Virus record (IMG/VR): IMGVR_UViG_3300010334_000132
Coordinates: 1 to 36,843 of that record
Length of the DNA: 36,843 bases
From: a virus
Direction: 5' to 3' (one strand)
Shown in pieces: positions 1-36,843 of this stretch. How positions within the stretch are numbered: position 1 is the first letter of the stretch; every line of letters starts with the position of its first letter. The translations under genes and the position numbers were made by a program. The notes beneath the pieces are model-generated. The model made no database searches and was not told where the DNA came from. It saw only the letters and a list, made by a program, of their open reading frames with translations.

Positions 1-26
1 ACAACCCCAACGAAAGGAACCCCACC

Positions 27-377
27 ATGCAATCCACCAGACACGTCAAAGGAGACATAGAAGAAAGATATAGGCAGCTGGCCGGAGAGGTCGTTATCCG
101 GATGATTGAAGATGTTAAGTTGCTTAATCGGCGCGAGATTCTAAACGGACTTATTCCGATGAAGATGCCTAAGCGCCGCCTGATAAATGGGGATGGATAC
201 AAAAGCAAAACCGAGGTTCATGACCTGGTCGATGCGATCAAAGGAAAGTCAATGGAGATCTGGCTTGCAATCTCTGGGGTCGGCATAGGGCACAAAGACT
301 TGTCCAGGCGTTTGTCACTGCTTACACCAAAACAATGTTGGGCTGGAGAGAACCGCAAGTTTGCCAACCGGAGTTGA
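27..377 (+). CDS. hypothetical protein, first gene of window
   Basis: A 116-residue, basic, mostly helical-looking protein that I do not recognise. A purine-rich AAAGGAA lies about 8 bases upstream of the ATG. No signal peptide, membrane segment or cysteine cluster is visible. It stands two genes upstream of the RepA-like ATPase and is followed after 2 bases by the next start, so it is probably co-transcribed with the replication gene. The coherent position and ribosome-binding site support coding. A DNA-binding or replication accessory role would be only a guess from context. Confidence 0.6.
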   Translation: MQSTRHVKGDIEERYRQLAGEVVIRMIEDVKLLNRREILNGLIPMKMPKRRLINGDGYKSKTEVHDLVDAIKGKSMEIWLAISGVGIGHKDLSRRLSLLTPKQCWAGENRKFANRS

Positions 378-379
378 CT

Positions 380-544
380 ATGAAATTAGAAGATTTCCGA
401 TCTGAAGTGCCAAGAGAATTGAGTGAACTGGCAGAGCAGTTCCAGGTGACAAAGTGCTACTTATTCCCGAATGAGGTGTGGAAGGTGGTAATCGAAATGC
501 GAAAGACCGCCTGGCGCAAAATGTGGGGGATGCAGTACAAATGA
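380..544 (+). CDS. small hypothetical protein upstream of RepA-like ATPase
   Basis: I chose the ATG at 380, two bases after the stop of the previous gene, over an earlier in-frame start at 335 that would overlap that gene. This gives 54 residues, acidic at the N-terminus and basic with tryptophans at the C-terminus. The stop codon overlaps the ATG of the ATPase gene as ATGA (541-544), the usual translational coupling in this genome. Function unknown. Confidence 0.5.
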   Translation: MKLEDFRSEVPRELSELAEQFQVTKCYLFPNEVWKVVIEMRKTAWRKMWGMQYK

Positions 545-1959
545 ACCCGGACTCTTACGGACCACCGCGGGACAACGAAGCAGAGTGGGCAGTGCTGTCA
601 GCATGCTTCACTGACCCGACGATCCTGGACAGGAACAAGGCTGAGATCCTCGACCCACACAACTACTACCAACCAGTAGCCCGGTGCGTCGCCCGGGGGT
701 TGAGGGACGGTGTGCCACCTGACGCTGTCGCTATGGGTGAGTTTGTGGCGAAGGAACACCAGAAGTATGTGCACGAATTCAGTCTGAAGATTATGTCCGG
801 ATCGATCACGTCCGCGTCGAAGATGGACTATTGGTTGCCAAGGTTGCGGAAGACTACGCGCATGCGGAACATGCACACAGCTGCGCTCAAGGCGCTCGGT
901 GCTATGGAAGAACAGGACGCATGCCCGGAAGATATTAGGAACATCCTGGCCGGGGCCAGCAAGCCATGGGGAAGTGGGAATCTCCCACTCATCATGGAGG
1001 CTGGGGCCCTGGACGAATTACCGATTGAGAAGCCGGAAGAGATTATATTCGGAGCCCTGCACCGCGGTTGCAAGATGGTGCTGGGCGGGACGAGCAAGAG
1101 CATGAAGACGTGGACGCTGTTGCAATTGGCGATATGTGTGGCGTCTGGCACAAAGTTTTGGGAGATGCCCACTCGCAAGACGCGGGTGCTGTTCATCAAT
1201 TTTGAGATCCAGCAGTACTCGTTCCGGGAGCGGATCAGATCGGTGTGCCGGGCCATGGGAATTCAGATCCCTAGCGACCAGTTGTTTGTTTGGAACTTAC
1301 GCGGACACTCGGCGGACCTGACCGCGTTGCGGCCAAAGATCATCGACCAGCTACGGATCGGAGAGTTTGGACTGATCTGCTTTGACCCGATCTACAAGCT
1401 GTACGGAGAGAGAGATGAGAACAGCGCCGGAGAGATGGCAACGTTAATGAACGAGGTGGATAGCATTGCGGTTGAGACCAACGCGAGCGTCGTGTTCGGG
1501 CATCACTTCAGCAAGGGACACGGCAACAGGGCCGGGTTTGATAAGATGTCTGGCAGTACCGTATTCGCGCGGGACCCGGACAGCATCTTTGTCATGCATC
1601 CTCACAAGGAAGAGAATGTGCTGATCGTGGAGCCGACGATGAGAGACTTTTCTCCGATCGATCCGTTTTGCGTGCAGTGGGAATTTCCGCTGATGAAGCG
1701 CACAGCAGAATTTAATCCGGATGACGCGCGACCAACAGAAGGATCGAAGAAGGCATACGAGGACGAGGAGGTGATGGCATGCGTTGACAAGGAAAAGGGA
1801 TCTTCATTCAAGGAGGTTTGGGAGAAAGCAGATCCTTCGATGGGGATTCCTAGGGGAACATTGTCGAGATACCTCACGCGCCTTGTAAAGTCCGGTAAGT
1901 TGCTGAAGGATAAATCGCAGTTTGGAGAGGTTTACCGCGTTCCGACGCCAGGTTTTTAG
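541..1959 (+). CDS. RepA/DnaB-like AAA ATPase (replicative helicase-type)
   Basis: The 472-residue protein starts at the ATG overlapping the previous stop. Residues about 5-110 look like a DnaB N-terminal helical domain (an early 'DNEAEWAVLSACF' stretch). Residues about 170-390 form a RecA-fold ATPase of the RepA (AAA_25) type. The P-loop is GGTSKSMKT (182-190), the Walker B strand is LICFD (D282), and an HHFSKG motif starts at 321. The C-terminal 80 residues look like a winged helix. Such proteins unwind DNA at phage or plasmid origins. The usual glycine before the P-loop lysine is methionine here, a variant I believe also occurs in some phage members. No primase or polymerase lies beside it. 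Confidence 0.8.
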   Translation: MNPDSYGPPRDNEAEWAVLSACFTDPTILDRNKAEILDPHNYYQPVARCVARGLRDGVPPDAVAMGEFVAKEHQKYVHEFSLKIMSGSITSASKMDYWLPRLRKTTRMRNMHTAALKALGAMEEQDACPEDIRNILAGASKPWGSGNLPLIMEAGALDELPIEKPEEIIFGALHRGCKMVLGGTSKSMKTWTLLQLAICVASGTKFWEMPTRKTRVLFINFEIQQYSFRERIRSVCRAMGIQIPSDQLFVWNLRGHSADLTALRPKIIDQLRIGEFGLICFDPIYKLYGERDENSAGEMATLMNEVDSIAVETNASVVFGHHFSKGHGNRAGFDKMSGSTVFARDPDSIFVMHPHKEENVLIVEPTMRDFSPIDPFCVQWEFPLMKRTAEFNPDDARPTEGSKKAYEDEEVMACVDKEKGSSFKEVWEKADPSMGIPRGTLSRYLTRLVKSGKLLKDKSQFGEVYRVPTPGF

Positions 1960-1996
1960 AAAAAGTATTTCATTCAATATCAACAACTTACGCATT

Positions 1997-2009
1997 GTAT
2001 TGAAAATAC
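1997..2009. repeat. small inverted repeat GTATT-gaa-AATAC
   Basis: A perfect 5-bp inverted repeat with a 3-base spacer lies in the A+T-rich gap after the ATPase gene, just upstream of the hairpin that contains a Shine-Dalgarno-like loop. It could be part of an operator. No convincing sigma-70 promoter pair was found around it. Confidence 0.3.
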
Positions 2010-2018
2010 TTGTAGACA

Positions 2019-2037
2019 TAACCCAGGAGATGGGTTA
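2019..2037 (+). promoter_or_regulatory. hairpin with Shine-Dalgarno-like loop ahead of gene at 2048
   Basis: TAACCCA (2019-2025) pairs perfectly with TGGGTTA (2031-2037). The 5-base loop is GGAGA, so the best ribosome-binding sequence before the ATG at 2048 sits in a 7-bp hairpin, about 18 bases from the start. It may be a translational control element, where protein or RNA binding to the loop would alter initiation. It could equally be a DNA operator. Confidence 0.4.
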
Positions 2038-2047
2038 ATTTCTAAAC

Positions 2048-2350
2048 ATGAGCAACACAGCAACCAAAACCAAAATCCAACTCGCCGGGATTAAAGTCGG
2101 CAGAAAAGTGACTAACCTTTCCTTACTCCAAAAGGAAATTCTTAAACCAACCAATCCTGAGTTTAAGCGTCGCGATTTTAACTCTCAGATCAATGTCTCC
2201 TGCACATTGGGAATTCTTGCGGATCAGTTACCTCACATTGTTTCTGACTCCAAGAAGTTCTGTTTTAACCCAACTGCTGAAAATCTTGCGCATGTTGAGG
2301 CGTCACTTCTCTTGCTGTCAGGTCGAATCAATAACTTGATCTATAGCTAA
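2048..2350 (+). CDS. hypothetical protein
   Basis: A 100-residue basic protein that I do not recognise. An in-frame stop at 2036-2038 leaves ATG 2048 as the only reasonable start. The middle and C-terminus look helical, and a lysine-rich N-terminus begins MSNTATKTK. The next gene also starts with MSN and is preceded by a very similar CCAACCAA...ATGAGCAAC context, so the two leaders may be related. Base composition is A+T-richer than the ATPase gene. Confidence 0.6.
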   Translation: MSNTATKTKIQLAGIKVGRKVTNLSLLQKEILKPTNPEFKRRDFNSQINVSCTLGILADQLPHIVSDSKKFCFNPTAENLAHVEASLLLLSGRINNLIYS

Positions 2351-2377
2351 CCCCCAACCAAGAAAGAACCAACCAAC

Positions 2378-2662
2378 ATGAGCAACGTTGCTAACAACAA
2401 AATCACCCTAAAGAAAGTTAGTTTTTTTCATCCCGGAAACCCACTGAAGCCTAAGAGTGCTTACACCGAATTTGGGTATGCATTTGAGGACTTCATAATA
2501 ATCAAAGGAACGTGTTCGTTTGGACAGAATTTCCATTCTCAGACTGCATGGTGGATATATCGAGGTCACTACGATTACACGAAAAAAGATACTTTGATTA
2601 CGGTAACTAAAACACTTCGAGAGGCGCAGGATGAAATACTTAAAGTTTTGGAGAAAGCATGA
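2378..2662 (+). CDS. hypothetical protein
   Basis: A 94-residue protein of unknown family, with an aromatic middle section (FEDFIIIKG, AWWIYRGHYDY) and a charged helical tail. No membrane helix or signal is visible. Its stop overlaps the start of a 27-residue peptide gene as ATGA (2659-2662). The leader resembles that of the gene at 2048 and has no strong Shine-Dalgarno. Confidence 0.6.
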   Translation: MSNVANNKITLKKVSFFHPGNPLKPKSAYTEFGYAFEDFIIIKGTCSFGQNFHSQTAWWIYRGHYDYTKKDTLITVTKTLREAQDEILKVLEKA

Positions 2663-2742
2663 CTGAACTAATCCTGCTTACCCCTTGCCTAGTTCTATGC
2701 ACCGTGTTTATGTGGCTAATGTCCACAGAAAGGAAACCATGA
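2659..2742 (+). CDS. 27-residue single-pass membrane peptide
   Basis: A very short reading frame encodes a peptide starting MTELILLTPCLVLCTVF and ending TERKP: a hydrophobic core of about 18 residues followed by a basic tail. Its ATG overlaps the upstream stop and its TGA overlaps the next ATG (2739), both as ATGA, so it sits in a chain of coupled genes. That exact fit is the main evidence for coding. It may be a small inner-membrane peptide of unknown role. Confidence 0.5.
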   Translation: MTELILLTPCLVLCTVFMWLMSTERKP

Positions 2743-3011
2743 AGTATTACGCTGAAGAGGAAGGTGAACTGACGTTCGAGCAGATGGTCCCGGGAAAGTA
2801 TTATCGGTCCGGGAACGACTACGGAATCTGCGAGATCAATGAGCACGCTACCAACAAGCCGAAGATCCTGACCTACCTCAATAGGTGCGGGAGTTGCATA
2901 GGCGGGAATGTCCTGCTGTTCGAGGTCGACATGACGGACAGGCTCTTGGCAGTGTTGAAGGAACGCCGGGACAGGACGATCGGGTTCATCGATGAGATGG
3001 GGACATGGTGA
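2739..3011 (+). CDS. hypothetical protein with paired cysteines
   Basis: I start this 90-residue protein at ATG 2739, preceded by AGGAAA and coupled to the upstream peptide. The longer in-frame start at 2685 would overlap that peptide. The protein is acidic at its start (YYAEEEGELTFEQM) and carries CEI and RCGSCIGG cysteines that could bind a metal. It is not recognised. It overlaps the next gene by 7 bases. Confidence 0.6.
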   Translation: MKYYAEEEGELTFEQMVPGKYYRSGNDYGICEINEHATNKPKILTYLNRCGSCIGGNVLLFEVDMTDRLLAVLKERRDRTIGFIDEMGTW

Positions 3012-3355
3012 ACAAGGTAAAGTTCCGTTGGGGCGAGGAAACCTACACGCTCTGCGTAACCCAAGACGATTGTTGGCTTGAGGACGGACCTTCTGACATT
3101 TCGGACAGAATGCTGAAGGGCATGGACGAACTCGCCATGGAGAATGGGATGCTCCCGCCGAAGGGTTTATGTGCTGGATGCTGGAAAGGAACTTACGAGG
3201 CAATAGTCGAGGACTACCATATAGGCGGGGAAACTATTAAAGACCTTGATCTGGAAAGATGCCCAAGGTGCAGACACACCATTTTGCCTTGGCAATCGGT
3301 GGAGAGAGTTGACAAGGTATTGGAGGAAGCGAGGAAGGCCAAGAAAAGTCTATGA
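3005..3355 (+). CDS. hypothetical protein with zinc-ribbon-like cysteine pairs
   Basis: A 116-residue protein with two CxxC pairs (CAGC near residue 58, CPRC near residue 86) spaced as in a zinc ribbon, so metal binding is likely. An alternative GTG start lies one codon downstream. The stop overlaps the ATG at 3352 of the Mom-like gene. No enzyme motif is seen. A nucleic-acid-binding role fits the fold and the neighbouring modification gene, but is inference. Confidence 0.6.
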   Translation: MVNKVKFRWGEETYTLCVTQDDCWLEDGPSDISDRMLKGMDELAMENGMLPPKGLCAGCWKGTYEAIVEDYHIGGETIKDLDLERCPRCRHTILPWQSVERVDKVLEEARKAKKSL

Positions 3356-4017
3356 GTTTACGCGCAGATAGTTCAGTAGTAGAACTTCCCCTATTCCAAG
3401 GGGAGAACGGAGGTGCAATTCCTACCTCTGCGCTCCAACTTAAATTCCGGGCCATAGGGTCGAAGATGATGAATGAAGTAGTCGTTGCAAACCACTACGC
3501 GCACCGGGCCGTGCCGTGCAACTGGTCGTTCGGATGCTTCCATGGCAGTGAGCTGCTGGGCGTGATCTCGTTCGGCAAACCCGCGTCGCACCATCTGTGC
3601 AGGGGCATATGCGGGGCAGAGAATGCGTCCAGGGTCTACGAGTTGAATAGACTGTGGCTCGACGATCGGTGCCCCAAGAATTCTGAGAGCAGATTTATAT
3701 CCTGGAGCATTCGTGAGTTGTCGAAGTTGCGGCCGTACTTGATCCTAGTTAGCTATGCAGATACCGGGGCCGGGCACAATGGAATGATCTACTCGGCAAC
3801 GAACTGGATATATACCGGACTATCTGACAAGAGATCTTCCGGGGACAAGGTGGTAGGCAACAAGCACAGCAGGCACTCGCGGACCATGGAAGAAGCAGTG
3901 ATCGTTCCGCGGACCAGGAAGCATAGGTTTGTTTACTTTTGCAACCAAAAGGATAGAACGTTACTGAAATGGAATGTAGAGAACTGGAAAGAATGGAAAG
4001 AATGGAGACAGGAATGA
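3352..4017 (+). CDS. Mom-like GNAT-fold DNA modification protein
   Basis: The 221-residue ORF matches by eye the Mom family, GNAT-fold enzymes that in phage Mu modify adenine to protect DNA from restriction. The pattern includes NHYAHR (about residue 48), GVISFGKPAS, a GICG segment, ELNRLWL and SYADTGAGHNGMIY...IYTGLSDKR. The conserved fold seems to begin at LKFRAI, about residue 30. The first 30 codons are a tRNA-Gly-shaped sequence (3362-3437). Start 3352 is coupled to the upstream stop by ATGA and has only a distant AGGAAGG. No ATG, GTG or TTG lies in frame between it and the fold. A GGAGG before an ATT at 3418 is a remote alternative. Substrate and chemistry here are unknown. Confidence 0.7.
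   Translation: MSLRADSSVVELPLFQGENGGAIPTSALQLKFRAIGSKMMNEVVVANHYAHRAVPCNWSFGCFHGSELLGVISFGKPASHHLCRGICGAENASRVYELNRLWLDDRCPKNSESRFISWSIRELSKLRPYLILVSYADTGAGHNGMIYSATNWIYTGLSDKRSSGDKVVGNKHSRHSRTMEEAVIVPRTRKHRFVYFCNQKDRTLLKWNVENWKEWKEWRQE
3362..3437 (+). tRNA. tRNA-Gly(TCC)-like cloverleaf inside the Mom-like ORF
   Basis: The acceptor stem GCGCAGA/TCTGCGC is perfect (7 bp), followed by discriminator T and an encoded CCA. The D stem GTTC/GAAC and the anticodon stem TCCCC/GGGGA are perfect. The anticodon loop TATTCCAA places TCC after U33 but has 8 bases instead of 7. The T arm GGAGG-TGCAATT has conserved C56, R57 and A58 positions, but its 3' strand carries one extra A (3424). It is clearly tRNA-derived. 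It could be a working unusual tRNA, an extended-loop (+1 suppressor type) tRNA, or a decayed tRNA captured as the 5' end of the gene. Confidence 0.5.
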
Positions 4018-4217
4018 GTCAATCAATCGAATGTCCTAACTGTAAGGTAGCGGTCCCAGTGGCGTTATTCGCGTCCAGGATCGGCAAGGTGACGTCCGAG
4101 GCTAAGGCCAGGGCATCGATCGCTAATGGTAAGAAGGGTGGGGCGCCTAAAGGTAATAGGAATTGGGCTGGGAAAGAGCTCCCGGTGGCATCGTTTCGAC
4201 CCATCAAACTGGACTGA
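4014..4217 (+). CDS. small basic zinc-finger-like protein
   Basis: A 67-residue protein started at the ATG overlapping the upstream stop, with AGGA ahead. It has a CPNC pair near the N-terminus and a basic segment (KARASIANGKKGGAPKGNRN) typical of small nucleic-acid-binding phage proteins. Only one cysteine pair is visible, so metal binding would need a partner. It is the last gene before the structured non-coding region. Confidence 0.55.
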   Translation: MSQSIECPNCKVAVPVALFASRIGKVTSEAKARASIANGKKGGAPKGNRNWAGKELPVASFRPIKLD

Positions 4218-4283
4218 AACATAGCCCGAAAGTTCTAGAAACAGCTATTTCGCCCTACTCTGTTAAACCCGGGTTCTACACTG

Positions 4284-4324
4284 TTTCACCATTTCGTTCC
4301 CCTTATATATATATAATGGTGAAA
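4284..4324 (+). promoter_or_regulatory. inverted repeat flanking a consensus -10 box
   Basis: TTTCACCATT (4284-4293) is the exact reverse complement of AATGGTGAAA (4315-4324), with 21 bases between. A consensus TATAAT lies at 4312-4317 and overlaps the right arm. No good -35 element is found at 17 bp, so this may be a regulated or activator-dependent promoter, with the arms as operator half-sites. Transcription would start near 4324-4326, where the foldable segment begins. Confidence 0.45.
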
Positions 4325-4325
4325 T

Positions 4326-4410
4326 GACCCCTTGTTAGAGCGGGGAACTAAAGTTCCCCCGCTTCGCTTCGCTAGCGGTACCGCTCCAACCGCGGGGGTC
4401 TTTCAGTTTT
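4326..4410 (+). ncRNA. candidate structured small RNA or complex terminator
   Basis: GACCCC (4326-4331) pairs with GGGGTC (4395-4400) to close the element. Inside, GCGGGGAAC/GTTCCCC(C)GC forms a hairpin with a TAAA loop, and AGCGGTACCGCT (4374-4385) is a 12-bp palindrome. GAGCGG (4338-4343) can alternatively pair with CCGCTC (4381-4386). The closing stem is followed by a T-rich TTTCAGTTTT. Starting just after the TATAAT box, this could be a self-contained RNA of about 80 nt. It could also be a bidirectional terminator. Confidence 0.4.
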
Positions 4411-4499
4411 ACCATATGCCTTTTTGCTTTCTTTCCGTAAAAGATGAGTGAAATGGAAAGGGCTTGCGCCATGTTTGACATGCAATACCTTGTGGCGAG

Positions 4500-4529
4500 C
4501 TAGTTCAAAGGGGTGGGGTGGGGAACTAG
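4500..4529 (+). repeat. inverted repeat enclosing three G4 tracts
   Basis: CTAGTTC (4500-4506) and GAACTAG (4523-4529) are exact inverted arms. Between them lies GGGGTGGGGTGGGG (4510-4523); GGG and GGGG tracts follow at 4538 and 4542. Four G tracts are thus within reach, enough for a possible G-quadruplex on the plus strand or its transcript. The last G of the run belongs to the right arm. Confidence 0.5.
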
Positions 4530-4531
4530 TC

Positions 4532-4565
4532 GCGGCCGGGAGGGGTGCAAGTGGTTCCCGGCCGC
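4532..4565. repeat. 10-bp perfect GC-rich inverted repeat
   Basis: GCGGCCGGGA (4532-4541) and TCCCGGCCGC (4556-4565) are exact reverse complements separated by 14 bases. No T run follows, so it is a poor intrinsic terminator. It is better viewed as a protein-binding or DNA-structure site next to the terminase genes. Confidence 0.55.
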
Positions 4566-4601
4566 ATGGTTTTCTCAGTCCCTACCGGGAGGATTGTTGA
4601 T

Positions 4602-4796
4602 GTGGAAGAAGGTGAAGTTAAAGAAATCATTGCAGAAAACGCCAAGCTCAAAAGCGCTTGTGGATCTTTTTGGCGCTTGCTCACAAATTCAAGGCGTCGA
4701 TGTAGCGATGAGGTTGGGGAGACATTAGTAAATGAATGCATCTGGAAGCTCCAGCGACTTGCCAACTACTACGAGTCCAAGGGATCTAGCCTCTGA
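4602..4796 (+). CDS. small hypothetical protein ahead of terminase
   Basis: I place the start at GTG 4602, 9 bases after a strong GGGAGG. In-frame ATG 4566 and GTG 4545 are alternatives but abut or lie in the inverted repeat. The 64-residue product has a short heptad-like helix (EVKEIIAENAKLKSA) and a C-terminal helix with SDEVGETLVNECIWKLQ. It overlaps the small-terminase ORF by 65 bases. An ATG at 4600 in another frame gives a less protein-like 42-residue product. Function unknown. Confidence 0.45.
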   Translation: MEEGEVKEIIAENAKLKSACGSFWRLLTNSRRRCSDEVGETLVNECIWKLQRLANYYESKGSSL

Positions 4797-5394
4797 TCCA
4801 ATCCCGGCCATAGTGCCGAGGCAAAAGAAGCGCAGGATGAGGTTGCGCGTTCCCGAGAAGAAGATTGAGAAGGTGGATGAGAAGCGCATGGACAAAGAGC
4901 GCAGACTCATGAATGAAGTTCCGAACTACATCCCGGACGTTGAACTAGGCGCCAGGGGATTGCCCAAGATTACTGAAGAGCACATCACGATTGTGGAGAC
5001 TGCACTGAGTAAAGGGTTCCCATATGCAATGATTGCGGACCTATTGGGAATTGCAAAGTCCACGCTATCAGCATTCCTATCCGCCAGGCCCCACATCAGC
5101 GAACGCTTAAAAAAAGCAGAGTCACTCCACATCACGCGTGCTCTGGAAGTCATTGACAGGGCGGCAGAAAAGGGGACTTGGCAAGCGGCTGCCTGGCGCA
5201 TCGAGCGCAGGGCCCAGGAGCACTTCGGTCAACAGTCCCGGGTCCAGGTTGGTGGAGCAGTGGCGAACGTGCATTTTACCGCGGCCGACGCGGCGCTCCT
5301 GGTCAACGCGAACAAAATTAAGTATGCGGGGAAGTCGCAATCGAAGACCGTTTCCGAGCCGAATTCAGTACAAGACTCATTGTGCGACAAATGA
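4732..5394 (+). CDS. terminase small subunit (putative)
   Basis: The 220-residue protein has a disordered, very basic N-terminus. A helix-turn-helix follows at about residues 85-125 (VETALSKGFPYAMIADLLGI, then a KSTLSAFLSARP segment). Next comes the helix pattern EVIDRAAEKGTWQAAAWRIERR, common in small terminases, which recognise the packaging site and load the large subunit. Start 4732 has GGGGAG about 10 bases upstream. Internal starts would remove the overlap with the previous gene but have poorer ribosome-binding sites. It is adjacent to the large subunit. Confidence 0.7.
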   Translation: MNASGSSSDLPTTTSPRDLASDPIPAIVPRQKKRRMRLRVPEKKIEKVDEKRMDKERRLMNEVPNYIPDVELGARGLPKITEEHITIVETALSKGFPYAMIADLLGIAKSTLSAFLSARPHISERLKKAESLHITRALEVIDRAAEKGTWQAAAWRIERRAQEHFGQQSRVQVGGAVANVHFTAADAALLVNANKIKYAGKSQSKTVSEPNSVQDSLCDK

Positions 5395-5427
5395 AACAAC
5401 CAATATTAGAATTATATTACATGGGGT

Positions 5428-6987
5428 TTGGGAGTCAATAAAATTGTGGAGACGACGCCCAAAACAATCGTGACCCCCCACGACACCCCCCCGGGGGGGC
5501 CCCCACCACGCGCGCGCGCGCGCGCGACCCCCCACAGAAATTCGGCTAAAAATAAAAAGGGGTCATCGAAACCCGGCCCGGCATCGAAGGTTGACGAACA
5601 AGCTACCCCGGCAGGATTCGCGGATGGTGTGCTCAGGTTAAATCTGTACCCCTGGCAAAAGGAGGTCATGAATAACCTGGCCCCAATCTATAGCCGGGTA
5701 GCGCTAGTGGCTGCGAACGGTTCCGGCAAGACGTCAAACGTCATCGCCCCGGCCCTGGTCTGGCACATGGTGTGCTTTGAGGAGTCCTTGTCTGTCGTTA
5801 CCGCGTCAGTGTATCGCCAGGTCGAATCCGTGCTCTGGCCTGCGATTAAAGCCCTTCTAAGGCCCTTTGGCGACATGGTTGAGGTCACCAGTGGGGAAAT
5901 CCGTTTCAAGCATGCCTCGGGGCGTATAAGCCGAATTTTGGGGTTTACAGCAGGCAATGACAACGAGTCAGCAGGCCGGGCGGAAGGTTTTCACGCTGCG
6001 AACCATGAAACCGCTCCACTCATGTACGTTGTCGACGAGGCCAAGACCGTCCAGGACCCGATCTACGTTTCAGTGTTTCGATGCCAACCTACCCGCCTCC
6101 TGGTCGCCAGTTCGCCAGGGGCCCCGGTGGGTCAGTTCTACCGATGTTTTACCAAGGAGGCAGATCTGTGGAAAAAGACCAGGGCAACTGCCTGGGACTG
6201 TCCACACATAAGTCCGCTATACATTTCAGAGATCCAGCAACGGTATGGGGTCAACAGTCCGTTCACTCAGTCCATGCTCAAGGCGGAATTCATGGACCTT
6301 GGCGAGGAGCGCCTGGTCGTGAGCCTGGGTAGCTACGACAACTGCGTAAACAACCCTCCTGTCCCTAATGGGACAGACAGAGCGGCTGGCATCGACTTTT
6401 CCGCGGGTGGCGACGAGAACGTGATCGCGATCCGGGAAGGGAACCGAATCCTCCCACTGATCACATGGCGCGAAAGGGATACGATGGCAACGGTCGGGCG
6501 GATCATCATGGAACTAAAGAAAGCCGGGGTTAAGCCGGAACAAGTATTCGCCGACGCCGGGGGCCTGGGTCTGCCAATGTGCGACGCGTTGAACGAAGCC
6601 GGATGGACCGTGAACCGGGTAAACTTTGGTGGCAACGCCAGGGACAGCGACGCCTACCAGAACAGGGGTTCGGAAATGTGGCACAGGCTGGCCCGGAAGA
6701 TTGAAACTTGCGACATCATCCTTCCTGAGGACGACATTCTTAAAAGCCAGCTAGTGACCAGGAGAGCCCAGGCAACGTCTCGCGGAAAGCTGGGCCTGGA
6801 GTCGAAAGACGCAATGCGGTCCCGCGGAGTGGCGTCTCCGGACAGGGCCGACGCGGTTGTCATGGCATGCGACAACGCGGGGCTTGACTACGACTTGACA
6901 ATGGCATACACGCGTCCATCTTTGCTTGAACTAATGAAACAGGCGTCCGCGGACACTGAAATGTCCGGTTGGGATGCCGGGGGATAA
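5428..6987 (+). CDS. terL: terminase large subunit (ATPase-nuclease)
   Basis: This is the motor that pumps DNA into proheads and cuts it. The ATPase domain shows Walker A AANGSGKT (95-102) and Walker B MYVVDEAK (D203, E204). The RNase H-like nuclease shows acidic residues in GIDFSAGG (D323), FADAGG (D376) and DRADAVVM (D472, D475). The likely start is TTG 5428, or GTG 5446 which has GGGAG upstream; no useful ATG precedes the domain. The N-terminal 50 residues are low-complexity, encoded by an extreme C/G-rich tract, and precede the fold proper. At 519 residues the length is normal. Confidence 0.9.
   Translation: MGVNKIVETTPKTIVTPHDTPPGGPPPRARARATPHRNSAKNKKGSSKPGPASKVDEQATPAGFADGVLRLNLYPWQKEVMNNLAPIYSRVALVAANGSGKTSNVIAPALVWHMVCFEESLSVVTASVYRQVESVLWPAIKALLRPFGDMVEVTSGEIRFKHASGRISRILGFTAGNDNESAGRAEGFHAANHETAPLMYVVDEAKTVQDPIYVSVFRCQPTRLLVASSPGAPVGQFYRCFTKEADLWKKTRATAWDCPHISPLYISEIQQRYGVNSPFTQSMLKAEFMDLGEERLVVSLGSYDNCVNNPPVPNGTDRAAGIDFSAGGDENVIAIREGNRILPLITWRERDTMATVGRIIMELKKAGVKPEQVFADAGGLGLPMCDALNEAGWTVNRVNFGGNARDSDAYQNRGSEMWHRLARKIETCDIILPEDDILKSQLVTRRAQATSRGKLGLESKDAMRSRGVASPDRADAVVMACDNAGLDYDLTMAYTRPSLLELMKQASADTEMSGWDAGG
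5472..5535. repeat. C7G7 palindrome and (CG)9 tract between 10-bp direct repeats
   Basis: GACCCCCCAC occurs at 5472-5481 and again at 5526-5535. Between them are seven C then seven G (5486-5499), five more C, and nine CG dinucleotides (5509-5526). The C7G7 block is a perfect palindrome and alternating CG favours Z-DNA. The tract stays in frame within the terminase N-terminus, encoding Thr/Pro/Gly/Arg/Ala residues. Confidence 0.8.
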
Positions 6988-7002
6988 AAGGGGGAATAAA
7001 AC

Positions 7003-7164
7003 ATGAACTGGAAAACAACTGCAACTGGAGTTTTGTCAATCGTAGTAGCCGTAGCTGGAGCGGGGGTGGAATTTTTGAAGACAGGCAAAGTGCCTGAGCT
7101 CGGAACACTCATCGCCGCGATCATCGCCGGAATCGGACTGATCAAGGCCGCCGACGCCAAATAA
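7003..7164 (+). CDS. small holin-like membrane protein
   Basis: This 53-residue frame follows AAGGGGG and has two hydrophobic segments (residues about 9-25 and 34-50) joined by a short loop with LKTGKVPE. The size, two helices and place right after the terminase resemble the small class II holin-like proteins of other phages, which open the inner membrane at lysis. The following genes look like spanin components. Function is inferred from topology and context only. Confidence 0.6.
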   Translation: MNWKTTATGVLSIVVAVAGAGVEFLKTGKVPELGTLIAAIIAGIGLIKAADAK

Positions 7165-7170
7165 GATTTT

Positions 7171-7395
7171 GTGTTTTCGTGGATCGGCGCTCTCATCGAA
7201 TTGCTCAAGGCAATTGTAGGATTGTTCCCCGGGGAACGTGAGCGCAATGAGTCCGCAATTAGGAAAGAGTGGTCTGACGCTCGCAATCGCATCGACGCTT
7301 CTTTCAGTGGTAGCGCTTGGTGGTTGCGCAACCGTAAGTCCGGTGGTGAGGACGTCGGGGAACGCGGACAGACTTCTGAACGACCCAAGGTTTGA
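7171..7395 (+). CDS. membrane-anchored small protein, possible inner-membrane spanin-like
   Basis: A GTG start gives 74 residues: an N-terminal hydrophobic helix (FSWIGALIELLKAIVGLF) and then a charged tail (ERERNESAIRKEWSDARNR). It is overlapped in another frame by a lipoprotein gene, an arrangement like Rz/Rz1. It is shorter than typical Rz and no clear ribosome-binding site is seen, so an alternative is an accessory holin. The latter half may be a shadow of the lipoprotein frame. Confidence 0.45.
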   Translation: MFSWIGALIELLKAIVGLFPGERERNESAIRKEWSDARNRIDASFSGSAWWLRNRKSGGEDVGERGQTSERPKV

Positions 7396-7507
7396 AGAAG
7401 TCACAAGATCTACCCCCAACGTTCAATCCTGGGCATACGACGCAATCAACACGGTAAACGATTTAGAATACGAAGTAAGAACAAGGAACAATGGAACCAA
7501 TCAATAA
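7247..7507 (+). CDS. small lipoprotein, putative outer-membrane spanin
   Basis: The start is ATG 7247 with GGGGA about 10 bases upstream; GTG 7238 is possible. The 86-residue product has a signal peptide ending in a VALGGCA lipobox (Cys about residue 27) and a short mature part with the helix SWAYDAINTVNDLEYEV. Such lipoproteins beside holins act as outer-membrane spanin partners or lysis accessories in Gram-negative hosts. It overlaps the portal gene by 17 bases. Confidence 0.6.
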   Translation: MSPQLGKSGLTLAIASTLLSVVALGGCATVSPVVRTSGNADRLLNDPRFEEVTRSTPNVQSWAYDAINTVNDLEYEVRTRNNGTNQ

Positions 7508-9398
7508 CGAACTTCATACGCGCATCCTCCGGGATCTGAAGAACCGTGCGACATGGGACGCCAGGCAAAGGCAGTTCTATGAGATGCGAACGTTTGGAAT
7601 GCGTCGGAAGGTTAAGCCATGGCCCACCGCGGCCGACATGCACGTTGCCTTGATTGATCGCATTATCGAACGTCTCAAACCCAACTACGTCAACTCAGCC
7701 CTGGGCAACGACGTCGTCGCTGGGTTTGTTCCTATGCGCCAGCAGTTGGCCCCACTCACCGTTACTGCGGAGCGTTACTTCGACTACAAAATCCGGGAGC
7801 GTACCGCATTCCAATTTGAGATTGTTCGCCTAATCGACGACATGCTTTTGTTCGGTCGTTCCGTTCTCAAGTCCATTTGGGACGAGGGCAAGAAGGAGAT
7901 CATTTTCCAAGCTATCGATCCGACCAGGTTTATTGTGCCGGACCAGACTGTTGCCCTGGACGACGCCGACTACCTTTGTCACGTCATGGTCCTGTCCGTT
8001 GACCAGTACAAGCGCGTCGCGGCCTACAACCAGGACGAGGACTTCATTAAGAGGATCGCCGGACGCGGGACAAAGTTTGAGGGCATCAATACCGAAAAAG
8101 AACAAGCCGTTTACCAACGTGAAGGCATCACCTACGACTCTCGCCCGGACCGGATCATCCTTTGGGAGATCTACACCAGGAACGAAGACGACGAGTGGAA
8201 CGTTTCCACATACTCGCCCTTGGCAACCATGGAGCCTGTGCGTGAAGATTTCGTTCTTCCATACAAGCACAAACAGTGTCCGTTCACAGAGTTTAGCTAT
8301 GAGTTGACCAACGGAGGATTCTATTCGTCACGCGGGGTCGCCGAGATCCTGGCTGCGAATGAGATGACCCTGGCGAAGCTGAAAAACTCCATGCTCGACT
8401 TCTTGGAACTGGCGAACCGTCCGCTGTTCCAGGCCGACAATCCTGTCTCTCTCAACATGGCGAATCTCAAGATGCAACCAGGGCAGATCCTGCCCCAGGG
8501 CATCAAGCCTGTGCAGATGACGACCCCTCCAATGGACTTCATGCGCGTTATGTACGACGAACGTGCAGAGGCGGAGCAGAGGGTTGGAACGATCGATTTT
8601 GGGGTCGGCAACAATCCCGCGGAACCTGGTAGCTCCAGAAAAACAGCGACTGAAATTCAAGCGTTGGTGAACACCGGGTCCGCGGGTGCTGATTTACGCA
8701 ACCGTCTTTTCCGCATGTCGCTAGGCCGCCTGTTCCGTCAGTGCTGGTCGATCTATCTGCAGTACGACAAGAAGGATCTGAACTTCCGCTATGCAGAAGA
8801 TACCGGGACCGTCCCGCCGGAAGCATTGCACGAACAGTATTCGATCATGCCAAAGGGTGGGTACGATTTCCAGACTCGCCAGTTCCAGCTTCAAAAGGCA
8901 GTAGCCCGGATGCAACTGCTCGGACAGTCTCCGTTCATCAACCAGGCTGAACTTGTTAAGTCTGTGCTCGAGCTCGACGATCCGAGCCTGGTACGTCGCT
9001 TGGTCCAGGACCCGATGATGAACCAGCAGGAGCAGAGGGAAGAGCAGGCGAAGGAACTCGCCGCGATGATGACGACCGCGTTCCCGATTGCGATCAAACC
9101 TACCGACGATCACCGGGCCCATCTTGAGATCATCTTTGACTTTCAGCAGGCGGCCGAAAAAGGATTCCGCCAGGTCGACCAGGCTACGGCACAGGCGATT
9201 GGTCAGCATTTGGATCAGCACTTGCAGGCGCTCGAACAGATCGATCCGAACACTGCCAGGGCGATTACTGCCGAGCTCAAGAAAATGAACAAAGCAAAAC
9301 AGCAACAGCAGGAACAATTGCAGGGCGCGCAGGGGCAACTACCACCCCCGGAAATGGCTGGACAGATGCCAGGAAACATGCAACAACCGATGGTGTGA
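7491..9398 (+). CDS. portal protein
   Basis: A 635-residue protein of the size and position expected for a portal, the dodecameric ring at the capsid vertex through which DNA passes. Typical features are an early Arg/Trp-rich segment (GMRRKVKPWPTAADM), a stem/wing-like centre, the segment EILAANEMTLAKLKNSMLDF, a conserved NPAEPGSSRKTATEIQAL region, and a long glutamine-rich C-terminal helix (KKMNKAKQQQQEQL). The fold class cannot be read directly. Its end overlaps the next gene as GTGA. Confidence 0.85.
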   Translation: MEPINNELHTRILRDLKNRATWDARQRQFYEMRTFGMRRKVKPWPTAADMHVALIDRIIERLKPNYVNSALGNDVVAGFVPMRQQLAPLTVTAERYFDYKIRERTAFQFEIVRLIDDMLLFGRSVLKSIWDEGKKEIIFQAIDPTRFIVPDQTVALDDADYLCHVMVLSVDQYKRVAAYNQDEDFIKRIAGRGTKFEGINTEKEQAVYQREGITYDSRPDRIILWEIYTRNEDDEWNVSTYSPLATMEPVREDFVLPYKHKQCPFTEFSYELTNGGFYSSRGVAEILAANEMTLAKLKNSMLDFLELANRPLFQADNPVSLNMANLKMQPGQILPQGIKPVQMTTPPMDFMRVMYDERAEAEQRVGTIDFGVGNNPAEPGSSRKTATEIQALVNTGSAGADLRNRLFRMSLGRLFRQCWSIYLQYDKKDLNFRYAEDTGTVPPEALHEQYSIMPKGGYDFQTRQFQLQKAVARMQLLGQSPFINQAELVKSVLELDDPSLVRRLVQDPMMNQQEQREEQAKELAAMMTTAFPIAIKPTDDHRAHLEIIFDFQQAAEKGFRQVDQATAQAIGQHLDQHLQALEQIDPNTARAITAELKKMNKAKQQQQEQLQGAQGQLPPPEMAGQMPGNMQQPMV

Positions 9399-10195
9399 GT
9401 GAACCGTCCAAGATATTCAATATTGACCTACCAGGGGTTTCCGACGGTCCTGTTAAGATAGTTTTAGATTACTCAAAGACGAGCCAGAAATATATTGGTT
9501 CGCACCTAGAAAAGGGCGTCGCATACGAGGGCGCGCTGTTTGAATTAATCCTTAGAAAGTTAAAGCGCGGAGATACGTTTATTGATGCCGGGGCCCACGT
9601 TGGGTTCTTCAGCATGATCGCAGCCAAGCTGGTTGGAGAGGATGGTGGAGTTTACTCCTTTGAAATGAATCCGGACAACTATTCCATGCTGGTAATGAAT
9701 GCCGGGTTAAATAACTTTAGAAACATAAGACCCCACAATTGGGCAATCTCAAACGACTCTGGCCCTGTGCAGTTTTGGCTTAACCAGGATAACGACGGTG
9801 GTCACTCTCTATGGGATTGTGGCAAGCATAGCTTTAACGAAAAGAGCAGGCTATCCCCACAGAAAGTTATATCTTATTCCATTGCGCTGGATCATTACGA
9901 CTCATTCGGTAAGGTGGATTTCATCAAGATGGACATTGAAGGGGCAGAGGTCATGGCGCTAAACGGAATGATCGATCTGCTTAAAAAAAATATGCCGATT
10001 GTTACGCTTGAGATAAACAATTTCGGGCTAGCCCAAATGGGACATAGCTACCGCGACGTCCGGGAGGTCATGGGAAAGATTGGGTATAGATGTTGGTTGA
10101 TTGAAAGTCAGGAGCCGAAAGAACTACCAATGGACGAGGAACCCAAGTTTGAGAACGTATACAACTTGTGTTTTTCGACGGAAAGCATTCTATGA
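9395..10195 (+). CDS. FkbM-family SAM methyltransferase
   Basis: The 266-residue protein has the FkbM layout: an AdoMet-binding motif DAGAHVGFFS (about residue 66), VYSFE ending the second strand, and IKMDIEGAE (about residue 179). Family members O-methylate sugars or related hydroxyls. It starts with GTG overlapping the portal stop and ends overlapping the next ATG, so it is embedded in the head operon, an unusual place. The target could be host surface glycan, virion glycan or a small molecule. Substrate is unknown. Confidence 0.8.
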   Translation: MSEPSKIFNIDLPGVSDGPVKIVLDYSKTSQKYIGSHLEKGVAYEGALFELILRKLKRGDTFIDAGAHVGFFSMIAAKLVGEDGGVYSFEMNPDNYSMLVMNAGLNNFRNIRPHNWAISNDSGPVQFWLNQDNDGGHSLWDCGKHSFNEKSRLSPQKVISYSIALDHYDSFGKVDFIKMDIEGAEVMALNGMIDLLKKNMPIVTLEINNFGLAQMGHSYRDVREVMGKIGYRCWLIESQEPKELPMDEEPKFENVYNLCFSTESIL

Positions 10196-10479
10196 CAAGA
10201 CTAAGGGCAATCTTAAACTTTGTACGTTTTACCAGGTGGGTCGACGAGCCGGAATGGACCGGGGACGACGCCAGGGCACTTGGCAGTTTCATGAGATCCG
10301 AGCATGGGGTCCGGTTCGCAGCGATCCTTAGAAACATGACAATTCGACAGGATTCTAGCGCAGTTCAAAAAGGCGACTTGACAGCGTGTGGATTTGCAAT
10401 AGGTTTCCGATCTGCAGTGGCAGTAATCGATTCCCTTGGAATTGATGCCACTCATCCCGCGGGAGGGGCAGACGACTAG
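10192..10479 (+). CDS. conserved-type small phage protein between methyltransferase and scaffold
   Basis: Starting at the ATGA overlap, this 95-residue protein has a helical N-terminus (TRLRAILNFVRFTRW), a segment SFMRSEHGVRFAAILRNM and a C-terminal CGFAIGFRSAVAVIDSL. The latter two are features I associate with short uncharacterised proteins between portal and scaffold in other phages. The role is unknown; it may be a minor head component. Confidence 0.6.
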   Translation: MTRLRAILNFVRFTRWVDEPEWTGDDARALGSFMRSEHGVRFAAILRNMTIRQDSSAVQKGDLTACGFAIGFRSAVAVIDSLGIDATHPAGGADD

Positions 10480-10511
10480 AGGTTACCCGCGGAGTACAAA
10501 GACTAGTCACA

Positions 10512-10525
10512 ATCCCGCCCGGGAT
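10512..10525. repeat. short inverted repeat upstream of scaffold gene
   Basis: ATCCCG and CGGGAT face each other with two bases between (10512-10525) in the 82-base gap before the scaffold gene. It may be a weak hairpin or operator. No T tract or clear promoter was seen nearby. Confidence 0.25.
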
Positions 10526-10561
10526 CGTTAACCGTCTCGGGGCTGGAGTAAAGGGGTTAGC

Positions 10562-11518
10562 ATGGGTGATGGAATAGAACTGACAGCGGAGTCACTACGA
10601 AGAGCGGCCATGATTGAGGATGGGATTATCCCTCCAGATAAAGTGGAAGCAAAACCGGAGATGGCACCAACGTCGGAACCAGTGGAGAATACCGAGTCGA
10701 ATCCCACGTCGACGACAGAACCTAAAACAGAAAATTCGCCTTCTACGACCGAAGTCGTGGATCAAAAAGGTGATAGTTCTTTAACAACGATAGAGTCTGA
10801 GAGTCCGGTTGAGTCATCCGACAAGGCCAAGGAACCCAGCAAGTACGAGAAGCTAAAGAATCGCCAGCAGAAGGAATGGGAAGCTATTCAGCAAGCAAAG
10901 GCGGAGTCTAAGGCTGAGAAGGAACGCTTGGAACGTGAGCGCCAGGAATTCATGCGCGAACGTGATGAGGCCCGGAAGGCAGACCAGGAGAGACCGATAG
11001 GCAAGTTCGACGCAACCGACTACCGAAACGCTGCAAAGCAGTTCCGGGAAGAGGGCAGAGAAGACCTAGCCGAGCAGGCCGACAAGAGAGCTCAAGAGGT
11101 TGAAAGGTACGAGGTACAATCTCAAGAGAGAAAAGTCAAGGAGATGGGCGAGAAGGCTTGGAACGAGAATCTGAACAGATTGGTTGACAAACATCCAGAT
11201 CTAAAGGATTCAAATTCAAGCCTGCATAAAAAAGTAGCAGAATTACTTAACTCGAAAGCAGTCCTTCGCCAATATCCTGACGGCATCGTCGATGCAGTCG
11301 AGATCGCGCAACTTGCTCTGAAAACGGATAACTCAACCGGATTAGCAGATGAAGTCGAAAAACTCCGCAAAGAAAATGCGGAGTTCAAAAAACGTTTACA
11401 ACCTGGAGTTGGTTCACCGTCAACCCCGGCGCCTAAGAAACAGTTTAAGGATTTATCCGTAGCTGAACAAGGCGTCGAGCTCCGCCGAATGGCAGTAGAA
11501 TTTGACGAGGCTAACTAA
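10562..11518 (+). CDS. scaffolding / capsid assembly protein
   Basis: The 318-residue protein directly precedes the major capsid gene, as scaffolds do. It is highly charged, with a Ser/Thr/Glu/Pro-rich disordered N-terminal 90 residues, a long coiled coil (about residues 95-145, RLERERQEFMRERDEARK), a second helix EVEKLRKENAEFKKRL and a basic C-terminus. Scaffolds template prohead assembly and are expelled or degraded. AAAGGGG lies just ahead of ATG 10562. No protease motif is visible. Confidence 0.8.
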   Translation: MGDGIELTAESLRRAAMIEDGIIPPDKVEAKPEMAPTSEPVENTESNPTSTTEPKTENSPSTTEVVDQKGDSSLTTIESESPVESSDKAKEPSKYEKLKNRQQKEWEAIQQAKAESKAEKERLERERQEFMRERDEARKADQERPIGKFDATDYRNAAKQFREEGREDLAEQADKRAQEVERYEVQSQERKVKEMGEKAWNENLNRLVDKHPDLKDSNSSLHKKVAELLNSKAVLRQYPDGIVDAVEIAQLALKTDNSTGLADEVEKLRKENAEFKKRLQPGVGSPSTPAPKKQFKDLSVAEQGVELRRMAVEFDEAN

Positions 11519-11544
11519 GGTTTAGACATAGGAGATAAAATTAT

Positions 11545-12561
11545 ATGGCACTAGTAACCTCTGGCTCGCTCACAACGGCCTACCAGGAGTACTTCTCGAA
11601 AGAGTTGCTCCAACGTCAATTGCCCATCCTTCAGATGGAACAATTCGGAATGAAAGCCGCGCTTCCTCGGAAGAACGGCAACAAGCAGATTCGCTTCTTC
11701 CGTTATGACAACCCGAGCATTAGCAAGATCATCGAAGTAACGTCAGAAGGCACAAACCCTGGCAATAACGAACGTGAATTGACACTGTCGACTGTACAGG
11801 CGTCATTGCAACAGTTTGCCAGCTTGGTCAAAATGTCCGACATCTTGCAAGCCACAAACTTGTTTGATTCAATGGCACAGGCCACGACTCAATTGGCAGA
11901 AGATCATGCGTTGCATGCCGACACATTGGTTCACCGTGTGCTCACGACCGGAACTACCTCCGGAACTGGCACTCTGTCGACCTCAGTCCGCTACGCGCAG
12001 AACAGCAACTCAACGGCATTCATTGCCGCGACAGCAGCTAACTCGGCCTTCACGGCACTCGACTTGCTCGATTCCGTGACTGCTCTCAGAGTTGACAAGG
12101 CTCCTACAATCAAGGGTGGATACATCCTGGTTGCAGATCCTCGTACTGCTCGTTCGATCCTCAACGATGACGACTATATCCAGGCGCATCGCTACTCGAA
12201 CGTGGACAGCTTGCTGAAGGGTGAAGTTGGTACGTACTACGGAGTGAAGACTCTGTTGTCGCACAACATTCTGTCCTTCGGTTCTGCTTCTGCCAATGCC
12301 ATCTCTGGCACTGCAGCTGCGTCCTACAACTCCAGCACTGCGCCTTTCTTGGCGAACATTGTGCTCGGTGACCAGGCATTCGGCGTACCTAGCCTCACTG
12401 GCGACTCGCCCTATAGCCCCAAGGTTCTGATTGCAGAAGGTCCGGACAAGTCCGACCCTCTGGATTTGGTAACCTCGGTCGCTGTCAAAACGTACTACAC
12501 ATCTGTGGTTCTGAACCCAGCGTTCTACCGCATCGTGTTTAGCCGTTCTGAAGTCAGCTAA
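11545..12561 (+). CDS. major capsid protein, N4-gp56 family
   Basis: The 338-residue protein matches the N4-gp56 type of HK97-fold capsid proteins. It has an N-terminal arm ending YFSKELLQRQLP, then PRKNGNKQIRFFRYD, TLSTVQASLQQFASLVKMSD, and a central VADPRTARSILNDDDY segment. The C-terminal strand LNPAFYRIVFSRS fits the fold. Strong AGGAG before the ATG and well-biased codons are in keeping with high expression. It follows the scaffold and is followed by a stable hairpin. Confidence 0.9.
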   Translation: MALVTSGSLTTAYQEYFSKELLQRQLPILQMEQFGMKAALPRKNGNKQIRFFRYDNPSISKIIEVTSEGTNPGNNERELTLSTVQASLQQFASLVKMSDILQATNLFDSMAQATTQLAEDHALHADTLVHRVLTTGTTSGTGTLSTSVRYAQNSNSTAFIAATAANSAFTALDLLDSVTALRVDKAPTIKGGYILVADPRTARSILNDDDYIQAHRYSNVDSLLKGEVGTYYGVKTLLSHNILSFGSASANAISGTAAASYNSSTAPFLANIVLGDQAFGVPSLTGDSPYSPKVLIAEGPDKSDPLDLVTSVAVKTYYTSVVLNPAFYRIVFSRSEVS

Positions 12562-12595
12562 TTAACATGGGCGCGATCGTATTAATGATCGAGCC

Positions 12596-12638
12596 CTCGG
12601 CAAAGACTCGGGGAGGCAAAAACCTCCCCGGGTCCGAG
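12596..12638 (+). terminator. GC-rich hairpin after major capsid gene
   Basis: CGGGGAGG (12609-12616) and CCTCCCCG (12623-12630) form a perfect 8-bp stem with a CAAAAA loop. CTCGG (12596-12600) and CCGAG (12634-12638) can extend it as an outer helix. No U tract follows, so it may attenuate transcription or protect the capsid mRNA 3' end rather than terminate fully. It lies between the capsid stop and the ribosome-binding site of the next gene. Confidence 0.5.
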
Positions 12639-12659
12639 CCTAAAAGCAAGGGGTCAAAA

Positions 12660-12914
12660 ATGGCTAGCACTGTAAATATTCCGATCAAAAATATAACCAT
12701 TTCGCAAGAGACTGAGCAGGCCGAGCCTGTGGTTGGCGATATGATTGATTTGACCGGAGAAGTTGTTGAAATAAAAGAAGGCGTTGCAGTCGTTCGCGTA
12801 AGCGAGGCAGAAGGAGAGATTGAAAAAGAATCTCCGGAATCTGAATCCAAAACCGAAGGCGAACGTCTTAGGAATGAAGCCGTCAAGATGGACGGTGGGG
12901 AGATGATGGACTGA
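12660..12914 (+). CDS. small acidic head-associated protein (unknown)
   Basis: ATG 12660 follows AAGGGG by 6 bases and avoids the hairpin. The longer in-frame ATG 12567 would place the hairpin inside the gene. The 84-residue product starts with a hydrophobic strand-like part (STVNIPIKNITIS), has a short beta-like VGDMIDLTGEVVEIKEG, and ends in a very acidic tail. Position after the capsid suggests a head decoration or completion protein. It is not recognised. Confidence 0.55.
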   Translation: MASTVNIPIKNITISQETEQAEPVVGDMIDLTGEVVEIKEGVAVVRVSEAEGEIEKESPESESKTEGERLRNEAVKMDGGEMMD

Positions 12915-13207
12915 TGCCACTTTACGAGTACGAAGACAGGGACACAGGGGGCGTTGTAACGCTCGAGCGTCCGGTGGATGAAAGGGACAATGTCCCGAGT
13001 AAACTAAAACGGCGCAACTTTCCCTCCAGCTTCAGACTTGTTAATTGTGGTTCAGAACCAGCATATCATCCAGCGGCCATGGACGGTCGCAACATTCTAA
13101 AAGGTTATCACGCACTAGAACAAAAACTCGGCTCCAAGTTCCGCCCAAAACATAAAGCCGATACAATCAAACAAGTTTGGGCAAAACATAGGAAATTAGA
13201 TCCATGA
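12914..13207 (+). CDS. FmdB-like small protein lacking the zinc cysteines
   Basis: The 97-residue protein begins MPLYEYEDRDTG, like FmdB-type zinc-ribbon proteins that start MPxYEYxC, but the usual CxxC pairs are absent (one cysteine in total). The remainder is basic. It starts by sharing the last base of the upstream stop and overlaps the next ATG. It could be a degenerate FmdB fold used structurally. The resemblance is N-terminal only. Confidence 0.55.
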   Translation: MPLYEYEDRDTGGVVTLERPVDERDNVPSKLKRRNFPSSFRLVNCGSEPAYHPAAMDGRNILKGYHALEQKLGSKFRPKHKADTIKQVWAKHRKLDP

Positions 13208-13395
13208 GTCAAATCAATATTCGCCGCGAATTAAAAGCAAAAGGTAAGCCTGTCCGGATTAATTCTGGGCTGGAATCCACCGCGATGGAGTTCACAACGA
13301 CTGCAACGACCGGCACGTTCGTATCCGGAACATCCACTCTCGGAATTACCATCAAGCTCAACGGCACTTCGTACAAGATCCCGGTCTACAGCTAA
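13204..13395 (+). CDS. small Thr/Gly-rich structural-type protein
   Basis: A 63-residue protein with a basic N-terminus (MSQINIRRELKAKGKP), then a Thr/Gly/Ser-rich beta-like stretch ending in IKLNGTSYKIPVYS. It is coupled to the previous gene by ATGA. Composition resembles decoration or fibre-associated polypeptides. No family is recognised. Confidence 0.55.
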   Translation: MSQINIRRELKAKGKPVRINSGLESTAMEFTTTATTGTFVSGTSTLGITIKLNGTSYKIPVYS

Positions 13396-13400
13396 ACTGT

Positions 13401-13646
13401 ATGTCACGCGTATCATCTCGACTCGTCCTTGGCGAGGCGGGGACGGCAATTATTTCCACCACTGGAACAAGTGACGGAAACTTTGATGGAGTCGTAGCCT
13501 TAACTACCGGGACGATCAGTCTTACTGTAAGCGGAACGGCATACACAAACGTAGCATTGTGGCATGGTTCATCGATTCTCGGTGATATCACGCGCGTTAT
13601 ATATGTTAGTGGTGGACCGTTCGCATTGTACAAAGATCTTCCGTAA
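13401..13646 (+). CDS. small beta-rich protein (unknown)
   Basis: An 81-residue Thr/Gly/Val-rich protein with predicted beta strands and no signal or membrane helix. The ATG at 13401 lacks a strong ribosome-binding site and lies 5 bases after the previous stop. Together with its neighbours it forms a run of small structural-type genes before the tail fibre block. Function unknown. Confidence 0.5.
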   Translation: MSRVSSRLVLGEAGTAIISTTGTSDGNFDGVVALTTGTISLTVSGTAYTNVALWHGSSILGDITRVIYVSGGPFALYKDLP

Positions 13647-13656
13647 GGAGTAAATC

Positions 13657-14058
13657 ATGGGCCGCCAGATAGAGGAGATTATCTCTAGCCTTACTGGCGG
13701 AACCATGTCTATTAATGCAAATTTAACAGACATTGAATCATTACTCACAACACTCCAGGCTGACATTGCTGACGGAATTACAGCCAATCCAACATCTGGA
13801 TCAACGGCAAGCGTAACAACATTTACTGCATCAACAAGCAGTCAAATTCTTCCATCAAATTCATCAAGAAAAGCATTAACAATATTTAATTCAACTGAAA
13901 ATGTTCTGTATGTACGCCTTGGAAGTAGCGCAGTAAGTTCTTCTAATTTTTCATTTGCACTTGGAGAAAAAGAACTTTTATCGCTAACGAACATTACAAC
14001 TGAATTAAGGGGAATATACGCAATAAGCGGAACTGCTTACGTTACGGAGATAACCTAG
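13657..14058 (+). CDS. hypothetical virion-type protein
   Basis: A 133-residue protein after AAGGAG. An N-terminal helix (IEEIISSLTGG...TDIESLLTTLQADI) precedes a beta-rich Ser/Thr domain containing RKALTIFNSTENVLYVRLGSS, a pattern seen in small phage head or tail accessory proteins. From here the sequence becomes noticeably A+T-richer. Function unknown. Confidence 0.6.
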   Translation: MGRQIEEIISSLTGGTMSINANLTDIESLLTTLQADIADGITANPTSGSTASVTTFTASTSSQILPSNSSRKALTIFNSTENVLYVRLGSSAVSSSNFSFALGEKELLSLTNITTELRGIYAISGTAYVTEIT

Positions 14059-14059
14059 A

Positions 14060-14980
14060 ATGGGTTCGGTATTTGATGTTTTTGTTGGTCAATCAAGGGT
14101 AAGCAGAAATACAACATCTGCCACGCTTGATGAGGCTCCATTCACAGGAATAATTGTTGATGCGTTGATTATTGCTGGAGGCGGAGGAGGTGGAGGAGCA
14201 GACGATTCGCTTAGTGGAGGAGGCGGTGCTGGTGGTTTTAGATATATTGAAAATATACCAGTATCAAATTCTACTTGGCCTGTAGTTATTGGTGCTGGTG
14301 GTTCTGGTGGAAGTCCATTAAATAATGGATCACAAGGAGCAAATAGTTCATTCAATGGATACGAATCAATAGGTGGTGGATATGGTGGACGCTTAAATTA
14401 TGTCGGAGGGAATGGAGGATCTGGCGGAGGCGGTGGTCAATCAAACACAAATAATACAGTTGGAGGAACTGGAACATCTGGACAGGGAAAAAACGGAGGA
14501 TATGGTGGACCTGGAGGAACAAACACATCATCTGGAGGCGGCGGAGGAGGTGCTGGTGCTAATGGAGATAATTCTCAGACTAATTTTTTTCAATGCGGAG
14601 GCAATGGTGGAGCCGGATCGGCGAACTCAATTACTGGAACATCCGTAACATACGCTGGAGGTGGTGGTGGATCTGGTTATGGAGATGGTGGTGGAAATCC
14701 CTCTGCTGGAGGAACTGGCGGCATTGGCGGAGGTGGCAATGGTGACGACTATACATACCAAGGTGGATCTGCTGGCGCAGCGAATAAAGGAGGAGGAGGC
14801 GGTGCTGGTGGAGGTGATCACACTGGATGGTATGGATATAATGGTGGCAGTGGAATTGTGATTATTCGCTATAATACTAATACCTATGGAACAAGAGGTT
14901 CTGGAGGGACTATAACAACTTCTGGAAATTACAGAATCCACACATTTACATCAACAAATGATTTTGTTGTATCCACATAA
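14060..14980 (+). CDS. glycine-rich adhesin-like protein
   Basis: The 306-residue protein contains many Gly runs (AGGGGGGGAD, GGNGGSGGGGG) spread over residues 38-270 and ends with GSGGTITTSGNYRIHTFTS, a typical end of glycine-rich phage and bacterial surface domains. Such proteins, like T-even gp38, can form polyglycine-II lattices and bind receptors at fibre tips. Glycine codons are mostly GGA and GGT. It lies in the fibre block, so a receptor-binding role is likely but not proven. Confidence 0.75.
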   Translation: MGSVFDVFVGQSRVSRNTTSATLDEAPFTGIIVDALIIAGGGGGGGADDSLSGGGGAGGFRYIENIPVSNSTWPVVIGAGGSGGSPLNNGSQGANSSFNGYESIGGGYGGRLNYVGGNGGSGGGGGQSNTNNTVGGTGTSGQGKNGGYGGPGGTNTSSGGGGGGAGANGDNSQTNFFQCGGNGGAGSANSITGTSVTYAGGGGGSGYGDGGGNPSAGGTGGIGGGGNGDDYTYQGGSAGAANKGGGGGAGGGDHTGWYGYNGGSGIVIIRYNTNTYGTRGSGGTITTSGNYRIHTFTSTNDFVVST

Positions 14981-14985
14981 TATTT

Positions 14986-15345
14986 ATGGCTCATTTTGCA
15001 ATTCTAAATCAAGACAACATTGTTGAATCTGTTGTGGTTGTTTCCAACGAAACTATTTTAGTCAATGGAAATGAATCAGAACAGCTTGGTATTGATTTTT
15101 TAAGTCCAAAATTTCCAAATAAAAAAATTGTCCAAACATCTTATAGCAAAAGTTTCAGAAAAAACTTTGCTGGAATTGGTTATAAATATGACGCAGAAAA
15201 TGATGTGTTCATATCTCAAAAGCCATTTTTATCTTGGATTCTAAATGAGAACTTTAATTGGATTCCTCCAGTTCAACGTCCAAATGATGGCAAGAAATAC
15301 ATTTGGGTTGATACGGTAAAGAATTGGGTTGAGGAGGCAAGATAA
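14986..15345 (+). CDS. conserved small phage protein near tail fibres
   Basis: A 119-residue protein with the pattern MAHFAILNQDNIVESVVVV, YSKSFRKNFAGIGYKYDAE and FNWIPPVQRPNDGKKYIWVD. I recognise it as a frequent uncharacterised protein next to fibre genes in marine phages. It may be a fibre-associated subunit or chaperone. Codon use is A+T-rich like its neighbours. Exact function unknown. Confidence 0.7.
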   Translation: MAHFAILNQDNIVESVVVVSNETILVNGNESEQLGIDFLSPKFPNKKIVQTSYSKSFRKNFAGIGYKYDAENDVFISQKPFLSWILNENFNWIPPVQRPNDGKKYIWVDTVKNWVEEAR

Positions 15346-15347
15346 TC

Positions 15348-15623
15348 ATGTGCAAACGCATCTCCATGTTGTTGACCAAGTTAAGTTTGCGTTTATTGCT
15401 GACGGAAAAAGATTACGCCTGTTTCAAGGAGGCGCTGAAGTGTGCCGAGGACAACAACAGGATTGCCAGTGGGACGAAGTATATCGGAGCAGTGAAGCAC
15501 CTCCTGTCAGTCAACAGATCGATCAAGAGGATGGTGGACGACGGAAGAGACCGGGACGAGGTCGTCGGCGCTGTCGTGCATCTTGCGGTAAGTCTAAAGT
15601 ACCTGGAGTCTCGCAATGAGTGA
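15348..15623 (+). CDS. hypothetical protein upstream of XhlA-like gene
   Basis: A 91-residue, helical, basic protein starting ATG 15348 right after the previous stop. Its stop overlaps the next ATG (15616) by 8 bases. No membrane segment stands out; the N-terminal LTKLSLRLLL is mildly hydrophobic. The overlapping 15329 frame is very Arg/Gln-rich and less protein-like. Function unknown. Confidence 0.55.
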   Translation: MCKRISMLLTKLSLRLLLTEKDYACFKEALKCAEDNNRIASGTKYIGAVKHLLSVNRSIKRMVDDGRDRDEVVGAVVHLAVSLKYLESRNE

Positions 15624-15843
15624 AGACCAGGTGTGGAGCATAGAGGTCAAGCTGGCCAGGATGGAAGAGCGTCAGGTCCAACTTTACCAAATGGTCGAGA
15701 CCAGCTTGTCAAACTACGCAGATGTGGTAAATAGAGTTTCTGCCCTGGAACACCTCCGTTCTAGGATATTCGCAATTGCTGGGGTCGCTGGGCTACTGTT
15801 TTCCGTTGCCTGGGACCTAGTCAAAAACAGGATAAATCACTAA
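15616..15843 (+). CDS. XhlA/holin-like coiled-coil membrane protein
   Basis: The 75-residue protein has an N-terminal coiled coil (WSIEVKLARMEERQVQLYQM) and one C-terminal membrane helix (IFAIAGVAGLLFSVAWDLV) followed by a basic tail. This is the layout of XhlA-type haemolysin/holin-associated proteins, which anchor in the inner membrane. It is far from the 7003 lysis cluster, so it may be a second holin component or a membrane-active virion-linked protein. Confidence 0.6.
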   Translation: MSEDQVWSIEVKLARMEERQVQLYQMVETSLSNYADVVNRVSALEHLRSRIFAIAGVAGLLFSVAWDLVKNRINH

Positions 15844-16463
15844 TGGCAACACTTGGCACACAGACAATTAGCACAAGCTATACCCAACTCCTCAAGACGT
15901 TTGGTAGCAATATTGTCGACGGAACCATGCGAGCCATTTCAAGTGGAGACGAGGCTGGAGTGTCGGCGTTGCAGATATGCACCACAGGGGCTAAGAGCAC
16001 AGGGACATTTGCCGTGGATGGTGCATCAACCTTTGGATCTCACCTGACCGCATCAACTGGCACCGCCACGATCGGTACGATTGCCTCCACGACGATTAAC
16101 AATACAGGACTTGCAACAGTCGGCACGCTGAAAGTTGGTGCATCTGGACCAAGCCTTACTGCGGTAACATTTGCAACCGCAGCTTATGCTGGCGCGACAG
16201 TATTGGATATTGACCACGTAACAACAGGATCGAATGTAAGCACTGGCACGCTTGCGGCATCTGGAGTTGTTCTTGGCGACATGGTCATTGGCAATATAAA
16301 TTCAATTGGATCTACAACTGGAGCAACGCCTGCTGGATTATTGCAAGACTTTAGGATTGAATCAGCGGGTGTATTGCGTTTTACAATTTTCAATTCCACC
16401 CAAACAACCGGCACAATTCCAGCAGGAACTATCTTCGCAACCGCACTGAGGTTTACAACTTAA
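15843..16463 (+). CDS. Thr/Gly-rich tail fibre or appendage protein
   Basis: The 206-residue protein is rich in Thr, Gly, Ser and Ala, with repeated short TGT and STG strands and a compact C-terminal part (LLQDFRIESAGVLRFTIFN) that looks like a trimerisation or tip domain. Start 15843 shares the last base of the previous stop (TAATGG). It is probably a short fibre paired with the following longer one. Identified by composition and position only. Confidence 0.6.
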   Translation: MATLGTQTISTSYTQLLKTFGSNIVDGTMRAISSGDEAGVSALQICTTGAKSTGTFAVDGASTFGSHLTASTGTATIGTIASTTINNTGLATVGTLKVGASGPSLTAVTFATAAYAGATVLDIDHVTTGSNVSTGTLAASGVVLGDMVIGNINSIGSTTGATPAGLLQDFRIESAGVLRFTIFNSTQTTGTIPAGTIFATALRFTT

Positions 16464-16464
16464 T

Positions 16465-17574
16465 ATGGCAAACGTACTCGATCGCAATTTTGATTTCGCA
16501 ACAAACGGCACGGTCACGGCTGCGGGTCTTCATAACCTTATTGACGAGACCAATATTTATGCCGGGCTAATCTCGACCCAGGAAGAAAAGACAACTGTAG
16601 GCACGTCGGATTTATTGCTTGTCGCAGACTCGTCATCAATAGGAAGTCCTCAAGTAGCTGCGAACCGGACGACGGTTTACAATCTGTTTGAAGACGCGCT
16701 GACAGGCGGAACATATGTAAATGCACAGCTTTCCGGAAATCTGACCTATGGGACTGCGACCGGGAACAGAACAATCAGCACTGGTGCGAACATTACCAAC
16801 GGCACAATCTCGACCCTCATTGCCGGAACGACAACGTCGACCGCGGCCTCGATCACGAATGGGACGATCACGAATGGAACGATCACAACAGCCTTAATTC
16901 CCACGCTTACGGCTGGAACCACAACTGGAACAGCAGGCATCTTTACGTCTGGAACAGTTACCACGCTTAACAGCACGACTGGAACGATTGCTACGCTAAG
17001 AAGCACAACTGGAACGATTGGCAATCTTTCTACAACCCTTGCTGGTGACTTCACGATCAGCCAAGGAACAGGAACGCTTGGAACAAGCGGAGCAACGGCT
17101 GGAACTTATGGAAGCGTAACAGAAATCCCATTCATAACTGTTGACGCAAAGGGAAGAATTACATCAGCCACAACTGGAACATTTTCGTCAACTCCTGCGG
17201 ATGGATCTATTACTGCTGCAAAATTAAGCGGAGCGCAAGCTGGAACTGCACCCATTTATGGTGCAAGAGCATACGTTCATTTTAACGGACAAAATGTAAC
17301 GAATCCAGCATCAATGACAGGAGTTGCAGCTTCTGGAAATATATCAAGTGTTTTAGATAATGGAACAAATGATTATACTGTAAATTTTACAACTGCCTTC
17401 ACAAGTGCCAATCAAGTAGTACCAGTTTCTATCGGGTATCATAAAAATACTGTTGTAGAGGGATTTGTTGCAGTTTATCAAGGGTCACAGGCAACCACAA
17501 GCATACGTTTGCAATACAGAGTAACTGCTGGGGCTGGAGAGATAGAGCAATTATATGCTGTATTTTTTGCTTAA
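16465..17574 (+). CDS. tail fibre protein with TGT-rich repeats
   Basis: The 369-residue protein starts MANVLDRNFDFATNGTVTAAGLHNLID, a head-attachment-like start. A long shaft follows, with recurrent (L/I)xxTTGT-type strands (about 130-230), then VDAKGRITSATTGTF, common in phage fibres. The C-terminal domain (YGARAYVHFNGQNV...GTNDYTVNFTT) is known to me from marine phage fibre tips. It probably trimerises and contacts the host. Codon use becomes A+T-rich in the tip. Confidence 0.75.
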   Translation: MANVLDRNFDFATNGTVTAAGLHNLIDETNIYAGLISTQEEKTTVGTSDLLLVADSSSIGSPQVAANRTTVYNLFEDALTGGTYVNAQLSGNLTYGTATGNRTISTGANITNGTISTLIAGTTTSTAASITNGTITNGTITTALIPTLTAGTTTGTAGIFTSGTVTTLNSTTGTIATLRSTTGTIGNLSTTLAGDFTISQGTGTLGTSGATAGTYGSVTEIPFITVDAKGRITSATTGTFSSTPADGSITAAKLSGAQAGTAPIYGARAYVHFNGQNVTNPASMTGVAASGNISSVLDNGTNDYTVNFTTAFTSANQVVPVSIGYHKNTVVEGFVAVYQGSQATTSIRLQYRVTAGAGEIEQLYAVFFA

Positions 17575-17577
17575 TTT

Positions 17578-17772
17578 ATGAAAAGAATTATATTCAAAAC
17601 ACAAGATGGAGGCGTTGGAGTAATAATTCCAACTCAAGAATATCTTGAAACACATACGATTGAAGAACTGGCCGCCAAGGATGTTCCTGCAAACGTTCCA
17701 TACAAGATTGTGGACGTTTCTGAAATTCCATCCGACCGCACCTTCCGCAACGCATGGGAGTACCAAGAATGA
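17578..17772 (+). CDS. fibre-associated small protein (assembly chaperone-like, N-part)
   Basis: A 64-residue protein ending SEIPSDRTFRNAWEYQE, a signature I know from the N-terminal part of small phage proteins downstream of tail fibres. The next gene resembles the C-terminal part of the same family. The two ORFs are joined by an ATGA overlap (17769-17772), so the family appears split into two coupled subunits here. A chaperone role is inferred. Confidence 0.6.
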   Translation: MKRIIFKTQDGGVGVIIPTQEYLETHTIEELAAKDVPANVPYKIVDVSEIPSDRTFRNAWEYQE

Positions 17773-18017
17773 TTATTATTAATCCAGACAAGGCCAAGGC
17801 AATTTGGAAGAACAAGTGGCGTGAAGCTCGCAAACCCATTCTTGCTTCTCTTGACATTGAGTTTATGAGAGCAGTTGAATCTGGAAATGCAGCGAAACAA
17901 TCTGAAATTTCAGCAAGAAAGCAAGAACTTCGGGATGTTACACTTTTACCAATTCCAGGCACTACGCCCGAAGAGATAAAGTCTGTCTGGCCCGAGGTGC
18001 TAAATGACCCTAACTGA
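17769..18017 (+). CDS. fibre-associated small protein (assembly chaperone-like, C-part)
   Basis: The chosen start ATG 17769 is coupled to the upstream stop; an earlier in-frame start at 17754 would overlap more. The 82-residue product contains DKAKAIWKNKWREAR, LDIEFMRAVESGNAA and a LRDVT helix, typical of the C-terminal region of this phage family. It overlaps the adaptor gene by 14 bases. Confidence 0.65.
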   Translation: MIIINPDKAKAIWKNKWREARKPILASLDIEFMRAVESGNAAKQSEISARKQELRDVTLLPIPGTTPEEIKSVWPEVLNDPN

Positions 18018-18702
18018 AATCGCCCAATACGCAGGCGAGAAGGTTGGCAAGACCGACTCGGATACGCTTACATTCCTGCAAAAGTCAGCATCGCTAAACT
18101 ATCGGCGTGTTTGGAACTTTGCTCCCTGGCGTGAAAGCATAACGAATTCCACATACTCCGTCTCAACGTCCACCAGGACGGTGACGCTTGGATCTCTTGT
18201 CGAAAATCCTTTATCCGTAGCCTACGGAGACAGCGAGTTATTATCTGTAGATCTTCAAACGATTGTCAGTCAGGACGCGGACTTGCTTGATTCGGATAGA
18301 ACCGGAACACCTACGCAATATTACTTCAAGGGCCGGAACACATCCGGGACTGCAGAGATCGATCTGTACCCACTGCTCAATACGTCCAGTACAACCACGC
18401 TGAAGGTAATAGAAAAAGTTTCTTGTGTCACAAGGCAGAATAATGTTGTTGAGTTTCCTCCGAGCTCTTCCGCTCTTACCGACGAGTTGCGCCTTCCTCA
18501 CGTTCAGCACGTTGTCCTTGCCCTTACTCACGCCGACGCATTAGAACGCGAGCGTCAGTACGCTAAGGCTCAGGCAGTGGTATCGACCGCGAATGCTGAC
18601 CTGGCGCAGATGGCTCAGTACGAGATGAGCCAGGTCGGAGGAATAAAGGTCATCACACCGTCAAGTTTAGGCGAATACAGCATCACAGACATAGGGGTTT
18701 AG
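18004..18702 (+). CDS. head-tail adaptor protein (SU10-like)
   Basis: A 232-residue protein whose N-terminus MTLTEIAQYAGEKVGKTDSD and following LNYRRVWNFAPWRES match the pattern of podovirus adaptor (tail tubular A-like) proteins, which link the portal ring to the nozzle. Beta-rich centre, helical C-terminus (LALTHADALERERQYAKAQ). Directly upstream of the nozzle gene, as expected. Family identity is by eye. Confidence 0.7.
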   Translation: MTLTEIAQYAGEKVGKTDSDTLTFLQKSASLNYRRVWNFAPWRESITNSTYSVSTSTRTVTLGSLVENPLSVAYGDSELLSVDLQTIVSQDADLLDSDRTGTPTQYYFKGRNTSGTAEIDLYPLLNTSSTTTLKVIEKVSCVTRQNNVVEFPPSSSALTDELRLPHVQHVVLALTHADALERERQYAKAQAVVSTANADLAQMAQYEMSQVGGIKVITPSSLGEYSITDIGV

Positions 18703-18705
18703 TCC

Positions 18706-20562
18706 GTGCCATATTTCCAGGACAATTTAGACGAAGTCTTGTCCTTCGACGGAATTCGCAATTTTACCGGGGGCCAGGCTAGCGGATTGCAGTCTGATCT
18801 CCTGGGCGAAAATCAAGTACAGCAGTTGTACAACATGACCCTTTCGCCGAAGGGAAACCTCGAGACCAGGGTCGGAACTTCAAGTTTTGCAACCGGGGCT
18901 ACTAGCGGGACAGGATCTATCGGCGGGATGCGGTACTACGAAACAGGATCGACGTCACAATTGCTTACCGTGACAAACGGAAGATTCTACAGCATAAATT
19001 CTGGAGGAAGCGCGACAATACACCCGGCAGATTCAACATGGATCGCAAACACAAGCCTGTTTGGAACGAGTACACAAAAATGGGCTAGCGGATATTCTAT
19101 TGGTTCTGCCGTCGAAGTGAGCATGGCACAATTTAATAACAAGATGTACATAGCCGACGCTGACGGTGATCTTCATTATTGGGACGGAGATATTGTGGTA
19201 AGGCAGGCAGGGAAGGTCAGGGCAATCACGATAACCAGTGGTGGAACCGGGTACACAAGCGCAACGGCAATCGTGACAGGACCGCAGTGGGGAGGACAAT
19301 TCCCTACGCTTACAACAGTTGTGAATTCTGCAAGTGGAGTTATTTCAGAAATTATAGTTAATGATGGTGGTTATGGCTACTCTGGCGCGCCAACAGTTAC
19401 AATTATTGGTAATGGATCTGGAGCCACGGCAACGGCAACTGTAAGTCCGCCACCTCAAAATTTGAGGCTTTTAATCAATACAGAGAACAGGCTTTTTGCG
19501 GTTGGGTCTGGAGATACAAGGAATACTCTTTACGCGTCAGACATTCTCGATCCTGCCGTATGGGCTGCATCAAACAGCATTGTCGTGAATGGAGACGACG
19601 GAGACCAGATCACGGCAATTGTCCCATACTATAAAAACAGAATCATCGTATTCAAGAAGCGCCGAGTATTCCAGGTGGACATTCCTAGCGACGCCACGAC
19701 GGCAGCCGATTGGGTCGTGTCCATCATATCGAATAACACTGGTTGCGTAGCATCCGGGACTGCAGTCCAGGTAAGTAGCGATATCCTGTTTTTATCAGAC
19801 AACGGAATCCGGTCCTTAGTCCGCTCGGTTGCAGACGACTTTAGCTCGGTAGGAGTGCCAATCTCGGAAGTTATCAAGGACGTTATCCAAACCATCAACA
19901 CTGATTCAATCAGAATTTCTACAGCAATTTACTACGACAATAGATATTTTCTGGCAGTACCGACAGGATCGAGCAACGTCAACGATACTCTTATAGTTTA
20001 CAACACTGTACTCGGTGCATTTGAGGGGACCTGGAGCCCAAAGATAATGCAGTTTACTCTTACCAATTTTAACCAGGCTGGAACTAGGGCCATGTTCAAG
20101 AAGGTAAACGGAGTTATTGAACAATATGCTGGCTACAAGTCCCCGGCTGGAACGGTATCGTCAGATTACCAGGATGCAGGGACGAACTATGACTCCTATG
20201 TTCGCACAAAAGACTTTAACTTTGGAGATACGTTTGCCGCCAAATACGGATCGCATTTCGAGGTCATCTTTGACGATTCGTTCTCAAGCAATGCCAATAT
20301 TTTCATTCAAAGAGACGTCGACACTGGAGACATTAGCGTTCAGTCCGGGCTAAATATTGCAAGTTCAGTGCTCACACTTCCATTTGTGCTCCCGGCAACA
20401 CTACCGACGCCAGTAAAGAAACGGATTGCAAGCGATCTCCGCAAGTACGAAAAGTGGCGCCTGCTGAACATTAAGATCTCAAGCACCGCAAACAAGATGG
20501 CAATTCGGCAGATTGTCGCGGCCGCCAACCCGGACACGATCGAGATTCAGAAGGTAATATGA
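18706..20562 (+). CDS. tail nozzle / tubular protein B-like beta-propeller
   Basis: GTG start, 618 residues. The beginning (FSFDG-like LSFDGIRNFTGG...SDLLGENQVQQLYNM) and repeats such as NRLFAVGSGDTRNTLYAS and YKNRIIVFKKRRVFQVD are typical of podovirus nozzle proteins built around a beta-propeller. Residues about 172-246 hold two Gly/Tyr-rich repeats (SGGTGYTSATA and DGGYGYSGAPT), an inserted domain often used for surface decoration. It completes the DNA exit channel after the adaptor. Confidence 0.75.
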   Translation: MPYFQDNLDEVLSFDGIRNFTGGQASGLQSDLLGENQVQQLYNMTLSPKGNLETRVGTSSFATGATSGTGSIGGMRYYETGSTSQLLTVTNGRFYSINSGGSATIHPADSTWIANTSLFGTSTQKWASGYSIGSAVEVSMAQFNNKMYIADADGDLHYWDGDIVVRQAGKVRAITITSGGTGYTSATAIVTGPQWGGQFPTLTTVVNSASGVISEIIVNDGGYGYSGAPTVTIIGNGSGATATATVSPPPQNLRLLINTENRLFAVGSGDTRNTLYASDILDPAVWAASNSIVVNGDDGDQITAIVPYYKNRIIVFKKRRVFQVDIPSDATTAADWVVSIISNNTGCVASGTAVQVSSDILFLSDNGIRSLVRSVADDFSSVGVPISEVIKDVIQTINTDSIRISTAIYYDNRYFLAVPTGSSNVNDTLIVYNTVLGAFEGTWSPKIMQFTLTNFNQAGTRAMFKKVNGVIEQYAGYKSPAGTVSSDYQDAGTNYDSYVRTKDFNFGDTFAAKYGSHFEVIFDDSFSSNANIFIQRDVDTGDISVQSGLNIASSVLTLPFVLPATLPTPVKKRIASDLRKYEKWRLLNIKISSTANKMAIRQIVAAANPDTIEIQKVI

Positions 20563-20927
20563 CCGCTATAGAATACATTGAGGCGTCCGGAGTGCCGGAG
20601 GGGATGTGGCACAACCTAGCTGATTGGTTTAGTTGGTTTGAGAAGCAAGGCATGGTTGGCATAGTTGAGGACTCAAATGGCATTGCCGGGGTTGCACTAG
20701 CCAGGTGCCTCAAAGAGGACCAGAAGCCTGACCACTACGTCCATTCCGAGGATGGGGACAATGTCTTTGTAGACTTGACGATCTCCTCAAAGGGTGCTAT
20801 GTCCTTGAGGTGCCTGTTACTTCTCCTTTGGGAGCGTTTTGGCATTCGTAAACGTATTACGTTTAATCGTTCTGGAAGATACAGGAGTTATGACTATATG
20901 AATTTTATGAAAAAGGCAAGGGTCTAA
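20559..20927 (+). CDS. internal virion / GNAT-like protein (T7 gp13-like)
   Basis: A 122-residue protein coupled by ATGA to the nozzle gene. The order EKQGMVGIVEDSNGIAGVALARC, HSEDGDNVFVDL and LLLLWERFGIRKRITFNR resembles small GNAT-type proteins found after nozzle genes and compared with T7 gp13. It could be an assembly factor for internal proteins. A catalytic function is not evident. Assignment moderate. Confidence 0.55.
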   Translation: MTAIEYIEASGVPEGMWHNLADWFSWFEKQGMVGIVEDSNGIAGVALARCLKEDQKPDHYVHSEDGDNVFVDLTISSKGAMSLRCLLLLLWERFGIRKRITFNRSGRYRSYDYMNFMKKARV

Positions 20928-21412
20928 TGGGTGGCGCACCTTCTATTCCTGCACCTCCTCCCCCGCCCGATCCGAATGCGGTAGCGCAGGCCAACGCGGC
21001 TGCGTATAGGACGAACATTGAGACGTACATGGAGAAGGCTCCCGGCATGGCCGAGCTAGAGAACAAGCTACGAATTCAGTACATGCCCCAACAGCGTTCC
21101 CTTGAGCGCCAATTGTCAGCACTTGACCAACAGTCCGGGGTACAGGCCGGGATGCAACTTGAGCGTCAGTATGGACCCCAGAGAACGCTGGAAGGCTTGC
21201 GTAGGGCTTACGAGCAGAGTCCACAGGCTTATGCCTTGAACCGCGGATTAGGGGATCAAATGACCCGCCAGTTCGAGCGTCTTTATGGCACATCGCCATA
21301 TAGCTCAGTTGAGCAGAACGTAGCGTTCAACCGCCAACCAGGACCAGTTGATTTTTACAGAACGATTGGAACGAATATTGGCAATCCAGAATTAACGCTA
21401 GGGACTAAATAA
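20927..21412 (+). CDS. putative internal virion protein, proline- and glutamine-rich
   Basis: The 161-residue protein has a Pro-rich N-terminus (PSIPAPPPPPDPN), then helical, Gln/Arg/Leu-rich repeats (QQRSLERQLSALDQQSG, GPQRTLEGLRRAYEQ). This style is common in phage ejection proteins located between tail and large internal proteins. Start overlaps the previous stop by one base. Family unknown. Confidence 0.6.
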   Translation: MGGAPSIPAPPPPPDPNAVAQANAAAYRTNIETYMEKAPGMAELENKLRIQYMPQQRSLERQLSALDQQSGVQAGMQLERQYGPQRTLEGLRRAYEQSPQAYALNRGLGDQMTRQFERLYGTSPYSSVEQNVAFNRQPGPVDFYRTIGTNIGNPELTLGTK

Positions 21413-21413
21413 T

Positions 21414-23138
21414 ATGGCAGATTTATCAAGGTACCCGCCAAGATACAGGGTTAAGGAAGATGGCTCCATTGAGACTCTTAATCTCGGTCCAGCCAAAGGC
21501 CCAGGAGAAAGACAAGTTTATGATCAAGCCATACCAGATTATCCGTACACAAATTTAACTGATGCCATAAACCAGTCGAATGTTAGCGTATTGCAGTCCA
21601 AAGTTAAAAACCTTCAAGACAACTACGAGAAGCGTCTTACTGACGTGACAAGCCAAGAAAACACTCGCAACTCTCTTGCTGCTCAGATCCAAGCGTTGAC
21701 TACTGGTGGAGGTGGAATGCAAAATCCTAACGCTGGTCCAGAGTTTAACCAAGCCTTGGCTCAACTCTCCGCTGGGCGTAACTATGGATCATCTGACCTT
21801 GGTACGATGTTAAACTTCCAAGTGTCCGATCAGCAGATCGTTGACGATTACAATAACTCAAAACTTTCTCGCTTGAACAGCGTGATTGATCGTGGCAACG
21901 CTCAAATTGCAGGGATCACTGAGCGCATTAAAGTCGCCAATGATCTTCTTTCCGGACTTCCGTCGGGTGATGCTAGGCGCACATCTTCCGAAGTATTCAT
22001 TAAGCAACTTAACGATGACTTGAAGAGCGTAACAAGCGCGGTCACAGACGCTCAAGACATGCAAAAGAATTTTAAGCCAATCGGGATTGACAGTTCGGAG
22101 GGATTAAAAGAGATCACGTCTTTCCGCAGTTTTGCGCAGTTGCCCGAAGAGCGCGCAGCCCAACAACTTTACCAGATCGATCCAGATTCTTATCGCACCG
22201 CGGTTAGCCTAGGCCAGCAGTATCGCCAGATGGCAAGCCAACCAATTGGGCCTACAACCACCCGGGAAACCGAACAACTTCGCAGGACAATTGAGGACGA
22301 GGCGATCAATCAGCTTCAACTTGGATCTACGATTGGGGCCGAAGAGCGTCGCGGGTACGAGCAGGCAATCCGCGGGGCTCAGACTGCCCGGGGCAATATT
22401 TTCGGCCTTGGACCAGCAGTGCAGGAGGCCGCGCAGATTGGGGCAGCCGGAGAGCAACGCAAGCTGGCACGGTTTGGAGCCGCGCAACAGTTCCTTGGTT
22501 CCGGCGAAACCTCTGGGGCAGCCAGGGCTCGCGATCTATTACTTCGTGAAGGCATCCAGCAGAACAGGCTTGGGGCCGCGGCTGGATTCATTGCCGGAGG
22601 ACCTAGCATTGGCAACCTGGCCCAGGCCAGGACAGCACAACAGCAGGGCGCGATGCAGGGGTACATCCAGGCCAATCAAGCGTTACCTGGTGGATTTAAT
22701 CAGCAACCTTCTACTGCCTCTCCGTTCTACCAAGCAGTGGACCAAAATATTCCTGTCGCCCTTACTCAGGCATTTAATGATCTTTATCGTTCGCAATCCA
22801 GTTATCTGGCTAGCACATACGGAGCCCAGGTCCAGGCGCAGGCTAGCTCGAATAATGCTAACTCCCTTCCGTCCTACTTGAATGCTGGCGCAAATTTAAT
22901 TGGTAGTGTTGCCCCCAAGGGAATAATCACAGGGGGGATTTTCTGCTGGGTAGCTAGAGAGGTTTATGGAGTCGACAATCCTAAGTGGCTACAATTTAGG
23001 GAGTGGATGCTGACCAAGGCGTCCGATAATCTAAGAAACTTCTACACTGAGTACGGAGAAAGAATTGCGGAATCGATACGCAACAAACCTAAAATCAAGT
23101 CCATCATTCGCAAATGGATGGACAGCAAGATAAAATAA
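21414..23138 (+). CDS. internal virion (ejection) protein
   Basis: A 574-residue, mostly helical protein with Ala, Gln and Arg richness and long amphipathic helices, as in ejection proteins that leave the virion with DNA. The last 65 residues form a separate domain (CWVAREVYGVDNPKWLQFREWM, DNLRNFYTEYGERIAESI) that recurs at the C-terminus of many phage virion proteins in my memory. A Gly-rich hydrophobic segment (NLIGSVAPKGIITGG) precedes it. Exact role inferred. Confidence 0.65.
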   Translation: MADLSRYPPRYRVKEDGSIETLNLGPAKGPGERQVYDQAIPDYPYTNLTDAINQSNVSVLQSKVKNLQDNYEKRLTDVTSQENTRNSLAAQIQALTTGGGGMQNPNAGPEFNQALAQLSAGRNYGSSDLGTMLNFQVSDQQIVDDYNNSKLSRLNSVIDRGNAQIAGITERIKVANDLLSGLPSGDARRTSSEVFIKQLNDDLKSVTSAVTDAQDMQKNFKPIGIDSSEGLKEITSFRSFAQLPEERAAQQLYQIDPDSYRTAVSLGQQYRQMASQPIGPTTTRETEQLRRTIEDEAINQLQLGSTIGAEERRGYEQAIRGAQTARGNIFGLGPAVQEAAQIGAAGEQRKLARFGAAQQFLGSGETSGAARARDLLLREGIQQNRLGAAAGFIAGGPSIGNLAQARTAQQQGAMQGYIQANQALPGGFNQQPSTASPFYQAVDQNIPVALTQAFNDLYRSQSSYLASTYGAQVQAQASSNNANSLPSYLNAGANLIGSVAPKGIITGGIFCWVAREVYGVDNPKWLQFREWMLTKASDNLRNFYTEYGERIAESIRNKPKIKSIIRKWMDSKIK

Positions 23139-23142
23139 TTTT

Positions 23143-24108
23143 ATGGCAGAACCAAGACCACTATTTCCATTCCCATCTCAGGCCGAAGAATACAGAAAAG
23201 AAGATGCTCGCCAGGCGATGGAAGACCAAGATCGCGCCCTTCGAGTTGAGATGCTCAAGCAGAGACTCTATCCAGAGCAGGAGGCGAAGAGGGTTGGAGA
23301 AGCATTGATGGCATCGAGCGATCCTGTCGAACAGGCTGCGCTAATGAACAGGCTTTCAGAGACAACCGGGACAAGGACTGCTCCTGGTACAAGCATTGTG
23401 GTCCCAGCTGGACTGCCAGAAGAACTTGTTGACGCATACGTCGATCGCCAGGTCAACAAGGTTAAGTACTACAAAGAAAAGGCGATGATGGAGCAGGACC
23501 CCGAGAAGCGCAGAATCATGATGAGCGTAGCAGACGCCGGGGAGAAGGCCCTTGTTGCAAAGGGCAAGGAATTGACTCAAGCAGATCTTGCGTTTGAGTC
23601 AAATATCCGAGAAGCGTATCGCATGGCAGATGAACTTGAAAATAATGTTAAGAAGTATGGGAATTATGAGACTGTCGACCCAGAGGGGTCAGCAAAAATG
23701 GCTCAGATTCCATATCTATTTGCAGTGTCTTTAGCTAAAGTTCTTGATCCAGGATCTGTGGCAAGAGAGGGCGAGGTTGAGGCAGCCAGAAAGTTTGCGA
23801 TTCCAATGGGAACAACTCCTGTATCCGTTGGCTTTAATAATCCTATTACAGGACCAACCACAGCAACGACGCTCGCTGCGATTAAGAGCATGAGAACAAG
23901 ACTGCAGGCAAGGGCCGAAGACTATAAAAGCATTGCTGGAAGAACCGTCGAGTTGCCCAAGTCAAACCAGGACGATCAATCGCAGGGCCAACAAACCGGG
24001 CAGGCTGGGCAACAACAGATGCCACAACAACCCGCGCAACGTCCGATGAGCCCATCCGGATTTGGAGGATACGATCCTCGTACTCGCAAGGTAATTCAAA
24101 ACCGATAG
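23143..24108 (+). CDS. putative internal virion protein
   Basis: A 321-residue helical protein starting MAEPRPLFPF, with long charged helices, a small hydrophobic region near residues 180-220 and a Gln/Gly/Pro-rich disordered C-terminus (QGQQTGQAGQQQMPQ). It is flanked by two larger internal protein genes and is probably part of the same ejection complex. No enzymatic motif. Function unknown. Confidence 0.6.
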   Translation: MAEPRPLFPFPSQAEEYRKEDARQAMEDQDRALRVEMLKQRLYPEQEAKRVGEALMASSDPVEQAALMNRLSETTGTRTAPGTSIVVPAGLPEELVDAYVDRQVNKVKYYKEKAMMEQDPEKRRIMMSVADAGEKALVAKGKELTQADLAFESNIREAYRMADELENNVKKYGNYETVDPEGSAKMAQIPYLFAVSLAKVLDPGSVAREGEVEAARKFAIPMGTTPVSVGFNNPITGPTTATTLAAIKSMRTRLQARAEDYKSIAGRTVELPKSNQDDQSQGQQTGQAGQQQMPQQPAQRPMSPSGFGGYDPRTRKVIQNR

Positions 24109-24114
24109 TCGGTC

Positions 24115-27100
24115 ATGGCCGACGAAATCATCAAGGACCCATTGGAGGCAGCAAATTATTTGCTGCGCCAGTATCGTGACAATCCGAATTTTGAATTCAC
24201 GCAAGAAGAGGCGTCGTTAGTTCACAACGCGTATCAAGGCGGAGTTTCGTTTGTCGATTCTAAGCCTGTCATGGACGAGGCGTCGACCTCATCATTTCTG
24301 AGATCTCAGGACGAATCCGATCCTACATTTGTAGCTAGCGAAGAAGAATTCTCGATTCTAAAAGCTACTGAACCAAGTGCTCTGAGTAGAATCAAAGAGG
24401 GCGCAATCGGAGCTGCTGAATATATTGGACCTGTGATTGCACAGGGTGCTCCGGAACTCCTAAAAACAGTATCAAATCCATTGTCTCCAAAGTTTGCTAC
24501 GACCGTGCTTGAAGCTGGAGCTCGCGGAACAATGGACCTTGGAACAATGGCAGCTGGAGCGTCAAAGTTTATTGAGAAGGCTCCGTACATGGCTGCTGGC
24601 GCAATTGGTTTACAAAATGACTACAAGTCATATCTCAATCAAAAGACAATTGATCAGAATTACCAGATGCAAGCAATGGACAAGATCAACGCCGAAAGGG
24701 CACAGGGCAAGAGCGTTATTGGACTACCAGAGGGAACATTTTCTCCGAAAGCTGCGGAGCTTGGAAGCATGTTTTTAGATCCTACCATTGCAGTTCCATT
24801 TATTGGGCCGGAGGCTAAGGCAGCCGGACTAGCTTCGAGGGGATTGAAGGCAACAACAAAAGTTGCAGGAGGAATTGAGGCCGCGGCCAGGGCAACAGGC
24901 GGAGCCATTGATCTTGGAGTCGAAAAGGTTGGGCAAGGTATCCAGCGCGTTCTGCCTGGCGTAACTGCACCTAAGACTGCGGGAGCAATTGCCACAGGAG
25001 CGGCCGCAATAGGTATCCCCGGGGCATTCCCAATCGGGGCCAAGGTTGCCGGAGTTAGGGCCGGGGCAGAGATCGCTGAACGCGGAGCCCAGGCAGTCCG
25101 GATCGCTGGGGAAGAGGCGATGACAGGACCGTCCAGGATGACCGTCATGGAGCGCGTAGCGAAGAATCAGAAGAATCCTGAGTGGCTTAGAAAGGCCGCG
25201 AACACATCGATCGCATCTTCTCCGATCACGCAAGGGGCCGCTGAACTTGGCCTGGAGACAGGCAAGGGCGCTGTCAAATCTGCGGCCGTCGGCGCAGGGT
25301 TGGGCTATGTTGCGTCAGGTGGGGAGGAAGAAGGGATCGGAGGTGGATTAGTTATCGGAGGTGGTCTCGGCACGATTGGCGGAGCGGTCAATGGAGTCGC
25401 AGCGATCCCGGCGAAGAAAGCGCTCGCAAAGCAAGGCGACGTCAACAGGCTGTTCGCAAGGCAGGCGGAACTTGGCTTGGACGTAAATAAGATTGCCGAC
25501 TATGTCCGCAAGGATAACAGACCGTTCCTAGACGCCGCGACACTCCAGATGATGGCACCTGACGTTCAGGTTGAATTCCACGGTCGAGACTCGTTTATGA
25601 TGCCTGAGAATGCCGGGATCAACGCGGCCGGAGTTGTTAAGGCAGTACCGGATAAGTCGGGCACGACAAGGCTTTTAGTAAACATGGACGACATGCGATC
25701 CTCCGGTGACACGGTTAAACATGAGATCATGCATGCCATCATGAAGTCACCAGCGATCAATAAGTCTGAAGGGCGAATGGCAGTCATGTCAGAATATGGT
25801 GAAGAAGGTCTTCGCAGATTTGGCAATGAGTACGCCAGGAAACTTTTGGAGGGCGAGCGCCAGGGTCGGGGAACACCAACCGAGGCCGAGGTTCGGGCAA
25901 AGGCAAACGAACTGCGCGAAGGATCTCAGAGGTCCGAGCCTGGGGCTGGGGATCTGGACTGGATTGCAGACGAAGTCCTGGCGGAACAGTTTGTGGGCGA
26001 GTTCCGCGGGAAAGACCTGGATTCTCTGCGACGCAAAACTCTTCCAGGCACAGATCTTCTTTCTCTCCAGGAAGGATTCTTGGCTCCTGTTGGCAGGCTT
26101 TTGAATAAGTTCGGTATCGACACAACAGGGCCCAAGCCGACGAATATTGACACGCTATTTAAGGACAATCCCATGGTTCCGTCCAAACAGCTTCGAGAGT
26201 TGACCTCAAGATGGTTCCGGGACCGTGACAAGTATCTGGATGGTCTTGAGAAGGCCGAGAAACAGAAAGACGTGACGCTAGTCCCTGGGCCTGGCAATAG
26301 GAACTTGGCAAACAATCCTGCAATCCAGTTTACTCGCAACAGAAAGACGAATCTTGAGGAGAACGATTTCGCAGTAAGGTTCCCGGACGGTACTGTTCGA
26401 GCCAAAGACCCGGCATCGATCCTTGCTGTCGACAGGGCCAGGGTGGCGGACGTTGCCAAAATGTACGATCCCAACGTGGTCCTAGAGCGCGGGAGCCCCG
26501 AGTTTGGAGTCAAGATTCAGTCTGACGGCAAGCCATACGTCGGTGGGAATACTCTCCCAGAGGGATTCTTCAGTCTCGACAGTTTTAATGATTTTACAAA
26601 GGAAGTAGCCAAGGCCCTCCAAGATAGTCGCCATGGGGGTAGGACATATTCGGTCTGGTACCAAAAGGTCGGCACAGGCGAGGATGGTAGCTGGGCTCAG
26701 TCTGTTAAGCGCGGACTAGGCAACATTAAGGTTGGACAATCCGAGATCGCATTCCTGGGCTGGCGCCTATCTAAGGCTGGAAACATCTTGGCCCAGGCAG
26801 TAGATATATCTGCTCTGCGCGGTCGCATGCTTGATTTTGCCAGGAGTGGCAAGGGCCGGATCAACGAGGTGTGGGGCGGAGACCTGGCATCCTACGAGAA
26901 GGACGTCATGCAGTACTTGGACAACCACGCTAACGAAAGGCCAGGGGAGACAGGGATCGGTATTGATAAGCGCAACGCGATCAACTACCTATTCGGAATC
27001 ACAAACATTGCCAACAAAGACGCCAATCCAATGTACGCCACCGAAGGTCGTCCCCAGGGGAGCCTGGTCAAATCCTATCGCCTGGACCGTATTGCCAACT

Positions 27101-28380
27101 CTCGCGATACCGGGCGCACAGGATTCTTCTTTGACTACCAGAAGCAGGCTGCGAATTTGGCTCCTGCGACTGTAGAGCAGAAGCAGTTTGCCCCGGCCAC
27201 GACCGAAGAGGACAAGTTACGTGAATTGGCGTCGAGTGTTTCAGGGCTCAAAACCGCAATCAAATTCATGACTCCTGACGAGCAGAAAAAACTTCGTCGG
27301 GATACAGGACAGAAGATTGTTGATATTCGCGAGAAGCTACCGTCGGCACAGGAATTTGCGGAGGTCGCAATCGCCGGAGAGGCAAAGCGCGGGTGGTACA
27401 GGAAGAGCACCCAGGCACTGATCGACGTTTTTGACAGCGACGCACCAAGGTTCGCGGCCCTTCTCGCTGCGCTGTCTCCCCAGACTTCCGTAGAGAGCAA
27501 CCTGGTCAACGCATTGAAGACTTGGACTTTGTGGGTAAAAGAAGGTCGCCCTCAGTCAACCGACAAGATTTTGAATATCATGGCAAAGTCCGTCCAGGGT
27601 AGCGGTACTCTTGATTCAGTCCTGGGCGCCTGGAGGAACAATTCGATCGAGGCACTCACGTCCGTAGATCCGGAAAAGATCATGCTCTCTGGGCCAAAGG
27701 TGAATTCGTTCATGCTCAATCTGCGCGACATGGTGAACGAAGTGACCAATGACGCATGGATGGCAACGTTTGCCGATATTGAGCAGACCATGTTTTCCGG
27801 TAGTAAAACCAAATCAGATCCAGGAAAAGGCCCTGGATACCTGGCTATGTCGAGTCGAGTCCGGGAGGCTGCGCAAAAGGCGAGCGAGTTAACTGGAGAC
27901 AGTTGGACCCCGGCTGAGATCCAAGAAACTGTTTGGTCATTTGCTAAGACTCTTTACGAAATGCGCAAATCTGCCGAAGAGAAGCGCACCATGGTGCAGA
28001 TCGTCAAAGAAGGTGGGTTGACAGGTGAGAAGATTGGCGAAACTCCTGACTTTTCTTCGTTGTTGCGTACCGGGGAATATCGGGATATACTTGTGCGCAA
28101 TGGATATGAAGGTGCAATCGCCCTCCTTGAGGGAGCAGGAAATAAGCCTGACAGAGGAAATATTACTGGAGCGGGAAAAGCGCCAGGAGTCTCTGAAGGC
28201 AAAGCAAAACCGTCTCTTGGCGGTCCTGTTGAGCCAACCCGCGGAGTCCTCTCCTCGGCAAAAAGGCTAGACGCTGTCTTTAATAGAAGACTTGCAGAGT
28301 CGCTTGCCAATCAAGGCAAAAACCTGGAATCAGCAGTAAAGTCTAGGCTAATTAAAAAACAACTGGAGGCCAAAAAATGA
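24115..28380 (+). CDS. giant multi-domain internal virion protein with metallopeptidase motif
   Basis: At 1421 residues it is the largest gene here. The Ala/Gly-rich, weakly hydrophobic sections (about 260-330 and 375-430) suggest membrane-active segments. A zinc-peptidase motif HEIMH (His536, Glu537, His540) is followed by ADEVLAEQF (E620, E624), a possible third ligand. The C-terminal domain (about 1040-1360: GWYRKSTQALIDVF, LLAALSPQTSVESN, NDAWMATF) recurs in large phage polyvalent-type proteins; I do not know its function. It is likely ejected into the host, where it could process cell-wall or host proteins. The function is inferred from composition and motifs. Confidence 0.7.
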   Translation: MADEIIKDPLEAANYLLRQYRDNPNFEFTQEEASLVHNAYQGGVSFVDSKPVMDEASTSSFLRSQDESDPTFVASEEEFSILKATEPSALSRIKEGAIGAAEYIGPVIAQGAPELLKTVSNPLSPKFATTVLEAGARGTMDLGTMAAGASKFIEKAPYMAAGAIGLQNDYKSYLNQKTIDQNYQMQAMDKINAERAQGKSVIGLPEGTFSPKAAELGSMFLDPTIAVPFIGPEAKAAGLASRGLKATTKVAGGIEAAARATGGAIDLGVEKVGQGIQRVLPGVTAPKTAGAIATGAAAIGIPGAFPIGAKVAGVRAGAEIAERGAQAVRIAGEEAMTGPSRMTVMERVAKNQKNPEWLRKAANTSIASSPITQGAAELGLETGKGAVKSAAVGAGLGYVASGGEEEGIGGGLVIGGGLGTIGGAVNGVAAIPAKKALAKQGDVNRLFARQAELGLDVNKIADYVRKDNRPFLDAATLQMMAPDVQVEFHGRDSFMMPENAGINAAGVVKAVPDKSGTTRLLVNMDDMRSSGDTVKHEIMHAIMKSPAINKSEGRMAVMSEYGEEGLRRFGNEYARKLLEGERQGRGTPTEAEVRAKANELREGSQRSEPGAGDLDWIADEVLAEQFVGEFRGKDLDSLRRKTLPGTDLLSLQEGFLAPVGRLLNKFGIDTTGPKPTNIDTLFKDNPMVPSKQLRELTSRWFRDRDKYLDGLEKAEKQKDVTLVPGPGNRNLANNPAIQFTRNRKTNLEENDFAVRFPDGTVRAKDPASILAVDRARVADVAKMYDPNVVLERGSPEFGVKIQSDGKPYVGGNTLPEGFFSLDSFNDFTKEVAKALQDSRHGGRTYSVWYQKVGTGEDGSWAQSVKRGLGNIKVGQSEIAFLGWRLSKAGNILAQAVDISALRGRMLDFARSGKGRINEVWGGDLASYEKDVMQYLDNHANERPGETGIGIDKRNAINYLFGITNIANKDANPMYATEGRPQGSLVKSYRLDRIANSRDTGRTGFFFDYQKQAANLAPATVEQKQFAPATTEEDKLRELASSVSGLKTAIKFMTPDEQKKLRRDTGQKIVDIREKLPSAQEFAEVAIAGEAKRGWYRKSTQALIDVFDSDAPRFAALLAALSPQTSVESNLVNALKTWTLWVKEGRPQSTDKILNIMAKSVQGSGTLDSVLGAWRNNSIEALTSVDPEKIMLSGPKVNSFMLNLRDMVNEVTNDAWMATFADIEQTMFSGSKTKSDPGKGPGYLAMSSRVREAAQKASELTGDSWTPAEIQETVWSFAKTLYEMRKSAEEKRTMVQIVKEGGLTGEKIGETPDFSSLLRTGEYRDILVRNGYEGAIALLEGAGNKPDRGNITGAGKAPGVSEGKAKPSLGGPVEPTRGVLSSAKRLDAVFNRRLAESLANQGKNLESAVKSRLIKKQLEAKK

Positions 28381-28382
28381 CC

Positions 28383-28658
28383 TCACTCGACGTCAACATC
28401 TCTCCATCTGGAGATAAAGCCAGCAGTGTTTTGGGACGCGTCGATAACTGTTCCGCCCCTTGTGACGAATCCTCCGTAGGAACTGTCAGCATCCACAATC
28501 ATCTTTCTGTTCAGAATCACACCTCCGTAGGAGCCGGATGCAGTTGTGATCATTCTTCCGTTAATGTACCCAGCGTACTCCCCGCCGGAGGTCTGGAGGA
28601 GATCCCCGGCGAAACAGTGACCGAGTGACAAAGCGACCAACAATAGGATTTTCTTCAT
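28383..28658 (-). CDS. minus-strand small secreted protein with 17-residue repeats
   Basis: Read on the minus strand this gives 91 residues: a clear signal peptide (MKKILLLVALSLGHCFA), then three and a half 17-residue repeats of the type SGSYGGVILNRKMIVDA (consensus Tyr-Gly-Gly/Ala, then Ile/Val, Arg, Ile/Val, Ala). The ORF runs from the end of the upstream gene (28380) to the start of the next, filling the gap. Its ATG shares the CATG with the plus-strand start at 28657. No Shine-Dalgarno is seen; an in-frame ATG 9 bases upstream is an alternative. The repeats recall beta-flower or propeller-like YG repeats. A plus-strand frame covers the same DNA with poorer composition. Confidence 0.65.
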   Translation of the reverse strand: MKKILLLVALSLGHCFAGDLLQTSGGEYAGYINGRMITTASGSYGGVILNRKMIVDADSSYGGFVTRGGTVIDASQNTAGFISRWRDVDVE

Positions 28659-29481
28659 GGAAAACATTCTAACACAGATCCCGGAACTAAGCGCAAGCAG
28701 AAATTTTACCCCATTTGGGGCCGGGGAATTTGACAGGCAAAACGCGTCCAGGCCAATGCAGGAGCCACAGAGGGCGGGGTGGACCGACGAGAAGGGGCAA
28801 CGCCTGGTCGCAATGTCTGAGCGTATGCGGTCCGCGGCGACGATGGACGATATCCGCGCAGAGACAGCGCAAAGAGCAATGGAGGACGAAGTGACTAAAA
28901 ACATTATGCAAGACCAAAACCTAATCGGGCCGAAGGCCCCGAAGAGCGAATACGACTCAGCCTTGGCAACGGTTGACATGGAGGCCAGGAAGGACAAGTC
29001 AGGGAACGTCATGGTCTACAATCTTCCTTCCGGGGATATGGGCGGGAGCTACGAGGTCGCCGGGATCAACGACAAGTACCATCCCGCGGCCGCCGAGATG
29101 CTAAAGAATCTTCCAGCAGGGGAGCGCAGGGACGCAGCTGCTAGATACGTCGTAGAATATACCAAGCCCTTCACGTCTAAACTTCCTGAGCCTTACCGAC
29201 CATTCTTCCAGGACCTGGCATTCAACCGCGGGGTAGGAGGGGCCACGAAGTTTCTGCAACGCGCAATCGGGGTGAAGGATGACGGAGTGCTTGGGCCTCA
29301 GACGCTCAAGGCCCTGGAAGGGTTGAACCCATCAGAGGTAATGAGGAACGTTTCTGTCGAGCAAATGACCTACGAGAGAAGGCTTGCGGAGCAGAACCCG
29401 GAACGTAAAAAGTTCCTCAATGGTCTCCAGAATAGAGTCTCGAACAGATATCGACTTTTCGGGAATGCTCCAACCGGGTAA
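28657..29481 (+). CDS. GH108-like muralytic protein with peptidoglycan-binding C-terminus
   Basis: The 274-residue protein has a disordered N-terminal 110 residues, then GGSYEVAGINDKYHPAAAEM (catalytic-type Glu about residue 133) and PYRPFFQDLAFNRGVGGATKFLQ. It ends with GVKDDGVLGPQTLKAL, a peptidoglycan-binding-like repeat typical of GH108-type lysozymes. It probably degrades cell wall, either at lysis or from the virion during entry; the long N-terminus and the neighbouring ejection genes favour a virion role. AGGA lies 8 bases before ATG. Confidence 0.7.
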   Translation: MENILTQIPELSASRNFTPFGAGEFDRQNASRPMQEPQRAGWTDEKGQRLVAMSERMRSAATMDDIRAETAQRAMEDEVTKNIMQDQNLIGPKAPKSEYDSALATVDMEARKDKSGNVMVYNLPSGDMGGSYEVAGINDKYHPAAAEMLKNLPAGERRDAAARYVVEYTKPFTSKLPEPYRPFFQDLAFNRGVGGATKFLQRAIGVKDDGVLGPQTLKALEGLNPSEVMRNVSVEQMTYERRLAEQNPERKKFLNGLQNRVSNRYRLFGNAPTG

Positions 29482-29854
29482 TCGTCAGACAGGAGCAGTG
29501 GGAGTCGCCAGAGTAATAGCAGGACTCCTCGCTTCCGGGTGGAACGTGTTGACCCCATTTGAGGACAATGCCGGGTACGATATTGTCGCGGAGAAAGACG
29601 GAACATTCAAAAGAATCCAGGTCAAGTCTTGCGGATCTCCACGATTGCACAGCAGTGGCAGAAGGGGCCCGAGCTACAAGTTCAGCACCGGGCGCGGAGT
29701 CGACAAGAGGAAGTACGGCAAGTGCATCGACCTAATATTCCTGGTCGCGCTGGACAAAGATTTGCTGTGGGTATTTGATTCAAACAAAATAAAAGCGACC
29801 CGCACCGCGTCTCCAGAGGACTCAATTGCCTGGACGCGCTTATCGAAGATATAG
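29465..29854 (+). CDS. PDDEXK_5-type endonuclease-like protein
   Basis: The 129-residue form starting at ATG 29465 contains GYDIVAEKDGTFKRIQVKS, the PD-(D/E)XK core with D39 and Q52-x-K54. Flanking N-terminal TGAVGVARVIAGLLASGWNVLTP matches group I intron-type endonucleases or restriction-like enzymes. It overlaps the previous gene by 17 bases. An earlier in-frame start at 29384 would overlap more. It could be a repair, restriction or homing nuclease. No intron is seen in the window. Confidence 0.7.
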   Translation: MLQPGNRQTGAVGVARVIAGLLASGWNVLTPFEDNAGYDIVAEKDGTFKRIQVKSCGSPRLHSSGRRGPSYKFSTGRGVDKRKYGKCIDLIFLVALDKDLLWVFDSNKIKATRTASPEDSIAWTRLSKI

Positions 29855-29891
29855 CAAGTCAAGCTAATTAATAATTCCTAAAAATAATATA

Positions 29892-29918
29892 TTGACCCGA
29901 CTGCCATGCTTCTGGCAG
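29892..29918 (+). promoter_or_regulatory. possible promoter/operator ahead of recombination genes
   Basis: In the A+T-rich 95-base gap (29855-29949) lies TTGACC (29892-29897), followed by the perfect 6-bp inverted repeat CTGCCA-TGCTTC-TGGCAG (29901-29918). A TAATAT is at 29885-29890. A complete promoter pair is not convincing, but the hairpin may be an operator or RNA stem. The next gene has an excellent AAAGGAGGT ribosome-binding site (29937-29945). Confidence 0.35.
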
Positions 29919-29949
29919 AGTTCGGTGATCTTGAACAAAGGAGGTCACT

Positions 29950-30363
29950 ATGGGCGGGGGGAGAATGTCACGCGACAAGGGGAAGCGCGGTGAACGCGAA
30001 GTTTCAAGTCTGCTCAGTGAGGCTGGATGGAAGGCTAGGCGCGCCCAGCAGTTTTGCGGATCGCCGGATGGGGGAGCTAGTGATGTACTGGTCGAATCAG
30101 AATTCTGGCCCTACCACGTCGAGGTCAAGTACTGTCAACAAACCAAAATTTACGATTGGATGCAACAATCTTCCAGCGATTCAAAAACTGGTAAGACGCC
30201 TATCGTCTGTCATCGAAGGAATCAAACAGGATGGCACGTCACAATGAAATTTAAGGATTGGATCGATTTGGTAAACAATAGTCTTCCGATCGTGTTGCCA
30301 GCAGTCACACACGCAAAAGACATTCGTCAGACTTCACCTCAGATAAACCCAAATAAACCATAA
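29950..30363 (+). CDS. PD-(D/E)XK Holliday-junction-resolvase-like nuclease
   Basis: The 137-residue protein shows the Hjc-like core: KGKRGEREV (E15/E17), GGASDVLVE (D45) and HVEVKY (E58-x-K60). These archaeal/phage-type resolvases cleave branched DNA before packaging. The C-terminal 40 residues are Pro/Asn-rich and probably disordered. A strong Shine-Dalgarno precedes the ATG. The SSB-like protein and exonuclease follow, giving a recombination cluster. Confidence 0.75.
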   Translation: MGGGRMSRDKGKRGEREVSSLLSEAGWKARRAQQFCGSPDGGASDVLVESEFWPYHVEVKYCQQTKIYDWMQQSSSDSKTGKTPIVCHRRNQTGWHVTMKFKDWIDLVNNSLPIVLPAVTHAKDIRQTSPQINPNKP

Positions 30364-30378
30364 AAGGAGAATACACAT

Positions 30379-30996
30379 ATGGCACTAGTATTGAGTGAGA
30401 ACACAATGAAAGAAAGACCCTTGGTAGAAGCGGGAGCGCATCCGGCAATCTGCTATTCGGTCGTTGACCTCGGAACCCAAAAGAGCACCTACCAAGGTGA
30501 GACGAAGGAGTTGAAGAAGATCCGGATCGCGTTTGAGATCTGCGATCAGAACGACGACTTCGAACAAGTGGAGAATGGTAAGGTTACCATCATCAAAAAG
30601 CCGTTGGTCTGTTCGGCGGAATTTACCGCGTCGATCGGACCGAAGGCGTCGCTTCGGAAATTCATTGAAGGCTGGCTCGGTTCAGCGCTCAACGCGAAGC
30701 AACTTGCCTCGTTCAAGGTGACTGACTTCCTGGGGAAGTCGGCACTGCTCAACGTAGTCCACAAGGTTAGCCAGACGTCCGGCAAGACCTACGCTGCGAT
30801 CGGATCGGCATCCAAATTGCCCAAGGGCATGGTCGTTCCTGAGCGCGTAAACAATCTTGTCTCATACGAGATTGAGCAGGGCCAGGGTGGCGAGTTTGTC
30901 AACTTGCCCAAGTGGCTCCAGGAAAAAATACTCCTATCGAAAGAACTCGGTGGAGTCAAATCTACCGTAGCGACCGACGACGGAGCACCGTTCTAA
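30379..30996 (+). CDS. phage single-stranded DNA-binding-like protein
   Basis: A 205-residue protein with the pattern of phage OB-fold SSB-like proteins: MALVLSENTMKERPLVEAGAH, IDLGTQKSTYQG-type strand (here VDLGTQKSTYQGE), KKIRIAFE, LRKFIEGWLG, KTYAAIGSASKLPKGM, NLPKWLQEKILLSKE. The tail ends acidic with DDGAPF, like SSB tails that recruit partners. AAAGGAG precedes the start. It binds ssDNA during replication or recombination. Confidence 0.75.
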   Translation: MALVLSENTMKERPLVEAGAHPAICYSVVDLGTQKSTYQGETKELKKIRIAFEICDQNDDFEQVENGKVTIIKKPLVCSAEFTASIGPKASLRKFIEGWLGSALNAKQLASFKVTDFLGKSALLNVVHKVSQTSGKTYAAIGSASKLPKGMVVPERVNNLVSYEIEQGQGGEFVNLPKWLQEKILLSKELGGVKSTVATDDGAPF

Positions 30997-31868
30997 TGGC
31001 ACTGGAACTCTCTACTCATTCGGAAACGCCAACGAGGTTAGTGACCGCGGAATTCTCCGCGCACTGGTACTCGACTGACGGAGAGGCTTACCACACGGTC
31101 CAGGACGCGTCAGGATTTGACCGTCCCACGACGCTCCGGGACGTGAGGAAGCTAGCCAAGGAGGGAATTGATTTACTTCCGTCGGTCACTTCGGTGATGA
31201 AGGTGAAGGACGCTCCTCAACTCAATGCCTGGAAAATAACCCAGGTCCTACTCGCAGCCGACGAGCGCCCGAGACTTCCCGGTGAGTCCCTGGAAGATTG
31301 GGCCTCGGCAGTTGAGGAGTTGAGCAAGGCAGTGACTAAGAAAGCGTCGAACCATGGCACTGCTATGCATGACGTCCAGGAAAGACTACTTCCACTACTG
31401 CGCGAGAAGAAGGAGCCTGTATCCGTAAAGGATATTGAGATTCGCGAGGATCTCCTCCCCTTCGCGGAGCACATGGTGAAGTGGATCAACTCTGAGGTCA
31501 TCAAGGCGCATTGGGAAGAGAAGGTTCTGGTCGGTGCTGGATACGCCGGAAAGGCGGACGCGCTGATCGATCACTCCGAATATGGCACATGCCTAATCGA
31601 TCTGAAAAACAGATCGTTCGACCCGGAGAAGGTGACAGCATCTAGGCGCCCGGTGTACCCACACGACGCCATGCAACTAGGGGCCTATAGGAAGGCCCTG
31701 GGTAAAGAAGTGCACTGCATGTCGGTGATCCTGTCGTCAAAGACTCCGTCCGCTCCGTTTGTTTACAAGTGGAGCGAGCAAGAGTTGGAAGATGGCTGGA
31801 GTGCTTTTCAGCACTGCCTGGCATTGTGGTGCTTCGACAAGAAATTCAAACCAAAAGGTGTGGTTTAA
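30996..31868 (+). CDS. PD-(D/E)XK exonuclease (RecB/Cas4-type)
   Basis: The chosen ATG 30996 overlaps the SSB stop (TAATG); this gives 290 residues. The nuclease core GYAGKADALID (D188) and CLIDLKNR (D202-x-K204) is followed by the helix DAMQLGAYRKAL, a typical RecB-family QxxxY-like motif. An N-terminal helical region contains NHGTAMHDVQERL. Such phage exonucleases process double-strand ends for recombination, often beside an SSB, as here. Confidence 0.75.
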   Translation: MALELSTHSETPTRLVTAEFSAHWYSTDGEAYHTVQDASGFDRPTTLRDVRKLAKEGIDLLPSVTSVMKVKDAPQLNAWKITQVLLAADERPRLPGESLEDWASAVEELSKAVTKKASNHGTAMHDVQERLLPLLREKKEPVSVKDIEIREDLLPFAEHMVKWINSEVIKAHWEEKVLVGAGYAGKADALIDHSEYGTCLIDLKNRSFDPEKVTASRRPVYPHDAMQLGAYRKALGKEVHCMSVILSSKTPSAPFVYKWSEQELEDGWSAFQHCLALWCFDKKFKPKGVV

Positions 31869-31885
31869 CAAAAGGAGAAATAAAA

Positions 31886-32044
31886 ATGAAACCAGGACTA
31901 TACGCAAACATTCACAAAAAGAGAGCCAGGATTAAAGCTGGCTCTAAAGAGAAAATGAGGAAACCCGGCTCTAAAGGAGCGCCAACCGCGAAGGCGTTTG
32001 AGAGGTCAAAGCTAACCGCAAAGGAGATTGGTTATGGCCGATAG
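31886..32044 (+). CDS. small basic conserved phage protein
   Basis: AAAGGAG precedes ATG 31886. The 52-residue product, starting MKPGLYANIHKKRARI with GSKEKMRKPGSKGAPTAKAF, is a sequence type I recognise as very common in aquatic phages, of unknown role. It is highly basic and probably binds nucleic acid or is packaged. It overlaps the next gene by 11 bases. Confidence 0.75.
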   Translation: MKPGLYANIHKKRARIKAGSKEKMRKPGSKGAPTAKAFERSKLTAKEIGYGR

Positions 32045-32306
32045 TCCAGCATGGCAAAGAGCTCTAGGCAAGAACCCGGAAGGTGGTCTAAATGAGGCCG
32101 GACGTCGTAGCTACAATCGGTCTACAGGCGGAAACCTAAAGGCCCCGGTCAGCAGGAAGCAGGCTGCTCGATCTGAGACCTCGGCTGCGAGGCGCAAATC
32201 TTTTTGTGCTCGCATGTCGGGCATGAAGAAGAAGTTGACCTCGGCTAAGACTGCCCGGGACCCAAACAGCAGGATCAATAAAAGCCTGAGAAAGTGGGAC
32301 TGTTAA
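32034..32306 (+). CDS. DUF6321-like small basic phage protein
   Basis: ATG 32034 follows AAGGAG; a TTG two codons upstream is possible. The 90-residue protein has GGLNEAGRRSYNRSTGGNLKAP, RRKSFCARMSGMK and DPNSRINKSLRKWDC, matching by memory the DUF6321 family in many phages. It is basic with one invariant-looking cysteine in FCARM. Function unknown; nucleic acid interaction is plausible. Confidence 0.75.
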   Translation: MADSPAWQRALGKNPEGGLNEAGRRSYNRSTGGNLKAPVSRKQAARSETSAARRKSFCARMSGMKKKLTSAKTARDPNSRINKSLRKWDC

Positions 32307-32307
32307 T

Positions 32308-32670
32308 ATGGAATCAATTATGGAAGCAATCGATTCGCTAGGCACAGCAGTCCGTGAGCTCCAGGAGGGGACTACGACTACGGACAAAGGCCCAAGGATT
32401 GACGACGTAGTTACTATAACGGCAGACGTTATACGCAGGATTATGTACCGAGGATCAAACAAGTCAGGGTTTGGCGATTGGTTCCACAAGAATTCGCTCC
32501 GCTACAACTCCGACCGGGCAATTGCCCACATGACCCGGGCGATGCAACAGATCGATGGCAACGTGTCTTCTCCGGACGACTCCGGGGAAACATGCATCGA
32601 CCACCTAGAGCGAGCACTGGTCCGAGCCGTGTTCACACTCTACAAGGCGAAGGAAGGGAAAATACGATAA
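32308..32670 (+). CDS. conserved phage protein with DUF5664-like region
   Basis: A 120-residue protein with AHMTRAMQQIDGN and ETCIDHLERALVRAVFTLYK, which resembles the helical region of DUF5664-type phage proteins, some of which are dATP/dGTP-pyrophosphohydrolase related. Catalytic residues are not obvious. Stop overlaps the next start (TAATGG). Confidence 0.55.
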   Translation: MESIMEAIDSLGTAVRELQEGTTTTDKGPRIDDVVTITADVIRRIMYRGSNKSGFGDWFHKNSLRYNSDRAIAHMTRAMQQIDGNVSSPDDSGETCIDHLERALVRAVFTLYKAKEGKIR

Positions 32671-32801
32671 TGGCTGGCGTTTTTGTTGAGTTTGTTTTCC
32701 TGATAGGTCTTGTGACAGTTGCTATTCTATGTCTGCTTCCGATGGCCGGGATTGTTTATTTTGTTGCCACCCGCGTGGATCGAATCATAAATGGCAAATG
32801 A
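32670..32801 (+). CDS. 43-residue membrane peptide
   Basis: The TAATG overlap with the previous gene leads into MAGVFVEFVFLIGLVTVAILCLL, followed by a second hydrophobic run and a basic end (RVDRIINGK). It is one or two membrane helices. Its stop overlaps the next ATG as ATGA. Real by position and hydrophobicity; role unknown. Confidence 0.55.
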   Translation: MAGVFVEFVFLIGLVTVAILCLLPMAGIVYFVATRVDRIINGK

Positions 32802-32983
32802 CAACAAGAAGTTCAAGCATCCATATCGGCCCGAAGACAACGACCTGGGAGGACCCTCTCGCAGTGTTCCTCCACAAGGACGAGTCGACCAGGATGGAGC
32901 GCATCATGGAGTATTTGTCATGGGAAAATTATCGGCTGCATCAGATCATCCAGAGATTCATGGACGAAAGGAATGCGACATGA
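32798..32983 (+). CDS. small hypothetical protein
   Basis: ATG 32798 overlaps the upstream stop and gives 61 residues, with an amphipathic helix STRMERIMEYLSWENYRLHQ. It overlaps the following start as ATGA. The long alternative frame from 32791 is less protein-like in this part. Unknown function. Confidence 0.55.
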   Translation: MTTRSSSIHIGPKTTTWEDPLAVFLHKDESTRMERIMEYLSWENYRLHQIIQRFMDERNAT

Positions 32984-33132
32984 TCTACGTCCAGTGGGGA
33001 GAAAGATACTACGCGGTGACTTCCAGCGGAGATGTGTTTGATTCCACCGGGAAGCTGACGATCATCCCGGAGGGGCTGAAGAAGGCAATCAAGGAGGTTG
33101 GCATTCATGAAGAGGCAAATAGTAACAGTTAG
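32980..33132 (+). CDS. small hypothetical protein
   Basis: I start it at ATG 32980 (ATGA overlap), giving 50 residues: a beta-like MIYVQWGERYYAVTSSGDVFD followed by LTIIPEGLKKAIKEVG. It overlaps the glycosyltransferase start by 26 bases; that gene's AAGGAGG ribosome-binding site lies inside this frame. Unknown function. Confidence 0.5.
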   Translation: MIYVQWGERYYAVTSSGDVFDSTGKLTIIPEGLKKAIKEVGIHEEANSNS

Positions 33133-33751
33133 TTGCCAGTTGCCGGAATGGTTTGAAAAGCATTCCCTGCCAAGGATGGAAGAATCTTCTAAGCGTTGGG
33201 ACGCCAATCTTGTGGTCATTAAGCCTGAGAATCCAATCGGACTGCTAGCCAAAATGTCGCTAGTCGATGCGGTGCAGAATGCTGACAGGACTCTGTTCGT
33301 TGACAGCGACGTATTGATTTCGCGCGAGTGCGTAAACCCATTCGAGACTTTCCCGCAGGGGCACTTCTACGCTTGCGCCGACGCGCCTCACGGTGACCAG
33401 CTACATTGGGGCCGGGCGAATGAGATGATTCTATCTCAGGCAATGCTTGGATCGATCAAGTGGACCCAGGGTTACTTTAACACCGGGGTGATGGTGTGCG
33501 ACAAGCAACATGCAGGCGCCTGGGCAAATTTCGTGTACGCACCATTCGCGTTCCCGGAGCAGACCTTCACCAATTACCGGGCCAGGATGCTCGGTTACTC
33601 TATTCGTTTCCTGAGTTGGGAATGGAATGCGATGGAGATCAATACCCCGAAGGACAAGAAGCAGTCAGACGGATTCATGCCACACGCAGCCGGGATCTAT
33701 GGAGACGACCGCGCGAAGTGGATTGAGGAAATTGATAAGGTACTACCATGA
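33107..33751 (+). CDS. GT8-like glycosyltransferase (GT-A fold)
   Basis: ATG 33107 lies 10 bases after AAGGAGG. The 214-residue protein has a GT-A pattern: an early strand IVTVSCQL, NADRTLFVDSDVLIS with DSD (66-68) as the metal and nucleotide-sugar site, FNTGVMVCDKQ and a C-terminal AGIYGDDRAKW. Family 8-type enzymes transfer hexoses. It is coupled to a GT9-type gene by ATGA, suggesting a two-step glycan modification. Confidence 0.65.
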   Translation: MKRQIVTVSCQLPEWFEKHSLPRMEESSKRWDANLVVIKPENPIGLLAKMSLVDAVQNADRTLFVDSDVLISRECVNPFETFPQGHFYACADAPHGDQLHWGRANEMILSQAMLGSIKWTQGYFNTGVMVCDKQHAGAWANFVYAPFAFPEQTFTNYRARMLGYSIRFLSWEWNAMEINTPKDKKQSDGFMPHAAGIYGDDRAKWIEEIDKVLP

Positions 33752-34812
33752 GAATATTGACCCTAAAAGATCCTATGATGTTGGACGATCGCCTGCATCA
33801 TCCACACGATTCTGTCGTAGTACCTGACGAGGTCCGCGGGGTTCCGGGCACACATGCCGATGCCTACACGATTCCTTACAGGGTTGGTTGCGCCTCCGGT
33901 GGATACGCGGCCCTGTACCGCGGTGGAGCGATCGGGGATCAGTTCATTGCCATGGGTATCGCTAGGGCCATGCAACACTACGAGGGGGACGGAAGGATCG
34001 AGGCTTACGTTCCGCAACGGCACTTGCCACTGTGGGAAGGATTCGCCGGAGTCAGGGTCATGCCGTTGGCCCCTACGATTGCCACCTGGAAATCTTACAA
34101 GGGCCACGTCTGCCTGGACGACATCCTATCAAAGACAGCGCACCTGGACGGAAATGTGTACGACTACGTCTACAGATCCTGGGGCGTCGAGGTCGACGAC
34201 AACCTTAAAAAGCCTTATGCAAAGCTGTTGGACAAGGACCAGAACGAACTCGCCGACATTGGATTCCATCCGGAAGGACCTTTCCTGCTCTATTCGATCA
34301 GCGGATCTAGCCTGTGGAAGAGCTACCCAACCTACGAGGCAGGGCTATTCATTAAGTCGTTCCTAAAGGAGAACAAGGATTGGCAAGTCGTAGCAGTGGG
34401 CCACGACGATCCTCCCCTGTCCATCACGCACAAGAGGCTCATCAATCTCCAGGGAAGACTACGCAACGTTAGGACGCTACTGCACCTGGCTGCGCGTTGC
34501 GACATGGCAGTTTGCCCGGAGTCGGCAATCATGCACATGACAGCGATATTCGACGCGCCAACCGTAGGACTGTACGGACCTTACGGACCTGAGCACACGT
34601 CGAAGTACTACAAGTATGTGAAGCCAATCTTTCCTAAAGATGTTTGTCCCCACGCCCCATGCTCGGTGTACGAGCAACCCAAGGACAAGTGTAAAGACGC
34701 GGTCAACGCAATACATGGAGAACCCAAATGGTGCAACGTTCTAAGGTCAATCAAGCCAGAAGATATCCTGGCAAAGACAAAAGAAATCCAGGCAAACCTA
34801 AAGCAGATTTAA
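33748..34812 (+). CDS. GT9-like (heptosyltransferase-type) glycosyltransferase
   Basis: The 354-residue protein shows GAIGDQFIAMGIARAM, typical for the N-terminal GDxxxA segment, and the C-terminal DMAVCPESAIMHMTAIFDAPTVGLYGP characteristic of family 9 enzymes such as ADP-heptose:LPS transferases, with GT-B fold. It probably adds a sugar to a surface glycan or virion component; donor and acceptor are unknown. Cysteines near the C-terminus (CPHAPC, CKDAVN, WC) resemble a conserved disulfide or metal cluster. Confidence 0.75.
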   Translation: MRILTLKDPMMLDDRLHHPHDSVVVPDEVRGVPGTHADAYTIPYRVGCASGGYAALYRGGAIGDQFIAMGIARAMQHYEGDGRIEAYVPQRHLPLWEGFAGVRVMPLAPTIATWKSYKGHVCLDDILSKTAHLDGNVYDYVYRSWGVEVDDNLKKPYAKLLDKDQNELADIGFHPEGPFLLYSISGSSLWKSYPTYEAGLFIKSFLKENKDWQVVAVGHDDPPLSITHKRLINLQGRLRNVRTLLHLAARCDMAVCPESAIMHMTAIFDAPTVGLYGPYGPEHTSKYYKYVKPIFPKDVCPHAPCSVYEQPKDKCKDAVNAIHGEPKWCNVLRSIKPEDILAKTKEIQANLKQI

Positions 34813-34988
34813 TCAGAATTGTTTCTGAGAAGAAAGTTGTCTGCTATGAGTTGGGCCTGGACGTGGACAAGGACGTCTACGAATCAATCGTTGAGGCAGG
34901 GCGCATCCACATTGCGAACGACAAGGATGCCCTGTTCCAGTACGCGCTGAAGACCGCGCTCAAGGAGGTTGGACATGAGCGACTTTAA
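34728..34988 (+). CDS. hypothetical protein overlapping GT9 end
   Basis: The 86-residue frame starts at ATG 34728 after GGAG and overlaps the GT9 gene by 85 bases, since no later start fits. The N-terminus is very basic, the rest acidic and helical (VDKDVYESIVEAGRIHIAND). It ends 14 bases into the oxygenase gene. Unknown function. The large overlap lowers certainty of the N-terminus. Confidence 0.5.
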   Translation: MVQRSKVNQARRYPGKDKRNPGKPKADLIRIVSEKKVVCYELGLDVDKDVYESIVEAGRIHIANDKDALFQYALKTALKEVGHERL

Positions 34989-35538
34989 GCAGAAGATTCT
35001 TACGGCAGTGTGCGAGCCGGACGTGTTGACTGAGCACCAGTGCAACATGATCCGAGACGATGCCCAGGTCATAGGCATGAAGAGATCTCACATCATGAAT
35101 AAGGACGGAACAACCCGGGCCGCGTTCACCAGGACATGCTCGTCGTGTTGGGTGCCGTTCGCGGAACATTATAGGTGGCTATATGAAGTGGTGAAGAACA
35201 TGGCCGGGGACCTAAACCAACAGCACTACAGGCTGGACATTACCGGGATGCAACAACTGCAGATCCTGCGCTATAGGCCGGGACAGTTTTTCCTGCCACA
35301 CTTCGACTGCTTCGACGGTAGCGATCGCAAGCTAACGATGGTGATCAACCTATCAGATCCATCAGAGTTTCTCGGCGGAGGGCTCCGGGTTGAGTGCGAC
35401 TTGCACAACGCCAAGGATGTTAAGAAGCGGGGATCGGCGACGATGTTCCCCACCTACATAAAGCACCAGGCACTGCCAGTGTTCTTTGGCTCTAGGTGGG
35501 TCCTGGTCGCCTGGTTAACCGGAGGACAGTGGAGATGA
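34975..35538 (+). CDS. 2-oxoglutarate/Fe(II) oxygenase (prolyl-4-hydroxylase-like)
   Basis: ATG 34975 follows AAGGAGG. The 187-residue protein contains the facial triad of 2OG-Fe(II) oxygenases: H109-x-D111 in LPHFDCF and H164 in IKHQALP, with the 2OG-binding Arg174 in FGSRWVLV. FLGGGLRVE fits the double-stranded beta-helix. Such phage enzymes hydroxylate peptidyl proline or other side chains; the target may be a virion protein or a glycan acceptor made by the adjacent glycosyltransferases. Confidence 0.8.
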   Translation: MSDFKQKILTAVCEPDVLTEHQCNMIRDDAQVIGMKRSHIMNKDGTTRAAFTRTCSSCWVPFAEHYRWLYEVVKNMAGDLNQQHYRLDITGMQQLQILRYRPGQFFLPHFDCFDGSDRKLTMVINLSDPSEFLGGGLRVECDLHNAKDVKKRGSATMFPTYIKHQALPVFFGSRWVLVAWLTGGQWR

Positions 35539-35615
35539 GCGGTTGGTACGCAATTATTGTTTGGGTGGTTGTTTTTGGATTGCTAGCAATCTACTGCGAC
35601 AAGCTAACCAAATGA
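35535..35615 (+). CDS. 26-residue membrane peptide
   Basis: The ATG overlaps the oxygenase stop and the stop overlaps the next ATG, both as ATGA. The peptide is MSGWYAIIVWVVVFGLLAIY followed by CDKLTK, a single hydrophobic helix with a basic end. This strict coupling makes coding likely. Function unknown. Confidence 0.5.
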   Translation: MSGWYAIIVWVVVFGLLAIYCDKLTK

Positions 35616-35764
35616 GAGCCCTTGCCTGGACTTTTTATTGGATAGGAGACTTGATCTCGAGAACGTTTATGCGGTTTGGTTGGGGATATTCTATTTACAA
35701 TAGGTTCATGAACTGGTCTCTAAAGTTTGATAAGACTGACGAGATCTGGAAGAGGGTTAAATGA
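35612..35764 (+). CDS. 50-residue basic aromatic protein
   Basis: I start it at ATG 35612, coupled to the previous stop, rather than the longer in-frame start at 35543. The product is MRALAWTFYWIGDLISRTFM followed by WGYSIYNRFMNWSL, aromatic and amphipathic, possibly membrane-peripheral. Its stop overlaps the next start (ATGA). Function unknown. Confidence 0.5.
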   Translation: MRALAWTFYWIGDLISRTFMRFGWGYSIYNRFMNWSLKFDKTDEIWKRVK

Positions 35765-36351
35765 CCCACGCAGCCAACCTTCCGCGCCACCTATACGTCA
35801 AGGTCGACATGGCGTTTGTGTCTGACGGTGAGAAGCAAGAGATAGAAGACGCTGTCTGGTTTGGACTGACAGCGATCCCCGGCCGGGCCTGGGGATGCAC
35901 TGTCATGCTCAAGTGTGGAGCGATCTACCGTGGACTTCCACTGCATGCCTTGGCTCACGGTGACATTGCGATCATGGATTGGGATCTCAACGACGCGCAG
36001 AGGTGGGATTGTTTTGGCTGGAACTTTACGACGATCGAGTATGAGTATCTTATGGGACTTCCATGCAGAGTATGGATAGCTAGCAGAAAGATATGGGAGG
36101 CCGGTAGATACATGTTTACCGCGGAACCATACGGAGACGGATTCTCCATGGCCCCGGAGCAGACCAAGTCTCATCACTTTATTAGACTAAACAACGGCAG
36201 GATCACGGCAGTGCCTGGCAACAACGTTCTGTGGAACGAGTCGAGCTTCACTACTCCAGGCGATAAGCCTAAGTGGCTGCGCGGACAGCGGGAGACCTGG
36301 CACGGTGAAGAGGCTACCTGGGACGACGTGGTTGGAGAAGAAACAGCATAA
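35761..36351 (+). CDS. hypothetical protein
   Basis: The 196-residue protein begins with ATGA coupling. It has VWFGLTAIPGRAWGCTVMLK, YRGLPLHALA and WDCFGWNFTTIEYEYLMGLP, an aromatic beta-rich style of protein that I have seen uncharacterised in aquatic phages. No catalytic motif or transmembrane helix. Function unknown. Confidence 0.6.
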   Translation: MTHAANLPRHLYVKVDMAFVSDGEKQEIEDAVWFGLTAIPGRAWGCTVMLKCGAIYRGLPLHALAHGDIAIMDWDLNDAQRWDCFGWNFTTIEYEYLMGLPCRVWIASRKIWEAGRYMFTAEPYGDGFSMAPEQTKSHHFIRLNNGRITAVPGNNVLWNESSFTTPGDKPKWLRGQRETWHGEEATWDDVVGEETA

Positions 36352-36386
36352 TGTCGGTAAACAACAAACAGAAAGGAAAGTAAACT

Positions 36387-36542
36387 ATGCAACTAGGAAA
36401 GAACGTATCGAAGAACATGCGGGAACTGATGAAGGATAATAAGAAGAAAGGCAAGGAGCGTGGGGCCGGAGGCAAGGCCAGGAGCTTTGAACAGATGGTT
36501 GCGATCGCGCTTCGTTCAGCTGGCAAGAGTAAGAATCGGTGA
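36387..36542 (+). CDS. small basic conserved-type phage protein
   Basis: AAAGGAAAG precedes ATG 36387. The 51-residue product (LGKNVSKNMRELMKDNKKKG... FEQMVAIALRSAGKSK) resembles a family of tiny basic phage proteins with an N-terminal SKN and a C-terminal AIALxxAGKS pattern, known to me but of unknown role. Its stop overlaps the following GTG start. Confidence 0.65.
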   Translation: MQLGKNVSKNMRELMKDNKKKGKERGAGGKARSFEQMVAIALRSAGKSKNR

Positions 36543-36784
36543 GTTTGGCGAATAACATCAAGCGGCAACGTGATATCCTCGAAGCAACCAGGAGGATGCT
36601 CATTGTGCAAAGAGATGCGTCGGACCATACCCACGCTCCGTCAGTCCGGCAGATCATTACCAACGTCGATGCGGCCCTAATATTCAACAAGAAAATAAGT
36701 GAAAATCTACAAACTAACGACGGCAAAGTTCGGTGCTCTTGTGGGGGAGCTAGGGTTGGTCCCGGGGAGCCTGTTCCCGCTTGA
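36539..36784 (+). CDS. small helical hypothetical protein
   Basis: GTG 36539 overlaps the upstream stop (GTGA). The first 57 residues are helical (NNIKRQRDILEATRRMLIVQ, NVDAALIFNKKISENL) and look real. The last 25 (CSCGGARVGPGEPVPA-type) look like a shadow of the next gene, which starts at 36699 in another frame. Function unknown. Confidence 0.5.
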   Translation: MSLANNIKRQRDILEATRRMLIVQRDASDHTHAPSVRQIITNVDAALIFNKKISENLQTNDGKVRCSCGGARVGPGEPVPA

Positions 36785-36843
36785 ATTCGGCAACAAAGGA
36801 AGAATAATCAACGCGATGCTTTACGATTACTGGCACGGCAATG
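36699..36843 (+). CDS. partial hypothetical protein, cut by window end
   Basis: GTG 36699 opens a frame that runs off the window: it reads KIYKLTTAKFGALVGELGLV, then PGSLFPLEFGNKGRIINAML. It is protein-like, overlaps the preceding gene by 86 bases and has no stop before 36843. At least 48 residues. The start is tentative since it lacks a strong ribosome-binding site. Confidence 0.5.
   Translation, partial: MKIYKLTTAKFGALVGELGLVPGSLFPLEFGNKGRIINAMLYDYWHGN

Follow-up and report, generated by a model that had tools for sequence, protein, structure and literature searches.

Genomic context of the element

The window analysed here, the whole stretch of 36,843 nt, corresponds to one tailed-phage record, whose recognisable genes lie on the plus strand. 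The element was found inside a non-coding gap of approximately 380 nt (4218-4601). To the left, the gap is bordered by a gene for a Mom-like DNA modification protein with a small CPNC-containing ORF, which ends at 4217. To the right, the late genes follow in the order small conserved ORF, terS and terL:

4602-4796, plus strand: first late ORF, encoding a conserved small protein (GTG start, reading frame of ORF 4545-4796; conserved in the alignment of 24 rows)
4732-5394, plus strand: terminase small subunit, terS (phrog_4102, E 1.9e-15)
5428-6987, plus strand: terminase large subunit, terL (phrog_2, E 5.4e-24)

A Shine-Dalgarno-like GGGAGG (4587-4592) lies ahead of the first late ORF. The best terL match among cultured phages shows 39% identity and comes from an Akkermansia phage. 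Relatives were gathered by terL and terS searches, which yielded 38 and 33 loci. The element set comprises 28 distinct copies found in related, uncultivated phages, 25 being full-length; conservation was followed in an alignment of 24 rows, and covariation was counted on 23 distinct rows. In the aligned relatives the place of the element is constant, namely the non-coding gap directly before the late operon.

A promoter-like block upstream of the element

The following features were recognised between the Mom operon and the element:

4238-4252, plus strand: conserved upstream block GAAACAGCTATTTCG (AAACAG and ATTTC invariant in the alignment of 24 relatives)
4256-4264, plus strand: direct repeat, copy 1, TACTCTGTT (TACTCTGT invariant in the 24-row alignment)
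4277-4285, plus strand: direct repeat, copy 2, TACACTGTT, 21 bp downstream of copy 1
4281-4294, plus strand: left arm of the inverted repeat CTGTTTCACCATT/AATGGTGAAACAG (paired in 23/23 distinct rows)
4312-4317, plus strand: -10 hexamer TATAAT (21/28 distinct copies; CAGAAT in 7/28)
4315-4327, plus strand: inverted repeat, right arm (AATGGTGAAACAG in the majority of relatives, AATGGTGAAATGA in the window)
4324-4326, plus strand: predicted transcription start, placed by its spacing from the -10 hexamer (7-9 nt past the last T)

The exact hexamer that a sequence-only reading of this DNA had pointed out is thus present. It is one of three TATAAT on the plus strand of the window, and the chance of meeting it in a given 7-nt slot is about 0.0006, although A and T are locally enriched in this tract. 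Pairing in the element begins with G4326, 8 nt past the hexamer, in line with the 7-9 bases proposed by that reading. Its description of a perfect -10 applies to the window, but a quarter of the relatives deviate from TATAAT, and the missing -35 had been left unmentioned. Hexamer positions A2, A4, A5 and T6 are invariant in the 24-row alignment. We found no -35 hexamer, and the sigma-70 scan calls no promoter (no -35/-10 pair) at the element; the promoter scan found no other promoter-like site on the plus strand between 3300 and terS.

Upstream of the hexamer, the two copies of the direct repeat are the only matches in the window to CTACWCTGTT with at most one mismatch. Their spacing corresponds to two helical turns, and they are centred near -64 and -43 relative to the predicted start. 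The arms of the inverted repeat flank the -10 hexamer and form a helix of 13 bp in most relatives and about 10 bp in the window. Identity among the relatives climbs from 0.63 (4218-4237) to 0.89 at the conserved upstream block, and the whole upstream part is conserved at 0.89-0.95, which is like the element and above the neighbouring coding region. The repeats at 4238-4311 look like regulator sites, and together with a -10 hexamer lacking a -35 their arrangement looks like the layout of an activator-dependent promoter.

Predicted folding of the element into a three-way junction

Just past TATAAT, the closed multi-helix element of the sequence-only reading was recovered as a predicted, closed three-way junction at 4326-4400. 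The RNA corresponding to 4325-4403 has a predicted folding energy of -38.5 kcal/mol (z -4.6), and 0/200 shuffled sequences fold as stably. The helices are:

4326-4332, plus strand: P1, 5' arm, GACCCC(U), paired with 4394-4400 (three pairs change on both sides)
4334-4336, plus strand: P1b, 5' arm, GTT (fold; invariant)
4338-4343, plus strand: P2, 5' arm, GAGCGG (fold; invariant)
4344-4357, plus strand: hairpin P3, GGAAC-UAAA-GUUCC, stem 4344-4348/4353-4357 (pair 4346-4355 changes on both sides in 7/23 rows)
4359-4378, plus strand: hairpin P4, CCGCU...AGCGG, stem 4359-4363/4374-4378 (fold; invariant)
4381-4390, plus strand: 3' arms of P2 (4381-4386) and P1b (4388-4390) (fold)
4394-4400, plus strand: P1, 3' arm, GGGGGTC (fold and covariation)

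In 25/25 full-length copies the best predicted fold has this same junction core. It is also kept in L018, L063 and L104+, in which P1 is extended and P1b is replaced. If P3 is extended instead, the resulting alternative fold loses 3.7 kcal/mol, and the invariant bases are compatible with either fold. In longer transcripts, 4316-4324 can pair instead with 4406-4416 or with 4284-4294.

The minus strand of the element also folds well (z -4.8), and therefore the assignment of the RNA strand depends on few G-U cells. In P1, UG is found in three rows and GU in one, which would give A-C on the other strand. These retained wobble cells, the -10 hexamer and the direction of the genes favour a plus-strand RNA.

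Conservation and covariation

The conserved block extends from 4238 to about 4405 with an identity of 0.89-0.98, compared with about 0.84-0.87 in the adjacent small ORF (24-row alignment). It peaks at 4338-4397 (0.95-0.98), where loops and junctions are nearly invariant as well as stems. Beyond approximately 4410, identity falls sharply, from 0.98 to 0.64 within 50 nt, and is 0.64-0.74 at 4418-4457. The spacer in this region carries indels, and about 30 nt of it are missing in L024.

Compensatory changes in the stems, on which the sequence-only reading had made its RNA depend, were looked for and are present in P1 and P3. Four distinct pairs of P1 arms occur (AGACCCC/GGGGTCT, AGCCCCC/GGGGGCT, GACCCCT/GGGGGTC and, in L024, AGCCAC/GTGGCT), both arms changing in concert, while the P3 pair 4346-4355 is either A-U or G-C. 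Over the whole structure, 24 cells show two-sided changes and pairing amounts to 99.5%; 0/500 shuffles reach either value, and sliding the partner by one position reduces pairing to 48-52%. A 15-row alignment of the core agrees with this result. P2 and P4 never vary, so that covariation has no bearing on either of them. On the tree of the downstream genes the P1 arm states are scattered and need about nine changes. However, since the branches of this tree are weak and recombination, which seems to be common among the relatives, is probable, only about four distinct compensatory events are a safe count.

The T-rich stretch and a second hairpin in the proposed leader

According to the sequence-only reading, the element ends at a T-rich stretch. 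The sequence CTTTCAGTTTT is indeed present at 4400-4410, but it contains only 3-4 T and is a weak terminator. The loose scan reported a weak terminator-like site at 4383-4399 followed by this stretch; the GC-rich P1 is followed by 3-4 T here and by TTTT in most relatives. Further downstream, identity rises again in a second conserved stretch, and a hairpin lies within it:

4401-4417, plus strand: T-rich tail TTTCAGTTTTACCATAT (terminator-like by the loose scan only)
4532-4565, plus strand: second conserved leader hairpin, 11-bp stem and 12-nt loop (one two-sided change, in L035)

The 12-nt loop of the second hairpin is nearly invariant. The 5' arm of this hairpin is similar to CCGGGAGG, the ribosome-site sequence directly ahead of the first late ORF. 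An ORF starting within the hairpin was considered and rejected; its GTG reads GCG in several relatives.

Distribution and search for known RNA families

The element is present in a single copy in 11/11 records of this phage group that were searched as a whole, including the window, and in none of five more distant records searched in the same way. The earlier statement that it belongs to no recognised family agrees with our search of Rfam 15 (4227 families), in which none reached the gathering score over 4284-4410. A permissive scan below this score yielded no convincing family either, pRNA included. The sole match at the gathering score in the window is a tRNA at 3362-3433; the element itself was also considered as a tRNA, and this was dismissed, ARAGORN finding none and the Rfam tRNA lying elsewhere.

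No homologue of the element region was found in cultured phages, and in bacterial genomes both the pattern scan and the terL scan were empty. Loose pattern matches in other viruses were unrelated chance matches, flanks and core occurring together only in the terS/terL relatives. The covariance model gave no credible match in Akkermansia phages or in distant terminase relatives at 37-48% identity, and no comparable element is present where distant relatives have their gap ahead of terS. Two weak matches of the model, in L195 and L207, were discarded, as both fall on the minus strand where terL begins with a C-rich stretch. We regard the element as a structured RNA that is new and restricted to this lineage, and of a general kind that is already known; it would add to Rfam a structured-RNA family absent from it. 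The candidate structured RNAs from phages and metagenomes in Rfam are likewise lineage-restricted, covarying and found by comparison; none of them matches the element.

Possible function in the control of late genes

The element most likely helps to control late-gene expression. Somewhat tentatively, and ahead of any other reading, we propose that the late operon is controlled from the block 4238-4410, which would combine an activator-type promoter with a folded leader acting in cis. A putative phage regulator would bind the upstream direct repeats and the inverted repeat flanking the -10 hexamer, and would recruit RNA polymerase to this promoter without a -35. Transcription would begin at about 4324-4326, and the first ~78 nt would fold at once into the junction (P1-P4). 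The leader RNA would stay joined to the nascent late mRNA and work in cis, most likely by modifying the elongating RNA polymerase or by setting the read-through past the weak T-run at 4400-4410, which would lead into the terminase and head genes. The second hairpin, located before the first ribosome site, would be part of the same leader. Here we infer four things, the promoter activity, the start site, the regulator and the cis-acting role. Late transcripts could also arise by read-through from the upstream Mom operon. The early-to-late switch is unknown for most uncultivated phages, and this compact, conserved candidate site for late control comes with a testable RNA for one phage group.

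The sequence-only reading had instead suggested a stand-alone phage small RNA. A structured, non-coding RNA between two gene blocks is in agreement with our data, but the stand-alone status goes beyond them: with the late operon directly downstream, no other promoter-like site found before terS and a weak terminator, the element could just as well form the 5' leader of the late mRNA. The main rival to a cis-acting leader is accordingly that the transcript from the -10 hexamer ends at the T-run past P1 and is a stable RNA of ~80 nt acting in trans. P1 would enclose its 5' end, and the 3' end would consist of P1 plus TTTT in most relatives; the peak of conservation with its sharp stop, the indels in the spacer and the near invariance of loops and junctions beyond the stems would also fit. 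Nevertheless, 3-4 U make a poor intrinsic terminator, no target or partner is known, and the late operon adjoins without another promoter-like site. We regard this explanation as less likely than a cis-acting leader. Less probable still is a new class of phage RNA, in which the junction leader at the very 5' end of the late transcript would by itself, with no protein antiterminator, either reprogram RNA polymerase for the late operon or work for the packaging machinery. To our knowledge, there are very few cases of RNA-only control of phage transcription (HK022 put).

The palindromes could also be protein sites or cruciforms in a DNA-level site, i.e. a replication origin, a packaging (pac/cos) site or a recombination site. 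The location just upstream of terS, the AT-rich tract and a number of inverted repeats, among them the palindrome AGCGGTACCGCT, speak for this, as do five contig ends of relatives within 4218-4450 and one 36,680-base record that closes on itself across 4220-4346. Compensation over 70 nt with the U-G wobble kept on the plus strand, however, favours RNA; a GC-skew switch is absent at the element, dozens of contigs pass straight through it, and the ends there are few (5/52) compared with a bigger pile-up at 5397-5540. On balance, a DNA site is unlikely. The chances are very small that the element is a structure of the early/late boundary, in which RNA reading through from the Mom operon would form the junction together with the 4281-4327 hairpin, so that the early transcript is stopped, processed or insulated: although this 11-bp hairpin is paired in all rows and abuts P1, this leaves the -10 hexamer and the direct repeats unexplained, and in the subgroup of the window the hairpin has lost outer pairs while P1 stayed paired. 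The compact three-way junction beside terminase genes is reminiscent of an RNA that joins the terminase motor in the style of phi29 pRNA. We consider this the least probable of all, since the pRNA family was among those searched in Rfam without a match and both terminase subunits of the phage, small and large, are of the ordinary type; as far as we know, pRNA is confined to phi29-like phages. Hardly more credible is a short coding sequence. A plus-strand frame (LLERGTKVPPLRFASG...) runs open across the element in 24/25 sequences, and the covarying P3 pair sits on third codon positions, but there is no ATG or GTG start, only TTG/CTG without a ribosome site. L024 has this frame interrupted, and the P1 changes are non-synonymous. 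The coding reading was rejected.

Several contig ends deserve a separate description. The ends piling up at 5397-5540 coincide with the start of terL, where the coding run CCCCCCCGGGGGGGC is found, and probably reflect an assembly stop at a GC hairpin. In the 36,680-base record (L151 and L026), about 127 nt are shared between the two ends (window positions 4220-4346), and therefore its genome map is circular, though it is listed as linear. L104, with the element at both ends, is a chimeric contig in which two related strains are joined in inverted orientation.

Comparison with known systems

The nearest working analogue of the proposed cis-acting leader appears to be putL of HK022, a structured RNA of ~70 nt just downstream of a phage promoter, which acts in cis on RNA polymerase (PMC9378689). 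Like the element, put is a multi-helix RNA of ~70 nt, and putL is located directly past its promoter and ahead of an operon; cis action would be a further similarity. With respect to the 5'-end position, the -10 hexamer and its spacing fit, the start of the element being a predicted one. Characteristic of put is that pausing and termination are suppressed in cis and that no phage protein is needed for this. In contrast, put serves early promoters while the element precedes the late operon, and put is described as two stem-loops, whereas the element is a P1-closed junction with two inner hairpins. The covariance model of the element (R1) gave no match in HK022 (bases 1-40388), and thus no sequence-structure similarity to putL or putR.

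In lambda, the late promoter pR' and a non-coding leader lie between the early genes and the late operon, and the antiterminator Q allows an intrinsic terminator in that leader to be read through. The position between early genes and late operon is shared by the region described here, with a promoter that is predicted only. According to PMC6606751, Q binds to DNA at a site within the late promoter. The element region differs from pR'/Q in having neither a -35 nor a strong terminator, and in the conservation of structure at the very 5' end. With phi29 pRNA the element shares a three-way junction in a phage RNA; the difference lies in the absence of an Rfam match and in the ordinary terminase genes of the phage.

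A tRNA gene overlapping the Mom ORF

The Mom ORF as called overlaps a tRNA gene (3352-3470). Since the match to the Mom family starts at residue 30, the true start is probably further downstream, near Met39/40. The tRNA gene itself (3362-3433, plus strand; Rfam match of 33.5 bits) was missed by ARAGORN. It resembles tRNA-Gly(UCC), its anticodon loop UAUUCCAA is unusual in having 8 nt, its TCCA end is encoded, and it is 93-100% conserved in the relatives, in which a change in the D-stem is compensated (GTTC/GAAC to GCTC/GAGC). It is possibly a frameshift-suppressor-like tRNA.
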